64,000 bases of DNA from a bacterium (GTDB taxonomy: Bacteria > Zhuqueibacterota > Zhuqueibacteria > Residuimicrobiales > Krinioviventaceae): the NCBI GenBank assembly GCA_029561455.1, contig JAKQIY010000051.1:1-64000 (forward strand). The letters are read 5' to 3'. The notes under the pieces are model-generated. The model was not told the DNA's origin. It saw only the letters and a program-made list of their open reading frames with translations, and searched no databases. Of this stretch, positions 1-64,000 are shown one piece after another (position 1 is the first letter of the stretch; every line of letters starts with the position of its first letter). A program made the position numbers and the translations under genes.

Positions 1-125
1 GATCGCGCCGGACATTCGTCCGGTGCGGGTGGTAAAACAGGATATTTATCCTGTTCTTGCCTACTATCAAGCCGGGATAGAAATCCCAATTATAATCCGC
101 CCGGCATGGACATACCGGGCGATCT
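1..125. repeat. Array of short perfect hairpins (element A, copy 1)
   Basis: Four consecutive short palindromes are visible: CCGGAC-ATTC-GTCCGG (8-23), an 8-bp stem around TT (37-54), GGGAT-AGAA-ATCCC (74-87) and GCCCGG...CCGGGC (99-120). The unit begins GATCGCGCC and ends GGGCGATC, near-inverted termini. Closely similar units lie at 30578-30777 and 30886-31003, and weaker ones near 10245 and 14710. Stems differ between copies but stay paired. The window begins inside or at the edge of this element, so the true left end is unknown. Confidence 0.7.
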
Positions 126-130
126 GAGAA

Positions 131-535
131 TTTGCCGGGCCGCAGGCCCGACCTACGCAAGTTGTCATTCCGACGAGCGTAACGAGGAGGAATCTTGACT
201 TTCAGGCCGGGCAAGGCCGTTTAAATGATGGGGTATCTGTATTACCATGAATTTCATATACCCTGCTCCGGTGCAGCGAGTTCAAATCCTGTAAATTCCC
301 TGAAAAAACCCATCCTACCAAATTTTAGTAAACCTCAAACCCGACCTGCGCTCATTCGTAATTCGACATTCGTAATTGTTTTTCGTCTGACTTTTCACCC
401 CTGACGGCTGATAGCTGAAAACTGACAGCTTTCAACAAAATATTTCTTGCATGTTTCCGCAAAATTTGCTTATATATACCGCCATTCGATATGGATTTCT
501 ATGACATGGGTGAGGCGGGAGTTACTTTGTATATT
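131..535 (+). repeat. Composite intergenic repeat, copy 1
   Basis: Modules in order: a GGGCCGCAGGCCC palindrome (136-150); a block containing GTCATTCCGACGAGC (about 163-200); block D beginning ATGATGGGGTATCTG (228 on); ATTCGTAAT-type words (350-378); TCACGT-like words; CTGATAGCTGA-like words (403-432); then a promoter-like block with TTGCAT at 447-452 and TATATA at 471-476, ending in CCATTCGATATGG. The same modules recur before most genes as far as 31.5 kb. Nothing coding is seen here. Confidence 0.8.
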
Positions 536-583
536 ATATGCTGTAATATTTAGAGCTGGTTTTAACAAATGGTGGCTATTTTT

Positions 584-660
584 AAGGAGAGACACATTAT
601 TCAATTAAAACCAAAATTATTAGAACAGGTTAGGGCAGCGATTCGGTTAAGTATTACAGC
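584..660 (+). pseudogene. Decayed integrase N-terminus (copy 1)
   Basis: An RBS-like AAGGAGAGA (584-592) is followed by an ATT in place of a start codon (596), then a frame reading IQLKPKLLEQVRAAIRL. After that a one-base loss shifts the codons that would read KHYS. The pattern PKLLxQVRxxIRxKHYS is typical of the core-binding domain start of integron and related tyrosine integrases. Similar remnants follow the same repeat at 11225 and 23550. The rest of the leader to 842 is AT-rich and shared in part with the 23.5 kb copy. The frame is too short to be functional. Confidence 0.55.
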
Positions 661-842
661 TTTAGCTTGTATAAGAAAAAACACTCTTTTCTTTTAAACA
701 AAAAAATTTTCTATATGAAGGAAAAAAGATCATTTGCATTTGGAAGATAATAATATGTTGAGCTTTAATAGATGATGGTTTAAAAAAATTTGTAAAAGCA
801 AGTTGGTCTACTTTGTTCTTCTTACTATCGTGGAGGTGATAA

Positions 843-1730
843 ATGAAAAACAAGAGATTTTCACTCGTAGAACACCCCTGGTTATTCCTGCTGGTTTTCA
901 TTTTTGCCACTATGGTTTGCCAGATTTTGATCGGGCTGATTCTGGTGATTGCCTTCAAACTGCCTCTCGGTGCATCAGTTACAAATTTCTGGGTGATGCT
1001 TCTAGGCAATCTATTGTTGCTCTTTATCGTCGTGCCTTTTGTGCTGGGTTTTCCTCAGCGAAAGCGCCCTTACGCCACATATCTGCCTGAAATCCGTCTC
1101 ACCTACGTAAAACCTGTATTAGGATTGATTGTGTTGGGGATTTCCTGTTATCTAATCCTGGCCTTATCCCAAGTTGCAGGGGTTTTAATTTACCGCTTAA
1201 CCCAAGGTCAACAAATCGATGTGAGTTTTTTCCGCAGTGCCTTCATTCTCGCTAACGAACTACCGCCACGTTCTATGAGTTGGCTCTATTCGCTGCCCCC
1301 CATTTTAGAAGAAGTTGCTTTCCGAGGCGTTATCCTGGCTCTATTCCTTCGATTCTATAGTCAACCAAAGGCTGTGCTATTCAGCGCTTTAGGTTTCGGT
1401 ATCAGTCATTTAGGCAATCTGCTTAGTGGGGGTGATCCAGTTTTGACCGCCGGGCAGGCGATATGGGCTGTAATTTTAGGATTATTTTACGGATATGTTA
1501 CCCTCAAGACTGATAGCTTGTTGCCAGCGTTGATTGTGCATTACTTTGGCAATTTATTTGTATCGGCATTGAATGCCTACCTACAGAACAATGCTTCCAT
1601 TCCAGTTCAAGTATTTTATGGAATCACTTTCACATTTGATATCATACCAGTCGTAATGATGTCTCTTTGGGTGCGAACCTTTACATCTTGGTTGCCCGTA
1701 GTCCAGAAACGTAAACTAACCCAGACTTGA
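843..1730 (+). CDS. CPBP family intramembrane metalloprotease
   Basis: A 295-residue membrane protein with about seven hydrophobic segments. The CPBP (Rce1/Abi-like) motifs are all visible: EExxxR at residues 156-161, HLGN near 189, and HYFGN near 233. These supply the glutamate and histidine/asparagine residues of the membrane-embedded active site. The family cleaves or matures membrane-linked peptides; the substrate here is unknown. GGAGGTG lies just upstream of the ATG. The gene follows a composite repeat with an integrase remnant and stands alone, as a cassette gene would. A second, unrelated-looking family member lies at 16784-17656. Confidence 0.9.
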   Translation: MKNKRFSLVEHPWLFLLVFIFATMVCQILIGLILVIAFKLPLGASVTNFWVMLLGNLLLLFIVVPFVLGFPQRKRPYATYLPEIRLTYVKPVLGLIVLGISCYLILALSQVAGVLIYRLTQGQQIDVSFFRSAFILANELPPRSMSWLYSLPPILEEVAFRGVILALFLRFYSQPKAVLFSALGFGISHLGNLLSGGDPVLTAGQAIWAVILGLFYGYVTLKTDSLLPALIVHYFGNLFVSALNAYLQNNASIPVQVFYGITFTFDIIPVVMMSLWVRTFTSWLPVVQKRKLTQT

Positions 1731-1760
1731 TTGTGGTTATTGAGAAATGTTGAGTATAGA

Positions 1761-1801
1761 AACTTGGGTTGATCTACCAGTGCCACAGCCCAACCCAAGT
1801 T
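1761..1801 (+). terminator. 11-bp hairpin after the CPBP gene
   Basis: AACTTGGGTTG (1761-1771) pairs perfectly with CAACCCAAGTT (1791-1801) across a 19-nt loop, 30 nt past the stop codon. There is no U-run, so it may be a weak terminator, an mRNA end stabiliser or the core of a decayed recombination site. Confidence 0.45.
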
Positions 1802-1906
1802 GCAAGTGACTCGGCTTCGCCTCAGGGTAAGCAGCGTGTATTAAAGTAATTCAATTCTTGCAAAGTGAGTTGTCGGGTTCAAAACGCCGCGCACTTGAAC
1901 AAATCG

Positions 1907-2175
1907 GTAGCGGGCATGGTGGGGCTTGACCCACCTCTGCTCGGCTTTGGGACACTCTCCAGATCGCACAATAAAGCAGGTCCTGCTGTCCTGCCGGGCT
2001 TCAACCTGCCCTGTCCCCCATTTGTAATTCGACATTCGCCATTCGTAATTTTTTTTCATTTCACTTCTGACGGCTGAAAACTGATAGCTGATAGCTGATA
2101 GCTGACAACTGATAACTGCTTAATTGATGGGTATCTGTATTGCCATAAATTTCAATAACCCTGATCCTGTGCGGT
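1907..2175 (+). repeat. Composite intergenic repeat, copy 2 (rearranged)
   Basis: It starts with AGCGGGCATGGTGGGGCTTGACC (hairpin 1918-1936), a module repeated at 3043-3068 after the next gene. A GCAGG...CCTGC palindrome follows, then ATTCGTAAT words (2020-2050), CTGATAGCTGA words (2070-2118) and a D-like block beginning TTGATGGGTATCTG (2124). Here D comes after the word blocks rather than before them, so the module order differs from the other copies. No promoter block is recognisable; 2176-2360 is AT-rich with nothing else seen. Confidence 0.65.
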
Positions 2176-2372
2176 TTTTTCAAATTTGACTGGCAAAAAA
2201 ATATTTGAAAAACCAAAAATATTTATTTATATTCTTTACCATAAGCCTGCGTAAAAAACAATATATATTTGCATAGAAACAATACCGATCTGTCATAATA
2301 GTGCATTAATCCCTAATTTTCTACTTAACCGGCGCAGCAGCCAAACTCTTTCTCACAATCAGGGAGGTAATG

Positions 2373-3035
2373 ATGTCAAAAACCAACCCGGCTACGGAAT
2401 TACACAATACAAATGACGTTACGTTATGGTCCTCCACCAATGAAATGAATGGATCAATGTTGAACCATACCCGGAAAAGCGGAAACATGAAATATATCGT
2501 TAAATTCATATTTTTTCTTTGTTTCACAATCTCTTTTAATTCCGCATACACTCAAGAGCAGCGCCCTGGTACGTTAAACTCCGATAAACTCTGGGGAGCA
2601 GGTATCAGCTTTACATATCCTATAGCAGATATATATATGCTGCAGGCATCGTATTCGCTGTGGGAATGTGGCGACATCCTTTGCGGTGTTGCTTACCAGG
2701 ATTGGGAGATTGACCAGGGGCATTCTCACGCCTACACTCTTCTTCTCGGCTACCGTCATTTTCTCTGGAAAGGACTTCATACTGAAATAGAATTGTGGCC
2801 GGCTTATAACCCCTTTGATTCATCAATAGATGGTAAAACCTATTCCGGTGTTGAATTATGGGTCAGCGCTCGCATCGGCTACAGGTTTGATTTCAAGTTA
2901 GCCGATAAAGATTTCTTTATTCTGGCACAGCCAAGCATTGGGTATGGAGCAGCTCGTCAGAATCCATGGCCTAAAATGGAAAAAGACAACAAACCGATCT
3001 TTGAACCGCAGTTGATAGCGGGTTTCAGATTCTAA
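2373..3035 (+). CDS. Secreted outer-membrane beta-barrel-like protein
   Basis: Around 180 mature residues follow a clear signal peptide (MKYIVKFIFFLCF..., cut near AYTQ), with alternating hydrophobic strands and a C-terminal IAGFRF, as in small outer-membrane barrels. I do not recognise a named family. Start choice is ambiguous. A strong GGGAGG lies 5 nt before ATG 2373, which would put 38 extra residues ahead of the signal peptide. ATG 2487 would give a normal signal peptide but has only a weak RBS. Translation from 2373 may couple into 2487. Single gene between two repeats. Confidence 0.7.
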   Translation: MSKTNPATELHNTNDVTLWSSTNEMNGSMLNHTRKSGNMKYIVKFIFFLCFTISFNSAYTQEQRPGTLNSDKLWGAGISFTYPIADIYMLQASYSLWECGDILCGVAYQDWEIDQGHSHAYTLLLGYRHFLWKGLHTEIELWPAYNPFDSSIDGKTYSGVELWVSARIGYRFDFKLADKDFFILAQPSIGYGAARQNPWPKMEKDNKPIFEPQLIAGFRF

Positions 3036-3050
3036 ACAGATAGCGGGCAT

Positions 3051-3073
3051 GGTGGGTCTTGACCCACCATTTT
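3051..3073 (+). terminator. Hairpin terminator-like repeat after the barrel gene
   Basis: GGTGGGTC-TT-GACCCACC (3051-3068) is followed by ATTTT. It lies 16 nt after the stop codon. The same module occurs at 1907-1936, so it belongs to the repeat mosaic as well as looking like an intrinsic terminator. Confidence 0.55.
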
Positions 3074-3105
3074 AAAAGAGTAATTATTTCTGAAAGGATA
3101 CTGTA

Positions 3106-4083
3106 ATGGCTAACCTCGATAAAATATATACAAAGGGTAACTCATTTCGTGCCAGGGCTGAAACGCGACAACGCGAATATCGTACTAATATATTAAAAGC
3201 CGAACCGGGAGTATGGGGCCATTTTTTGCAGGATAGCGATGCCTACAATGGTCGGAATTTCGTTAACCAGATAGCATTTCAATCAGCCCAATATAGAAAA
3301 TCTAAAGGTAAGGGGATTGCTGATCGAACTTTCAATAATATGTTGTCAAGCCAGGCAATGTGCTTCAACCTGTTCGCCCCGTTACAAAAAGATAAAGAAT
3401 TAGCCAGCAGGGTACTCTCTAATTTTTTCCCTGATCTTGATACTGTTAATGAATTGATTATCGAATATACTCCAGAAAATGATATATTTGGTGACCAATC
3501 AAATCTAGGGGGCGTAGATTGTGATGTATTGATTGAAGGCAAGGACTCTGGCGGGAAACTTATCATAATTGTTATTGAGGCCAAGTTTGTTGAAACGGAG
3601 TTTAGTATCTGTGGATTTCGTAAGCCAGGGAGATTGAGTAAGAAACGTGAAGTGTGTCCAGATGATATACCAATTTATAGCAGTATGAATAAATGTTTAT
3701 ACGTCTTTAAAAAACATTACCTTTATTGGGAGAAAAGTAATAAGTATAATACATTGGTAATTGACAAGTTTCCAATAAGCGGTTGCCCGTTTGCTGGACC
3801 ACTATGGCAATTATGGACTAATCACACATTAGCTCATGCAGAAGCCGCGAAACGAGGTGCAATAAAGTCTTATTTTGCAGTATGCGCGCCGTCCCTAAAT
3901 AAAAAATTACTCAAAGATGGCAAAATTCTTGAACAGTTTCGGTATTTCTTAAAATGCCCAGGATCTTTGGTATTTATTGATCTTGATGAATTTATTAAAA
4001 CAATTACATTGGTAGTCGCAAATCAGAACCCGGAACAAAGAGTATGGATAGATTCACTGGCGGCACGCTATGCTAACATTTGA
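3106..4083 (+). CDS. PD-(D/E)xK-like nuclease, PGN_0703-type putative restriction enzyme
   Basis: A 325-residue protein. The region around residues 138-160 reads D-C-D-V-L...I-E-A-K, the D-(x)n-ExK arrangement of PD-(D/E)xK nucleases, with hydrophobic strands between. Flanking motifs (PGVWGHFL, SSQAMCFNLFAPL) resemble the PGN_0703 family of putative restriction endonucleases as I remember it. No methyltransferase or specificity subunit is adjacent, so its role in restriction is inferred. AAAGGA lies upstream of the ATG. GC content is lower than in neighbouring cassettes. It could instead be another nuclease-fold protein. Confidence 0.6.
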   Translation: MANLDKIYTKGNSFRARAETRQREYRTNILKAEPGVWGHFLQDSDAYNGRNFVNQIAFQSAQYRKSKGKGIADRTFNNMLSSQAMCFNLFAPLQKDKELASRVLSNFFPDLDTVNELIIEYTPENDIFGDQSNLGGVDCDVLIEGKDSGGKLIIIVIEAKFVETEFSICGFRKPGRLSKKREVCPDDIPIYSSMNKCLYVFKKHYLYWEKSNKYNTLVIDKFPISGCPFAGPLWQLWTNHTLAHAEAAKRGAIKSYFAVCAPSLNKKLLKDGKILEQFRYFLKCPGSLVFIDLDEFIKTITLVVANQNPEQRVWIDSLAARYANI

Positions 4084-4124
4084 ACAATAAACACACTCTA
4101 CACGCCATAGGAATGCCTTACAGG

Positions 4125-4600
4125 CCGCACAATAATGCAGGTTATGTTGTCCTGCCGGGCCGCAGGCCTGACCTGCGCTAGTTGTCATTCCGACGAGCAT
4201 AGCGAGAAGGAATCTTGACTTTTAGGACGGGCAAAGCCGTTTAAATGATGGGATATCTGTATTGCCATGACTTTTATATACCCTGATCCGATGCCGTGAG
4301 TTCAAATCCTGCAAATTCCCTAAAAACCCCATCCTACCATCTTTTTGTTAACCTCAAACACGACCTGCCCCCATTCGTAATTCGTAATTGTTTTTGTTTC
4401 ACGTTTCACGTCTCACGTTTGACGTCTCACTACTAACGGCTGATAGCTGAAAACTGATAGCTGCCAACTGAAAGCTGAAAGCTGACAACTGACAGCTTTC
4501 AACAAAATATTCCTTGCATCTTTCCGCTAAATTTACTTTTTTATATCGCCCTTTGATATGGTTATTTAACCCGGGCGGTGGGTCGCTTTAGGTATTATTG
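4125..4600 (+). repeat. Composite intergenic repeat, copy 3
   Basis: Full module set: GCACAATAATGCAGG...CCTGC and GGGCCGCAGGCC palindromes (4128-4170), GTCATTCCGACGAGC block (4181-4220), D block from ATGATGGGATATCTG (4245), ATTCGTAATTCGTAATT words (4373-4390), a long TTCACGTTTCACGT run (4396-4430), CTGATAGCTGA words (4439-4498), and the promoter-like block with TTGCAT at 4514-4519 and TTATAT at 4541. It ends in ACCCGGGCGGTGGG, the subtype without integrase remnant. Confidence 0.8.
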
Positions 4601-4628
4601 ATAAAACATGAGAGGTAATTTTTTAAAG

Positions 4629-5093
4629 ATGAAGACAATGACAGATGTAGTTATTGAACAAACAAAGGATACTATACCAATAGATTTACTGCTCTTGTCG
4701 GACCCTTCCGAAGAAGTGATCGCTGAATATATCCATTTGACGATAAAATTTATTGCCAGACTGGATACCAAAATAGTCGGCGCCCTGTTATTGCTAAAGA
4801 CAAGACCAAAAACTATGGAAATTATGAACATATCTGTCTATGAGGAATATCAGAATAAAGGTATTGGCAGGCAACTCATTAATAAAGCAATCGAATATGC
4901 CAAAGAAAACAAAATAAAAACCCTGGAAATTGGCACAGGGAATCCCGGAGTAATACAAATGATGCTGTATCAAAAATGTGGATTCAGAATCGTTGGCGTA
5001 GAGCTCGACTATTTTAGGAAAAATCACCAGGAAAAAATATTTGAAAATGGTATTGAATGTAGAGATATGATAAGAATGAGAATGGAATTTTAA
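4629..5093 (+). CDS. GNAT family N-acetyltransferase
   Basis: About 154 residues. The acetyl-CoA-binding motif A is visible as QNKGIGRQL after a beta strand (MNISVYEEY), followed by the usual helix and a C-terminal YQKCGFRIVG strand pattern. The substrate cannot be told. ATG 4629 has GAGGT 12 nt upstream; ATG 4608 would add seven residues but has no RBS. The stop codon TAA overlaps the start of an attC-like palindrome, as in integron cassettes. It is a different GNAT from the duplicated pair at 10370 and 14898. Confidence 0.85.
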   Translation: MKTMTDVVIEQTKDTIPIDLLLLSDPSEEVIAEYIHLTIKFIARLDTKIVGALLLLKTRPKTMEIMNISVYEEYQNKGIGRQLINKAIEYAKENKIKTLEIGTGNPGVIQMMLYQKCGFRIVGVELDYFRKNHQEKIFENGIECRDMIRMRMEF

Positions 5094-5192
5094 CATAACA
5101 CTCGCTTGGACCAGATTCGGCGCCCTGAAGCCTTGTCCTGCCGATGCACACCAGGAAACACAGGCGCCTTGCAGGGTAAGCGTTTGTTAGCA
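5088..5192 (+). other. attC-like imperfect palindrome
   Basis: The left arm TTTTAACATAACACTCGCTT begins at the stop of the acetyltransferase. The complement of the right arm reads TGCTAACAAACGCTTACCC and ends at GTTAGCA (5186-5192). Inner GGCGCC blocks sit at 5119 and 5163. Size (about 105 nt), orientation (gene then site) and TAACAAACGC-type arm fit integron attC sites. The outer boxes deviate from RYYYAAC/GTTRRRY, and the arms are unequal (28 against 21 nt), so this is tentative. Confidence 0.4.
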
Positions 5193-5215
5193 GATGAAAA
5201 ATTAAAGTGCGATAT

Positions 5216-5866
5216 ATGGATTCAGATAAAAATAAAAAGATTACGCGAAGAAGGTTTGTTCAAGGCCTGGCCGGCGCTTGTTATGCCTGTCTTGCATTGG
5301 ATTCTCCGGCAACCGCGGCAGAACAAGAAAAAGATATAATCATAGACAACAAGGGCAAAGTCCATTTGGCCGCCGCATGCGGCACCTATTGCGGCGCCTG
5401 TCCGGCTTATCTCGCTAAACACGGCGATGCTGAGTATATAAAAATGCGACAGCAAAAGAGATCTTCATCCGGGCCGACACAGGCGCAAAAGGGCATTCCG
5501 CCATCAAATTGGATGGATGGCCTGCTGTGCGACGGCTGTTGCAGCGGCGGTGAGCTTGCCGGCCATTGCCAACACTGCGCGATCAGGAAATGTGCAGAGG
5601 CCAAACAGAACGGCGCCCGTTGTACTGACTGTAAAGAGTTACCCTGCGCTCGTATTAACAATTTAATCAATATGGGCCATTATTTTCACCGTAATGAATA
5701 CCTGCCAAACCTTGAAAAAATTCGCGAGATGGGCGTACAGAAATGGGCTGAATACGAACAAGAGCGCTGGCGTTGTCCCAGGTGCGGCTTGCCGATGAGC
5801 TGGTATGATGCGGAATGCGTCGGCTGTGGGGAACCAAGGTCAGAACGCCTGTTTCCACTGTCTTGA
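5216..5866 (+). CDS. Tat-signal DUF3795 cysteine-rich protein
   Basis: 216 residues from ATG 5216. An N-terminal TRRRFVQG twin-arginine motif (10-17) precedes a hydrophobic stretch and an AxA-like cut near residue 35. The DUF3795 hallmark CGTYCGACPAY lies at 55-65, with further Cys clusters at 105-109, 118-126 and 136-144. A C-terminal CxxC...CxxC zinc-ribbon-like pair follows at 187-204. This many Cys suggests metal or Fe-S binding; the function of the family is not established. No good RBS is seen, and ATG 5207 is an alternative. Export by Tat would fit a cofactor loaded in the cytoplasm. Confidence 0.8.
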   Translation: MDSDKNKKITRRRFVQGLAGACYACLALDSPATAAEQEKDIIIDNKGKVHLAAACGTYCGACPAYLAKHGDAEYIKMRQQKRSSSGPTQAQKGIPPSNWMDGLLCDGCCSGGELAGHCQHCAIRKCAEAKQNGARCTDCKELPCARINNLINMGHYFHRNEYLPNLEKIREMGVQKWAEYEQERWRCPRCGLPMSWYDAECVGCGEPRSERLFPLS

Positions 5867-5881
5867 ATAAAATCCAATAAT

Positions 5882-6215
5882 TGCTCGACCTGGGACAAAG
5901 TTCCGCCACGGGCAGAGATGCTCCCCAGGTCGCACATTAAGGCAGGACATGTTGTCCTGCCGGGCCGCAGGCCCGACCTACACACTACCCTTTCGTACTG
6001 CTTAAATGATGGGGTATCAATATTACCTTGACTTTCCAACACGTTGATCCTCTGTAGCGTGTTCGAATCCGCCAAATTTCTAAAAATACCTCATCCTACC
6101 GTCATTATGTAAACCTTAAACCCGCCCTGGCTCCCCATTCGTAATTCGTAATTCGACATTCGTAATTGCTTTTCGTCTCACGTCTCACGTTTGACTTCTG
6201 CCGCCTTATTGGCGA
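5882..6215 (+). repeat. Composite intergenic repeat, copy 4
   Basis: Begins CTCGACCTGGGACAAAG, then the GCAGGAC-ATGTT-GTCCTGC hairpin (5942-5960), GGGCCGCAGGCCC (5962-5974), D block from ATGATGGGGTATCAA (6006), ATTCGTAAT words (6137-6167) and TCTCACGT words (6176-6195). It lacks the CTGATAG words and the promoter-like block. Sequence from 6215 to the next gene is unrelated. Confidence 0.75.
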
Positions 6216-6306
6216 TATTATCATTTTACGCTTTTCCGGGATTTTTCCAGGCAAGGCGCGTGTTCAAGAAACACAAGGTAGACATGTTTTAATAAAGGAG
6301 TAAAAG

Positions 6307-6708
6307 TTGATCTATTATCTCAAACTATACTTTGCGACGCTGGTCATGTTCTTTGCCATTGATATGGTCTGGCTGGTTGTGGTGGCGCGCGCTTTTTATA
6401 AAAAATATCTCGGCTTTATCATGGCTCCCACTCCCAACTGGTCCGCCGCGATCATATTCTATTTGTTGTTCATTCTTGGCATTTTGGTGTTTGTTGTTGC
6501 GCCGGGACTGAAAGCAAACTCGCTCGCATCCACCTTGCTGCATGCAGCTCTTTTTGGGCTCATCACTTATGCTACGTATGACCTGACCAACCTGGCTACA
6601 CTTAAAGACTGGCCTGTTGTTGTAACAATAGTGGATATGATCTGGGGAACAGTTTTGAGCGTGCTGGTCGCTCTTGGCAGCTTTTTCGCCGGCAAGTGGT
6701 TGAGTTAG
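6307..6708 (+). CDS. DUF2177 family membrane protein
   Basis: 133 residues with four hydrophobic segments. The family pattern is recognisable: an N-terminal IDMVWL motif, a central segment ending HAALFGLITYATYDLTN, and a terminal W-D-x-x-W-G-like VDMIWGTVLS. Function is unknown. It starts at TTG 6307, with AAGGAG directly upstream (6295-6300) and no nearby ATG. It is followed by 124 nt containing a 7-bp hairpin (ACATTAA/TTAATGT, 6714-6750) and a 22-codon frame (6739-6807) of doubtful meaning. Confidence 0.85.
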   Translation: MIYYLKLYFATLVMFFAIDMVWLVVVARAFYKKYLGFIMAPTPNWSAAIIFYLLFILGILVFVVAPGLKANSLASTLLHAALFGLITYATYDLTNLATLKDWPVVVTIVDMIWGTVLSVLVALGSFFAGKWLS

Positions 6709-6832
6709 CATAACATTAAAGCTATAATGGAGATAAATATGGTTAATGTCTCGCCGATGACGTACCGGACGCCAGCGAGTCATGCAGATAGTGTAAATTT
6801 AGGATAAACCTGGTACATAAACAAGAGGTTGC

Positions 6833-8611
6833 ATGGAAATTAAATATCTTGACAGCAAACGGTTATACTATGCCTTTTTAGCCGGCGGTGACGCCGTTAT
6901 CAGTAATCAGGATTTTCTGAATAAAATTAACGTATTCCCGGTAGCCGACGCCGATACCGGAACCAATATGGCGTCAACAATGCGCTCGATCGTGGAAGGC
7001 ACACGAATTTATTCATCTTTAAAAGACACTTCCCGCTCCATTGCCGATGCCGCGCTAATGGGCGCACGGGGCAATTCCGGCATTATTTTCGCCCAGTTTG
7101 TACATGGTTTGAGTACGGAAATCCAGCCGGAAAAGCGTATCCGCGCCGAAAAACTCGCTTGCTATATCAAAAAGGCCGTCGGCTATGCGTATGAATCAAT
7201 CCTGGAGCCCGTAGAAGGAACCATGCTCACGGTGATGAAAGATTGGGCGTTATCTCTGGAAGAAATCACCAAAAAAAGCACTGACCTGGTGCAGATTTTA
7301 CATCACTCTTTTAATGCGGCGCAGCAATCCCTGGCTGCAACTCCCCGTAAACTTAAAATACTCGCCGAAAACGGAGTAGTAGACGCCGGCGCCAGGGGAT
7401 TTGTAGATTTTCTGGAAGGAATTATTAAATTTATCTCTCATGGACAATTAAAGGACTTGTCAAAAAAAACCTTAATATGGCTTGATTCGGAAATTCATAC
7501 TGCCATGAATTCAGCAGCTGTACAATACAGATATTGCTGCGAAGCAATTATCACCCAAAGCAAGCTGACCGGCAAAGATATGCAAATACAATTATCTGAT
7601 TATGGCGACTCGTTGGTGGTTGCGGGGTCTACAGAAAAATTACACCTGCATATTCACACCAACCAACCCGCCGAGTTGTTCTATAAAATCAAAAATGACG
7701 GGGACATCGCCCAGATCAAAGTCGATGATATGATGCAGCAATTTGAAGTGAGCCATGCCCGCAAATATCCCATCGCCCTTGTAACGGATACCGCTTGCGA
7801 TCTCCCTGATGAATTTGTCAAAAAGCATCAGATTCATTTGCTTCCCTTTCAAATCTCCTTTGGCAACAACCTGTTTCTCGATAAAGTGACGATCACAGCC
7901 GATCAGTTTTATGAAATGCTGAAAACTGAAAAGCATCACCCCAAGACGGCGCAGCCAATTCAAAAAAACATTCAAAATCTCTTTGCCTTTTTAACCAGCC
8001 ATTACGAATCGGTGATTGCCGTTCATATTTCCGATAAACTGAGCGGCGTCTTTCAACAAAGCCTGATGGCGGGAAATAAAATAAAGAACAAACCCGTCAC
8101 AGTTATCAATTCCCGGCAGTTGTCTGTTTCAGAAGGACTGGTGGTCATGCGCATTGCCCAGGCTATCGAGGCGGGGTTGCCGTACAATGATATTATTGCC
8201 AAAGCCAATGAGTGGATTGATAAAACCAGTATTCTTGTCGATATTAATACGCTCAAATATATGGTGCGCGGCGGCAGAGTGAGTCCTTTGCAAGGCATGA
8301 TTGCAAAATTATTAAACCTGAAACCGATTATCAGTCTCGATTCTGAAGGCAAAGCCGCCGCCCTGGGCAAATCGTTCAGCCGTAAGGCCAATATGGAAAA
8401 GATCATCACGATCATTGCAGATATGCACAAAAAGGGAAAAATCTGGAACTATGCGATTGTTCACTCCCAGGCTGAGGAACGAGCGAATGTTTATGCCGAC
8501 CAATTAACCGGCATGCTGGGCGCTCCACCGGCATACATTATGAATATATCGCCGGTGGTCGGCGTGCACAACGGTATTGGCGCCCTGGCTGTTGGGATCA
8601 TGTATCAATAG
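6833..8611 (+). CDS. DAK2 (FakA-like) and DegV (FakB-like) fusion protein
   Basis: 592 residues. The N-terminal DhaL/DAK2 kinase domain has NVFPVADADTGTNM (33-46), with Asp residues for Mg-ATP, and MGARGNSGII (76-85). From about residue 312 a DegV fold begins with ALVTDTACDLP, the fatty-acid-binding domain type. In Firmicutes, FakA phosphorylates fatty acids held by a separate FakB; here the two activities lie in one chain, so an in-cis fatty acid kinase for taking up exogenous fatty acids is inferred. AAGAGG precedes the ATG. The DUF1295 gene starts 11 nt downstream. Confidence 0.88.
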   Translation: MEIKYLDSKRLYYAFLAGGDAVISNQDFLNKINVFPVADADTGTNMASTMRSIVEGTRIYSSLKDTSRSIADAALMGARGNSGIIFAQFVHGLSTEIQPEKRIRAEKLACYIKKAVGYAYESILEPVEGTMLTVMKDWALSLEEITKKSTDLVQILHHSFNAAQQSLAATPRKLKILAENGVVDAGARGFVDFLEGIIKFISHGQLKDLSKKTLIWLDSEIHTAMNSAAVQYRYCCEAIITQSKLTGKDMQIQLSDYGDSLVVAGSTEKLHLHIHTNQPAELFYKIKNDGDIAQIKVDDMMQQFEVSHARKYPIALVTDTACDLPDEFVKKHQIHLLPFQISFGNNLFLDKVTITADQFYEMLKTEKHHPKTAQPIQKNIQNLFAFLTSHYESVIAVHISDKLSGVFQQSLMAGNKIKNKPVTVINSRQLSVSEGLVVMRIAQAIEAGLPYNDIIAKANEWIDKTSILVDINTLKYMVRGGRVSPLQGMIAKLLNLKPIISLDSEGKAAALGKSFSRKANMEKIITIIADMHKKGKIWNYAIVHSQAEERANVYADQLTGMLGAPPAYIMNISPVVGVHNGIGALAVGIMYQ

Positions 8612-8622
8612 GAGAGCAATGA

Positions 8623-9393
8623 ATGATCGCATCAATTTTATATGCCGCAATTGCCGTTTTTTTCTTTATGACGGCCTGGTTTATAGCCGCCATTGTTAAA
8701 AAAGATAACAGCATCGTCGACATTGCCTGGGGATTGGGCTTTGTGGTGATCGCTTGCGTCGCGTTTGTTAACAGTCAGGCCTGTACCGGCCGGCAACTGC
8801 TCATTACTGCGTTAATCGCCATCTGGGCAATCAGACTGGCCGGGCATATTGCTATTCGCAAAATCGGGCATGGCGAAGATTTTCGCTATGTTAAAATGCG
8901 TCAAGCCTGGGGCAACAGAGTGATCAGCAAATCTTTTATCAATATCTTTATGTTGCAGGGTATTCTGTTGTTGATAATCGCTTATCCGGTTATACTGGTA
9001 AACAATACCTATCAAAAACCATTAAATACATTAGACTATCTGGGCATCCTGGTATGGCTGACTGGTTTTTTCTTTGAATCTGTCGGGGATTATCAATTGT
9101 TCAAATTTAAAAAAGAGCGCGCCAATAAAGGCAAGATCATAACAACAGGCTTGTGGAAATACACCCGCCATCCCAATTACTTTGGCGAAGTAACACTATG
9201 GTGGGGTATTTTCCTGTTCGCCCTGTCATCCTCCTATGGATTTACAGCTATCATAAGCCCGGCGCTGATCACCTTTCTGTTGCTCAAAGTATCCGGAGTG
9301 CCTTTGCTGGAAAAGAAATACCAGGATAATCCCGAATTTATTGAATATGCCAAAAAAACCAGCAGCTTTTTCCCCCGGCGTCCGCGTTCATAA
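8623..9393 (+). CDS. DUF1295 / steroid 5-alpha-reductase-like membrane protein
   Basis: 256 residues, about six membrane segments. The motif [15 protein letters not shown] near residue 184 is the conserved NADPH-binding stretch of the DUF1295 / isoprenylcysteine methyltransferase-like superfamily, and [11 protein letters not shown] (31-41) is typical of DUF1295. The substrate is unknown. It lies 11 nt after the fatty acid kinase fusion, with GGAGAG as RBS, so co-transcription and a lipid-related role are plausible. GC content is higher than in the AT-rich cassettes. Confidence 0.88.
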
Positions 9394-9429
9394 CGCGCTA
9401 AAACCTATGGCGGGCAGGAGGCTTAAACT

Positions 9430-9740
9430 ATAATTATTCGGCTGTTTAAATGATAAAGGTTCTGTATTGCTATGAATTTATTACAGCTTGATCCGATACA
9501 GCAATTTCAAATCCACTAAATTCCCCAAGCCACCATCCTGCCGCTTTTTGTAAACCTTAAACCCGTTCTCCCCCCATTCGTCATTCGTAATTGTTTTTCG
9601 TCTCACTTTTCACGTTTGACGTTTCACTTCCAACGGCTGATAGCTGACAACTTTTTCCCAAAATATCTCTTGCATTTACCTGAAAAATTTGTTTCTTTAT
9701 ACCGCCATTCGCTATGGATTATACACCCCGGGCGGCGGGA
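9430..9740 (+). repeat. Composite intergenic repeat, copy 5
   Basis: D block from AAATGATAAAGGTTCTGTATTG (9447), ATTCGTCATTCGTAATT words (9577-9593), TCTCACTTTTCACGTTTGACG words (9600-9630), a single CTGATAGCTGA word (9637), then the promoter-like block with TTGCAT at 9671-9676 and TTATAC at 9697. It ends CCCCGGGCGGCGGG, the subtype without integrase remnant, just like copy 3. Confidence 0.78.
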
Positions 9741-9788
9741 ATATATCATATTTAATTGATAAAGTTTTTGCATTATAAGGAGATGAAC

Positions 9789-10238
9789 ATGAAATTGGTT
9801 ACCATAGATAAAAAAAGGATCAGCGGATTACTTGCCCGGACAACAAATGCAAAAGAAATGAACCCCGCTACCGGTAAAATTGGAGCTTTATGGAAAGAAT
9901 TCGATGAACAAGTTAGAGTGGATTATAAAAATGGCAATCGCGTTTATGCTGTTTATTTTGATTACGAGTCGGATGTAACCGGCGAGTATTCAGTCCTGGC
10001 AGGGACAGATCAGCTTGATGCCCTTGCAACAACTAAACTTGAAACAATCACTATACAAAGCGGCAAGTACCTCCAATTCACAGCCAAAGGCGACATTCCG
10101 AAAATCGTATTGGATACATGGGCAAAAGTATGGGAATATTTTTCAAAAAAGGACGCCGAATACGAACGTGCATATACAACAGATTACGAGTACTATAAAA
10201 GTCAGAATGAAATAGAAATTTACATTGCCGTTAAATAA
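9789..10238 (+). CDS. GyrI-like effector-binding domain protein
   Basis: 149 residues from ATG 9789, chosen because AAGGAG (9777-9782) is 6 nt upstream. It is a single GyrI-like / AraC effector-binding fold: duplicated beta-alpha-beta-beta pattern, with VYAVYFDYESDVTGEYSVLAG mid-protein and a C-terminal EIEIYIAVK strand. There is no DNA-binding domain, so it resembles the stand-alone members that bind small molecules or hydrolyse them (SbmC/cyclopropanoid hydrolase-like). The particular ligand is not predictable. Confidence 0.82.
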   Translation: MKLVTIDKKRISGLLARTTNAKEMNPATGKIGALWKEFDEQVRVDYKNGNRVYAVYFDYESDVTGEYSVLAGTDQLDALATTKLETITIQSGKYLQFTAKGDIPKIVLDTWAKVWEYFSKKDAEYERAYTTDYEYYKSQNEIEIYIAVK

Positions 10239-10243
10239 GCAAA

Positions 10244-10302
10244 TGCGCCGGGGTAATACCCCGGTCACTGTTCCGCCCGGCCTGGATATATCGGACGATG
10301 TG
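10244..10302. repeat. Hairpin element A, partial copy
   Basis: CCGGGGTAATACCCCGG (10247-10263) followed by GCCCGG...TATATCGGACGATGTGAG, the end of element A. The same tail (GGATATA...CAATGTGAGAAATAT) precedes the second copy of the acetyltransferase near 14811, so this is part of the duplicated unit. The first hairpin lies right after the GyrI stop and could aid termination. Confidence 0.6.
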
Positions 10303-10369
10303 AGAAATATGCAAAAAAGCAGGACGCCATTATTGATTTTTGGTAATCGCACATAATAAGGATAGATAA

Positions 10370-10837
10370 TTGGACAACTTGTCAATAGTCAATTTTAAAA
10401 ATTACCCTTTGGGGATAGAAAAGGCCATAAACTATTATCATAGCAAGTGGGGTTCTGCTGAAAACCATGCGTTTTTTTATGACATCATTTTTCATTCATC
10501 AAATAATAAAATGGGCTTACCCAGATTTTTCCTTTTAACCAGAGCAGAAGAGATAATTGGTTGCATTGGTTTATCCCCATTTGATTTTATAAGTAGAGCC
10601 GATTTGACACCCTGGCTGGTTGGTCTTTTCATTGAAAAAGAATACCGCGGCAAAAACCTGGGGAATCATTTGATGACCCATGTGGAAAAAGAGGCAAAAA
10701 ATATGGGATATAAAAATTTGTACCTCACTACAGATCATATTGCTTATTACGAAAAATACGGCTGGATAAGAATAGAAGACGGCATAGATTTATTTTCAGG
10801 AAGACAATCCAGAATTTATATAAAGCATCTGGAATAG
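10370..10837 (+). CDS. GNAT family N-acetyltransferase, paralogue 1
   Basis: 155 residues. Motif A is EYRGKNLGNHL; YYEKYGW near the C-terminus is the usual GNAT motif B end. It starts at TTG 10370 (no ATG is available in frame near AAGGAT). It is nearly identical to 14898-15371, with the same TTG start and similar flanking DNA on both sides, so the pair arose by duplication of a whole cassette. The substrate is unknown. Confidence 0.85.
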   Translation: MDNLSIVNFKNYPLGIEKAINYYHSKWGSAENHAFFYDIIFHSSNNKMGLPRFFLLTRAEEIIGCIGLSPFDFISRADLTPWLVGLFIEKEYRGKNLGNHLMTHVEKEAKNMGYKNLYLTTDHIAYYEKYGWIRIEDGIDLFSGRQSRIYIKHLE

Positions 10838-10844
10838 AACGTAG

Positions 10845-11175
10845 CTGCCCGAATGATAGGGTATATATCACCATGAATTTTCTACACCGTGATATGTCGC
10901 AGCGAACTCTAACCCTGCAAATTACCGAAAAAACCCCATCCTGCTAACTTTATGCAAACCTCAAACCCGACTTATCATTTATTCGTAATTCGTAATTCGA
11001 CATTCGTAATTGATTTTCGTCTCACGTTTGACGTTTTATCTCTGTCTGCTGATAGCTGACAACTGACAGCTTTTTTTCTAAATATTTCTTGCATCTTTCC
11101 ACAAAAGTTCATTACTTCTACTGCCATTCGATAAGGATTTCTATGACATGGGTTCGGCGGGATTTTCTTGTTTAT
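10845..11175 (+). repeat. Composite intergenic repeat, copy 6
   Basis: D block from GAATGATAGGGTATATATC (10850), ATTCGTAATTCGTAATTCG words (10981-11010), TCTCACGTTTGACG words, CTGATAGCTGACAACTGACAG (11049-11070), then the promoter-like block (TTGCAT at 11090-11095). It ends in GACATGGGTTCGGCGGG, the subtype leading into an integrase remnant. Up to the ATTCGTAATTG words (about 11011) it is nearly the same as copy 7. Confidence 0.78.
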
Positions 11176-11224
11176 TATTTGCTAAAAAATTTTGTACGGA
11201 TTTTGACAAGAGATGGCCATTGTT

Positions 11225-11365
11225 AAGGAGAGATTCATTTTACAATCAAAACCAAAATTAAAAAAGCAGGTCCTGGCTTCGATTCGGTCAAAGAACTTTA
11301 GTTTTTACTTGTTTGAAAAAACCACCTCTGTTTCTTTGAAAACAAATCGGCAGAGAATAACATGT
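11225..11365 (+). pseudogene. Decayed integrase N-terminus (copy 2)
   Basis: RBS-like AAGGAGAGA (11225-11233), then ATT (11237) in the start position, then a frame reading LQSKPKLKKQVLASIRSKNF and on to SFY, open to a TAG at 11363. It keeps the PKLxxQVxxxIRSKxxS pattern of integron-type integrases. After about residue 24 the frame no longer resembles an integrase, and that junction is shared with copy 1. The remaining leader to 11577 holds only weak signals. Confidence 0.55.
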
Positions 11366-11577
11366 TAGATTTACACTTTGGGCAGAAAGGTGAAATACTT
11401 TTTTTGTAAATAACTATTTGTACTATAATAAATACTGTTGGTTTAGTGAAACTATAAAAGCCGATCAATGACTGAAAAAGGAGCTTTGTAAAATATCTAT
11501 TTGATGCCAACCAGTCCATGGCGTCAGTATCCGTACCGGATAGAGCAGTAAAAGCATTGAAGGAGTATAAAAAAGCA

Positions 11578-14490
11578 ATGGATACTAGTAAAAAGAAAAT
11601 CCTGCTGGTAGAAGACGAACCACTCATTGCTATGAGTGAAGCAATGATGCTACGCAAAGAAGGATACGAAGTTGTGCTGGCAGCCAGCGGCGAGGAGGCA
11701 CTTGCCAAAGCCAACGCTATGGATTCAAAGATTGCGCTCATTCTGATGGATATTGACCTGGGGAAAGACCGGATGGATGGCACTCAGACTGCCCAGGAAA
11801 TCCTGACAGTGCATGATATTCCCATCCTGTTCCTTTCCTCCCATACCGAGCCGGAAGTGGTGGCCAAAACTGAGAAAATTACCTCCTACGGTTATGTGGT
11901 AAAGAACACGGGAATCACGGTGCTGGCAGCCTCTATCAAGATGGCGTTCAAGTTGCACGCCGCGCAACAGACTATCACGCTCGTTAATGAAAATCTGAGA
12001 CTAGCCCAGGAAGCCAGCCGCGCCGGTGCGTGGGATTGGGATATTGTCCACAACACCTTCCATTGGTCGCCGGAATTTTTGAAAGTCTTTGGACTGCCCG
12101 CCAATACGGTTGCCGGGTTTGAAGCCTGGACCCAGGCCGTCTATCCTGACGACCGGGAAATGGCTGGACGCAAAATCCAGGAGGCGATTAATAACCATAC
12201 GGACCTGGTGAATGATTACCGGATAGCGCTGCCCGATGGCGCAATTCGCTGGATTAGGGCAACCGGTAAGACTTATTACCAGAACGACCAGCCACAACGA
12301 ATGATTGGCCTGTGCATGGACATCACCGAGCGCAAGCAAACCGAGGATAATCTCCGGGCAAGTGAAGAACTTTTCCGTTCTATACAGGATAACTCCCTTG
12401 ACCGTTTCACGATTCTTAAACCGGTCCGCAATGATCATGGTGAAATCATCGATTTTATATATCTCTATCAAAATGCCATGGCTGCCAGTCTCACGGGACG
12501 CCGACCAGAGGAACTTGTCGGCCAGCGCATGACCGAGATCTGGCCTGCGTTTCCCAGCACACATTTTTTCGAGTTATACAAGCAGGTAGCGGAAACCGGT
12601 CAGGGAACAACATTCGAAGATCACTATTCTGCGGATGGCATCGACGAGTGGTTTCGGGTCACGGTAACACCGATCCCGGCCGGAGTAGCTATCGCTACGC
12701 AAATCATTACTGAGCGCAAGCTCGCGGAAGATGCGCTCAGGGAGCAGGCGCAACTCCTGGACATTTCGCCGCTTTCCATCACAGTACATGATGAGAACGG
12801 CGTCTTTATGTATGCGAACGAGCGGACGTTCGCGATGCATGGATATACCAAAGAAGAATTCATGTCTCTTAACCTCCACCAACTGGACGTGCCTGAGAGC
12901 GAGCGGCTGATATCCGAAAGGATGAAACAGATCGCTGATAAAGGCGAGGCGCTATTCGAGGTACGCCATATCCATAAGGATGGCACCATCTTCCCGCTGG
13001 AGGTTTATGTCAGAAAAGCGGCTTGGTTCGGCAAGCCCGCCATGCTCAGTATTGCAATGAACATCTCCGAGCGCAAGCGCACGGAGGAAGCGCTCAAAGC
13101 GAGTGAGAAACGTTATGAACAGATCGATTCGTCAAGCCGGGACGCTATCTACTCCTATGACCGCCAGGGGCACTTCACCCATGCCAACCGCGCCCTGTGC
13201 ACACTGCTCGGGCTATCTAAGGATCAGATCATCGGCAGAACTCACGAGGAGCTCGGCTTTCCGCAGGCACAGTGTGACGAATGGGCAGCGCTTCATAACG
13301 AGGTATACACCACCGGCGATACCGTGATCCGCGAAACGGCGACACCGATCCAGGGAGGCCCGGTGATGTACTTTGAAGTCATTCTCAACCCGGTCCGCGA
13401 TGCTGGCGGAACAATTACCGGAATCTCCGGCATAACCCGTGACATCACCGAGCGCAAGCGGGCAGAGGAAGATTTACGAAGGAGCCGGGATCTTCTTGAC
13501 ATCACCCAGCGACTCGGCTGGATCGGAGGCTGGGAGTGGGATGTTGAACGACAGACCATGGACTGGACAGACGAGACTTTCCATATCCATGGGATAACGC
13601 CTGGTAATCCTGCGAATGGCTCGCCAGAACTCATCACAAGGAGTCTGGCCTGCTACGACCCTGCCGATCGTCCAATAATCGAGACTTGCTTCGACAGTTG
13701 TGCTACTAAAGGTCTCTCCTACGATATGGAGTTTCCCCTGAACCGGATCGACGGTAGCAGAATATGGATTCGTACCATGGCAATGGCTGTGAAGGAAGGC
13801 GATCGCGTCGTGAAAGTCATCGGTAACATTATAGATATTACCGAACGTAAACGGGCTGAAGGGGAAATCAAAAAGCAACTTGCAGAAAAAGAAACCCTGT
13901 TGCGCGAAGTCCATCACCGCATCAAGAACAATATGGCAAACGTAGAAAGCCTGTTATCATTGCAGGCCGGTTCAATCAAAAGCCCTGAAGCAAAAGCGGT
14001 ATTAAAGGATTCCATTGCCCGCGTTAAAAGTATACGCATTCTTTATGAAAAACTGCTGCTTACTAAAGATTATCATGACATATCCATCAAACCCTATGCT
14101 GAAGATCTTATCGATTCTATTTCCACTGTGTTTGTTATGGAAAAAAAGATTACTATAAAAACGCAGATAATGGAATTCACTATAGATTCTAAAAAGGCAA
14201 TTTCTCTTGGAATAATTATCAATGAACTCCTGACCAATGCTTTTAAATACGCTTTCAAAGACCGGGATAATGGTATTGTGTCAATTTCAATAGAAAAAGC
14301 AGAAAATAGTGTGACACTCATTATTAAAGATAATGGAACCGGCTTTGATCAAAAAACGAGTTCGAATAAATCACCCGGTTTAGGCCTTACTATTGTTAAA
14401 ATGCTTGTGGAACAACTGAAAGGGACATATAGCGTTAAGAATGAAAATGGAACAAAGAGCGTCATCAAATTTGAAATATCGGAAACCTGA
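11578..14490 (+). CDS. Hybrid response-regulator / multi-PAS / HisKA_2 sensor kinase
   Basis: 970 residues, soluble (no membrane segment seen). N-terminal receiver (about 6-125; KILLVEDEPLIAM, LILMDIDLG with the phospho-Asp). Then five PAS/PAC units, most ending in the I-(T/S)-ER-K linker (about 141-265, 268-390, 395-515, 520-645, 650-775). A HisKA_2 dimerisation domain has REVHHRIKNN (His about 779), and HATPase_c follows with NELLTNAFKYAF and DNGTGF. No separate output regulator lies nearby. ATG 11578 starts the receiver cleanly, with AAGGAG 12 nt upstream; ATG 11518 would add 20 residues. The stop codon lies within an attC-like site. Confidence 0.9.
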   Translation: MDTSKKKILLVEDEPLIAMSEAMMLRKEGYEVVLAASGEEALAKANAMDSKIALILMDIDLGKDRMDGTQTAQEILTVHDIPILFLSSHTEPEVVAKTEKITSYGYVVKNTGITVLAASIKMAFKLHAAQQTITLVNENLRLAQEASRAGAWDWDIVHNTFHWSPEFLKVFGLPANTVAGFEAWTQAVYPDDREMAGRKIQEAINNHTDLVNDYRIALPDGAIRWIRATGKTYYQNDQPQRMIGLCMDITERKQTEDNLRASEELFRSIQDNSLDRFTILKPVRNDHGEIIDFIYLYQNAMAASLTGRRPEELVGQRMTEIWPAFPSTHFFELYKQVAETGQGTTFEDHYSADGIDEWFRVTVTPIPAGVAIATQIITERKLAEDALREQAQLLDISPLSITVHDENGVFMYANERTFAMHGYTKEEFMSLNLHQLDVPESERLISERMKQIADKGEALFEVRHIHKDGTIFPLEVYVRKAAWFGKPAMLSIAMNISERKRTEEALKASEKRYEQIDSSSRDAIYSYDRQGHFTHANRALCTLLGLSKDQIIGRTHEELGFPQAQCDEWAALHNEVYTTGDTVIRETATPIQGGPVMYFEVILNPVRDAGGTITGISGITRDITERKRAEEDLRRSRDLLDITQRLGWIGGWEWDVERQTMDWTDETFHIHGITPGNPANGSPELITRSLACYDPADRPIIETCFDSCATKGLSYDMEFPLNRIDGSRIWIRTMAMAVKEGDRVVKVIGNIIDITERKRAEGEIKKQLAEKETLLREVHHRIKNNMANVESLLSLQAGSIKSPEAKAVLKDSIARVKSIRILYEKLLLTKDYHDISIKPYAEDLIDSISTVFVMEKKITIKTQIMEFTIDSKKAISLGIIINELLTNAFKYAFKDRDNGIVSISIEKAENSVTLIIKDNGTGFDQKTSSNKSPGLGLTIVKMLVEQLKGTYSVKNENGTKSVIKFEISET

Positions 14491-14591
14491 CAACTGCTTT
14501 ATCCTGATATCACCCTGTCACGATTTTTGCTATCGCTTTGCACAGCAAGGATCGTGATTGGTACATGTTGCTGGTTAATTAAAGGTTAGGC
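14485..14591 (+). other. attC-like site after the sensor kinase
   Basis: ACCTGAC (14485-14491, one mismatch to RYYYAAC) overlaps the TGA stop. GTTAGGC (14585-14591) matches GTTRRRY exactly. Between them TCACGATTTTTGCT (14518-14531) pairs with AGCAAGGATCGTGA (14544-14557) over 14 positions with two G-U pairs and a 12-nt loop. The outer arms are 33 and 34 nt, almost exactly symmetrical. Size, symmetry, orientation and box sequences fit an integron attC. Only a fold and a model search can confirm it. Confidence 0.55.
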
Positions 14592-14707
14592 ACCAATTAA
14601 TGAGAACGTGAATATAATGAATTGAAAATTGCTATTGACAGTCGTGCTGATTCTTCATGCTCGACCCGGGATAAAGTTCTACCGCAGGCGTATTTTGCTA
14701 TAAACAT

Positions 14708-14830
14708 TTCACCCCCTAACGGGGTTTGCCGATATAGATCACACCGGACATTCGTCCTGTGCGGGTGGCAAGACAGGATATTTATCCGGTTAATTACCAA
14801 AGGCGCTGTCTGGATATACAGGGCAATGTG
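14708..14830. repeat. Hairpin element A, partial copy
   Basis: ACCCC-CTAAC-GGGGT (14711-14725), then CCGGACATTCGTCCTG (14746-14761), AGGATATTTATCC (14776-14788) and TCTGGATATACAGGG. The order matches element A at 1-125 and 30886-31003, though several stems have lost pairs here. ACCCCTAACGGGGT recurs at 30864. The rest of 14592-14897 shows nothing else. Confidence 0.6.
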
Positions 14831-14897
14831 AGAAATATACTTTTAATTATGACACCATTATTGGTTTTTCTTTATTGCCGATAATAAGGATAGAAAA

Positions 14898-15371
14898 TTG
14901 GACAACTTTTCAATAGTCAATTTTAAAAATTACCCTTTGGGGATAGAAAAGGCCATAAACTATTATCATAGCAAGTGGGGATCTGCTGAAAACTATGCTT
15001 TTTTTTATGACATCATTTTTCATTCATCAAATGATATAATGGGTTTACCCAAATTTTTCCTGTTAACCGAAGCAGAAGCAATAATTGGCTGCATTGGTTT
15101 ATCCCCGTTTGATTTTATAAGTAGAGCCGATTTGACACCCTGGCTGGTTGGCCTTTTCATTGAAAAAGAACACCGCGGTAAAAATCTGGGGAATTATTTG
15201 ATGACCCATGTAGAAAAAGAAACAAAAAACATGGGCTATGAAAATTTGTACCTCACCACAGATCACATTGCTTATTACGAAAAATACAGCTGGATAAGAA
15301 TTGAGGATGGCCTAGATTTATTTTCAGGAAAACAATCCAGAATTTACATGAAGCATTTGAATAGAACGTAG
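14898..15371 (+). CDS. GNAT family N-acetyltransferase, paralogue 2
   Basis: 157 residues, TTG start with AAGGAT upstream. It differs from the 10370 copy at roughly one residue in ten (for example HRGKNLGNYL against YRGKNLGNHL), and its last residues change because the frame runs on three codons. Both copies keep an intact frame and the acetyl-CoA motif, so both look functional. The duplication includes the hairpin element before and the D block after. Confidence 0.85.
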   Translation: MDNFSIVNFKNYPLGIEKAINYYHSKWGSAENYAFFYDIIFHSSNDIMGLPKFFLLTEAEAIIGCIGLSPFDFISRADLTPWLVGLFIEKEHRGKNLGNYLMTHVEKETKNMGYENLYLTTDHIAYYEKYSWIRIEDGLDLFSGKQSRIYMKHLNRT

Positions 15372-15690
15372 CTGCCCGAATGATGGGGTATCTATATTAC
15401 CATGAATTTCTTACGCCGTGATCCGTTGCAGCGAACTCTAACCCTGCAAATTACCGAAAAAACCCCATCCTGCCAACTTTTTGCAAACCTCAAACCCGAC
15501 TTATCATTTATTCGTAATTCGTCATTCGACATTCGTAATTGTTTTTATACACATTCATATCATGCATCTGCCGGTTGATTACTAAAAACAGTACATTTGT
15601 TAAAACTTTCTTGCATGTTGCCGCAAAAATTGCTTTTTTATACCGCGATTCGATATGGACTGATTACCCGGGCGATGTGTTTATTATATG
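15372..15690 (+). repeat. Composite intergenic repeat, copy 7
   Basis: D block from GAATGATGGGGTATCTATATT (15378), ATTCGTAATTCGTCATTCG words (15510-15540), then a unique stretch replacing the TCACGT and CTGATAG words, then the promoter-like block (TTGCAT at 15612-15617; TTATAC at 15638). It ends ACCCGGGCGATGTG. Nothing coding is evident before ATG 15810. Confidence 0.75.
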
Positions 15691-15809
15691 TTATTTGCTG
15701 TATGTTCAAGTTTAAATGCCGGCGCTTGATTAATGTTTTAAAGTATAAATTTAGTTCTTTTGGGATATTAAAAGTAAACAAGCAATCACATCATAAACGG
15801 AGATTAATT

Positions 15810-16700
15810 ATGCAGCGAAGAGATTTTTTCAAAATGGGGATTTCCTGTATCGGCGCAGTGGCGCTGGCAAAAAAGAGCCAGGCGCTGGAATACTATCCCA
15901 TGCCCTCTGAAAAGAAATGGGCGGTTATCTATAGCACCTGGTGCGGCAGTTCGCGCGACGCCGCCGTGTGGATTTCGGAAGGCCTGGGCGGCATCGCCGA
16001 TGTATACGATGTGCGCGAGAATCCCGACCTGTCCGGATTCGATAATATCATCATCGGCGGCAGTATCCGTTCTTCGGCAACCAGCCAGGATCTGCAAAAT
16101 TATATCAGCAGCAACAAAGCGCTGTTAAAACTTAAAGTGCGGGGCTTATTTGCGGTGTGCGGTAATATGGGCAACCCCGTAGGGCCGCAACAAACCGTAA
16201 CCTTTATCGATAACCATCTGGCCAAACTGTGCGACGTCAGCGACAAGCCATCCAAAGTATTCCTGGGCAGGATCACCAAATCCCTGATGGACCCGCAAAC
16301 TGCGGCTGCTATGGCCGGCGCGCAGGACTATGATAATTTAAAACGCAGCGAATGTATGGCTTTCGGCAACCAGGTCCTGCAAACCGTCGCTTCCGCCGTA
16401 AATGCTGAAACCGCACTGCCGCAGGATATGGACCTCGCACAGAATTATCCCAATCCCTTTAACCCTTCTTCCACAATCGCGTATTCTCTCAACAGGCCGG
16501 GGAATGTCCTGTTACAGATATATGATACTAACGGCAGAACCGTGCGCACATTACTTAATGCCGGTCAATCCTCCGGCCGTTATCATATCAATTGGGACGG
16601 CAGGGACGACCTGGGCAACAGCGTCTCCAGCGGCGCTTATTACTATGCCATTCAATTTAACAACCAAACCCTGACCAGAAAAATGCTTAAAGTCAAATAA
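15810..16700 (+). CDS. Tat-exported flavodoxin-domain protein with C-terminal sorting domain
   Basis: 296 residues from ATG 15810, GGAGA 6 nt upstream. Order: Tat signal (QRRDFFKMG, cut after about residue 25), flavodoxin fold with FMN-loop-like YSTWCGSSRDAA, DVRENPDLSGFDNIIIGGSIRS and GLFAVCGNMGNPVGP (HemG-like flavodoxin group), then a FlgD-like sorting domain with NYPNPFNPSS and a terminal MLKVK. Tat export would let it leave with FMN bound, and the C-terminus would direct it through a type IX-like route to the surface. A longer frame from 15597 lacks a good start and would bury the Tat motif. Confidence 0.85.
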   Translation: MQRRDFFKMGISCIGAVALAKKSQALEYYPMPSEKKWAVIYSTWCGSSRDAAVWISEGLGGIADVYDVRENPDLSGFDNIIIGGSIRSSATSQDLQNYISSNKALLKLKVRGLFAVCGNMGNPVGPQQTVTFIDNHLAKLCDVSDKPSKVFLGRITKSLMDPQTAAAMAGAQDYDNLKRSECMAFGNQVLQTVASAVNAETALPQDMDLAQNYPNPFNPSSTIAYSLNRPGNVLLQIYDTNGRTVRTLLNAGQSSGRYHINWDGRDDLGNSVSSGAYYYAIQFNNQTLTRKMLKVK

Positions 16701-16702
16701 CG

Positions 16703-16750
16703 GGATATTCTTGCCGGATAGAGTGAATATCCAATTGACTTTTATCCGGC
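16703..16750 (+). promoter_or_regulatory. Interlocked hairpins (possible pseudoknot) in leader
   Basis: GGATATTC (16703-16710) pairs with GAATATCC (16725-16732). GCCGGATA (16713-16720), inside that loop, pairs with TATCCGGC (16743-16750). Both stems are perfect 8-mers and interlock, as in an H-type pseudoknot or a pair of alternative hairpins. It lies just after the flavodoxin stop and 20 nt before the AGGAG of the next gene. Its role is inferred only from position. Confidence 0.5.
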
Positions 16751-16783
16751 GAGATACCCTGATATTAATGAGGAGTGCATGCA

Positions 16784-17656
16784 ATGGAAAAGAAAAGAAC
16801 TTTAAAGGGAATTATCATTGGGTTAGTCAAGATCATCGCTTTAATACTTGCCATAAGGATTCTCCAGCAAATTTTTCTCCTTCCCCTGTCCTCGCTGTCC
16901 CGAACATACTGGTCCCACTTGAACGGACGCGGTTTAAATGAACCCTGGTTTATCACCTCCAGCCTGGCATTATTCCTGGCGGTATTTATTATTTGCCTGG
17001 TTTTTCTTAAATTTATTGATAAAAAACCATGGTCTTTTTTGCGCGTAACCCCGGTAAAATTAAAAAAATATATCGCGGTTGGCAAAACGATTGGATGTAT
17101 TATGGTTATTCTGTTTACCCTGGTCAACATTCTGCTTGGCAATGCCGGTTTATCTTTGGTCTATACTTCCCTGACCGGAACATTGTTTTATATTGTTCTG
17201 CTTGGTATTGGAATATTTGTACTGGCGCTTGGCGAGGAACTGGTATACAGGGGTTATGTACTCAAAACCCTGGAAACACATTGCGGTTTTGTCGCGGCAG
17301 TAATAATCAGTTCCCTGGTATTTTGTATTGTTCATTTTATCAGACCGGACATTTCATTGCCGGCGTCTGTTAATATCTTTCTTTCCGGAGTATTTTTATC
17401 AATGATCTGTATTTATTACAACAGCCTCTGGGCGGCAGTGGGCATTCATTTTGGCTGGAATTTCTTTCTGTGGTTTTTTAACTACCCGGTGAGCGAGCAA
17501 AAATGGCCCAATCCGTTATTCAAACTGGAATATCTAAAACATAACCTGGTTATCGGTTCCACATTCGGGCCGGAAGGCTCGATTCTGTTGACTTTAATTC
17601 TGGCTGGCGCAATCAGTTACTTTATATTCAGGTTCAAAAACCTTGACCGCTCTTGA
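16784..17656 (+). CDS. CPBP family intramembrane metalloprotease
   Basis: 290 residues from ATG 16784 (AGGAG 8 nt upstream; GTG 16775 overlaps that RBS and is rejected). About eight hydrophobic segments. CPBP motifs: GEELVYRGYV (Glu 151-152, Arg 156), FCIVHF (His 184) and IHFGWNF (His 222, Asn 226). Likely a membrane protease of the Rce1/Abi type with unknown substrate. Only distantly similar to the protein at 843-1730, so not a local duplication. Confidence 0.9.
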   Translation: MEKKRTLKGIIIGLVKIIALILAIRILQQIFLLPLSSLSRTYWSHLNGRGLNEPWFITSSLALFLAVFIICLVFLKFIDKKPWSFLRVTPVKLKKYIAVGKTIGCIMVILFTLVNILLGNAGLSLVYTSLTGTLFYIVLLGIGIFVLALGEELVYRGYVLKTLETHCGFVAAVIISSLVFCIVHFIRPDISLPASVNIFLSGVFLSMICIYYNSLWAAVGIHFGWNFFLWFFNYPVSEQKWPNPLFKLEYLKHNLVIGSTFGPEGSILLTLILAGAISYFIFRFKNLDRS

Positions 17657-18123
17657 TATTAAAAAATATTGCTCCATGCTTTTTAAAAAAATGATATTCA
17701 AAATCTATCCGGTTATTACCGAACGAGCGCAAAGGGGGGTTCCACTTTAAATATGGGTTGACTCTGTAAATCCCAAAATTGCAGGATTATGATTTTGTAC
17801 CAGCCATCCTGGCGTATAGTCCAATCAATAAAAAATATGTTGCTTTTTCAGGGAAAATTCACTACATATATTCACTCTCTATGGAATATAATATCGGGCT
17901 GGAAGGTTCTTGCATTGTGCAAAAATCAATGTGGATTTTGAATAGAACTGTTTTCTTATTAATAATTTATAACTTAAACAACGGCATTATTGATACAGCG
18001 CTTTCGTACATTAGTAATTGTTTATGTCTATCGCACCGGGGATGTAAAGCCGGAAGAAATGGATGATTTAGAGGCATTTTGTAGATTCAAATGTAATTAT
18101 AATAATCTTAAAAAGGATGCAAA
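17657..18123. other. Non-coding stretch, no clear feature
   Basis: 467 bp between the CPBP and kinase genes. Two overlapping frames of 70 and 95 codons exist but have poor codon pattern, no RBS and no family resemblance. No repeat modules are seen. Confidence 0.5.
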
Positions 18124-19059
18124 ATGTTCACTTCTATTTTTATTGTCCTCGTTTTATCGATTATCTTTCAACTGGCTGCCGCGATTTATTCACTGTTGTT
18201 GATAAAAATTACCGGCTTTAAATATTCCTGGATATTCATATCCTGCGCCTTGATCCTTATGGCGGTGCGAAGAATAATTCCCCTGCATTACCTTTTTTCA
18301 AATATGAATCTATATATCAATTTACCAAATGAAATAATCGGGCTCGTTTTATCAATTATTATGTTGATTGGGGTACTGGGGATTAAATCTATTTTTATCG
18401 AAAAGAACTTGACCGAAATTAAAATAAAAAAATTGTTAACTGAAAAAGAATTCATGCTTAAAGAAGTGCATCACCGGATAAAAAATTGCATGACTAACGC
18501 CCAGGGACTGCTCTCATTGCACGCCTCTACTTTAAAGGACCCAAACGCTATCACTGCGTTAGAAGATGCATCATCCAGGATAAAAAGTATAAAGGTCTTG
18601 TACAATAAATTATACGAATCTCCCGATTTTATGAAACTCTCTATTAAAACTTTTTTCACTTCACTTGTCGATGAGATATTGATCCCTTTTCCCAACTACC
18701 GGTTTGTTAGAGTAGAACAAGATATTGATGATATTATTTTGGAAACCAAAATACTGCAACCGCTTGGAATTATTGTTAACGAACTGCTAACCAATATTAT
18801 GAAATATGCGTTTAAAGATAATAATGATTGTAAAATCCTGATCTCCGTCAAACGTAATAATGATCATATAACGCTAATTGTCGGCGATAATGGCATCGGT
18901 ATTCCTGAAACTATAAACTTTGATAAATCAAGCGGCTTTGGCTTGACGCTAGTCGGCGCGCTGGCAGAGCAATTAGACGGCACAATTAAGATTGACCGAA
19001 CCGGGGGGACAATGATAATTTTTGAATTTAAAACGCCTCCCTCACATAACAATAATTGA
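18124..19059 (+). CDS. Membrane HisKA_2 sensor histidine kinase
   Basis: 311 residues. Three N-terminal membrane segments (about 1-30, 33-50, 70-90), a short coiled linker, HisKA_2 with KEVHHRIKNC (His 116 or 117), and HATPase_c with NELLTNIMKYAF and GDNGIGIP. This kinase type often signals through single-domain or PAS-less regulators; none is adjacent. Its catalytic core resembles that of the large hybrid at 11578. AAAAGGA precedes the ATG. Confidence 0.9.
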   Translation: MFTSIFIVLVLSIIFQLAAAIYSLLLIKITGFKYSWIFISCALILMAVRRIIPLHYLFSNMNLYINLPNEIIGLVLSIIMLIGVLGIKSIFIEKNLTEIKIKKLLTEKEFMLKEVHHRIKNCMTNAQGLLSLHASTLKDPNAITALEDASSRIKSIKVLYNKLYESPDFMKLSIKTFFTSLVDEILIPFPNYRFVRVEQDIDDIILETKILQPLGIIVNELLTNIMKYAFKDNNDCKILISVKRNNDHITLIVGDNGIGIPETINFDKSSGFGLTLVGALAEQLDGTIKIDRTGGTMIIFEFKTPPSHNNN

Positions 19060-19411
19060 TTGTTTTGCCTGATTCTATGCGTTTAAACCAACCGGGTAGC
19101 CGATGCTGTAAGACTGTATTTTTACCAATGTTTATTGTATCCCTGCTTCGCCAACATTATTCCACTTGAACTTGTGTCCCCAGTCAAACTTGGCGGGTAA
19201 TGATCTCCCCCGTCTACGCTTATAACTCATATCAAGCGAATAAAATCTATAAATATTGGTTTTTTTAAAAATTATCTTGATTATTTCTTTTTAAAATGAT
19301 TACTTTTTATCGGTATTTGCCATGTACCTAAATTACCAGATTTTATTTTGCTGATGATTGGTATGGGTAGGTCGTATTTAATAACATAAAAAATATTATA
19401 CTGAGGACAAT
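19060..19411. other. Non-coding stretch, no clear feature
   Basis: 352 bp, becoming AT-rich toward the cupin gene. No palindrome, repeat module or credible frame is seen. Confidence 0.5.
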
Positions 19412-19756
19412 ATGATAATCAGAAAAACCGCGGTGGAGTCATTCAATTTCGGCGGCCTGGAAATTGCTGATTATACGGCCACACTTGATGAGCAATCGTC
19501 TTTTGCGGTGATCACGGTTCCGCCGCAGGCAAGTCATAAACTATCCTGGTCACACAGATCGGATAAATATTACTATATTGTAAAAGGCGCTATCAATTTC
19601 TCGATAAATAATAAAGACTATATTCTGGCACAAGGCGACTTTTGCCTGGTTAAAAAAGGAGATAAATTTCGCTATTCAAACACTGGCAATAAAAGTTGTG
19701 AAATGATCCTGGTGCATACGCCCAACTTAAAACTGGAACAGGAAGTATACGAATAA
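19412..19756 (+). CDS. Cupin-domain protein
   Basis: 114 residues, a single cupin barrel: SWSHRSDKYYYIVKGAINF forms motif 1 with His and the usual acidic position, and GDFCLVKKGDKFRYSNTG forms motif 2. Small single-cupin proteins bind a metal and a sugar or small ligand, and the function here is unknown. GAGGA precedes the ATG. It stands 48 bp before the UvrA-like gene, in the same direction. Confidence 0.85.
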   Translation: MIIRKTAVESFNFGGLEIADYTATLDEQSSFAVITVPPQASHKLSWSHRSDKYYYIVKGAINFSINNKDYILAQGDFCLVKKGDKFRYSNTGNKSCEMILVHTPNLKLEQEVYE

Positions 19757-19804
19757 ACCAACGTTTTATGCTAATCCATTAAAAAACCAAACCGGTATAG
19801 GCTA

Positions 19805-22237
19805 ATGAAAAACATCACCATTACAGGCGCGCGCCTGCACAACCTCAAGGGATTCGACATCTCTATCCCCAAGAACAAGCTGGTTGTCGCTACCGGCGTC
19901 AGCGGCTCCGGCAAGTCCAGCCTGGTGTTCGACATTATCTTTGAGGAGGGCCGCAAGCAGTACTTGCAGTCCCTGGGTGTGTTTGCCAAAATTGATGAAG
20001 AAGCCGGATTCGAAACCATTACCGGCATCGGCCCCACCATCGCGGTGCAGCAAAATATTATCCGGCAGAGCAATCCGCGTTCGACCGTCGGCTCCAGAAC
20101 CAATATCTTGAATATGCTGGCTGTGCTGTATGCCGCGGAAGGCCGAATGTCCTGTTCCGTATGTAACACGCTTGTCGATGCCAGTTTAACATGCCCAAAT
20201 TGCGGCAATGTTGAAGAACGCCTGCCGGCCGGATATTTTTCATACAACAATCCTAATGGTATGTGCATGAAATGCGCCGGCAAGGGCGCTTACTTCGAAA
20301 TGAATATGAGCAAACTGGTCCCTGGTGAAAAAACCACCCTTGCACAAGTTTTTCAAATCGCCGAGCCGACGCCCGGCTATGCGAGATTATTGCATAAAAA
20401 ATTTCAGGACTATCTCGATACGCCGTTTGTAGAAATCCCCGATGAAGTGCAAGCGGATATTCTGTATGGCCAATATACAACCAGCAATGCCCAGGGGCGC
20501 AGCTATTGTCTGAAACGAATTTTTGAAATGCATATATACCGGAGCGGCGCAGACCCCGCCGGCATATACACATTCTCCAATTGTTCCGCGTGCGGCGGTT
20601 TTCGGGTCGGCGAAGAGGCGCGCCGGGTCTTCATCGCCGGCCGGAATATTGGCGAACTCGGCAAAATGACCATCGCCGAATTGCATAATTTCTTTACTGT
20701 TCTGTTAGGCCAAAAAACATTAACCGCTTTGGGGTCCAACTTGCGCAAAGACATTGTGCACAAAACCAATTGCCTGCTTCAAGCCCGCCTGGGACATCTG
20801 TCCCTCTACCGGGAAATGACCACCCTGAGCGGCGGCGAACTGCAACGGCTGTTCCTGAATGCTCATCTGCAATCCAAAATGGATTCTTTGATCTATATTC
20901 TCGATGAGCCCACCGCCGGACTGCATGAATCGGAAAAAACCGAACTGTTCAAGTCGATTATGGCGCTCAGGGAACTGGGCAACTCGGTTATTGTCGTCGA
21001 ACATGACCGCAGCGCCATTGCCCTGGCGGAGCATATTATCGATATCGGCCCCAAAGCGGGCGCCGAGGGCGGACAGATCATCTACCAGGGCGATGTAACC
21101 GGCCTGCTGCAATGCCGGGAGTCGATAACCGGACAGTACCTTTCCGGCGCAGCGGCCATGCCCGTCCGCAAAACCCGGCCAAAAGCGACTATTGAAAAAA
21201 CGCCATGCATTACTATCCGCCATGCCTGTACCAACAATCTCAGGGATGTTACCGTCTCCATGCCGCTGGGCGTCCTGATCGGCGTTGCCGGGGTGTCCGG
21301 CAGCGGCAAAAGCTCGCTGGTTTCGGACACGCTCATTCCCCTGCTCAAAGGTAATTTTCGCAATCAGGCGAATGATAACGGCTATGAAGGCGACGAAAAC
21401 GAACCCGCTGGCGAGGCTGAAGCGATTGCCATTACCACTATCGCGGATAAACTGGAAGGCATAGAGCATATCACCGGCTATGCCGAAGTATCGCAGGCCC
21501 CTATCGGCAGGAATATGAACTCTAACCCGGTAAGCTATATTGGCATTTGGGACAGAATCCGCAAGTTGTACGCCGGGCAACCGCAAGCAGTACAGCAAAA
21601 TTATTCCGCCGGGCATTTTTCCTTCAACTCCAAAGGCGCCTGTCCGGCATGCGGCGGCAGCGGCCGTGAAAAAATCTGGTTGGGCGGTAATTTTTTTCTC
21701 TATAATTCCTGCGGCCAATGTCATGGTAAAAGGTTTAATGATGAAGCATTATCTGTTACTTACAAGGACAAAAACATTGTCGAAGTACTGGAAATGACTG
21801 TTTCTGAAGCCGTGGCTTTTTTTAAGGACAATCAAGGCATTATATCCACACTGCAAGTTATGGAACGCATCGGTATGGGCTATATCAAATTGGGACAACC
21901 AACGCCAACCCTGAGCGGCGGCGAAGCGCAGCGTATCAAACTCGCCAAAGAGATCGGCAGGCGGCGCAAAGGCAATATCCTCTATGTGCTGGATGAACCG
22001 ACCACCGGGCTCAGTCTTTACGATACCGCCCGGCTCATCCAGTTGCTGGACGAACTGGTCGCTAAAGGCAATTCCGTCATTATCATCGAGCACGACCCGG
22101 CGGTTTTGTCGGTATGTGACTGGCTCATAGAACTCGGTCCCGGCGGCGGCGCCGAGGGCGGAACGATCATTGCGGAAGGCACGCCGTCGGCATTGAAAGC
22201 CAATCCGCGCTCTGTAACCGGGAGGTATCTGCAATGA
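19805..22237 (+). CDS. UvrA-like ABC ATPase (UvrA paralogue)
   Basis: 810 residues against about 940 for true UvrA. Two ABC units: Walker A GVSGSGKSS at 31-39 and again near 497; LSGGE signatures near 340 and 704; ILDEPTAGL near 366 and VLDEPTTGL near 731. Two CxxC-type zinc modules (near 118, and CPACGGSG mid-protein). The shorter length suggests the class of UvrA paralogues that lack the UvrB-binding region; some of these protect against drugs such as DNA intercalators. Its stop overlaps the start of the next gene by 4 nt. Confidence 0.88.
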   Translation: MKNITITGARLHNLKGFDISIPKNKLVVATGVSGSGKSSLVFDIIFEEGRKQYLQSLGVFAKIDEEAGFETITGIGPTIAVQQNIIRQSNPRSTVGSRTNILNMLAVLYAAEGRMSCSVCNTLVDASLTCPNCGNVEERLPAGYFSYNNPNGMCMKCAGKGAYFEMNMSKLVPGEKTTLAQVFQIAEPTPGYARLLHKKFQDYLDTPFVEIPDEVQADILYGQYTTSNAQGRSYCLKRIFEMHIYRSGADPAGIYTFSNCSACGGFRVGEEARRVFIAGRNIGELGKMTIAELHNFFTVLLGQKTLTALGSNLRKDIVHKTNCLLQARLGHLSLYREMTTLSGGELQRLFLNAHLQSKMDSLIYILDEPTAGLHESEKTELFKSIMALRELGNSVIVVEHDRSAIALAEHIIDIGPKAGAEGGQIIYQGDVTGLLQCRESITGQYLSGAAAMPVRKTRPKATIEKTPCITIRHACTNNLRDVTVSMPLGVLIGVAGVSGSGKSSLVSDTLIPLLKGNFRNQANDNGYEGDENEPAGEAEAIAITTIADKLEGIEHITGYAEVSQAPIGRNMNSNPVSYIGIWDRIRKLYAGQPQAVQQNYSAGHFSFNSKGACPACGGSGREKIWLGGNFFLYNSCGQCHGKRFNDEALSVTYKDKNIVEVLEMTVSEAVAFFKDNQGIISTLQVMERIGMGYIKLGQPTPTLSGGEAQRIKLAKEIGRRRKGNILYVLDEPTTGLSLYDTARLIQLLDELVAKGNSVIIIEHDPAVLSVCDWLIELGPGGGAEGGTIIAEGTPSALKANPRSVTGRYLQ

Positions 22238-23259
22238 TAAGAGATTACTGGCCCACTCAGGAATGGCAAACCGTCACCCCGGAAGCGGTTGGCATGGCGC
22301 CGGATAAACTGGCGTCCCTGGATCCAACCATCAGGTCCCGGTACGGTAATATCAACGGCATTGTCATTGTCAGAAATGGCTATATCGTTTATGAACAATA
22401 CTTTAACGGTTACGGGCCGGCAGATACACATAACGTCGCCTCGGTGACCAAAAGCTTTATCTCGGCGCTGATCGGCATTGCCATAGACAAGGGCTATATC
22501 AAAAGCGTGGAGCAAAAGGCGCTGGAATTTTTTCCGGAATACGTGCCCGCCGCGAATGATATACTGAAACGCACTGTCACCATCAGGCATCTGCTCACCA
22601 TGACCGCGCCGATTGCCTCGCATACAACCGGGAAAAACTGGGAACCGTTGGACAGGCTACGCAGACAACGCGACTGGGTCAGGTACATCCTCGATCTATT
22701 GGGAACAGGTCAACCCGGCAAATTCCAATACAGCACCGCCGGGGTGCACCTGCTGTCGGCAATTATCACCCGCGCTACCGGACTGTGCGCCCGCGAGTTT
22801 GCCAATCAGCACCTGTTCCGGCCAACCGGCATGAGCGAAATTCCCGATCACGCCATGAAATCATTTTTGCTGGATGATGTGTTCGGCAAGAATGTGTCCG
22901 GCTGGATCAAAGACCCGCAGGGCATCACCACCGGCGGCTGGGGACTGACCATAACCGTCCGGGACATAGCGCGTTTTGGTCTTCTGTACCTGAATAATGG
23001 GGTTTGGGACGATCAACAGGTCATTCCGGCGGTCTGGATAGAGGAATCGACCGCCATGAATGCCAACAAATACGGCTATCTGTGGTGGCTGTTCGAAGCG
23101 GACGGCTCCCCGGCCTATACGGCAGCCGGTTCCGGCGGCAGCCATATTTACTGTCTTCCTAATAAAGACCTGGTCGTAGCCATCGCCTCCAAAATCATCC
23201 CCAAACCCGCGGACCGCTGGCCGCTGCTGGAAAAGTGTGTTTTACCGGCAATTGTTTGA
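22234..23259 (+). CDS. Serine hydrolase, class C beta-lactamase fold
   Basis: 341 residues, no signal peptide, so probably cytoplasmic. SxxK motif SVTKS (Ser 70, Lys 73) and a Tyr-containing YSTAG near 166 in the place of YxN. GSGGSHIY near the C-terminus occupies the KTG/HxG position. The family includes esterases and peptidases as well as beta-lactamases. It overlaps the UvrA-like gene by ATGA, which indicates translational coupling. The pairing hints at a shared detoxification role, but this is inferred. Confidence 0.85.
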   Translation: MIRDYWPTQEWQTVTPEAVGMAPDKLASLDPTIRSRYGNINGIVIVRNGYIVYEQYFNGYGPADTHNVASVTKSFISALIGIAIDKGYIKSVEQKALEFFPEYVPAANDILKRTVTIRHLLTMTAPIASHTTGKNWEPLDRLRRQRDWVRYILDLLGTGQPGKFQYSTAGVHLLSAIITRATGLCAREFANQHLFRPTGMSEIPDHAMKSFLLDDVFGKNVSGWIKDPQGITTGGWGLTITVRDIARFGLLYLNNGVWDDQQVIPAVWIEESTAMNANKYGYLWWLFEADGSPAYTAAGSGGSHIYCLPNKDLVVAIASKIIPKPADRWPLLEKCVLPAIV

Positions 23260-23265
23260 ATAAGC

Positions 23266-23500
23266 TGTCAGTTGTCAGCCCTCAGTCTTCAGTTATCAGT
23301 TGTCAGCCCTCAGTTTTTTGATTTCATAATCTTTATACTCTGTTACCATTCGTAATTCGTAATTCGTAATTGCTTCATCTGATAGCTGACAACTGACAGC
23401 TTTTTAAAAATATTTCTTGCATTTTTCCGTAAATTTTCTTTACTTATATCGCCATTTGATATGGATTGCTATGACATGGGCTCGGTGGGATTTCTTGTAT
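23266..23500 (+). repeat. Composite intergenic repeat, copy 8
   Basis: Opens with GTCAGTTGTCAGCCCTCAG words instead of a D block, then ATTCGTAATTCGTAATTCG (23348-23369), CTGATAGCTGACAACTGACAG (23379-23400) and the promoter-like block (TTGCAT at 23416-23421). It ends GACATGGGCTCGGTGGG, the subtype that leads to an integrase remnant. It forms the left border of the AT-rich island. Confidence 0.75.
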
Positions 23501-23549
23501 ATTATATGATGTAATGAGTTGAGTGGGTTTTGAAAATTTTATAAAGAGA

Positions 23550-23615
23550 CTTTATACAATCAAAACTAAAATTATTAGAGTTTGTTGGAACAGCATTTTT
23601 AGTTAAAGCACTGCA
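23550..23615 (+). pseudogene. Decayed integrase N-terminus (copy 3)
   Basis: From 23554 a frame reads IQSKLKLLEFVGTAF. A shift of frame then gives LKHCSF from 23601 on, matching the IRLKHYS step of integron-type integrases. The downstream leader (23616-23720) is shared with copy 1 (661-770), for example TTTTCTATAT and AATAATATGTT. This is the most decayed of the three. Confidence 0.45.
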
Positions 23616-23757
23616 GTTTTTTCTTGTATTATAAAACACCTATATCTTCTAAAAATTAAGTTTTCTATATAAAGTAAAAAGGATTAGTTGCTAGTATAAG
23701 TTAATAATATGTTTGCTTTTGTAAAGTTATAAATAAAAATCTTAAAGGAAAAATAAA

Positions 23758-24276
23758 ATGATAGTTCATCCAACAGTAGTGGCTGCCATAGTTGGTTTTT
23801 TTTCAGCTATAATAACGAGTATTTTTGCAGCAGCGATTGGCTATCAAAAGCTGAAGGCTCAGATAAATGGACGATATAAGCTTGATTTGATTAAAAAACA
23901 AATACACTCAGTTGAAAAATTATGGATGACATTAGAACCAGCATCAATGTATGAAGGAAACAATTGTATAATAATTAAAAAAAATGACAAGTATTATGTT
24001 CAAATTAATGAAACAAAGAAAATGATTGATAAATTAATAAAAGTATTTTTTTCAGACAAATCAGGGCTATATTTTTCTCAACACCTTAGGTCAACATTAT
24101 TCGACATAATAGAATATATGAGAGATATTTTCATGATAGAAACTAATGAAAATGAAACTGAAATATCAAATAATGTATATAAGAATTTTCGTCATAAATT
24201 TCATAGGCTGATTAATGCAATGCGTGCTGAAATTGGAGTAGAAAACTTAAAAATAGGTAAAACTGAACCAATCTAA
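23758..24276 (+). CDS. Small membrane-anchored protein, unrecognised
   Basis: 172 residues. One N-terminal membrane segment (about 5-27) is followed by a charged, mostly helical cytosolic part with no motif I know. AAAGGA precedes the ATG. It begins a co-directional AT-rich operon: the 946-residue gene starts 53 nt later. GC content is far below that of the cupin-UvrA genes to the left, which suggests separate acquisition. Such single-pass small proteins are often membrane effectors or anchors in defence operons, but nothing in this sequence proves it. Confidence 0.65.
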   Translation: MIVHPTVVAAIVGFFSAIITSIFAAAIGYQKLKAQINGRYKLDLIKKQIHSVEKLWMTLEPASMYEGNNCIIIKKNDKYYVQINETKKMIDKLIKVFFSDKSGLYFSQHLRSTLFDIIEYMRDIFMIETNENETEISNNVYKNFRHKFHRLINAMRAEIGVENLKIGKTEPI

Positions 24277-24329
24277 GTTTCACATAAAACCAGTTTAATC
24301 CTTTCAATAAAAATAGGAGTTAAATTATA

Positions 24330-27170
24330 ATGGTAAAAATGATTGTTAAGTTTTGGTTGCGAAAATTAACTAATAAATTCATTAAAGAGATTGATAAAGA
24401 TAAAAAAAATCGTTTTCTTGAGAAAATTTATCGCATTTCAAATCAAAAGCATATACCTCTATTTTCAGATAATAAAGAAGCTATAATATCTCTTTTAAAA
24501 TTAGATTTATGGAAATTATCAGATGAAATTAAAGTAGAATGTTTCTTCATCATAGAACGAAATTTGTTTGATTATCCATTACATTTCGAAAATAAGGATT
24601 GGCAAGCGTGGTTAAAGAATTGTCGATTAGCTGAGCATAGGATTAATGTGCACGAAAAAATGGTTAGCTATGCATTAAACCAAGCATATGAAAATGGAAA
24701 ATTTTCAGAAGCGAATCATCAGGATTTGGATTATTTATTACAATCATATCTAAGAATATATAGGGAGTTAGTCGAGCAAATAGATATAAATGATACTAAT
24801 TTTTCATTAGATGTCCTCCTTAATTATATATCTCTTGTACATTTTGGAAACGAAAAATCGGATTTTGAAATAATAAAAAAATGGTCACAAAATAAGTTGA
24901 ATCACCCAAGAGCATTAAGTTCATTAAAATTAAAAGAAATTATTAATGCTCCAATAAAGGGAGTTGCATCTCCAAATGAAATTTGTATGACAATATATCA
25001 TAGTCCTCAATCGACATATCCTGTTAATATTTCTTTTGCAGGAATGACGGGTGATCCAGTTCTTAATACAAATATATTTACTTGTTTTTATGCCGCTGCC
25101 TTAGCATCTGATACAGAACCAACATTTATTATTTCAAGTGGAGCATCTTTATCTATTTCTCCTAAAAGGCAAATTGAAAATATTAAAAAGGGCCCAAAAT
25201 TACTTGACGCTGTAATAGGACAAAACGGATTAATAGAACCTAAACCAGGAATTCCTTCAGTAGGATTAGCTCCCGAAGATGCAATGCTTTTAGTTTCTGA
25301 AAATTTTGAAAGACTACAAGAAGAGACAGGATTAGTACAAGTATCAAAGTGGAGAATTGAAGATACTACAGAATTTGAAAAAAAAATATTGACAAAGTTA
25401 AATGATAAAGGGAATAAAGATATTCACATTATAAGAAGTGATCCAGAGCATTATGATCAATCAGGTATTATACATTATATGCAATTATTCTATCGCAATG
25501 TTTGTGGTGATATCCAGCCGATAGAAATAGATATATCATTAAAACAAATTGGTTACATAAATTTATACAAAATGCTTAATAAATTAAGACATCACCATAT
25601 GCAACAATTAATAGAAGCAGGAGAAAGACGTAGAGCTTTTGCGCAGGGAGTATATTTAAAAGAAAAGGAAATAGTGGAGAATTGGCAAAAAAAAACACCT
25701 GAAGAAAAAGCTAAAATATGTAAAAAATATCCAAAGGTTACTATAAATCAATTTTATGATTTTATACTTGGAATTCTAAAGGTAAATAACCCTCCAGAAG
25801 TAATTGATAGAATGATTTTTGAAGAACAATATAGACCCCAAAATAGAAACAGTGCAAAAAACTATATGGATAGATTTAAGGAATTATGCAATAAATTGAA
25901 CCAAATAAATGAAAGTGAGGGAAAAGCTGATATAATCTCATTAAAATTGCTTTTAGATTCGATGATAAGACAAGCACAAATATGGATAAATGATGAAGAA
26001 TTTCAGAAACTCTATAAAGACTGGGTAACTCAAACATCAACTCCTACATGGCTTATTATTACAAAGTGGGCAACTGACAATAATTTTCCAATCCATATAT
26101 TAGCAGGAGATAATATTGTTTTTAATTCAAGAATTGACAAACAAAATGAAAAAATTATTATTGAACCATTTGTTGCAATAGATTTAAATAATTTTTTTAT
26201 TAAAATAGATTCAGACAAAGGCATTTTTGAATGCAATTTAGGTGAAAATACAAAATCATTGAATGATATTTTTATTCCAAATGAGAACTTAGAAATAAAA
26301 AATATAGATGGTCTTCAAAATGTTTTTTTTAATTGGTTGGAATCAAATTTCTCTTTTTCTAATATAATAGATAAAGAAACAATTGCTGCACAAGATTTTT
26401 TAAAAAATGATATAAAAATATATTCTCTAGTTATGGTTGAAGTAGGAAAGCAGATGATCTTTAAAGGTAAAATTGATGAAGCTATAAATGTATTTAATGA
26501 AATCAGAAAGTATGACCTTGCACCGATTTATTTCTGGGGTGCAGTTGCATATCAGTATAAATATTTAAATAAATATTTTAAAAGTACAATAATTAGGGAA
26601 AATGATGACGTATCAACAACGATAGATAAGATGATTAATTATACTTTTGATACTTTAATAGAACATATACGGTTTACATATAATCCAAATATTAAAGAAA
26701 ATGAGATATCAGAAACAGAAATCATCGAAATAGCTAAAAATGTAGGGTTTAATAGTAATTTGATTAATTCAAGTAGTTTTTTAAATTTGGTTAAAACATT
26801 TAATAAAAAACAAGTTCACGTTGATGATGAAGCAAAAAAATTTATTGAACAACTTGCTGCTAAAGATAGATTTTTTATAGCTGGTTTAATGGAACCCAAG
26901 CCAAACATTTCGGAATTAGAGAATAAAAGTTTAACAATGACCGATGAAGAAGAAAAAAAATTACATGCTGCAATTTATGGATTATCATCTTTAGAATTTA
27001 TGGATTTAGCTACTAATATGAATGAGATAGCTAATAATTTATCCTTTGAGTTTAACATTTACAAAAACTTAAAGGATGTTATAAAAGAAATATTAAATAA
27101 TTTGGATGAAATAATTATAAAACAACCTGATTGTGCAGATCAAATAAAAGAATTAGAAAAGATAATATAG
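24330..27170 (+). CDS. Large protein of unknown function (946 residues)
   Basis: I do not recognise this protein. It looks soluble and mainly helical, Lys/Asn/Ile-rich because of AT bias. A central section (about 210-420) has a more alpha/beta character, with glycine-rich turns such as NISFAGMTGDPVLN and FIISSGASLSISP and later HIIRSDPEHYDQSG. A TPR-like stretch lies near 700-760 (EAINVFNEIRKYDLAPIYFWG). No Walker, nuclease or TIR motif is evident. AGGAG lies 12 nt before the ATG. The next gene begins within or just after its end. It is probably the central component of the three-gene operon. Confidence 0.8.
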   Translation: MVKMIVKFWLRKLTNKFIKEIDKDKKNRFLEKIYRISNQKHIPLFSDNKEAIISLLKLDLWKLSDEIKVECFFIIERNLFDYPLHFENKDWQAWLKNCRLAEHRINVHEKMVSYALNQAYENGKFSEANHQDLDYLLQSYLRIYRELVEQIDINDTNFSLDVLLNYISLVHFGNEKSDFEIIKKWSQNKLNHPRALSSLKLKEIINAPIKGVASPNEICMTIYHSPQSTYPVNISFAGMTGDPVLNTNIFTCFYAAALASDTEPTFIISSGASLSISPKRQIENIKKGPKLLDAVIGQNGLIEPKPGIPSVGLAPEDAMLLVSENFERLQEETGLVQVSKWRIEDTTEFEKKILTKLNDKGNKDIHIIRSDPEHYDQSGIIHYMQLFYRNVCGDIQPIEIDISLKQIGYINLYKMLNKLRHHHMQQLIEAGERRRAFAQGVYLKEKEIVENWQKKTPEEKAKICKKYPKVTINQFYDFILGILKVNNPPEVIDRMIFEEQYRPQNRNSAKNYMDRFKELCNKLNQINESEGKADIISLKLLLDSMIRQAQIWINDEEFQKLYKDWVTQTSTPTWLIITKWATDNNFPIHILAGDNIVFNSRIDKQNEKIIIEPFVAIDLNNFFIKIDSDKGIFECNLGENTKSLNDIFIPNENLEIKNIDGLQNVFFNWLESNFSFSNIIDKETIAAQDFLKNDIKIYSLVMVEVGKQMIFKGKIDEAINVFNEIRKYDLAPIYFWGAVAYQYKYLNKYFKSTIIRENDDVSTTIDKMINYTFDTLIEHIRFTYNPNIKENEISETEIIEIAKNVGFNSNLINSSSFLNLVKTFNKKQVHVDDEAKKFIEQLAAKDRFFIAGLMEPKPNISELENKSLTMTDEEEKKLHAAIYGLSSLEFMDLATNMNEIANNLSFEFNIYKNLKDVIKEILNNLDEIIIKQPDCADQIKELEKII

Positions 27171-27190
27171 TAGAAAGGTTTGAAAAAATC

Positions 27191-28390
27191 ATGGCAAATT
27201 CAACTAATACAAATGATTTTGTTTTAAATTATTTAAATTCCTCGATATTGAAAAATCAATCAGATGTTATTGGATTTAAGGAAAAGGTGTTTTCCAAGTT
27301 AAATACAGATCCTTCATCTGCAATTTTAAATTTTGGTAAAATATTAGAATTTTCATTGTCTGAATTAGAATTAAAATTTCATAATAATAAAACACACAAG
27401 AATAATAAAAAAATTTATAGTTTATGGGAATATATTAATTCTTTAGAATTTAATAATGTTAATAAAATTATCATTGAACAATTAAATGAGTTAAGAGTTG
27501 TTAGAAATAACGAAGTCCATTATAGTCCTGGAAAATCTAATGAAAATTCAATTAAAATATTAGCTCAAGACTGTGCACTAAAAATATTACATTTTCTAGT
27601 TTGGAAGTATGAGTGCTGGATGAATAATCAACCGAACAAAGAACCATCTTCAATTAAAGCATTTGGTAATTTATTTATTGATAATCCTGCTATTTCTGTG
27701 TCTCCTAATAAATTTATTAATGTTTTAATATCAAATAGTTCGAAAAATTTGGTTGATCAAAATGTAGATTCTTGGGGTATTTCATATGCAAAAAGTAGAA
27801 TTTATGCACTTTCAGAAATAGTTGGAGCGGAATCATTAGCAAATGCTGATTTAGCTTCGTCTATATATCCTATAAATGCATTTTCGTTAATGGTTCCAAT
27901 TTATTGTACGTTAAAATGGAAACGAGCATATAATATTGCCTTTAATAAAATTTTTAACAATCTTCCATCAACCAAAAGAAAGGTTGGTGATTTTCATTGT
28001 ATAGATTTAACCAAACCAAGTCAAAATTATAACGGGTTATTGAGTGCAGAAAGGTTGAATGATGATAGCATTTTAGTAAAAATTGACAATCAAGGGGTTC
28101 TTAAAATTTATAATCTAAATAAAGAATCAATTGAAAGGATATTGCAAACAATTAATAATTATGGAAGATTAGGAATATCTACTGGTTTAAGTGTTTACCA
28201 AAGATTAATAGATATTCCATTACATAACCAAAATGTTGATCAGGTTGAAATAGCTAAATATTTCAATCAAAATCGTTATGTTTTAATACCTCTAATGGCA
28301 CGAATAGATTTCCCAGGGAAAAATGTATTACTGCCAGTTGATAAAAAACTTCCCCCAATTGGGTTTTCACTTTTAGATAGTACATCATAA
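27191..28390 (+). CDS. HEPN-like (DUF4145-like) protein
   Basis: 399 residues from ATG 27191. The N-terminal helical region (about 20-150) contains LRVVRNNEVHY, where Arg 105 to His 110 is an Rx4H motif as in HEPN RNase and DUF4145 domains (LRxxRNxxVH). The C-terminal 250 residues are unrecognised. HEPN domains are common in toxins, abortive infection and restriction-linked proteins. It is 20 nt from the 946-residue gene; an upstream ATG 27131 would overlap it by 40 nt. AAAGG lies 12 nt before 27191. The AT-rich coding matches its partners. Confidence 0.65.
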   Translation: MANSTNTNDFVLNYLNSSILKNQSDVIGFKEKVFSKLNTDPSSAILNFGKILEFSLSELELKFHNNKTHKNNKKIYSLWEYINSLEFNNVNKIIIEQLNELRVVRNNEVHYSPGKSNENSIKILAQDCALKILHFLVWKYECWMNNQPNKEPSSIKAFGNLFIDNPAISVSPNKFINVLISNSSKNLVDQNVDSWGISYAKSRIYALSEIVGAESLANADLASSIYPINAFSLMVPIYCTLKWKRAYNIAFNKIFNNLPSTKRKVGDFHCIDLTKPSQNYNGLLSAERLNDDSILVKIDNQGVLKIYNLNKESIERILQTINNYGRLGISTGLSVYQRLIDIPLHNQNVDQVEIAKYFNQNRYVLIPLMARIDFPGKNVLLPVDKKLPPIGFSLLDSTS

Positions 28391-28408
28391 CAAAACCAAT
28401 CAATAGTT

Positions 28409-28700
28409 ATGTCATTAACTGAAATTAAGAAAAAAATTCAGTCGAACAAATATATGAAGATATATTAATTGTTGAAAATTTTTCATTAAAAAAATAAACT
28501 AAATATTAATTTATCAAATATTGATGATTTTATCTTAAATCTACCAGAATAAATGATGTAATGATTTGGTTTATAGTCCTGAACAAAAGGATGTTGAACA
28601 ACAAATGATTGATTACTGTGATAAAGTCTTTGAAGAATTAGTTAATGCTTTTAAGGTAAATGTGATTGTGATAAATACGGAACCTAACACCAGTTTGTAA
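28409..28700 (+). pseudogene. Decayed AT-rich gene, possibly HEPN-related
   Basis: Coding-like pieces lie in succession but in different frames: MSLTEIKKKIQS from 28409, EQIYEDILIVENFSLKK, NKLNINLSNIDDFILNLPE, then NDLVYSPEQKDVEQQMIDYC and on to a TAA at 28698. The last piece lines up with NEVHYSPG of the preceding HEPN-like protein, with a stop where its Arg stands. This looks like a frameshifted remnant of a HEPN-like gene. 28701-28829 holds the next gene's leader, with an ACGCAC/GTGCGT inverted repeat. Confidence 0.45.
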
Positions 28701-28829
28701 TGCAAGAGTATTTCACTAACGTGGCTTATTTAATATTGCTTTTCGTTTTTACTAAAAGACGCACATTATATTTTCCTACGTGCGTACTAGTAGGAGTTCG
28801 CATCATTCAAAGAAAGAAGGGATATTCAT

Positions 28830-30260
28830 ATGAATAATGATGAAAATACGAAACTCATATTACGTGAGGACTACACAACTCAGCTTAAAAATTTTGAAAC
28901 TAGCTTTCTGACATTGGTCAGTAGCTACGGCCTTCCCACACAAAATATTTTTGTCGATGTTCCTGAACGGGCTATGGTTTTTAGGAATGTGGACGCTGTG
29001 TTGTATCAACTCAATATGGATCAGAGAAGTTCCTCAATATATTTATCAAAATTTCTAGCCGCAGCAGCAGGTGGGTTATTTGATGCGGCACTCAACTACC
29101 TTTGGGATGAAACCATACAAGAAATAAGGAAGCGGGTGATTCAATATGATGTAGGTTACTTCTTTGACAATGCTACTCATGAAGAAAAGAGAAAAAAGCT
29201 CAGTGGACCAGAAGATATTGTCAAGCTTGATGATTCTGAGCTTATTCAGGGAGCAAGAAATATTGGGCTAATATCAGAGCTTGGCTATAAACATTTAGAT
29301 TACATTAGGTATATGCGTAATTGGGCTAGTGCAGCTCATCCAAACCAGAATCAACTTTCTGGTTTACAACTTATATCTTGGTTGGAGACATGTATAAAGG
29401 AAGTAATCTCGCTCCCTCTTTCAAATATAGTAATAGAAATAAAGCAACTAATTGGAAATATCAAACAAAATAAATTAACGCCACATGATGCAAAACAGAT
29501 TGCCCCGTTCTTTATCAACTTGACCCAACAACAAACTAGCAATCTTGCATCTGGTTTTTCTGGAATATACACTGATATAGGTACAACACCTCAAACAAGA
29601 CAAAATATTCATTATTTGCTACCGTATTTGTGGGAGCGTGTCGATGAAGGAACCCGACAATTATTTGGAGTCAAATACGGAAAGTTCATTGCTAATAATG
29701 AGCAAGAAAAGGCAGAGCTTGCTAGGCAGTTCCTGGAAATTGTCAATGGTGTCGCTTACATTCCCGATGATCTAAAAGCCGCAGAAATAGAAACCTCAAT
29801 TCAAAATCTATTATCGGCCCATCGCAATTTTTCAAATTTCTATAGCGAACCGGCCTTTGTGCGGCAATTGGCAAGCCTTATTGGCCAAGCTGGTAATCTT
29901 CCTGTGCAAGTAAGGCATATATACGTTATTGGTTTAGTTGAAGTATTCCTTACAAATGGAAATGGTGTGGCGTGGAATGCTGAACCATATTACGTTGAGC
30001 TAATAAATAAATTTTCACAGGAGGAGGCAATAATAGCGATGCTTTCTTTCTCTGTAGAAAATATTGCAAGTCGTTTACAATTCTCACTGTGTCAGCAGAA
30101 ATACAAAGAGTTAATTGGCTTAATCAAGGGAAAGATATCTTCACCTGCTGCATTGGAAGTGCTTGCTGCCATTGAAACATATGGTGGCCCACTGGATAAA
30201 ATGGGCTTTGATTCTAGAATAAAGCAGAAAGTTATATCAATGCAGGCGATCTTAGGTTAA
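28830..30260 (+). CDS. HEPN-motif protein, otherwise unrecognised
   Basis: 476 residues, soluble, helical. RYMRNWASAAHPNQN has Arg 163 to His 170, an Rx6H spacing with the RN..H pattern of HEPN domains. The rest (about 200-476) has no motif I know. AAGGGA precedes the ATG. GC content is higher than in the AT-rich island just to the left, so it seems a separate cassette. Any toxin or defence role is inferred only from the motif and place. Confidence 0.6.
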   Translation: MNNDENTKLILREDYTTQLKNFETSFLTLVSSYGLPTQNIFVDVPERAMVFRNVDAVLYQLNMDQRSSSIYLSKFLAAAAGGLFDAALNYLWDETIQEIRKRVIQYDVGYFFDNATHEEKRKKLSGPEDIVKLDDSELIQGARNIGLISELGYKHLDYIRYMRNWASAAHPNQNQLSGLQLISWLETCIKEVISLPLSNIVIEIKQLIGNIKQNKLTPHDAKQIAPFFINLTQQQTSNLASGFSGIYTDIGTTPQTRQNIHYLLPYLWERVDEGTRQLFGVKYGKFIANNEQEKAELARQFLEIVNGVAYIPDDLKAAEIETSIQNLLSAHRNFSNFYSEPAFVRQLASLIGQAGNLPVQVRHIYVIGLVEVFLTNGNGVAWNAEPYYVELINKFSQEEAIIAMLSFSVENIASRLQFSLCQQKYKELIGLIKGKISSPAALEVLAAIETYGGPLDKMGFDSRIKQKVISMQAILG

Positions 30261-30499
30261 AAAATGCCAAAAAATCGCATGCACTTGGAAAGCTAAAAGT
30301 ACCGCTCGTCCCGCACTCCGCTTTAAGCTACCGGTAATTTGGCGCTTAAGCCCAACTCAAATCCCTTATACCCATCAGCCAATCTTTAATAACCACCTTC
30401 ATAATTATTGGTAAAATTTCATATCTTAGTAGAAAACATAAATAAATCTTTATACTATATCAAAAAAATGGAGTCCACTAATGCGTAGAAAAGAATTTT

Positions 30500-31320
30500 C
30501 TGCTCGACCCGGAAATGTTACCCATTCCATACAATAATGCATGACATGTTGTCCTGTCTGGCCGCAGGCCCGTTTTGATCGCGCCGGGATTCACATCCCG
30601 GTGCGGAGAATGGACCAGGGTTTCTAACCCTGTTATATTACAAAGCAATGTTATCGGGTTGGAAACCCGCTTCCATTTCCCGTCCGGGGTAATGATACCC
30701 CGGACGATCTTTACATGAGCCCGGAGTGTATCGTCTTTATGCAATGCTTCCGCCCGGCATAGATATACTGGGCGATCTGAATTTTGCCGGGCCGCCGCCA
30801 CGACTCACTATTCCGCCACTAGCGTGGCTTGTTATAAGCGCGTTGGGCTGCTATAAACATTGCACCCCTAACGGGGTTCGCAGCTTGCGCCGGACATTCG
30901 TCCGGTGCGGGTGGTAGGGCAGGATATTTATCCTGCAAAATACTAAGCCGCGATAAAAATCCCAATTCACAATCCGCCCGGTATAGAAATACCGGGCGAT
31001 TTGAATATTTTGAAAATTTCATTGCCACGACATTTATGTCGTGGTTTGTTACCCCCACCATTATTGACTTTAGTCAAATATTAGTGTTAGGCTAAAGCCT
31101 GGTTTTGTTGTTATGGTATTCCAAGATCTGAAGATCGTGGCAATGGATAAGGGTAAGGGCAATGTTAAGCATATCTCTGGACCGCGGCAATCCATAAAGG
31201 GATTGCACACCGGCATTTCACGCCAACCAATCGGAATGCATCGCCTTTATGCAATGCGTCTGCCCGGTATGGATAGTCCGGACGATTTGCAATATGGCAT
31301 ACCCAGGCGCCAACCTGTAC
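30500..31320. repeat. Large hairpin-element cluster (element A copies 2 and 3)
   Basis: No gene is seen. Copy 2 (30578-30777) begins GATCGCGCC, holds CCGGGAT-TCAC-ATCCCGG, CAGGGTTTCTAACCCTG, CGGGTTGGAAACCCG and CCGGGGTAATGATACCCCGG, and ends GGGCGATC. Copy 3 (30886-31003) repeats the copy 1 order. More perfect stems follow: CCACGACA-TTTA-TGTCGTGG (31025-31044), TTGACT-TT-AGTCAA (31064-31077) and GCAATCC-ATAAAG-GGATTGC (31187-31206). The repeat start GCTCGACCCGG...CATGTTGTCCTG lies at 30503-30560. Confidence 0.7.
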
Positions 31321-31324
31321 AATA

Positions 31325-31515
31325 AACCTTCTCACCTTTCATAAAATCCATCCTATTCATAATTAGTCATTCGTAATTCGCAATTCCTTCTTCTCACGTT
31401 TCACCTCTGCCGGCTGATAGCTGACAACTGAGAGCTTAAAAAAAAATTCTTGCATCATTCCACAAATTTTCCTTAATTGTGCCAACATTGATATGGCTTT
31501 CTATGACATAGGTGT
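31325..31515 (+). repeat. Composite intergenic repeat, copy 9 (right end of array)
   Basis: Tail of a D block (AAATCCATCCTATTC), ATTCGTAATTCGCAATT words (31369-31385), TCTCACGTTTCAC, CTGATAGCTGACAACTGAGAG and the TTGCAT block (31451-31456), with TGATATGGCTTTCTATGACATAGG. It is the last copy; no + strand gene follows, and the next gene is on the - strand. Confidence 0.72.
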
Positions 31516-31532
31516 GGCTATTTTTAGCATTT

Positions 31533-31673
31533 GGTTCCCAATCTCCAGATTGGGAACCAGCTTGTACAAAATCTCTGATTTGAAAGGCAAAGATCATATT
31601 AAAATAAAATAACAGCTTGAAAGGAATCGGAGATTCCTGACCACTCTCGTTCCTAATCTCCTGATTAAGAACG
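31533..31673 (-). terminator. Two long hairpins beyond the response regulator gene
   Basis: GGTTCCCAATCT-CC-AGATTGGGAACC (31533-31558) is a perfect 12-bp stem. CTCGTTCCTAATC-TCCT-GATTAAGAACGAG (about 31644-31673) is a 13-bp stem with one mismatch. Both have the same TCTCC(A/T)GAT heart, so they belong together as a repeat. They lie 40 to 180 nt past the stop of the - strand regulator and may end its transcript. Confidence 0.5.
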
Positions 31674-31709
31674 AGGAGAAATAGTACTGTACACAGAAAA
31701 AATATAATT

Positions 31710-33086
31710 TTAATCAGGAATTTTAATATCAAATTCTTCAAATATCCTGTAAAGCGAACTGCGACTGATGCCGGCCATACGGGCTGTTTGCGATAAATTG
31801 CCGTTACAACGAACTAGTAACTCTTCAAAATATTTTTTCCCAAACTGTTTTAGGAATCTTTCTTTTGCTTCTTTAAAATTTGAATTGTTACCCGCCTGTT
31901 CGATGCTGGTATTACTGGTTTCGCGTATTTGCTTGGGAATATCGGCGATATCAATAACATTATTTTCTGCCAAAGACATCATTTGTTCAATTATATTTTG
32001 TAATTCCCGTACATTGCCCGGCCAATGATATTTTTTTAAACAGAACATCGCATCGCTGCTTATTCCTTTAATTTCCCTGGAAAAGGAAGGATTGTACTTT
32101 TTTATAAAATGCCGCACCAATAACGGAATATCCTCACGGCGCTCGCGTAAAGGAGATATAAAAACCGGTACTACATTTAAACGGAAATACAAATCCTGAC
32201 GTAGCTTTTGTTCTTTAACAGCCTGTTCCGGATCGCGATTAGTAGCTGAAATGATACGCACGTCAACCTCAAGCAGCTTTTGCCCGCCCAGACGGCGGAA
32301 TTGTCGTTCTTGTAAAAAACGTAATAATTTTGATTGCAGATTGTGATCCATTTCAGTTATTTCATCGAGGAACAATGTCCCCTTATCGGCCAATTCTATT
32401 ACACCAGGCTTTATCCGGTTAGCTCCGGTAAATGCGCCTTTTTCATAGCCGAATAATTCACTTTCCAACAAGTTTGATGGCAATGCGGTACAATCAACTG
32501 GAATAAATGGTTCTGTTTTACGCTTGCTGTATAAATGTAAGTTACGGGCAATCAATTCTTTCCCGGTGCCGGATTCACCAAAAATTAAGATATTGGAATT
32601 GGATGGAGCAACCTTGATAATTTTATCGGTGATCTCTTCAATTACTTTGCTCTTGCCGATAACGCCCTGTAAATCAATTCTTTTAGCAAGGGTATCATTA
32701 TCGGCGCTTTTATCATAATTTTCTTTACGGTAATTTATTGCTTTTTGCAGTAAAGCTGCTATTTTTGCCGGGGGAAACGGTTTTTGCAAATAATCAAAAG
32801 CTCCCAGTTTCATAGCGCTGACAGCGGTATCGATAGTCCCATAACCGGTGAAAAGTATAACCGGAATAGTTTTATCATGCAGCCGGACTTCTTCCAGCAA
32901 TGCCATTCCACCCATAACCGGCATTTTCTGATCGGTCAGAATGATATCCGGGTGCTCTTGTTTTAAAAGACGTAATGCATCATTGCCGTTTTGTGCAACC
33001 AGACATTCAAACCCCAGTTCCATTATTAATCGTGATGTGTCACGCAGAATTTCAATTTCATCGTCAACCAGTAAAACTTTGTTCAT
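31710..33086 (-). CDS. NtrC-family sigma54-dependent response regulator
   Basis: 458 residues from ATG 33086. Receiver with LLVDDE and ILTDQKMP (phospho-Asp near 52), AAA+ domain with Walker A GESGTGKE, GAFTGA loop for contact with sigma54 and Walker B-like TLFLDE. A C-terminal Fis-type helix-turn-helix has TARMAGISRSSLYR. It is the partner of the kinase 20 bp upstream and should activate sigma54 promoters. ATG 33092 is two codons earlier; GGGGTG fits either. Confidence 0.93.
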   Translation of the reverse strand: MNKVLLVDDEIEILRDTSRLIMELGFECLVAQNGNDALRLLKQEHPDIILTDQKMPVMGGMALLEEVRLHDKTIPVILFTGYGTIDTAVSAMKLGAFDYLQKPFPPAKIAALLQKAINYRKENYDKSADNDTLAKRIDLQGVIGKSKVIEEITDKIIKVAPSNSNILIFGESGTGKELIARNLHLYSKRKTEPFIPVDCTALPSNLLESELFGYEKGAFTGANRIKPGVIELADKGTLFLDEITEMDHNLQSKLLRFLQERQFRRLGGQKLLEVDVRIISATNRDPEQAVKEQKLRQDLYFRLNVVPVFISPLRERREDIPLLVRHFIKKYNPSFSREIKGISSDAMFCLKKYHWPGNVRELQNIIEQMMSLAENNVIDIADIPKQIRETSNTSIEQAGNNSNFKEAKERFLKQFGKKYFEELLVRCNGNLSQTARMAGISRSSLYRIFEEFDIKIPD

Positions 33087-33105
33087 GATCACCCCGTTTC
33101 AACGT

Positions 33106-34227
33106 TTAAATACAAGGCAAATGAATAGAAAATTCAGTGCCCACGTTTTCTTTACTGTTCACAGAAATCTGCCCGTTATGTTCACTGATAATATTTTCAC
33201 ATAAACTGAGACCCAAACCGTAACAACCGGATTTCTTTTTATTTGTATAAAATGGATTAAAAATTCTACTCAATGTTTCTTCAGGTATTCCTACCCCGGT
33301 ATCACTGATAATAATTTCTATAAATTTATCACTGAAATTCTTGGTTTTAATAATGATCTCGCCATTGGCTACCAGTGCTTCGACAGCATTTAAAATAATA
33401 TTTTTAAAAACTATTTCCAGCCCGGTTTCGTCTGCTGGTATCAGGTACAATGCCGGCTCAAGATCAATTTTCAGTTTAATAGAAGCAGGGATTATTTCTT
33501 TAAAAGAACTTACTGTCTGCATCAGAACCTGGTTAACATTGACCAGAAAATCTTTTTTTACGCGGTGCTTGGCATATTGAAGAATACTATTTGCCAGGTT
33601 GGATAGCCTGAGTACTTGCTGATCGATTTTCTCAATATATTCCCAGGACTCGTCATTTTTTTGTGGATATACTTGCGCCAAGCGGCGTTTCAGGAAAAAC
33701 AGTTTGGTTTGAACAATGCTTAGGGGATTATTGATCTCGTGAGAGATGGCGGAAGAAAAATATCCCAGGCGCGCAAGCTTTTCCGCTTCTTCAATTTTCT
33801 TTAAAAAAGGCTCGTTATCATTATCGGTAGTTTTTGAATTATCAATTGTGCGGTAAATACAAATAAAAGTTATTACTTCATGATTGAAATTTTTAACCGC
33901 AGTAATAATTAAAAAAAACTGTATTCGTTTGCCTATATTATTAAATAATTCAACATTGCCTTCCCAATGTTCTTTTTGATCAAAATGAGCCATAATTTTA
34001 TTAGGGATGTCCGGATCTGCAAACACGGAATATGGCCCGCCGGCACTGTTGATCTGCTCCGTTGAATATCCCAGTAAATTTATAAATGCCTGATTATGGT
34101 AAGTGCTGTTCCCCAATCTGTCAATAAACTGAACCGCGTCATTACAATATTTTACCGCCAATTTGGCAATGGCTAGATTTTTATTATAACTTGTTTGACG
34201 ATTTGGTAGTTTTATGTTCGTACTCAT
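33106..34227 (-). CDS. PAS-domain sensor histidine kinase
   Basis: 373 residues from ATG 34227, with no membrane segment. A PAS domain (about 20-130) precedes the H-box AISHEINNPLS, then HATPase motifs NIILNAVEAL, SDTGVGIPEE and GCYGLGLSL. It forms a two-gene operon with the NtrC-type regulator (20 bp apart). A longer frame from 34314 would add 29 residues without RBS. The signal is probably cytoplasmic or membrane-proximal. The NtrB-like layout suggests control of sigma54 genes, perhaps the secretory block next door. Confidence 0.9.
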   Translation of the reverse strand: MSTNIKLPNRQTSYNKNLAIAKLAVKYCNDAVQFIDRLGNSTYHNQAFINLLGYSTEQINSAGGPYSVFADPDIPNKIMAHFDQKEHWEGNVELFNNIGKRIQFFLIITAVKNFNHEVITFICIYRTIDNSKTTDNDNEPFLKKIEEAEKLARLGYFSSAISHEINNPLSIVQTKLFFLKRRLAQVYPQKNDESWEYIEKIDQQVLRLSNLANSILQYAKHRVKKDFLVNVNQVLMQTVSSFKEIIPASIKLKIDLEPALYLIPADETGLEIVFKNIILNAVEALVANGEIIIKTKNFSDKFIEIIISDTGVGIPEETLSRIFNPFYTNKKKSGCYGLGLSLCENIISEHNGQISVNSKENVGTEFSIHLPCI

Positions 34228-34410
34228 CAGCTTTTTACCTGCCCACCCTTTATAGTGATGTGTAAGAAATATTAAACCAGTTTTATCCCATGTACCCCAT
34301 GCTACAAAAGCCACTTCCCATAATTTAATAAAACCAGTTTAATTAAATTAACAAAAAAAAAATTAAATTCAAGTAAAATCGTTTTTAAAATAAATAATTC
34401 ATAAAATAAA

Positions 34411-34440
34411 AAAGGGCATACCCATAAGGATATGCCCTCA
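34411..34440 (-). terminator. Intrinsic terminator after the sorted fibronectin-type protein
   Basis: Read on the - strand: GAGGGCATATCC, TTAT, GGGTATGCCC and then TTTTTTATTTT. A good GC stem followed by a U-run, about 23 nt past the stop at 34463. Confidence 0.85.
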
Positions 34441-34462
34441 ATAATCATAAATTTACAGCTTA

Positions 34463-37400
34463 TTATTTCATCAGGGTCATCTTTTTGATGCTGGTGAATT
34501 CAGCAGTTTCAAGACGATAGAAATAAACACCGCTGGCAACTTTGTGACCGGCGTTGTCCATAGCATCCCAGTTAATATTATGGAAACCAGCAGGCATAGT
34601 GCCATCCACAAGGGTGCGGATTTGCTGGCCGGTTGCGCTGAACACCGTCAGTTTTACATGTGCTGCTTTCGGCAACTGATAAGAAATAGCGGTTGTCGGG
34701 TTGAACGGGTTCGGATAGTTCTGGCCCATTGCAAAGGTTTCCGGCAACTTTTCTTCTTCTTTTACACCGATCGGATTATCATCGAATTTTTCAGATACAG
34801 CTACATTCGATTTGAATTTTGATACTGCGCCATTATTGTCATACACAACCATCTGGAATGACATTTTGGTGCTGGCCGGGTAAACGAAATCTTCGGCTGT
34901 GTAAACTTCAGTAGAGCCCGGTAAACCCGGAGTCGGAACTTGAGTTAATACTGCCGCATCATCCCAGTTCGGGAAAGCGCCGCCGAAATCTTCATAATCA
35001 ACGCGGATTTCATAATGATCTGCAGCGCCGCCGGCAAGCTCACCATCATCGCCAACCGCTGTCCAGGACAGGGTTACAGTAGTTTCAGTTACGCCAACTA
35101 CTTTCAGATCTGTAACAGAGCCGGGACCTTTATCATCAGCTAAAGCAACATTGGATATTGCCGATTCATTTCCAGCTTCGTCAACTGTTACTATGGCAAA
35201 GAACACATCGTAACTTGGACGGGTAACTTCAATTTCCAGCATCTGTTCGGTGCCTGCATCAGCAACGGCTAATGTATCCAATACCGTGGTAGCATCATCC
35301 CAGTTCGCAGCGGTGATAGGATCGTAAGAATAACGAATATCATAATAGCTGCCTTCTTCCGGCATGGATTCTGCAGGCGCAGACCACATAATAACTTTAG
35401 CTCCGCCTTCAAGATCATGCGCTTCGAGATCTGTAATTGCAGCAGGAGCAACAGCATCATGCGGGGTAACCATGATCGGGCCAACCGGATCGCTGATATT
35501 GTTGTTAAAATCAGCAACGGTAATCCAGTAATAATAAGCCTGGTCATTTACTAACTCTTCGCTGGTAAATGTCAAAGCATTTACATCAGCTAAAGCATTG
35601 GCGTTGGCAAGAGTATCGCTTTCACCTTCCCAAACTGTATAGTAGGCAGCGCCTGTAACTGCTGTCCAGTTCAATTTAGCCGACATATCGCCGGAGACGC
35701 CTGTAAAGGTAGCCGGGCCGGCAGTTGCTTCAATATCGGCGCCGGAATAGATCAACAGATCATCAACTGTAAAGTATTGATAACCGGCAGCGCCTGGAGG
35801 AGCAATTTGGCTGTTAAAGAAGAAACCAACCAGTACATGCGGCTGGTTATCGGTAATAGCAGAAATGTTCAGGGTCATAAATCCATGCCGCGCAGCAGAT
35901 GGACTGGTACGGGTCATGGTTTTTACTGCTGTCCAGGTTTTGCCGCTGTCAACAGATACAACTACGCCACCTACAAAGGTAGGATCGCTATCAGCATAAA
36001 CATGCTGTTCGTATTTAACCAGGGTATTGGTCATACCAGTGCAATCGAACGCCGGGGCGATGATAGTATCAGCAAATACAGTTGCATCACTGTGGAAGCA
36101 CCACAATTCGGTGTCGCCATTGCCGAACAAATCGCCTATGAACCAGGCATTGGCGCCATTTTCACCCAGGCTGCCCCAGGTTTCATACAATTGTGTATCA
36201 TCCATGGCATTGAAATCTTCATTGACATGGATAGCTGCGTTGGTATCGAATACATGGAATTCAACTACCAGAGAATCGTTGCTAATGTCATCATCCGGCT
36301 CAAACAATTCCGTGTAGGCAATCAATGTATAATCGCCTTCGTATTGCGGAGTCCAGTCCGGGAAATTATAAAAACCCATATCATCATTAAAGGGCTGGAA
36401 ATCCGGGTATTCATACAACGAATCGCCCTGTTGCGGAGCATAGGTATAGATATAACGTTCATAAACAGTGGTGCCGAAATCGTTGATAATTTTTACAAAA
36501 GTGTTGTAAATTTTAAAAGCGGTAAGACCAAAATTGCTGACCACCAGCTGCGGGTCATAAGCATGACCGGCAAAAATCGGTTCGCCTTTGGTAAAAGAAG
36601 AATCAAGATCGGCAAAAGATACACCGATGTCTTCGGCAAAACGAGTGAATACACTTAAGGTAGCATGGGCAACTTCAAAGCCCCAATCGGGATCAGAGCC
36701 GGTGCCTTCATCATTATCATCGTAAACAGCACGGAAACGTACACCAAGCGAATCACCGGGAGCGCCAATTACATTTTCGGTTAATACTATAGAAGCGTCT
36801 ACACTTGAGCCACCATAACCAGCCCAACCGGCCACAGCTTCCCAGGAGGAGCCGTAACCCAGGCCAAAACGGGAAGCGGTCATATTATCGGCAGCAGTGC
36901 CGTCATTTTCAAAAACGGTAGTTGCGCCGTTGGTGACGAGAATATTGTCAACCCACCAACCGCCGTTGGGTTGATTAGTATAACCATCAGATGTGAATTC
37001 CCATTTGATCTGAATGGTTTGACCGGCAAAAGCGGAAAGATCAAAGGTTACCGGCGCCAGGGGGCCATCATGGTCATTGGTGAAACCGGGTTCATCCCAG
37101 GCAGTGGGAACTTCGAAATCGATATCGGCATCTGTCAAGCCATTTAAATAAGCGCCATGATATTTAAAAGAGAATAAATCGGCAATATCATAACCTTCAT
37201 TGGGTACAATAACGGTCCAGGTAGCGCCGCCATCGGCAGAAACTTTAACGTTACCGCCATCCCATTCCGCTTCGGATATGATCAGGTGGTCAAAGGAAAG
37301 GGTTGTGGTTCCGGCCGGAATTGCAATCGGTTCGGTAACCAGATCTTCGATCCACGCTTCGTGATATCCTGGTGCACCATACTGATTGGTCTGCATAAGC

Positions 37401-38095
37401 CATAATTCGCCATCAAGATGCCATTTTGCGGGTTCATTAATTTCTACCCACAAAACATCGTCGGGATCCGGATTACCCATATAAAGCGATAAATCCAGCG
37501 TAGAAACACGATACGGCACGCCAGCATCACTGGTTTTGGGAATACCGATCATAACTTCAATGGCTTCGTCTTTGGCTGCAACGTCGCCGCCAAAATCTCC
37601 ACCCGGTTCCGGAGCAAATGCTGAATTATAAATAGCATAAGCAGGGTTTCCATATAAAGCGCCATAATCCAGCCACATCCAGTCATTACCGGCTGCATTG
37701 GTGCTCAAATCTACCAGGTCAAACAGTAAAAAATCGTCTTCAGTTTCGAAACTGACATCAAATACCGGGAAAATATCGCCGCCGCCCGGTACTTCCGCAA
37801 CCGGAACTAACAGTTCGGTATGCGATTTCATAGCGTTTCTCTTGTTAGCAAGATTGGTAACCTGTTCTTTAGTCAACCCACGTTGGGTTGCCAAAGCAGC
37901 CTTTTTTGCCAACTTTTCCTGCATCGATGATATTTGGCCAATTTTTGCAGTTTCAAAATGACCGTTCTTTACTGAATTAACTTTTAATTGTGTATCACCT
38001 TTGGAAACCGGCGCTACATTAGCAAATGTAAACGCCGCAAAAGATAATAGCAATACCAGTGATAACAGGATGGTAATTATTTTTTTGTTAACCAT
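34463..38095 (-). CDS. Large secreted protein with fibronectin-III repeats and type IX-type sorting domain
   Basis: 1210 residues from ATG 38095 (AAGGAG 6 nt upstream). A signal peptide is cut near FTFANV. Beta-rich N-terminal part with carbohydrate-binding or MAM-like segments (GGWWVDNILV, YFTVDDLLIYSG). Then about three FN3 units (roughly 830-1130; for example TVTLSWTAVGDDGE) and a FlgD-like sorting domain with GQNYPNPFNPTT ending MTLMK. Presumably displayed or released at the surface. No catalytic motif seen. A frame from 38185 would hide the signal peptide. Confidence 0.85.
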   Translation of the reverse strand: MVNKKIITILLSLVLLLSFAAFTFANVAPVSKGDTQLKVNSVKNGHFETAKIGQISSMQEKLAKKAALATQRGLTKEQVTNLANKRNAMKSHTELLVPVAEVPGGGDIFPVFDVSFETEDDFLLFDLVDLSTNAAGNDWMWLDYGALYGNPAYAIYNSAFAPEPGGDFGGDVAAKDEAIEVMIGIPKTSDAGVPYRVSTLDLSLYMGNPDPDDVLWVEINEPAKWHLDGELWLMQTNQYGAPGYHEAWIEDLVTEPIAIPAGTTTLSFDHLIISEAEWDGGNVKVSADGGATWTVIVPNEGYDIADLFSFKYHGAYLNGLTDADIDFEVPTAWDEPGFTNDHDGPLAPVTFDLSAFAGQTIQIKWEFTSDGYTNQPNGGWWVDNILVTNGATTVFENDGTAADNMTASRFGLGYGSSWEAVAGWAGYGGSSVDASIVLTENVIGAPGDSLGVRFRAVYDDNDEGTGSDPDWGFEVAHATLSVFTRFAEDIGVSFADLDSSFTKGEPIFAGHAYDPQLVVSNFGLTAFKIYNTFVKIINDFGTTVYERYIYTYAPQQGDSLYEYPDFQPFNDDMGFYNFPDWTPQYEGDYTLIAYTELFEPDDDISNDSLVVEFHVFDTNAAIHVNEDFNAMDDTQLYETWGSLGENGANAWFIGDLFGNGDTELWCFHSDATVFADTIIAPAFDCTGMTNTLVKYEQHVYADSDPTFVGGVVVSVDSGKTWTAVKTMTRTSPSAARHGFMTLNISAITDNQPHVLVGFFFNSQIAPPGAAGYQYFTVDDLLIYSGADIEATAGPATFTGVSGDMSAKLNWTAVTGAAYYTVWEGESDTLANANALADVNALTFTSEELVNDQAYYYWITVADFNNNISDPVGPIMVTPHDAVAPAAITDLEAHDLEGGAKVIMWSAPAESMPEEGSYYDIRYSYDPITAANWDDATTVLDTLAVADAGTEQMLEIEVTRPSYDVFFAIVTVDEAGNESAISNVALADDKGPGSVTDLKVVGVTETTVTLSWTAVGDDGELAGGAADHYEIRVDYEDFGGAFPNWDDAAVLTQVPTPGLPGSTEVYTAEDFVYPASTKMSFQMVVYDNNGAVSKFKSNVAVSEKFDDNPIGVKEEEKLPETFAMGQNYPNPFNPTTAISYQLPKAAHVKLTVFSATGQQIRTLVDGTMPAGFHNINWDAMDNAGHKVASGVYFYRLETAEFTSIKKMTLMK

Positions 38096-38157
38096 ATTGT
38101 TCTCCTTGATCAAGTCAATGAAACAACACTCATAAATTAAGTTACAGGAGAGATATT

Positions 38158-38183
38158 GAGGCGGTTTTTTATAAAACCGCCTC
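38158..38183. terminator. Symmetric hairpin between two exported-protein genes
   Basis: GAGGCGGTTT (38158-38167) pairs with AAACCGCCTC (38174-38183) over a 6-nt loop, 12 nt past the stop of the upstream - strand gene at 38195. There is little U-run, so it may lower expression of the downstream gene rather than stop transcription. Confidence 0.6.
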
Positions 38184-38194
38184 ATTTAATTCAT

Positions 38195-40957
38195 TTATTT
38201 AATCAAAGCCATTTTCTTTACAGCATCCATCTTGTCGGTGGAGAGTTTATAGAAATAAACTCCGGTCGGCAGATTGGAAGCATTAAAGACAACCTTGTGG
38301 GTTCCGGCTTTAACTGTGCCATTTAACAGGGTGGCAACTTCCTGGCCGTTCACATTGTAAACCACCAGTTTTACTTTGCCGGCTTCAGGCAGAGTATAGC
38401 TGATCTCGGTGGTCGGGTTGAACGGGTTCGGATAATTCTGATGCAAGGTGAATTGATCGGCAACTGCATTATTCTCTTCACGAACAGATGTTATTGGTCT
38501 GTCAATAACAGTCACATTATCGATGAACCAGGTAGCGAATTCGCCACTGTTATTCATATTTCTCCACCAGAAGCGGACTTGCATTGAAGTTGCACTGCCG
38601 GCAATATCGGTAATTATGAAAGAATAAAAATCGGTTTCGACATCGATCTGGAAGGCAACGCCTGATCCTGATTTTTCATGATGGATAATAGGATTCCAGG
38701 TAGCGCCGCCGTCAAATGTAACATCAACATAAGCATAGATCGGAAAATCATTATCGCCATCGGTGCCTGATACATTTTCGGTAAATTCCAGGAACCGATT
38801 ATGATTTGCTGCTAATGCAGGCAAGGTATAAACTTTGCTGAACAACAGTTCGTTCTGCGGTTGTGCAGGGGTGCCGGTCGGCATATCGCCATAAACGGTG
38901 TCGTTACGAATACCGTTCAAATGACGGATATATGCGCCGATATCATTGGTCACATCTTCATCTTCAACCAGCCAGCCGTTGTAATAATCGAACTGGGCCA
39001 GATCGGAGCTGTCGACTACTGTAAAGCCGCCAACATCAACACCTTCATTATAATGTTGTTTGGCTGACCAGGTATCAAACTGGTAACCGACATGATCGCC
39101 GTCGGAATCATTATTTCTCCAAGCCTGGAAGGTTTCAACATCAATAACTTCATCAAGCGACGGGAAAGCATAGAAACCGGCGGAAACCACATCATTATAA
39201 GTGGCTTGATCGGTACTATAATTGGTGCGCATGTTGACGCTATAATTCTGTTTTTCATCAGGAACAGTAAATGTGCCGAACAACAAATCCGAAGTCAACT
39301 GATCGGCGCGCAGCGGCGGAGTTTTTAATGTTTTAGTATCCAAAATATTGCCGAGAGAATCAGTAATTGTAACAATTACATCAACCGGGGCCAATGCTTT
39401 GGTGCCGCTGTTTTTAACTGTACCGATAATGGTAATAGTTTCACCTTTATTGATTGGATTATCAACCGTTTTACCAATATTGAGGGACTGCGGTTTGGCG
39501 TCAATTTCAGGAATGACCGCGGTGCCGTTCAAATAGTTGGCTTCGTTGGTGATAGCGCCGGCGCCGGACCAGAATATATCCAGGTCGGTAGAAGCCGGAT
39601 TATAGATAACATCGGTTCCCTGATCGCCCAGAGGTTCGTTACCGTCGCTGGTTACCCAACGATGTAATTTCCACGGCATATTCGCCGGGGTGGTGCTGCC
39701 AAGGGTGGAAGCATTTTCGATTTTCAATACAACAACATCACCGCCGGCGCCGGCAGCATTGCCGTAGCTGTTGGTGTTGGTAACCAGGTACAAGATATCA
39801 TTGGTGTCGTCAACCTGGGCATTCGGCAAGAAACAATTATCATCTTCGACAACCGGTATATCCGGGAAATTGGTTGAATTGAGATTAACAGCGCCTTCAA
39901 AGCCGGCGCCGCCGTTCAGGGTACCAAAATCGGTTACGCTGGTTGCATCAGCCGGCGGTTCCCAGGTACCAAAATCAACACCACCACCATTATTATCCAT
40001 AAAATAATAGCCGCGGTTATTTTTATCAAACACTATTTCCGGCATACCCCAGCATTGTTCCAGTTCTTCTTGCAAACGGGTCGGAGGAATTGGGCCCCAC
40101 GCAGCCGCAGCAGTTTTGTAATAGATATGATATGGGGTTTTATCGCCAAAGGTATCGGAGCCGCCGTCACCAGAGAAGATGATGTGCGGATCGTTGTTGC
40201 GGTCCAGAATGATGGAACCCTGGAACACTACAGCGCTCGGTAAAAAGCTGATTGCTTCAGCGCCGGCAGTTACGCCATCGGCGCGGGTGAATGCCAGGTC
40301 GGCCAAATTAGCATCGCCGTCGGCGGCCGCAAGATTAGCGCGGGTATAATACATGTCCTGGTTTTGATAAGCATAAGTAATGTGAACAACCCGATCGGCG
40401 CCAATAGCCATGGTACCCCATGACACTTCAGCAGTCGGCACACCGATTTTGGTGCCTAAATCCATGAACGGGCACCAGGTAGCGCCGCCGTCCGTAGAAC
40501 GGGTTAACTGGGTTCTCCACACGCCGCCGGTTACACGCGGAGCTGTAAGAATATAAATATCATCATTGGTAGGATCAACAGAAACTTTACCCATCAAACA
40601 ACGATTAAAATTAGCAAAACCGATAGTCAAAGGAATATTAATCGGTTCTGTCCATTGCAAACCTAATGCATCGGTGGAATGAGCATAATACGGGAAAGTA
40701 TAGGTAGCATCTTCCCAACTGGCATGAATGATGCCATCGGAAGTTCTAGCTGCATGACGACCGCCATAGAGGAATGCTCTCGGCATGGCGTCGCCCAGGA
40801 CAATACCGCCCGGTTTGGTAAAATCTGCAATTCTATTTTCATAAACTGCAGGTTGATCGCGTTTTTCTACTCTTTTTTGTGCGCTAACAAATGTAACAGT
40901 TGTTAGTAGTACAGCTATAATCAAGAACAGTAACAATACAGTGTTTTGCTTTCTCAT
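38195..40957 (-). CDS. Secreted sialidase-like (BNR) protein with sorting domain
   Basis: 920 residues. Signal peptide (LLTTVTFVSAQ). The N-terminal half has BNR/Asp-box-like pieces (TRSTDGGATW) as in sialidase-type propellers. A CARDB-like beta domain (IIGTVKNSGTKALAPVDV) follows near 500, then a jelly-roll-like segment (WFIDNVTV), then the sorting domain with HQNYPNPFNPTT ending MALIK. No clear catalytic residues of true sialidases can be assigned. GGGAGG lies 4 nt before the ATG. Same strand and similar design as the downstream protein. Confidence 0.85.
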   Translation of the reverse strand: MRKQNTVLLLFLIIAVLLTTVTFVSAQKRVEKRDQPAVYENRIADFTKPGGIVLGDAMPRAFLYGGRHAARTSDGIIHASWEDATYTFPYYAHSTDALGLQWTEPINIPLTIGFANFNRCLMGKVSVDPTNDDIYILTAPRVTGGVWRTQLTRSTDGGATWCPFMDLGTKIGVPTAEVSWGTMAIGADRVVHITYAYQNQDMYYTRANLAAADGDANLADLAFTRADGVTAGAEAISFLPSAVVFQGSIILDRNNDPHIIFSGDGGSDTFGDKTPYHIYYKTAAAAWGPIPPTRLQEELEQCWGMPEIVFDKNNRGYYFMDNNGGGVDFGTWEPPADATSVTDFGTLNGGAGFEGAVNLNSTNFPDIPVVEDDNCFLPNAQVDDTNDILYLVTNTNSYGNAAGAGGDVVVLKIENASTLGSTTPANMPWKLHRWVTSDGNEPLGDQGTDVIYNPASTDLDIFWSGAGAITNEANYLNGTAVIPEIDAKPQSLNIGKTVDNPINKGETITIIGTVKNSGTKALAPVDVIVTITDSLGNILDTKTLKTPPLRADQLTSDLLFGTFTVPDEKQNYSVNMRTNYSTDQATYNDVVSAGFYAFPSLDEVIDVETFQAWRNNDSDGDHVGYQFDTWSAKQHYNEGVDVGGFTVVDSSDLAQFDYYNGWLVEDEDVTNDIGAYIRHLNGIRNDTVYGDMPTGTPAQPQNELLFSKVYTLPALAANHNRFLEFTENVSGTDGDNDFPIYAYVDVTFDGGATWNPIIHHEKSGSGVAFQIDVETDFYSFIITDIAGSATSMQVRFWWRNMNNSGEFATWFIDNVTVIDRPITSVREENNAVADQFTLHQNYPNPFNPTTEISYTLPEAGKVKLVVYNVNGQEVATLLNGTVKAGTHKVVFNASNLPTGVYFYKLSTDKMDAVKKMALIK

Positions 40958-41099
40958 ATTTCCTCCCGCTTGAACGGTTAAAGCTGTTTTTTAGAGTTAT
41001 TAGGTGATTAAATAAAGAAAGAAATCTGCAATACCACCTCCTTACTAGATTTTTTATTCATTCCGCTCCTGTATTAAAATCATTTTAAAATTTGTATAC

Positions 41100-42416
41100 T
41101 TACCATAAATCAACCGGAGGCCAATTTTGTGTTGGCGCATCCTCCGGTAATGTATTAATTTTTGTTAATAAATCAAAAATAAATTGTGATGAATTATTAT
41201 CAACAACATTTCCTTGTTTCAAATAGAATTCCAATACTTTTTCGGCACCAAAATAATCTTTTTCCTGGTAAAAAGCAAGCGCCATAATTTTATAAAAATC
41301 CCACATATCAAACTCGTTATCATTTTCAAACAGTTCGCGTTTATAGGGATAATGGGCGTTATCCAGGGTTTTTAAATCCTGGTTAATATATGCAAGCGCT
41401 CGTGCTGCTTTTAAAGCTGAAGCATAATCGCCCTGCGCCAGGTAAGCGGTTGCCATGCCGGCATAAGCATCTGCCTGCATATAAGTGCCGCCGGTTGTCG
41501 GATCAGCGGCATTATAGCGATTATAAAATTCGCCTTTTAAATAATAAGTGTCGCCGGGCATGTCGGTCGGAGTATTTGAAAGACTTTCCAGTCTATCTTC
41601 TAGAGCTATAAACTGGTTTTCCGAACGTTTAATTACATAGCCTTTTTCATGGTACATATAAACAGCGGCAATTTTTTCCAGCTTGTTTATACGGGGAATA
41701 ATTTCTACAACACCTTTTTGTGCATCCAGGTAAAAATCACCAAAATTTTGTAATTGCGCCGGAGAAGAAACCGGGGTACGCAAACTATCGGGACTAAAAG
41801 TGAGAGAATTGTCAAGTTCAGTGCCCAGCGCTGTGCCGGCGGCATTACTGATTTCAGGTTTTGGTAAATTGAACACACGGGTTCCGGCTGCCAGAATAAA
41901 TGTAGGAGCGGGTCCCAACATTTTATTAACACGGGCAGTATAACTTTCAATCCCTTCAAGATTTACTATCCAGGCATTGGTGCGGATTTGCCACAGATCA
42001 TTATAACGGTTATTCATCGTATCAACAACTGCAAATGCCGGTACTTTTTCAAGATTTAATACCGGCCGCCGTTTCTTCAATACCGTTTCCAAACTGATTA
42101 CAAAACTAAAATTTGTAATCGCCTGGGAATATTGTTCGGTACGGGCATAAGTCCATCCCAAACCCCGGTAAGCATCTATAGAAAGTTCCGGATCAACATT
42201 CCGCTTGATTGTGTTTTCAAAATGTGCAATGGCTGTTTCAAATTCCCCCTGCTGATAAGCTGCCCAGCCCTCATTGAGCAGGGAAGTTATTGTTTCAGCA
42301 GAGGTCGGAATATCATCTGATTCTTTGGAACAACCAAAAATCACCAGCATTGTTACCAAAATTCCGAGTATTACAGGCAATCCGGTTCTTGTTGTGTGTA
42401 CATTTTTTAGGGTCAT
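41100..42416 (-). CDS. TPR-containing lipoprotein
   Basis: 438 residues from ATG 42416 (GGAGG 6 nt upstream; TTG 42419 is one codon earlier). Lipobox VIFGCSK near residue 29 marks it as a lipoprotein. TPR units follow: GWAAYQQGEFETAIAHFENT, GLGWTYARTEQYSQAITNF, and more near 320-400 (ADAYAGMATAYLAQGDYASAL, ALAFYQEKDYFGAEKVLEFY). It is last in the five-gene series from the TonB receptor. It probably scaffolds an outer-membrane or periplasmic complex, but this is inferred. Confidence 0.85.
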   Translation of the reverse strand: MTLKNVHTTRTGLPVILGILVTMLVIFGCSKESDDIPTSAETITSLLNEGWAAYQQGEFETAIAHFENTIKRNVDPELSIDAYRGLGWTYARTEQYSQAITNFSFVISLETVLKKRRPVLNLEKVPAFAVVDTMNNRYNDLWQIRTNAWIVNLEGIESYTARVNKMLGPAPTFILAAGTRVFNLPKPEISNAAGTALGTELDNSLTFSPDSLRTPVSSPAQLQNFGDFYLDAQKGVVEIIPRINKLEKIAAVYMYHEKGYVIKRSENQFIALEDRLESLSNTPTDMPGDTYYLKGEFYNRYNAADPTTGGTYMQADAYAGMATAYLAQGDYASALKAARALAYINQDLKTLDNAHYPYKRELFENDNEFDMWDFYKIMALAFYQEKDYFGAEKVLEFYLKQGNVVDNNSSQFIFDLLTKINTLPEDAPTQNWPPVDLW

Positions 42417-42477
42417 CAATGCCTCCTTTAAACTCTATATGATAAAAAGAATAATCAATTTAGTCAATACCGTACAG

Positions 42478-45400
42478 TTATTTTACAAGGATCATTTTTC
42501 TGGTTTCTTTAAAATCACCGGCTTTAATTTCATACAAATACAAGCCGCTGCTCACTTTGAAACCGGAACTGCTTAATCCATCCCACTGCGCTGTATAATA
42601 TCCGGCCGGTTTGTTTTCATCTATCAGAGTATTGACCAACTGCCCGTTCATATTATATATTTTAAGGCTTACTCTAGCTTCACGGGGCAGTTGATATTTT
42701 ATTTCTGTTGATGGGTTGAACGGATTTGGATAATTCTGATACAAGGCAAATGTTTCAGGCACCGATGTATTGCTGGATTCGCTTAATACACCTATTGTGC
42801 CCTGGATTACTGCAAAAGTTCCAAGCTGTTTTACCGCTGCGGTAAAGGTATTTTTCTTTTTATCCTGTACTGCCGGAACATGCTTCCAGGTATTATTTTC
42901 CAGTGTATACAGAGCTATATCGTTATCATCTGCTTCTGTATTACCGGTATAAGCAATTGTTACGGTTGCATCGCGTAACAGGTCGGTACCGGTAGGACCA
43001 AACTGGTAAATACTGCTTTTATAAAGTATATTGTCACCGGCGTCAACTTTTAAGAGCCCGGCTTCCCGGTTCCAGGTATTTGCATAAGCAGATAAATATG
43101 TAGCAGAACGCAGGGAATTTTCCGGTAAATAAAGAGATGCGCTTTTATCGGGACTTATTATTGTATAAATCGATTGCGGAACTGCTTTTTGTACGGTAAT
43201 GGGGGTTAATATATAATCAACGTCATTGCCGGGCAGATCCTGTAAATCTTTGATTAAAAGTTTCATCTCACCTTCCATGGTGATATGATAACGGCCTTTA
43301 TATAAATAATTTGCCGCCTTGTCCCGGCTGTCCAATCCGGTATCAAATGCTTCCATATCAACCCTGGTTGAATCGGTATAGTACAATACCTCCACAGTCG
43401 GCAATTCATATTGCGCGCCAACATCGGAAAAAGTGTTTTCACCGGAATATACAAATAAATCCAGAAATTCGGGGAATAGTGGATTATGGACAATTTGATG
43501 CTTTACTTCCGGCGGAGTTACGTCTTTGGTGATCACAAAACGAGCGGCGCCGCCAAGTGAATCCTGGTTGCTGATGAGCATATATAATTTGTGATACTTT
43601 AAAGATGTGGTATCAGCATTGGGCTCATATTTGGATAACACATTAAATGTGAGTTCTTTTTCACTGTTAAAGGCTGGGGTTAAATCTTCTACATCTTTTT
43701 TACCATCCGGCATAACCTTGATCAATTGTACTCTTAAATTGGTATTGTCGCCGGCGTTAAATTTAATGTTAATGGGTTGTTTGGTTACCAAATCTTTAGC
43801 CCAATACCGGACGACAGCCTGAACCGGGTCGGATTCGACCAGGCTGGGGAATGGGAAGAAATAACGGATCATGAACGCCCAGTTATTCAACCCTTCCCGA
43901 TATTCAGCATTTTTACCATACAAATTAATATCGGCCATGGATTCATCATGTCCAAACAGCGGGCCAAAATTCATACCCAGACCATATTGTCTCATATAGG
44001 TGTTTAGAATATTAGAATAAGTTGCATCACGATAACCATACTTGGCGCCGGTTACCGGGTCAATTCGGGTGGTATCATTAATGGTAGTGGCAATCGTCCA
44101 GGCCGCAAAGACATCTTCAAATTTGATGTTTTTATCTTTTAAGGCTTTTTGAATGCCCCGCCAGCCGTTTTCGGTATTATTAAGCACTGTTTTCAGTAAA
44201 TCAAAACCGCCAAAATTTTCTGTTAACCAGGTTGTAAACAAGGAAACCTGGGTATAACGGTTATTCATATCGCCATTGTCTGCTTTAACACTCCAGGGAC
44301 TCAACGGGGTGCCGGCAATCAGGCTGAATACTTTATTGGCGCCGGTCAGAGTTTGAAAATCCGGCATACCGGTCGGCATGTTAAAACCACAGAGACGTTC
44401 AGCATAAAAAGACAAACCTTCAACAACCCAGCGTTCTTCATCATAATCCTTGTTCCAGACTATCATGCGCACCAGTTGATGTGCAATCGCGCTGGCTCTT
44501 TCCTGGTCTGTTGATTCACGCGAATCGATATAAATATATTCGCCCTTGTTGGTATTGCCGATATTGCTCTGATCTTCGGCGCGGAAATACCCGGTTAACT
44601 TTGATGTGCCATTGTTACCGTTTGATGTGGTGTTTTCAGTTTCGCCTTTTTCGATAATGCTGTGCATGACGATATTGATCTTGCTGTTTTTATCGAAATC
44701 GGGGAGATTTTCAGCGCCAAAGTTATCGATAATTGTTTGATAAATACCCTTTTGTGCATCGGCAGGGGTAACATTGTCAAAATTATCAATAACGGTATTG
44801 ATTTGGGTGTCATTTACAAAAGCGCTCATACCATAGTTTTTACCAGTCCAGGTAGCGCCTGCATCGGCAGAAACGAAAAATCCAAAGGGCGTTCCTGCAT
44901 AAAGTAAACCATTATTTAAAGCTATACTTGTAATTTCAGTTTCGGGTTCAATAATTCCAAGCGCTGTCCAGGTGGCGCCGGCATCGGCGCTTGTATAAAT
45001 CCCATCCAGGGTGCCGGCATAAATTTTGTCTGTTGAATCTATAAACAAGCTGTTAATATCAACATTTTCCAGTCCGCCGGTTGCTGTGCCTACCAGGGTC
45101 CAGTTAATTCCACCATCGCTGGTTTTGTAAACACCATTGGCATTGCCGGCAAAAATTTGCCCGGAATTGGTCGAAAAAGCAAATTTGTTAAAAACTATGC
45201 CGCTGGTTGTTGAAAAAGTCATCCGGGCCAGGGATTCGGCATTATTTAACAGATCATAATCGGCAACCGGATTACCATAAATCTGGTTTTCATTTCTGAT
45301 CACTATACCCTTTTTGTCCTTATTTAAACCGCGTAAAGTGACGGATTTGTCGCTCCACACCAGGGTATCGCCAGTAGTACTTATATATTTAACAGTTATA

Positions 45401-46620
45401 TATTTACCGCCAACTTCAAAATTGGGGTCGTTTGGATAAGATACAACCAACAATATCGCTTTTTGCGGGTCAACCAGAGTTCCTGTAGCCGGTTGGCCGC
45501 GATATTTCAGATTATTAATATTTAATTGCGTATAATCATCCATATACTCAAAGCTCGGATCAGCTGTATAATAACTTAAATGTAATACCCATTTCCCTTC
45601 ATCACCGACTATGCCGGGCATATTGCGTACAAAGTACAAAGCTTCATTGTCACTCTTTAGAAGGGTATTTTTAGGCCCGGTCCAGACACGTTTGATCTGG
45701 TTGGTATCATCATATTCCTTAACCACAACACTATCTTCATTGCTGATACCTTCAACAGTCAACCATTTTTCAAACATGGAACCTATGGACTCGCCCATAT
45801 CTGCCAGTTTATCGAGATCGAGAGTCGAATTCTGCAGCGGCACCTGTATATTTGCAGTTGCAGCGGTGATAGTTTTTTCTACACCTTCCCAGTAATTGCC
45901 TTTGTTGCTGGTTTTAAAAACACCGGCATCGGTAGCCGCAAACACACTGCCGTTTGATTTGGTAATATCATAAACAGCCAGATATTCATCATCATTATCA
46001 AAAGGCAATCCGTTACATCTCTTAATCCAGGTATTGCCGCCGTCAAGGCTAACATAAACACCCATATCTATATCAACATCACTGTCTTCATCGGGGTCAT
46101 CCGCCCACAAATAACCGCCAATACCGGCATATAGAACATTATTGTTCTGTTCGAGACAAAATACCGGATTATTGATCGTAACTTTACGCCAACGGGTGGA
46201 CGCTTCATCCCAACGATATAACCCGTCATCAAGACCGGCAAACAGCACATTGCCGGAAGTTAGTAAAAAATCATGGACTTTACTTAACACACCGGTAGTT
46301 CGGGAACTGCCGGGAATACCAGTGTTAATAATCGTCCAGTGATCTTCATTCAATTTTTTTCTTAAAATACCACTGGATTTGGTTCCGGCATAAACATAAG
46401 AATTGGCATCATCAACAATAATGGCATTGATCTGGTTGTTTTCCACCCAGACGTTACAATTTTCACCGGTTGCTTGCAGGGTTGCGCCAATTTTATAGTC
46501 GTACTGAAAAAACTGAAAATTGTGAACCCAAAGAAACCTGGAATCGCCAACGTTTTGGGCGAAAGCGATTCCATATATTAACAAGAAAAAAATTACCAGT
46601 TGCGTCGCTTTTTTAGACAT
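42478..46620 (-). CDS. Secreted propeller protein with degenerate M30-like peptidase region and sorting domain
   Basis: 1380 residues. Signal peptide (FFLLIYGIAFAQ), then BNR/propeller repeats (GGNTWIKR, DGGINWTLVG, DAGATWTALG) over about 50-600. A region near 640-760 resembles hyicolysin-type (M30) peptidases, with WVVEGLSFYAERL, but the zinc motif reads AHQLVRMI near residue 711 instead of HExxH. A beta-rich part follows, then a sorting domain with YQNYPNPFNPST and terminal MILVK. Probably a surface-binding rather than a catalytic protein. GGAGGG precedes the ATG. Confidence 0.82.
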   Translation of the reverse strand: MSKKATQLVIFFLLIYGIAFAQNVGDSRFLWVHNFQFFQYDYKIGATLQATGENCNVWVENNQINAIIVDDANSYVYAGTKSSGILRKKLNEDHWTIINTGIPGSSRTTGVLSKVHDFLLTSGNVLFAGLDDGLYRWDEASTRWRKVTINNPVFCLEQNNNVLYAGIGGYLWADDPDEDSDVDIDMGVYVSLDGGNTWIKRCNGLPFDNDDEYLAVYDITKSNGSVFAATDAGVFKTSNKGNYWEGVEKTITAATANIQVPLQNSTLDLDKLADMGESIGSMFEKWLTVEGISNEDSVVVKEYDDTNQIKRVWTGPKNTLLKSDNEALYFVRNMPGIVGDEGKWVLHLSYYTADPSFEYMDDYTQLNINNLKYRGQPATGTLVDPQKAILLVVSYPNDPNFEVGGKYITVKYISTTGDTLVWSDKSVTLRGLNKDKKGIVIRNENQIYGNPVADYDLLNNAESLARMTFSTTSGIVFNKFAFSTNSGQIFAGNANGVYKTSDGGINWTLVGTATGGLENVDINSLFIDSTDKIYAGTLDGIYTSADAGATWTALGIIEPETEITSIALNNGLLYAGTPFGFFVSADAGATWTGKNYGMSAFVNDTQINTVIDNFDNVTPADAQKGIYQTIIDNFGAENLPDFDKNSKINIVMHSIIEKGETENTTSNGNNGTSKLTGYFRAEDQSNIGNTNKGEYIYIDSRESTDQERASAIAHQLVRMIVWNKDYDEERWVVEGLSFYAERLCGFNMPTGMPDFQTLTGANKVFSLIAGTPLSPWSVKADNGDMNNRYTQVSLFTTWLTENFGGFDLLKTVLNNTENGWRGIQKALKDKNIKFEDVFAAWTIATTINDTTRIDPVTGAKYGYRDATYSNILNTYMRQYGLGMNFGPLFGHDESMADINLYGKNAEYREGLNNWAFMIRYFFPFPSLVESDPVQAVVRYWAKDLVTKQPINIKFNAGDNTNLRVQLIKVMPDGKKDVEDLTPAFNSEKELTFNVLSKYEPNADTTSLKYHKLYMLISNQDSLGGAARFVITKDVTPPEVKHQIVHNPLFPEFLDLFVYSGENTFSDVGAQYELPTVEVLYYTDSTRVDMEAFDTGLDSRDKAANYLYKGRYHITMEGEMKLLIKDLQDLPGNDVDYILTPITVQKAVPQSIYTIISPDKSASLYLPENSLRSATYLSAYANTWNREAGLLKVDAGDNILYKSSIYQFGPTGTDLLRDATVTIAYTGNTEADDNDIALYTLENNTWKHVPAVQDKKKNTFTAAVKQLGTFAVIQGTIGVLSESSNTSVPETFALYQNYPNPFNPSTEIKYQLPREARVSLKIYNMNGQLVNTLIDENKPAGYYTAQWDGLSSSGFKVSSGLYLYEIKAGDFKETRKMILVK

Positions 46621-46688
46621 ATTTCATCCCTCCGGTAGAGATAGTAGGTAGAGAATTCATTGTTTAATATTGGCCGAGTTTTAGTCAG

Positions 46689-47720
46689 TTAAAATTGAAA
46701 AGTGATAGACATCTGGTTCACATAATCCAGAACACCAAAATCACTGTAACTATAATCCAAACTGGCTGAACCCAGTTGACTAAGGGATAAATTCAGGCTG
46801 CCGCCGGCTGAAAATCTGGCGGTATCATTATTATGCACATAACCGGCGCGTACTGCAACAAGTTTATTGAACCAGTATTCGGCGCCAAGATCAACTTGTT
46901 CAACGTTGTCGTTTAAATGCACCAGGTCGGCGGCCAAAGTAATAACATTTTTGCTGGTTTCAATCACTTCCATTGCTACGCCTGCCCTGAAAAGCAACGG
47001 AATATGATAAGGCCGGTAATCGTCGGCAGGTTCGGTGGTATAAGTTTGGGTTTTGGAATCAAAACCAATAATATCCTTATACTTGCCCGGTATTTTCATT
47101 TCCGGCCCGAAATTTTGTATACTAATACCCATTCGCAACGATTTGAAACCGGTTTGATACAAAGCGCCAACATCAAAAGCCATTACACTGGCAACTTCGT
47201 CATCCCCGGTCAGATCGTTCACTGTTCCATAGTCTTCCCGTAAATATTTTACTGTACCGCCAAAAGAAAATTTATCGGTAAGGTAACGGGAATAGGAAAT
47301 ACCAATGGACATATCGTTTTTGGAAAAAGTCTCACCGGTTCCTTCCTGAAACTGGTATGTGGTCACATCCATTTCACCGGAACCAAGAAACAAGCCCGAT
47401 ACAGCAAAGGTCCCGATTCCCGGAAACGATTTGGCAACACTGAAAGCATTTAACTGTATATCGGCAATCCACTGAATATGTGATAAAAACACACTATAGT
47501 TTTGTACTTTGGCTAAAGCGCCTGTATTCCAGAATACGGAAGACGCATCTGTTACCACAGCAATACAAGCGTTTCCCATGCCAACATTACGAGCGCCTGC
47601 GCCGATTTTAAGGAACTGCGTTCCCGCAGTTCCTACTTTGGCAAATTGTTGCGCTGCGGCATATTGAAACAATCCAAATATTAAAGTTATGCCAAGCATA
47701 GCAATTATTATTTTTTTCAT
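46689..47720 (-). CDS. porV: PorV/PorQ family outer-membrane protein
   Basis: 343 residues. Signal peptide to YAAAQ. The N-terminal KVGTAGTQFLKIGAGARNVGMGNA is the hallmark of the PorV/PorQ (UPF0164-like) barrel family. Alternating strands follow, and the C-terminus ends ITFQF. In Bacteroidota PorV shuttles type IX cargo at the outer membrane. Several genes around it encode proteins with matching sorting domains, which supports that role. Whether it is PorV or a PorQ-like paralogue cannot be decided. AAGAGG lies upstream. Confidence 0.85.
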   Translation of the reverse strand: MKKIIIAMLGITLIFGLFQYAAAQQFAKVGTAGTQFLKIGAGARNVGMGNACIAVVTDASSVFWNTGALAKVQNYSVFLSHIQWIADIQLNAFSVAKSFPGIGTFAVSGLFLGSGEMDVTTYQFQEGTGETFSKNDMSIGISYSRYLTDKFSFGGTVKYLREDYGTVNDLTGDDEVASVMAFDVGALYQTGFKSLRMGISIQNFGPEMKIPGKYKDIIGFDSKTQTYTTEPADDYRPYHIPLLFRAGVAMEVIETSKNVITLAADLVHLNDNVEQVDLGAEYWFNKLVAVRAGYVHNNDTARFSAGGSLNLSLSQLGSASLDYSYSDFGVLDYVNQMSITFQF

Positions 47721-47781
47721 CAGTCTAAACCTCTTTATTAAATTTGCACTCCAAAGAATCTCTCATTGGTTCAACAGCGGT

Positions 47782-50070
47782 TTACATAATAATGACAAAT
47801 TTTCCAATAAACTTGTCATTTTCTGTTTCTACAGCAAACAAGTATAAGCCACTGACAACAGACTGAACATTTCTGGATATCAAATCCCATTTTTCCATAT
47901 TACTGCCATTGGTATGATTGATCTCCTGGACCAAATCGCCGGCCAGAGTAAAGATCGATATTTTACATACCGGAGGTAAATTGGTAAAGAACAGGGCGTT
48001 TTGATAAATATCTTCAAAAACATCGGTTGCTTTATATGGATTGGGTACAACCTTGATTTTTGATAAATCGAAATTTGCGGGTGTTTCTTCGTACATTCCT
48101 TTAGGAATAACGGCAAGAGGTGCGCCGCTGGCTGATTTGGTATAATTACTCTTACCGCTTTCCGACGGAGGCAGGTTGATGGTTTCATCGCCGGTATCAT
48201 AGGCAACCACTGAATAAAAATAGGGTATACCGTTGATTGGCGCTTCAATAACATCGCCCCACACAGTCGTTCCGCCTTGATCAACATATTCATTAACATT
48301 ATTGGGTAGATCAACAAAGCCAAGAGAATCCCGGTCGGTATTCAAAACTTTAACCGCTCCTTCAATATTATCAAACGCGGCAATCAAGGTCCAGTTGCTT
48401 GGCGTATATTTAGCACGATAAATTTTGTACCCGACAAAATCAATTTGCTTGGTTTTGGTATCCGGGGTTATTTCTGCAATATTGTCCCATACCATAAACA
48501 CAGATTGATCAGCCGGACTGTAACGCAAGTTTGGCGACGGCGGCGGCGCCGGTAACAACCAGTGCACATCCTGAGCCGGAGGCGCCGGTTTGTAGGGGCT
48601 GCTGTTTTTGCTGCCGGTATAATAAGCGGTCAGGGCGTTATCCGAGTTTTCACGCAGTCCCTGTAAACCTGTACCGATCACTTCGGTAAACACAACATGA
48701 ACCGTATCGCCAACTGCAATATCATAGGGTCCTACAGATAACAGATAACGATAATCAAAAGTCGGGGCGCCTACATCAAGCGGGTTAGGCAAAAAGTGAT
48801 AACCCCGGCTGAATTCATGCTGGCCTTTTTGATAATCGTATTGTTCAATATCATTATCCGGGTCGCTTTCCCAGTTCCACCACTGGTGAGAGAATGGCCG
48901 AACAATGCGGGTATGCATACTATCTTGTACCGGAAAAACATAATCGGACTTGCTGGAATCAGCATACAGAATGCTGCCGCCAACAAAGCCGGAACAATTG
49001 GGCACAAGAGTCCGCTCGCCAAAATCATTTTCCGATGAAGAGGGGTTATCGCCGTCATAGATATAAGAAATACCGCGCGGCACTTTCCAGCCGATAAACG
49101 GCTTGCCGGTAGAACGCCGTAATGTATCACCGGCGGCAATAATATATTCACCAATCACAACATCCACATCAGCCATAATCGGCAGGCCGGCTTCGGTTTC
49201 GATCAGCGCATATTCATCATAAACACCATCACCTTCGATCAAAGCTGTATCGTAACTATCATTGAACCCGCCCATTTTATGACCATAAGGTATACCAGAA
49301 TCATCATAACCGGTCACGCCGTCGGCGTCAAGATCCAAAGGATCAACCCAATCAACTTCATCGGTATTGGTATCGCTGCCGTCATAACCGTCATAATCTA
49401 CCAGGTCGTCTATATTGGTGTCGCTCACATCAATCGAGGAAACGTCAAGATCGGACCAAAAACCGATAATGACATCTTTGAGGTAGCCGTTCAGACCCAG
49501 GTTAATAATATCGAACTCATAAACTATAAAGTCATCATATTCGGGCATGCTCCACGATAGCCCGTGTTCGATGACCTTGATCCCCAAAGGGGTATGTTCT
49601 GTTTTTACATCAAGGTCGTCAAATTCACAATAGCTGTCATGAATGGATTTCGGCGTGCCGATTGCAGCAACCTCTTCATTGCCCATCAGGAACTGGGTGC
49701 CGTCAACTGGCTCCCATTCTTCATAATAGTAAAAATAACTGGTACACCACTTTTCACCATTAAGAATTGTGGAAACCCAAATGGCGGCGTCATACAGGTA
49801 ACAATTTTTGGTACCGCCCGGCCATTCATTAGATGGCCGACCGGTTGTCGAAAAGTTCGGGTCACCAAAACTGCCATAATTGGTAATGACATTCCATAAT
49901 GAGCCGATGGTATGCGCTTTATAATCATGATCCGGCCGCGTTGCAGTTTTCTTTAAACTGAAAGGCCGTTTGCTTAACTTGTCCGGATTTACTTTAGCAT
50001 AACCAAATGTAAAAGTAAATACCAATAAAACAGCGAGGATTATCTCCAGCTTGTATTTTTTCAATAACAA
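47782..50070 (-). CDS. Secreted Asp-rich protein with diverged sorting domain
   Basis: About 762 residues. Start by RBS: GGAGG lies at 50080-50076, so TTG 50070 (or TTG 50064) is better than GTG 50082, which overlaps it. Signal peptide near LLVFTFTFGYAK. An Asp-rich stretch near 230-270 (DTNIDDLVDYDGYDGSDTN, DLDADG) suggests calcium binding. An FN3-like part near 540-640 (FVGYKIYRAKY) precedes VVPNPYKA and a FlgD-like C-terminus ending KFVIIM. It lies between the TonB receptor and the PorV-like gene. Function unknown. Confidence 0.78.
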   Translation of the reverse strand: MLLKKYKLEIILAVLLVFTFTFGYAKVNPDKLSKRPFSLKKTATRPDHDYKAHTIGSLWNVITNYGSFGDPNFSTTGRPSNEWPGGTKNCYLYDAAIWVSTILNGEKWCTSYFYYYEEWEPVDGTQFLMGNEEVAAIGTPKSIHDSYCEFDDLDVKTEHTPLGIKVIEHGLSWSMPEYDDFIVYEFDIINLGLNGYLKDVIIGFWSDLDVSSIDVSDTNIDDLVDYDGYDGSDTNTDEVDWVDPLDLDADGVTGYDDSGIPYGHKMGGFNDSYDTALIEGDGVYDEYALIETEAGLPIMADVDVVIGEYIIAAGDTLRRSTGKPFIGWKVPRGISYIYDGDNPSSSENDFGERTLVPNCSGFVGGSILYADSSKSDYVFPVQDSMHTRIVRPFSHQWWNWESDPDNDIEQYDYQKGQHEFSRGYHFLPNPLDVGAPTFDYRYLLSVGPYDIAVGDTVHVVFTEVIGTGLQGLRENSDNALTAYYTGSKNSSPYKPAPPAQDVHWLLPAPPPSPNLRYSPADQSVFMVWDNIAEITPDTKTKQIDFVGYKIYRAKYTPSNWTLIAAFDNIEGAVKVLNTDRDSLGFVDLPNNVNEYVDQGGTTVWGDVIEAPINGIPYFYSVVAYDTGDETINLPPSESGKSNYTKSASGAPLAVIPKGMYEETPANFDLSKIKVVPNPYKATDVFEDIYQNALFFTNLPPVCKISIFTLAGDLVQEINHTNGSNMEKWDLISRNVQSVVSGLYLFAVETENDKFIGKFVIIM

Positions 50071-50148
50071 AGCTACCTCCACGATTTAATAATGAGTCAA
50101 ACCTGACTTGAAATTTCTGCTAATTCTGTTTCTGTCGTTATATTCTGC

Positions 50149-53100
50149 CTAAAAGTCAATACGCGCGCCTATACGCGTTAAACGGCCTCTGTTATAGACG
50201 CTTGGATCGTCATATTTACCTTGCGGATCATTTTTCGCATTATACCATTCTTCATCGGCAAGGGCAACAATATTTTTCTGGTCGAACAGGTTACGAACAT
50301 CCAGGAATATGGATGGCACAATCCGGCCAACCTGGAAGCGTTTGCTGACACGCAGATCAGTAAAGGAACGGGACGGCAAGGTACCGGTATTATCGGGTGC
50401 TGCCTTGTCCTGACCTTTGGGAGGCGTCCAACGGGTGCCGCTGCCATAATACCAGGTAAGGTTAACGCCGAAATCATTCAACAACGAAATGCCAAACAAA
50501 TTCTGCTTGGGCGGAATCCGAAAATCGATATTGGCATTGAGCGTATGACGTTGATCCCAACTGGTATACGATTCAAAACGCGGCAATACCTGGCCGGCCC
50601 ATTCAGTTAAATATCCCTGACCGACACTGGAAGATTTGTTCTTTGCCACCTGGTAGGTGTAATTAACGCGACCGCTGACATACATAAAACCGATAATTTC
50701 CGGCCGGCGTAAAAATTCCGTTTCAAAACCACGGATATTGCCATAATCGGCGTTATAATAAAAACCATACCAGTCACGCTGGGTATAATATACCGGTCGG
50801 GTATCGGTCAAATCGGAAATATCTTTATAAAAAGCGGTAATCTTGATTTTCGATGAACCGGAAATTTGATGATTCAACCCGAATTCATAAGCGGTTGTGC
50901 GTTCCGGTTTTAAATTGGGGTTACCAATGATCGGGAAACCGCCGCCCAGGTCAAACTCCAGGTTGCGGAACAGATAACTGCCCAACGGCTCCTGGAAATA
51001 ATTACCATAGCTGAAATGCAAAACATCTCTTTCAGTTATCGGGTAAGCAATACCGAAGCGGGGGCTGACATAATCTTTGAATTTGATAGAAATGGGGTGC
51101 TTTACATCACCAATCTGGGGCGCGCCGGGGTAATTGTAAAGAGCTGCATCCCATGCCTGATCCAGCACACTGTCGCCATCTTTATCTTCGCCGGAATCCA
51201 GCACACCATTACCATTAACATCTTCATAACCTTTATCATCGGTAGACCAGGTTGGGTCGTAAATATTATTGGGATAATTCTCCCAGTTGGCGTTAAAATA
51301 ATCGTAACGTAAACCGATGTTCAGAATCATGCCCTGGTATTCCATCTTGTCCTGAACATAGATAGCGCCGCTGTTCGGGAACACTTTGAATTTTTCGCCA
51401 TACCCGTAGCGGTCGGTGGCATCATAACGGAATATTTCGCGGTATTTCAGGTCAACACCGGTGCGAACATTATGGTTGCTGGTCACCTGGCTTTCGATAT
51501 CCAGTTTTAAACCATAGCTTGTCGATTCATCGATGTACCAGTATCGGCGATCCCAGGTCAGGCCCGAACCATAAGTATAAAAGCCATTGGTGCTTTTTTC
51601 ACCTTTATACGGAATGTCGGAAGTGCTCATCCATTTTGAATGGTCGCCGGGATAGGCTTTCTGTGAAGCATCCACATAACCGTCCGAATCCCAATCGGTA
51701 TAGAGATCGGTACCATAAGCATCGAGTTTGCCGTTGCCGTTCAGATCTTCAGCTACTTTATCAAAAAAGCCGTCTTTATCCAAATCAAGCCATTCATTAG
51801 TGCCAATAACGCCATCGCCATTCAAATCGACATTTTCGCTGGCAAGATCGAGCTTGCCGTCGCCATCACGGTCTTCGTTAATTACTTCATTGGCATTTTG
51901 GAAATAATAGGTGTAATAACGGTCAAGATGAACTTCATAAAAAGTTTTTGAACTTAACTGGTGCGTCCAGGTAACGGCGATCTGGTTGCTCTCTTCTTCA
52001 AGATCGGCAAGATGATCCATCATATTAAAGACATCCAGCTTGCTGTTATAGTTAAGATCTTCGCGGTCGAGCGCTTCGTTACCGTTCAAATCCTCGCCAG
52101 CATCGAGCCAGTTATTGCCGTTTTTGTCTTCAGTGTCGAGAACGCCATTGTTCCACCAATCAAGGCCGGTAACCGGGTCTTTGATATAGAAAGCATTATC
52201 ATCCACTCCGTCGCTATTGGTGTCGCCATAGGGCTTATAGGTCTCATTTAAATCTTCGTAGGTGTGTTGCTTCCAGAGATTATCAAAATAATCCCAGTTA
52301 CGGTTGTGGTACAAACCTTTAACCCTTAAGGTATGGCTGGGAGTTAATTTATAAGTCACTTTACCCTGGTAAGTGCCGCTTTCGCTCTTTTGGTTGAGAA
52401 AACGACCGTCGGACTTTTCATACCAGCCGGAAAGGAAATAGCGTAAATCGCCGGGGATACCAAGCGCTTTACTGAACGGCACCGGGCCGCCAAGTGAAAA
52501 TTCCGGGTTATGCCGGTTTTCTTCAACTTCATCGGTTCGTACAGTTTGACCAAAACCACCCAAAGCGCTGGTGGTATAACGTACAGTACCGGTAAAAACC
52601 GGGCCGCCGTCTTTGGTAACAACATTAATAACTGCCGATTGCGCATTACCATATTCGGCGCTGAAACCGCCGGTCATAACCGAGGTTTCTTCAATGGCAA
52701 GTTCAGGAATATCGGAATCAAAAGAACCGGACATCGGATCCATGATATTGGTTGAATTATCCAGTAAATAGGTAACCTCCATAGAACGACCGCCACGGGC
52801 GTGCATCTGTCCATTCTCTACAACTATACCGGCTGAGGTTTGCACCACACCCTGGAACGAGTCAACCGACATTCTTTCAATTTCTTCGCTGCCGGTCACG
52901 GTGCGGCTGGAAGTCTGGTCCATCTGAATGAGTGGACGTTCTGCCGTTACAGTTACTGTCTCGCCTGCTTCAAGGACAGTCGGTTCTAATTGAAAATCTA
53001 CTTTGGCGGTTAAATCCACCTTCACACGGACTTCCTGTACAACCATGGCGTTATATCCCATCATCTGAGCACGAACCGTGTACGAACCTGCCGGCACATT

Positions 53101-53295
53101 AATGATAAAGAATTCCCCATTCAGGTTCGTTGCCGCTCCCATCGTAGTTCCTTCAATCATAACATTTACGGCAGGCAATGGATCTTTGGTGTCTTTATCA
53201 ATTACCTTGCCGACAATCTTGCCTGTTGTACCGGCCATTATTATTCCCGGTAAAACAAACAAAAACAGGGCGAAAAATGCTAACTTTCTGAGCAT
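50149..53295 (-). CDS. TonB-dependent receptor with calcium-binding-type repeats
   Basis: 1048 residues from ATG 53295 (AAGGAG 8 nt upstream). Signal peptide (LFLFVLPGIIMAG), carboxypeptidase-regulatory-like domain (about 20-100), plug (about 110-230: MDQTSSRTVTGSEEIERM, NAQSAVINVVTK), then a barrel ending RIGARIDF. Several loops hold DxNxDG-type motifs (DTNSDGVDD, DLNGDGVIG, DKDGDSVLD), like thrombospondin-3 or dockerin calcium sites. The substrate is unknown. It heads the secretory gene series behind a sigma70-type promoter. Confidence 0.88.
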   Translation of the reverse strand: MLRKLAFFALFLFVLPGIIMAGTTGKIVGKVIDKDTKDPLPAVNVMIEGTTMGAATNLNGEFFIINVPAGSYTVRAQMMGYNAMVVQEVRVKVDLTAKVDFQLEPTVLEAGETVTVTAERPLIQMDQTSSRTVTGSEEIERMSVDSFQGVVQTSAGIVVENGQMHARGGRSMEVTYLLDNSTNIMDPMSGSFDSDIPELAIEETSVMTGGFSAEYGNAQSAVINVVTKDGGPVFTGTVRYTTSALGGFGQTVRTDEVEENRHNPEFSLGGPVPFSKALGIPGDLRYFLSGWYEKSDGRFLNQKSESGTYQGKVTYKLTPSHTLRVKGLYHNRNWDYFDNLWKQHTYEDLNETYKPYGDTNSDGVDDNAFYIKDPVTGLDWWNNGVLDTEDKNGNNWLDAGEDLNGNEALDREDLNYNSKLDVFNMMDHLADLEEESNQIAVTWTHQLSSKTFYEVHLDRYYTYYFQNANEVINEDRDGDGKLDLASENVDLNGDGVIGTNEWLDLDKDGFFDKVAEDLNGNGKLDAYGTDLYTDWDSDGYVDASQKAYPGDHSKWMSTSDIPYKGEKSTNGFYTYGSGLTWDRRYWYIDESTSYGLKLDIESQVTSNHNVRTGVDLKYREIFRYDATDRYGYGEKFKVFPNSGAIYVQDKMEYQGMILNIGLRYDYFNANWENYPNNIYDPTWSTDDKGYEDVNGNGVLDSGEDKDGDSVLDQAWDAALYNYPGAPQIGDVKHPISIKFKDYVSPRFGIAYPITERDVLHFSYGNYFQEPLGSYLFRNLEFDLGGGFPIIGNPNLKPERTTAYEFGLNHQISGSSKIKITAFYKDISDLTDTRPVYYTQRDWYGFYYNADYGNIRGFETEFLRRPEIIGFMYVSGRVNYTYQVAKNKSSSVGQGYLTEWAGQVLPRFESYTSWDQRHTLNANIDFRIPPKQNLFGISLLNDFGVNLTWYYGSGTRWTPPKGQDKAAPDNTGTLPSRSFTDLRVSKRFQVGRIVPSIFLDVRNLFDQKNIVALADEEWYNAKNDPQGKYDDPSVYNRGRLTRIGARIDF

Positions 53296-53343
53296 GATTT
53301 TTCTCCTTTTTAATAATGAATACAATTCATTTCTGATAGAAAT

Positions 53344-53365
53344 AAAAAAGGGCGGTTTTACGCCC
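53344..53365 (-). terminator. Terminator-like hairpin in the TonB receptor leader
   Basis: On the - strand GGGCG-TAAAAC-CGCCC is followed by TTTTTT. It lies 49 nt before the receptor start and about 80 nt after the promoter at 53446-53474, so it may act as an attenuator. It could also serve as the distant terminator of the engB operon. Confidence 0.65.
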
Positions 53366-53445
53366 TAGCAATAACCAAACTATTTTAAATTCCACTCCAC
53401 GCATCAATTCTATTCAAATTATTAAATACATTTAGTTTGTGAAGT

Positions 53446-53474
53446 AATATAACCGTTTTTGGAAAGATTGTCAA
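53446..53474 (-). promoter_or_regulatory. Sigma70-type promoter for the TonB receptor series
   Basis: On the - strand TTGACA (53474-53469), exactly 17 nt, then TATATT (53451-53446). It points at the receptor gene, about 150 nt upstream of its start. The remaining 53366-53680 is AT-rich and holds nothing else I can support. Confidence 0.75.
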
Positions 53475-53680
53475 GATTTTTTTGTTTTTTTTAATAAAAC
53501 AGGCTACAAACTTGAAACATCTTTCAGCAATATACGTATTAGATTAATTTAATCAGAATTGATAAGGTTCTATCTCATCTTTCTTACAAATTCCTTCCAC
53601 AAAACACTTTTTTTGAATATTTTCGCATAACTATAATAACCAATATTCTTTTAAATTCATTCCCCGTTTAATAAAATGTT

Positions 53681-54277
53681 TCAGGCTTTACTGTTAGATA
53701 ATAATTCAGAAATTGCAGTCCACAGGGGTTCTTTGCCCAGGCCGGTAATTGAAGAATAGGGTATGAAAATCTGTATCCCCAATGTTTTTAACAAATCCTG
53801 GTTCGTTTGCACCCGCGTATTTTTCTGGTTGCCCGACAATTTATCGGCTTTAGTGCCAACTACAATCACAGGTAATTGATTAAACGTGAGCCAGTCAATC
53901 AATTCCAGATCAGCCTGCATGATATCATGTCGTAAATCAATTAATACAATTACTCCCCTGAGATCGGGGGATTGCAAAAAATAATTTTCAATCAATTTTT
54001 GCCAGGCTTGTGATATATTCCGGGCTACCCTGGCATAGCCATAACCAGGTAAATCGACAAAATAAAATTTTTGATTAATGAGAAAAAAGTTGATAAGGCG
54101 AGTTTTACCCGGCGTGGAACTGACTTGAACCAGTTTTTTCCGGTTAAGCAGGGAATTCAACAAACTCGATTTACCGACATTGGAACGCCCGGCAAAAGCA
54201 ATTTGTGGAACGCGGTCGTGGGGAAGCTGTTTTAAATCCGCTATACTCTTGATAAATTCAGCCGAAAGTATTTTCAT
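53681..54277 (-). CDS. engB: Ribosome-biogenesis GTPase EngB/YsxC
   Basis: 198 residues, normal length. TRAFAC GTPase motifs: G1 GRSNVGKSS (about 31-39), G2 within STPGKTRLINF, G3 DLPGYG, G4 GTKADK and a G5-like YSSITG. It assists assembly of the 50S subunit. It is last in tig-clpP-clpX-engB, 29 nt after clpX; this order is common. The RBS is weak, so translation may depend on clpX. Confidence 0.95.
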   Translation of the reverse strand: MKILSAEFIKSIADLKQLPHDRVPQIAFAGRSNVGKSSLLNSLLNRKKLVQVSSTPGKTRLINFFLINQKFYFVDLPGYGYARVARNISQAWQKLIENYFLQSPDLRGVIVLIDLRHDIMQADLELIDWLTFNQLPVIVVGTKADKLSGNQKNTRVQTNQDLLKTLGIQIFIPYSSITGLGKEPLWTAISELLSNSKA

Positions 54278-54306
54278 ATGATCAAATCATTATCAGAGCA
54301 GCTATG

Positions 54307-55587
54307 CTAAGCTGCATCTTCCCGGATAGTGGGGTCATCTTGTTTTAACTGGTTTTGAAAAACAAACACCGGTTCTGCCTTTTTCAAAACCACATTACGG
54401 GTAATTCGGCAAGAAACAATATCCTTTTTCGAAGGCAAGTGATACATTATGTCAAGCATTATATCTTCCATCACTGATCGTAAACCGCGTGCGCCAGTTT
54501 TCCGCTTTTTGGCGATTTTTATAACCTCCCCAAGGGCGGCGTCATCAAAAACTAATTCTACATTATCAATTTTAAATAAATGTTTGTATTGCTTGATCAA
54601 AGCGTTTTTGGGTTCTGTAAGAATTTGTAATAATGCTTCGTCATCAAGGTTTGCCAAGGTTGAAATTATCGGCAGGCGTCCGATCAATTCCGGAATTAAA
54701 CCATATTGTAACAAATCTTCCGGTTCAACATGATGTAAAATTTCAGTTTCCTCTATATGCCTGGTTTTGGTTTCAGCGCCAAAACCGACAGATTTCGTAC
54801 CGATCCGCGAAGCAACAATCTTATCCAGACCTGAAAATGCGCCGCCACAAATAAATAAAATATTTTTGGTATTAATATTAATAAAATCCATTTCCGGGTG
54901 TTTTCTGCCGCCTTTGGGAGGTACGGCTGCGATAGTTCCTTCCAGCATTTTCAGCAATGCCTGCTGAACGCCCTCGCCCGACACATCACGGGTTATAGAA
55001 GGATTTCCACCCTTGCGGGCTATTTTATCAATTTCATCTATATAAACTATACCCCGCTCTGCGCGTTGGATATTGTACTCTGCCGCCTGCAGTAATCTTA
55101 CCAAAATGTTTTCCACATCTTCGCCTACATAACCGGCCTCGGTAAGAGTTGTGGCGTCGGCAATGGTAAAGGGAACCTTTAAAAACCTGGCCAGGGTTTG
55201 CGCCAGCAATGTTTTACCGGTACCGGTTGGCCCAATTAACAGAACATTGCTTTTTTCCAATACGATATCATCTTCGGGCTCTTTTTCTTCAATCCGTTTA
55301 TAATGATTGTATACGGCAACAGATATTGTCTTTTTTGAATGTTCCTGCCCGATTACATATTTATCCAATTCATTTTTTATAGCAACCGGAGTCGGAATTT
55401 CGCCATGCAAGACAAATGGATTTTTGGATTTTTCCCGGGCAATAACTTTATTGGCAATTGATACACATTCATTACAAATGCTGACATCAGGGCCGGTGAC
55501 AATAGTTTCTACCTGGTTTGAATTTTTACCGCAAAACGAACAAATTGCAAATCTGTTCTCGCCTTTGCCTTTTTGTTCCATCGACAT
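54307..55587 (-). CDS. clpX: ATP-dependent protease ATPase subunit ClpX
   Basis: 426 residues. N-terminal zinc-binding domain with CSFCGK and CNEC, Walker [13 protein letters not shown] near 119, Walker [14 protein letters not shown]-loop-like region, sensor 2 [10 protein letters not shown]. The ring ATPase unfolds substrates for ClpP. It is 25 nt from clpP. The start could be ATG 55587 or 55581; AAAGGT supports the first. Confidence 0.97.
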
Positions 55588-55612
55588 TACCTTTAATTTT
55601 AAACTTGACCAG

Positions 55613-56209
55613 TTACTTTTTCTTGGGTGACTTGCGGATCATAATTTCATCAATTATTCCGTATTCCTTTGCCTCTGCAGCGCTCATAAAATAATTGCGC
55701 TCCGTATCTTTTTCAATTTTTTCTTTGCTTTGACCAGTATGCTTTACTAAAATCTCATTGAGAGTATCGCGTAATTCCAATATTTCCCGCGCTTGTATTT
55801 CGATATCACTGGCCTGGCCCTGTGCTCCGCCCAATGGTTGATGGATCATTATGCGGGAATGCGGCAGAGCTGAGCGTTTTCCCTTGGCTCCGGCGGCAAG
55901 CAACAGGGCTCCCATACTGGAAGCCTGCCCCATACATATTGTAGCTACATCGGGTTTTATATATTGTATCGTGTCGTATATTGCCAGACCCGCGGAAACG
56001 TACCCACCCGGGGAATTAATATATAAAAAGACATCTTTATCCTGATCTTCTGCTTCTAAAAACAATAACTGCGCAATAGCCAAACTGGCAACAGTGTCGT
56101 CAATTGCTGTGCCAAGAAAGACAATGCGCTCTTTTAAAAGCCGGGAAAAAATATCGTATGCCCGTTCACCACGGCCGGTCTGTTCTACTACCATAGGTAC
56201 TAATGCCAT
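55613..56209 (-). CDS. clpP: ATP-dependent Clp protease proteolytic subunit ClpP (Asn in triad)
   Basis: 198 residues, starting [10 protein letters not shown] like the mature enzyme, so no long propeptide. Catalytic Ser 98 (MGQASSMG) and His 123 (MIHQPLGG) are present, but position 172 is Asn (DTERNYF) where E. coli and B. subtilis have Asp. Listeria ClpP1 is known to carry Asn 172 and is weakly active alone. GGAGAAG precedes the ATG. Lies between tig and clpX. Confidence 0.95.
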
Positions 56210-56283
56210 ATATCTTCTCCATCGGTTTTTGAATTAAAAATTACCTGCAACTTTTATTATAACAATCCGAAAATGCTGTTTAT

Positions 56284-57585
56284 TTATTCTGAATCTGCCG
56301 CAGCTTCTTTTTTGATTTCCTCATGCCATGACTTTTTGACTTTATTTATTTTGGCTTTAGAAATTAAAAACTCGTAAACTTTTTCTTCAAGCAGTTTGTC
56401 TTTAATACTATCAGTATCGTGCTCATGTTCTTCATGCTGTTCACCCGACTGATGGTCGTGATGTTCTTCTTCATGAACCTGAGCAACTTTCTTTTCGAGT
56501 TCTTCGTCGCTGACGGTAATATTTTGCTGTTCGACAAGTTTTTCGCGGATCATGATCCATTTTATGGTTCGAACGGCCATGTCATGGTAATATTCCCGCA
56601 CTTGTTTATCATCAAGGTTGGAATACGGATTATTGCTCTTTTTAAAATCTTGCACCAGCGCATTCATATATGTTTCCAGCATGGAAGGAGGAACTTCTAA
56701 TTCCATTTTTTTGATCAATTCATCAACCAGATCTTTTTTGAACTGGAATTCAGCCGTTTGCATTGCCTGCTGTTTTAACCGTTCCTTGACATCTTTTTTC
56801 AATTCGGTTATTGTTTTAAAGGCGCCCAGGTCTTTGGCAAACTCATCATCCAATTCGGGTATGCGCCGTTCTTTTATTTCCTTAACTTGCACAATAAAAT
56901 GCTGGGGGGGCGTCGGCTCCGTCCCTTCTTCCCGGCTTTGCGCAGTGAGGACTAGTTTCCTCTCTTCTCCCGGTTTAATGCCAACCAGTTGTTTGGATAA
57001 TTCTTCGTTGGATTTTAGATAAATTTGTTGATCCTGGTATCTGCTGCCGACAATCGGAACGCCGCCGGCATCTGTTTCCTGCAAATCTGCAAGTAATATA
57101 TGATCCTCTTTAGCTTCTCCATCTACCGAATAGATCATTGCATGTCGTTGTTGTAAATTTTCAAGGGTACGTTTTACATCATCATCTGTAATATCAAAGG
57201 TCACTTTATCAACTTTAATCTCATCAAAACCGGTGACAGTAAATTCCGGTCGTTCATCAAATTCAATATCGAAAGATAATCCGTTTTGATCATTATAAAG
57301 AATATTATTGATAACCGGTTCATTAAGATAATTAAATTTATTTTCTTCTGTGGTTTTTTTCCAGGCATCTGCAAAATAAGGCTGAAAGGTTTCTTTTTCA
57401 ATTTGTTTGCCAAACATTTTTTTTACCAGCCCGGGTGGTACTTTACCTTTCCGGAATCCTTCCAGCTTGATGTTTTTTTGATAATCGTTAAAAGCATCAT
57501 CCAGTTCCGGTTTGATTTTTTCACTGGCAACTGTTACATGTATAACTGTATGCCAGTTCTTCTGTTTTGCAATAGTATAATTCAA
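56284..57585 (-). CDS. tig: Trigger factor
   Basis: 433 residues, full length. N-terminal ribosome-binding signature EGFRKGKVPPGLV near 41-53, FKBP-like PPIase domain (about 150-240), and a helical C-terminal chaperone domain. Near 365-395 a His/Glu-rich insert (HEEEHHDHQSGEQHEEHEH) interrupts the last part. Ribosome-bound chaperone for new chains. It appears to start at TTG 57585 behind GGTGGA, as no upstream ATG is in frame. First gene of the tig-clpP-clpX-engB series. Confidence 0.95.
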   Translation of the reverse strand: MNYTIAKQKNWHTVIHVTVASEKIKPELDDAFNDYQKNIKLEGFRKGKVPPGLVKKMFGKQIEKETFQPYFADAWKKTTEENKFNYLNEPVINNILYNDQNGLSFDIEFDERPEFTVTGFDEIKVDKVTFDITDDDVKRTLENLQQRHAMIYSVDGEAKEDHILLADLQETDAGGVPIVGSRYQDQQIYLKSNEELSKQLVGIKPGEERKLVLTAQSREEGTEPTPPQHFIVQVKEIKERRIPELDDEFAKDLGAFKTITELKKDVKERLKQQAMQTAEFQFKKDLVDELIKKMELEVPPSMLETYMNALVQDFKKSNNPYSNLDDKQVREYYHDMAVRTIKWIMIREKLVEQQNITVSDEELEKKVAQVHEEEHHDHQSGEQHEEHEHDTDSIKDKLLEEKVYEFLISKAKINKVKKSWHEEIKKEAAADSE

Positions 57586-57742
57586 TCCACCGATCCTCAG
57601 GGTTTAATTAATAAAATGAAAAATATTGCTAATTCTGTTTTTGTTCCTATTAAAATCAGCAAGTGTATTTAAACATATTGAACAAAATAATTTTTTTTAT
57701 TAGATTTAACAAACAATTTCTTACAATTCGCCTAGTACGTTA

Positions 57743-57790
57743 GGTAAAAAAAATCGACGAGCTATACATTACTTTCGTTCCCGTCGATTT
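57743..57790 (-). terminator. Terminator of tRNA-Leu
   Basis: On the - strand AAATCGACG (57790-57782), a 22-nt loop, CGTCGATTT (57759-57751), then further T residues. It lies 21 nt after the tRNA, on its strand. Confidence 0.8.
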
Positions 57791-57810
57791 AGCTCATGAG
57801 CTGATAAATG

Positions 57811-57893
57811 TGCGAGAGGGGGGATTTGAACCCCCAAGTCCTTAGGACACTAGATCCTAAGTCTAGCGCGTCTGCCAGTTTCGCCACTCTCGC
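57811..57893 (-). tRNA. tRNA-Leu, anticodon TAG
   Basis: 83 nt. Acceptor GCGAGAG/CTCTCGC, discriminator A. The anticodon stem CTAGA/TCTAG encloses TAG. T-arm GGGGG-TTCAAAT-CCCCC. A long variable arm (TGTCCTAAGGACT) as expected for leucine tRNA. No CCA is encoded. Confidence 0.97.
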
Positions 57894-57905
57894 ATATAAA
57901 TATAT

Positions 57906-57934
57906 AATATATCAATTTTTTAACGTAAAGTCAA
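57906..57934 (-). promoter_or_regulatory. Sigma70-type promoter of tRNA-Leu
   Basis: On the - strand TTGACT (57934-57929), 17 nt, TATATT (57911-57906). The tRNA begins 12 nt after the -10 box, so the leader is very short. Same box sequences as the promoter at 53446. Confidence 0.8.
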
Positions 57935-58048
57935 TTGTTTTTTGTCCTTACAGAGGTAACGCATTTATCGTCTGCAATAGGGAATGTTTCCCGACAATTT
58001 TATGTTAATTTTGATTAATACTTTTATTATCGAGATCGCCAGAGTTAT

Positions 58049-59146
58049 ATGAAAATTATAAAATTAAAAATTATTAAAAATATTTTTAAAAAACTGTTTG
58101 GCAATGTCCTCTTTACTATCTGGCGGCTTGAAGGAAAGTGTAAAGGGAATGATTTTCAACTTTGCATGTATTACCTGGGTACAGAGGTGGAAAAAAATTA
58201 CCTCCGGCATTTATGGTTCGAAACAAATCTTTACGAAGAAAATTTGGGCAGGAAATATCTATGGCAGATTCCTTCATTTATCAGTAAAGTAAAATCTCAT
58301 TGCACTTTAGTAGTGATTGAATGTAACGCTCTGATTAAAAAAATATTCAAAAGTAAAAATGATCTGTTTGCGCCACAGTGGATCAATGGCATGATCGATA
58401 TTCCACTTAATATTGCCAATGACTCAGCTTATTCCGATTATCGGCGTATCCGTAATAATAATCTTTCATATATTATTACAGATCGTAAAGAAGATTTTGA
58501 TAATTTTTATCAGACAATGTATATTCCATATTCAAGACTCCGTTTTGAAGATCAAAACGAAGAAATTTCTTACAATACCATAAGTAAAATAATAGCCGCT
58601 CATAATTGTAAATTACTGGTTGTTAAACAAGATGATCTGCCGATGGGGGGAATAATAATTATTATGTATGACAACCAACCTCCGTTCATCTGGCTGCTTG
58701 GAATTAAAAATGCCAACCTGGAATTTCTGAAACGCGGTACTGTTGCAGCCTTGTATTATTTTTCCGCAACTTACCTGGCGCAGCAGGGATATAAAAAAAT
58801 GTTTGTCGGCGCTTCTCGCCCCTTTCTGAATGATGGTATTCTTAAATATAAAAAGAAATGGGGGTTATATATTGTATCTCATAGTTTTACAGGATTTTTA
58901 TTTAAACCCGGCCGGCAATTCGGGGATTTACCAGTTTTAATGAAGCAATTCCCATTCGTTACTTTAGAGGATAACAAAATGAATGCGTCGCTTTTTGTTA
59001 ATGAGGTACCGGGAAATAAAGACCAATTGATAAAAGAGGCGCAAAAAGAATATTGGATAAAAGGTTTGCAGGGGATAAGCATATATCATGTTTCCCGGGA
59101 ACAACAAAAATTTATCCGTCTTTACCAAACTCAACAATTAATATGA
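58049..59146 (+). CDS. GNAT/FemAB-like acyltransferase domain protein
   Basis: 365 residues. The C-terminal half has a GNAT-like arrangement: KLLVVKQDDLPMGGIIIIMY strands, then FLKRGTVAALYYFSATYLAQQGYKKMFVGASRPF, like the peptidoglycan-branching or BioF2-type acetyltransferase group. The N-terminal 130 residues (about 30-120) are not recognised. There is no signal peptide. It stands alone between the tRNA and rtcB, convergent with rtcB. Its low GC recalls the surface-sugar modification genes of many genomes, but the substrate is open. Confidence 0.65.
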   Translation: MKIIKLKIIKNIFKKLFGNVLFTIWRLEGKCKGNDFQLCMYYLGTEVEKNYLRHLWFETNLYEENLGRKYLWQIPSFISKVKSHCTLVVIECNALIKKIFKSKNDLFAPQWINGMIDIPLNIANDSAYSDYRRIRNNNLSYIITDRKEDFDNFYQTMYIPYSRLRFEDQNEEISYNTISKIIAAHNCKLLVVKQDDLPMGGIIIIMYDNQPPFIWLLGIKNANLEFLKRGTVAALYYFSATYLAQQGYKKMFVGASRPFLNDGILKYKKKWGLYIVSHSFTGFLFKPGRQFGDLPVLMKQFPFVTLEDNKMNASLFVNEVPGNKDQLIKEAQKEYWIKGLQGISIYHVSREQQKFIRLYQTQQLI

Positions 59147-59165
59147 GATAGAGTTGTCCTCTTTC

Positions 59166-60605
59166 TTAACCTTTTATTACTCCGAGAGGTTTTAACCGGG
59201 CAACACGTACGGAAATACCGGCCCCGGCGACCGCGTCAACAACATGCGATACATTCTTGTAAGCCTCAGGCATTTCTTCTGCCATGGTCTCTTTGGATGA
59301 GGCTCGTACATAAATGCCCTTTTCTTCGAGCTCTTTATACAGCAGTCGTCCCTTGGCCTTGTTCATGGCTTTGGTGCGGCTCATTAATCGCCCGGCACCA
59401 TGACATGTTGACCCAAATGTCTGCTGCATAGCGTTTACAGTGCCTGTCAATACGTATGAATACCTGCCCATATCGCCGGGTATTAATACCGGCTGTCCGA
59501 TATCGCGGTAACTTGACGGGATATCCGGATGGTGCGGCCCAAAAGCACGGGTTGCTCCTTTACGATGCACACATACTTTTTTGCTTTTGCCGTTGACCTG
59601 ATGTTCTTCAATTTTGGCAATATTATGGGCAACTTCATAAACGACCTGCATATTTATAGTTCTAGCTTTTGCGCCCATTACCGCCGCCAGGGCTTCGCGC
59701 ACCCAACTGGTTATAATCTGCCGGTTACAAAAAGCAAAATTCACTCCGGCGGACATGGCTGCGAGGTATTGCTGTCCTTCCGGTGAGAGAACCGGGGCGC
59801 AGCACAATTGCCGATCCGGCAAAAAGATGCCATATTTATGTGCGGCATTTAACATGACTTTGATTGAATCTTCACAAATCTGGTGACCCAGACCGCGCGA
59901 ACCGGTATGAATGATCAGCGTTACCTGGTCAAGGTGCAAACCTAACCGGCTGGCTTTATCCTCATCATAGATCTGGTCTACATACCCTATTTCTACGAAA
60001 TGGTTACCTGAACCCAAAGTGCCTAGCTGGGCTTTGCCCCGGTTCAATGCATGATCGCTAACATAATCGGGATTGGCGCCAGTCATTTTACCGGTTTCTT
60101 CAATTTTATCCAGATCTTCCCGGCTGCCGTAACCATTGGCTACTGCCCAGTGGGCTCCCTCTTTTAACACTTTTTTCATTTCATTGCCGGAAAGCTTGAG
60201 CGGCCCGGTTGAGCCGACGCCGCTTGGTATATGGTTATACAGGGAATCTACTATTTTGGTTATTACCGGCAGAATGTCTTTTTTAACCAGGTCGGTGCGC
60301 AAAAGGCGCACGCCGCAATTAATATCATAACCAACTCCGCCGGGAGATATTACGCCGTTATCAATATCAAAAGCGGCTACACCGCCAATCGGGAAACCAT
60401 AGCCCCAATGAATATCCGGCATGGCAAAAGAGTACCCGACAATCCCGGGCAGGCAGGCAACATTGGCTGCCTGTTGCGGTGCGGCGTCGTTAAAAATATC
60501 GTTTAACATGTTTTCTGTAGCGTATATTCGCGCCGGTACATTCATTTTGCCTGTTTTGGGGATTTCATACAGACAATCATTTATTTTTTCCAGAGTCTCT
60601 CGCAT
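59166..60605 (-). CDS. rtcB: RNA-splicing ligase RtcB
   Basis: 479 residues, standard length. GGVGYDINCGVRLLR holds Asp 94 and Cys 97 of the Mn site. LIIHTGSRGLGHQ and FGSTCHGAGRLMSR hold further metal ligands and the guanylylated-His region. RtcB joins 2',3'-cyclic phosphate and 5'-OH RNA ends in RNA repair or tRNA splicing. Archease, its activator, lies 37 nt upstream on the same strand, so the two form an operon. Confidence 0.97.
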   Translation of the reverse strand: MRETLEKINDCLYEIPKTGKMNVPARIYATENMLNDIFNDAAPQQAANVACLPGIVGYSFAMPDIHWGYGFPIGGVAAFDIDNGVISPGGVGYDINCGVRLLRTDLVKKDILPVITKIVDSLYNHIPSGVGSTGPLKLSGNEMKKVLKEGAHWAVANGYGSREDLDKIEETGKMTGANPDYVSDHALNRGKAQLGTLGSGNHFVEIGYVDQIYDEDKASRLGLHLDQVTLIIHTGSRGLGHQICEDSIKVMLNAAHKYGIFLPDRQLCCAPVLSPEGQQYLAAMSAGVNFAFCNRQIITSWVREALAAVMGAKARTINMQVVYEVAHNIAKIEEHQVNGKSKKVCVHRKGATRAFGPHHPDIPSSYRDIGQPVLIPGDMGRYSYVLTGTVNAMQQTFGSTCHGAGRLMSRTKAMNKAKGRLLYKELEEKGIYVRASSKETMAEEMPEAYKNVSHVVDAVAGAGISVRVARLKPLGVIKG

Positions 60606-60642
60606 AACGTCTCTCTTGCCGGCCTATACCGGACAGGTTTAT

Positions 60643-61059
60643 TTATAAATCAAAAATGACTTGTGCTTCCCACAGTTCATTAATTTTTTTGATATATAAC
60701 TGATGATAGGTTACAGCTTTAATTTCCCGTATAAAGCCATACCTGGTTCTGTCTACCAGGTCGCCGGTAACTGCTGCCGCCAGACTTGGCCCGCTTATGC
60801 TGAGCCTGGATATGGAAGATAATAAGAACTGCCGGGTATGAAATAAATAATTCAATTCCGAAAGCCAGTTAACCAGCAATTGTTCATCGTCAGGAGCAGC
60901 CAAAGCTATAGTATGGTGTTGAGTATTGTCGTCGATTTGCCCGGGATAGATAATTTGAAACATGGCGAAAGCGCAATCGCGGAACAATTCTACCGGCGAA
61001 GCAGCTTGTACAACAATGCCCGCATCGCCGGTATGATCTATGTATCTTACATTTTGCAT
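60643..61059 (-). CDS. Archease, RtcB activator
   Basis: 138 residues. YIDHTGDAGIVVQA is the family N-terminus with the metal-binding Asp/His pattern, and a C-terminal IREIKAVTYHQLYIKK is also typical. Archease speeds RtcB turnover by promoting its guanylylation. It directly precedes rtcB. No strong RBS is seen; it starts at ATG 61059. Confidence 0.93.
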   Translation of the reverse strand: MQNVRYIDHTGDAGIVVQAASPVELFRDCAFAMFQIIYPGQIDDNTQHHTIALAAPDDEQLLVNWLSELNYLFHTRQFLLSSISRLSISGPSLAAAVTGDLVDRTRYGFIREIKAVTYHQLYIKKINELWEAQVIFDL

Positions 61060-61147
61060 TTAATTTAAAACAACATAACGGTACTGATTGTTTTTGTACG
61101 GAAAAATTTTTATCGACATTAATTTCCGGCAAAAACCAGGTGAACTG

Positions 61148-62773
61148 TTAAAAAGTAATTAACGACTCATCATAATCAGCTACTTTTTCAAAACCCAATA
61201 AATTTAGCAAAGTAGCGGCTATATTACTCAAACCGGGATTTTGCACGTTCGCCATTTTATATTCAGACCTGTAACCGGGATCATAGATAATAAACGGTAC
61301 AGGATTGAGTGTATGCGCGGTTTTCGGGGTTCTTTTACCGTCTTTAACGGTAAACATTTCATCGAGGTTGCCGTGATCGGCGGTAATAACGGCAATGCCG
61401 TTCATGTCCTTAACAACTTGAATAAGCCGACCGACGCAGGAATCGACCGTTTCCATTGCAACTATTGCAGCTTCCATATTACCAGTATGACCAACCATAT
61501 CACCGTTTGCCAGGTTGATGCGGCCAAATCGAAAATCACCGGATTTAAACAATTCAATCGACTTGTCGGTTATTTCCAGGGCTTTCATTTTGGGCGCCTT
61601 GTCAAATTCAATCCGGTCCGAAGGAATTTCACAATATGTTTCAACGGACTTGTCGATATATCCCGAACGGTTGCCGTTCCAGAAATAAGTGACGTGGCCG
61701 AACTTTTGCGTTTCGGATACGGCAAACATTTTCACTTTAGTAGCACACAGATATTCGGATACCGTACGGTCTATTTTGGGCGGCTCGACAACATAATTTT
61801 TAGGAATATGTAAATCGCCGTCATATTCCATCATACCGGCATAAAACACATCGGGAATAACACCTCTCTCAAAGGTATTTAAATCTTTGTCATCAAAAGC
61901 GCGGGAAATTTCTATAGCCCGGTCGCCGCGGAAATTATAATTTAAAACACTGTCGCCGTCCTGAATTTTGCCGACCGGCTCGTCGGCATTGTCTACAATT
62001 ACAAACTGACCCAAATACTGGTCGGTTATTTTTGGATCTTCCGCATAAAGGGTATGCACAGCTTCGGCAGCAGATTTAAATTTTTTGGCCTGGCCATGAA
62101 CATGCGTATCCCAACCGCGTTTTACAACTTGCCAATCGGCATTATAACGATCCATAGTCGTTACCATTCGTCCACCGCCGGAGGCAATTTTATAATCAAA
62201 CCCTTTTTCTGTGGAAATTTTATCCAGCAATTGCTGGGTCGGGGTAATATATTCTAAAGCAGACTTTTCACCAACATCCCTTCCATCCAGTAAAGTATGG
62301 ATTCTTACCTTGCGAACATTGTTCTGCGAACAATTGTTGATCAGGGCAAATAAATGATTTATGTGCGAATGGACATTGCCGTCAGATAACAGACCAATAA
62401 AATGCACTGCACCACCTTGTTGACCGCGGGCAACGATCTTTTGCCAGGCAGCAGATTTAAATATAGCACCGCTGGCAATGGACTGATCGACCAGTTTAGC
62501 ACCCTGAGCAAAAACCCGGCCTGCGCCCATGGCATTATGCCCAACTTCGCTGTTACCCATATCATCATCACTAGGCAGGCCTACTGCCGGGCCGTGAGCT
62601 TTTAATTTTGTAACCAGATTTCCTTTCAACAAGTCGTCCAGCACCGGTGTTTTGGCCATGTATACGGCATTGCCCTCATACTCTTTGCCCAATCCCACGC
62701 CGTCCATAATAATCAGGAATAACGGCCCTTTGCGTCCGGGAAATTTTATGTTCTTTTTTAATTCTAAAGCCAT
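61148..62773 (-). CDS. gpmI: 2,3-bisphosphoglycerate-independent phosphoglycerate mutase
   Basis: 541 residues. Metal site IIMDGVG (Asp 24); nucleophile DDMGNSEVGHNAMGAG (Ser 75); a later metal cluster with TADHGNLDEM. The Mn-dependent enzyme interconverts 3- and 2-phosphoglycerate in glycolysis and gluconeogenesis. It is 88 nt upstream of archease on the same strand. GAGGT lies before the ATG. The 278 bp upstream are very AT-rich and carry nothing I can name. Confidence 0.97.
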   Translation of the reverse strand: MALELKKNIKFPGRKGPLFLIIMDGVGLGKEYEGNAVYMAKTPVLDDLLKGNLVTKLKAHGPAVGLPSDDDMGNSEVGHNAMGAGRVFAQGAKLVDQSIASGAIFKSAAWQKIVARGQQGGAVHFIGLLSDGNVHSHINHLFALINNCSQNNVRKVRIHTLLDGRDVGEKSALEYITPTQQLLDKISTEKGFDYKIASGGGRMVTTMDRYNADWQVVKRGWDTHVHGQAKKFKSAAEAVHTLYAEDPKITDQYLGQFVIVDNADEPVGKIQDGDSVLNYNFRGDRAIEISRAFDDKDLNTFERGVIPDVFYAGMMEYDGDLHIPKNYVVEPPKIDRTVSEYLCATKVKMFAVSETQKFGHVTYFWNGNRSGYIDKSVETYCEIPSDRIEFDKAPKMKALEITDKSIELFKSGDFRFGRINLANGDMVGHTGNMEAAIVAMETVDSCVGRLIQVVKDMNGIAVITADHGNLDEMFTVKDGKRTPKTAHTLNPVPFIIYDPGYRSEYKMANVQNPGLSNIAATLLNLLGFEKVADYDESLITF

Positions 62774-63051
62774 GTTTACCTCGTAATGTATGTAAATTTA
62801 ATTGATTCTTGTAAGTGATAAATTTACTTATAAAAAAAATTGTTTAAAAGAGATATTTATACCTGGTTAACCAACAAGACAAAAAAAATATTTCCATATA
62901 GGTAAATATATGGCATTATGAATTTATTATCATGAACGCTGCAATAATACCTGTATTAAAAAAGATTTTATTATAAATAATTATTTTTTACATTAAAAAA
63001 TAACCAGCAGGAAAAATTTTTACTTTCAGAACAAAACAGGAATAAGAGACA

Positions 63052-63444
63052 ATGATAACAACCAGCACATTGCTCATTTTAATTATAATTGGTTTGATTG
63101 CAGGGATATTATCCGGTATATTCGGGATCGGTGGCGGAATTGTCATTGTCCCGGCGCTGATCTATATTCTCGGCTTTACCCAGCATCGGGCCACCGGCAC
63201 CAGTCTGGCGGTGTTATTGCCGCCAGTTGGATTGATCGCTGTGCTGGAATATTACCGGCATGGTCATGTTGACCTGAAAGCGGCATTAATTATTGCAGTG
63301 GCATTAATAATTGGCGCCTGGTTTGGGGCAATTCTCGCTAATAAACTATCCGGCGCCATACTTCGCATGGCATTTGGAATATTTGTTGTTAGTATCGGGT
63401 TTTATATTATTTATGGAGCTGCGAAAAAAATGGGTTGGCTTTAA
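63052..63444 (+). CDS. TauE/SafE-type membrane permease, single-repeat form
   Basis: 130 residues with four membrane segments. The motif GLIAGILSGIFGIGGGIVIVP is the TauE/SafE hallmark and occurs once, so this is the half-length form, which must dimerise to make a full transporter. The family exports or takes up sulfur-containing or organic anions; the substrate is unknown. AAGAGA lies close to the ATG. The frame ends naturally, without trace of a second half downstream. Confidence 0.88.
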   Translation: MITTSTLLILIIIGLIAGILSGIFGIGGGIVIVPALIYILGFTQHRATGTSLAVLLPPVGLIAVLEYYRHGHVDLKAALIIAVALIIGAWFGAILANKLSGAILRMAFGIFVVSIGFYIIYGAAKKMGWL

Positions 63445-63616
63445 AATAAATGCTAATAAAATCATATTTATATTTAAAATAGATGTAATCACAGAAATTT
63501 TAATATATATGGTATACAATTTGCAATTCGTTGTTATACAATAAATCAAAAAAAAGTATCACACCATGGAGGTTCAGGATGTGCGGGGTGCTGTATAATA
63601 ACCTGAAGGTTTTGGT

Positions 63617-64000
63617 ATGGTAATCAGGGCATTAATCAACAATCTGGCAATTTTACTGGCGCTGAGTTTTGTTTTTCTATTCATCAATGAACGGTGGACC
63701 AAAAGGCAGCTTGTCGGCAGAATTTTAATAGCATTGCTCTTCAGCATCGTCAGCGTAGTGGCAATGCTGACGACGTTTGTTCTTGAACCGGGAGTCGTAT
63801 TCGATGGCCGTTCTGTTGTAATCAGCATCGGCAGTTTATTTGGCGGCTGGGTTACCGCGGTTTTTACTGTAATTATTGCCAGCTTGTATCGCTTGCACAT
63901 GGGCGGCGGTGGAGCCTGGCCCGGCGTAGGCGTAATCACCGCATCTGCGCTGATTGGCCTGGCTTATCGTTATTTGCGAAAAAAGCATCCTCGTTTTGAA
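63617..64000 (+). CDS. LytS/YhcK-type 5TM sensor protein, 5' part only
   Basis: 128 residues read to the window end without a stop. From ATG 63617 (GAAGG 7 nt upstream) the frame gives FVLEPGVVFDGRSVVISIG, SLFGGWVTAVFTVIIASLYR and GVGVITASALIGLAYRY, matching the 5TM-5TMR_LYT membrane sensor domain. Such proteins carry on into histidine kinase, PAS or GGDEF modules; which one lies here is beyond the window. Confidence 0.8.
   Translation, partial: MVIRALINNLAILLALSFVFLFINERWTKRQLVGRILIALLFSIVSVVAMLTTFVLEPGVVFDGRSVVISIGSLFGGWVTAVFTVIIASLYRLHMGGGGAWPGVGVITASALIGLAYRYLRKKHPRFE

Follow-up and report, generated by a model that had tools for sequence, protein, structure and literature searches.

A probable decayed attC site over the stop codon of a multi-PAS sensor kinase gene

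Anatomy of the site

The window analyzed here, positions 1 to 64,000 of the 86-kb contig C13 of a 5.85-Mb draft genome, contains a sensor kinase gene whose stop codon, TGA at 14488-14490, lies inside the first box of a 107-nt site resembling attC, the recombination site of integron gene cassettes. The features of the locus are as follows:

11518-14490, + strand, sensor kinase of 990 aa with a response-regulator (receiver) domain, several PAS domains, HisKA_2 and HATPase
14485-14491, + strand, R'' box ACCTGAC, over the kinase stop codon (consensus RYYYAAC, with AAC changed to GAC)
14501-14508, + strand, L'' box ATCCTGAT, placed by the box profile
14517-14558, + strand, distal hairpin with a 15-pair stem (two G-T) and a 12-nt loop, in the place of the variable terminal structure of attC
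14570-14577, + strand, L' box GCTGGTTA, the same as the L' of the same-genus attC L126 and of L130, L138, and L152
14585-14591, + strand, R' box GTTAGGC (consensus GTTRRRY)

In an intact attC, the bottom strand forms a hairpin in which R'' is paired with R' and L'' with L', and the integrase binds the stem and the extra-helical bases and cuts between the G and the TT of R', the box cleaved by integron integrases. The original prediction had named ACCTGAC at the kinase stop and GTTAGGC as the outer boxes, and both are present, although 93 nt rather than the predicted 94 separate them. The 14-bp stem, 12-nt loop, and arms of 33 and 34 nt that it described were also recovered, as an unbroken stem of 14-15 pairs (14517-14531 with 14544-14558) with a 12-nt loop and an arm of about 33 nt on each side. 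R'' starts at position -6 relative to the end of the same-strand kinase stop codon, placing the site at the 3' end of a gene as in attC, and on the right side L' and R' stand at the canonical distance of an attC right half, GCTGGTTA-N7-GTTAGGC. On the left side, R'' has one mismatch to its consensus, a proper R''/L'' pair at canonical distance was not found, and the L'' box carries two substitutions relative to AACCAGAC or similar, the partner of this L' in real sites. Altogether, around four substitutions separate the left arm from the complement of the right half: a G-to-A and an A-to-G change in R'', and two A-to-T changes in L''.

The site is unique in the draft genome, and no copy turned up in relatives either, where weak DNA matches of 22-40 nt were seen. 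Rfam returned no match over its gathering scores at the site, and a plasmid search with the site returned no match. An intrinsic terminator was considered and rejected, as the site has no U-rich tail and the terminator scan was empty. Stems of at least 14 pairs number nine in the window, compared to 0-2 in shuffles, and no surplus of folding was detected behind the stop codons of the window.

Structure-based and sequence-based tests

Two covariance models, R1 and R2, were built from 19 attC sites in integron loci of relatives. R1, run with filters off, was unable to span long sites and missed the textbook attC at C27:27900-28028, so its negative result at the site was set aside, and long loops were allowed in R2. 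R2 scored the two textbook attC sites of contig C27, both held out of training, at 41.5 and 26.6 bits, with no other match in the whole genome, and gave the site 1.5 bits; the covariance search that had been proposed as a check went against the prediction. A hand-made pair-aware score of 8.9 was obtained for the site, and 83% of shuffled windows contain one as good. Training and C27 sites scored at least 41 (34-69 on leave-one-out), and a V. cholerae repeat scored 27.

The R stem of the site is paired at six of seven positions counting wobbles and the L stem at four of six. Enforcing the R/L stem costs 4.9 kcal/mol; among 66 real sites the median cost is 0.35 and the 95th percentile 4.4, and only 2% of them cost as much. 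Single-strand folding, the other proposed check, was likewise negative, with the minimum-energy fold of the bottom strand containing the distal hairpin and unrelated pairs and no R/L stem, that is, without the complementary-arm hairpin (R''/R', L''/L') of attC. Both C27 sites and a second candidate at 5093-5192 folded into the attC-type R stem, spacer, and L stem. The function of attC lies in the folded bottom strand with its extra-helical bases and unpaired spacer (PMC2727003). With this covariance score, this fold cost, and mismatched R/L stems missing from the minimum-energy fold, the site is not the well-formed attC that had been claimed. By looser criteria (one box with a single mismatch, one without any, and at least 12 pairs in the central stem), which gave five matches in 20 shuffled windows and one in the real window, the site is no more than chance.

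An initial view of the locus as ordinary sequence, taken from the pair-aware score, was overturned by a half-site test. The right half, first noticed as an L'-R' pair, is the top of the window by a box profile from 19 sites, and the four-box score of the site by that profile, 28.1, was equalled in 2% of shuffled windows. A larger profile of R'', L'', L', and R' was built from 66 attC sites of relatives and contig C27, with the site itself left out. By this profile the site ranks first in the window at 29.6, followed by 5093-5192 (27.9) and a third position at 20.7. A score of 29.6 was attained in 1 of 400 shuffled windows, a p-value to be read with a penalty as the sequence-only score was tried once the pair-aware score had failed, and 18% of the real attC sites, each left out in turn, fall under it. 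By the 66-site profile, then, the site exceeds chance.

Across 1.31 Mb of the genome, the ranking runs from the two C27 attC sites to the site, 5093-5192, and the tail, and in the 1.25 Mb outside the window, solely the two textbook attC sites match or beat it. Each of these top four sites starts within -6 to +17 nt of a stop codon on its own strand, with lower-ranked ones lying mostly within genes. The right half of the site scores 21.1, against a real-site median of 18.0, and none of 2.36 million background positions is as high. The left half, at 8.4, is under every one of the 66 real attC sites, though at the proper spacing a left half of this quality would arise by chance with a probability of only about 2%. 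The same-genus attC L126, which was absent from the first profile, has L' and R' boxes identical to those of the site. The attC-like character originally noted in box spacing, orientation, and stop-codon position is therefore borne out, with a right half that matches real attC, including one from the same genus. A poor model score together with no similar site elsewhere had been named as the outcome that would speak against attC; the score is poor, no second copy was found in the genome or relatives, and L126 shares the L' and R' boxes.

Integron traces in the genome and relatives

A search of the genome with TIGR02249 (the integron-integrase family) found a C-terminal fragment alone, at C27:24925-25251, covering profile positions 202-314 along with a short piece in another frame. 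The genome holds no full-length integron integrase, and contig C13 has no integrase. The following sites accompany the fragment:

C27:26810-26936, textbook attC, about 1.6 kb downstream of the integrase fragment
C27:27900-28028, textbook attC, on the other side of a 296-aa ORF from the first

The genome therefore has an integron past, as a relic. The stretch C27:24925-28028 (9926-13029 of L023) is an integron relic whose 296-aa ORF has no NCBIfam match. Contig C13 has neither an integrase nor two or more close attC sites, the marks of an integron or a CALIN, and the nearest likely relic, 5093-5192, is 9.3 kb off.

An integrase over the family cut-off is present in 40 of 147 related genomes, and attC matches were found in 40 of 60, often single and on different contigs. 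Lone attC sites are spread over separate contigs in many genomes of the class (e.g., C2, C3, and C5 of G006). This dispersal of single attC sites suggests that lone cassettes outside integrons are frequent in the class.

The sensor kinase

The family of the kinase has 48 matches in its own genome. No close relative of it was found in 40 related genomes or in genome_contigs, and so it may well have been acquired. In the relatives, the kinase region has no shared neighborhood and showed no empty site; G004, the sole relative with a close neighbor gene, does not conserve the neighborhood. Between 5192 and the kinase start, in a scan extended to 11600, no attC or right half-site above 13.4 was found that could serve as a left cassette boundary, and the 680 nt upstream of the kinase consist largely of modules common to many intergenic regions of the genome. 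The original prediction took the site to mark the kinase as a cassette of nearly 3 kb. With no left end, shared upstream modules, a 48-match family, no empty site, and no integrase on the contig, that reading is possible but unsupported.

Two GNAT genes, at 10275-10837 and 14803-15371, flank the kinase and share 87% identity across 300 nt, upstream DNA included. From this similarity, they would be products of a duplication, with the kinase lying between them.

Interpretation

We consider the site at 14485-14591 to be probably a lone and diverged or decayed attC. The sequence-based and structure-based tests agree if it is an attC with an intact right arm and a decayed left one. The roughly four substitutions that set the left arm apart from the complement of the right half weaken the hairpin badly, and since attC sites work as folded bottom strands, such a site would be expected to recombine poorly. 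The site is probably inert, given that the integrase of the genome is truncated. Under the history that we propose, the attC would once have closed an integron gene cassette and persisted across the stop codon of that cassette's final gene, its left half drifting while the right half (L' and R') stayed intact; it may have been left behind by a cassette insertion outside an integron (a SALIN) or by an array that dispersed. That the site descends from a working attC, has lost its function, and arrived by cassette insertion is inferred. Our confidence in the decayed attC is limited mainly by the order of the statistics, the sequence-only one having been adopted once the pair-aware one had failed.

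Chance is a distinctly less probable explanation, under which the kinase transcript would have an ordinary hairpin in its 3' untranslated region, with boxes that resemble R'' and R' by accident. The covariance and pair-aware scores at background level are what chance would give, hairpins are common in the intergenic DNA of the window, and the box-plus-stem criteria are satisfied in about a quarter of shuffled windows. Accident does not readily account, however, for a right half without equal in 2.36 million positions and at canonical spacing, for the best sequence matches of 1.31 Mb all lying at stop codons, or for a scan that yields no terminator-like site.

A working attC with the kinase as a mobile cassette of about 3 kb would fit the intact R' and L', an R'' that overlaps the stop codon as it does in real cassettes, and the absence of the kinase from the same-genus genome and the relatives, but it is very improbable in view of the poor fold and covariance score, the missing left boundary in 5192-11518, the 680 upstream nt shared with other genes, and a genome without a full integrase. 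Equally improbable is a half-site, an attI- or attG-like insertion target of which the L'-R' side alone was ever functional and the hairpin is incidental. An excellent right half beside a left half under all real attC sites is what it predicts, and attG sites, which accept cassettes in genomes, diverge strongly from classical sites (PMC12901181). Against it, the left half is still above chance at that distance and starts exactly at the stop codon as in attC, and no cassette is seen inserted at the site.

As a decayed attC, the site can be set beside the attC of sedentary chromosomal integrons, those on C27 of the same genome and in G001, G006, and G020. It shares with them an R'' over or just behind a same-strand stop codon, the L' and R' boxes and their spacing, the distal hairpin, and a length within the 56-136 nt of known attC in C27 and relatives, but it differs in the GAC of R'', the two L'' substitutions, the four-of-six L stem, the lack of a canonical fold, and a covariance score at noise. 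A SALIN is a single attC lacking an integron integrase (PMC12690207), and IntegronFinder 2 by default needs two attC before an integrase-less cluster is reported (PMC9024848). The site is like a SALIN in being one isolated site behind one gene, with no integrase and no second well-formed attC nearby; it differs in that SALINs are called with the IntegronFinder model, which, judging from our own covariance models, it would probably fail. Entry of cassettes into genomes outside integrons through attG (PMC12901181) could account for a lone cassette, but no insertion junction was seen at the site and no empty site was found.

If the decayed-attC reading is right, traces of integrons outlast the decay of their palindromes and are missed by structure-based finders, and a multi-PAS sensor kinase may once have adjoined a cassette site. 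The understanding of how integrons work is unchanged by the site.

Other candidate sites and modules in the window

The runner-up of the profile is likely a second diverged attC relic:

5093-5192, + strand, candidate attC with attC-type fold, at the stop codon of the GNAT acetyltransferase gene 4608-5093

A further candidate, at 1788-1912, lies 58 nt behind a CAAX-protease gene (843-1730). Its L arms, CAAGTGAC and GCACTTGA, are fully complementary, and its pair-aware score of 33.3 is the best of the window in a box-free scan and above a 465-kb background from the same genome. Counter-signs are an R' of GGTAGCG, a box-profile score of 17.3, and a fold cost of 8.5 kcal/mol, and it is possibly another decayed attC.

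More speculatively, and we think this rather unlikely, the first 15-31 kb of the contig could be the fossil remains of scattered cassettes (those of the GNAT acetyltransferase, the CAAX protease, and the sensor kinase), with attC sites too decayed for covariance models to reach. If so, half-site profiles would uncover many more lost cassettes in such genomes, some of them unusually large.

Elsewhere in the window, a Cass2-family gene (9756-10238; in Pfam, integron-associated effector binding protein) has no attC-like site behind it. Window positions 1-31709 contain about 22 + strand genes in succession, with long intergenic regions of shared modules between them. One module lies at, for example, 221, 4241, 6002, 9440, 10847, and 15376; another, found at 437, 4504, 9660, 11079, 15601, and 23407 among others, holds promoter sequences resembling TTGCAT-N17/18-TATATA. 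One 483-nt stretch has 46 matches across the genome.
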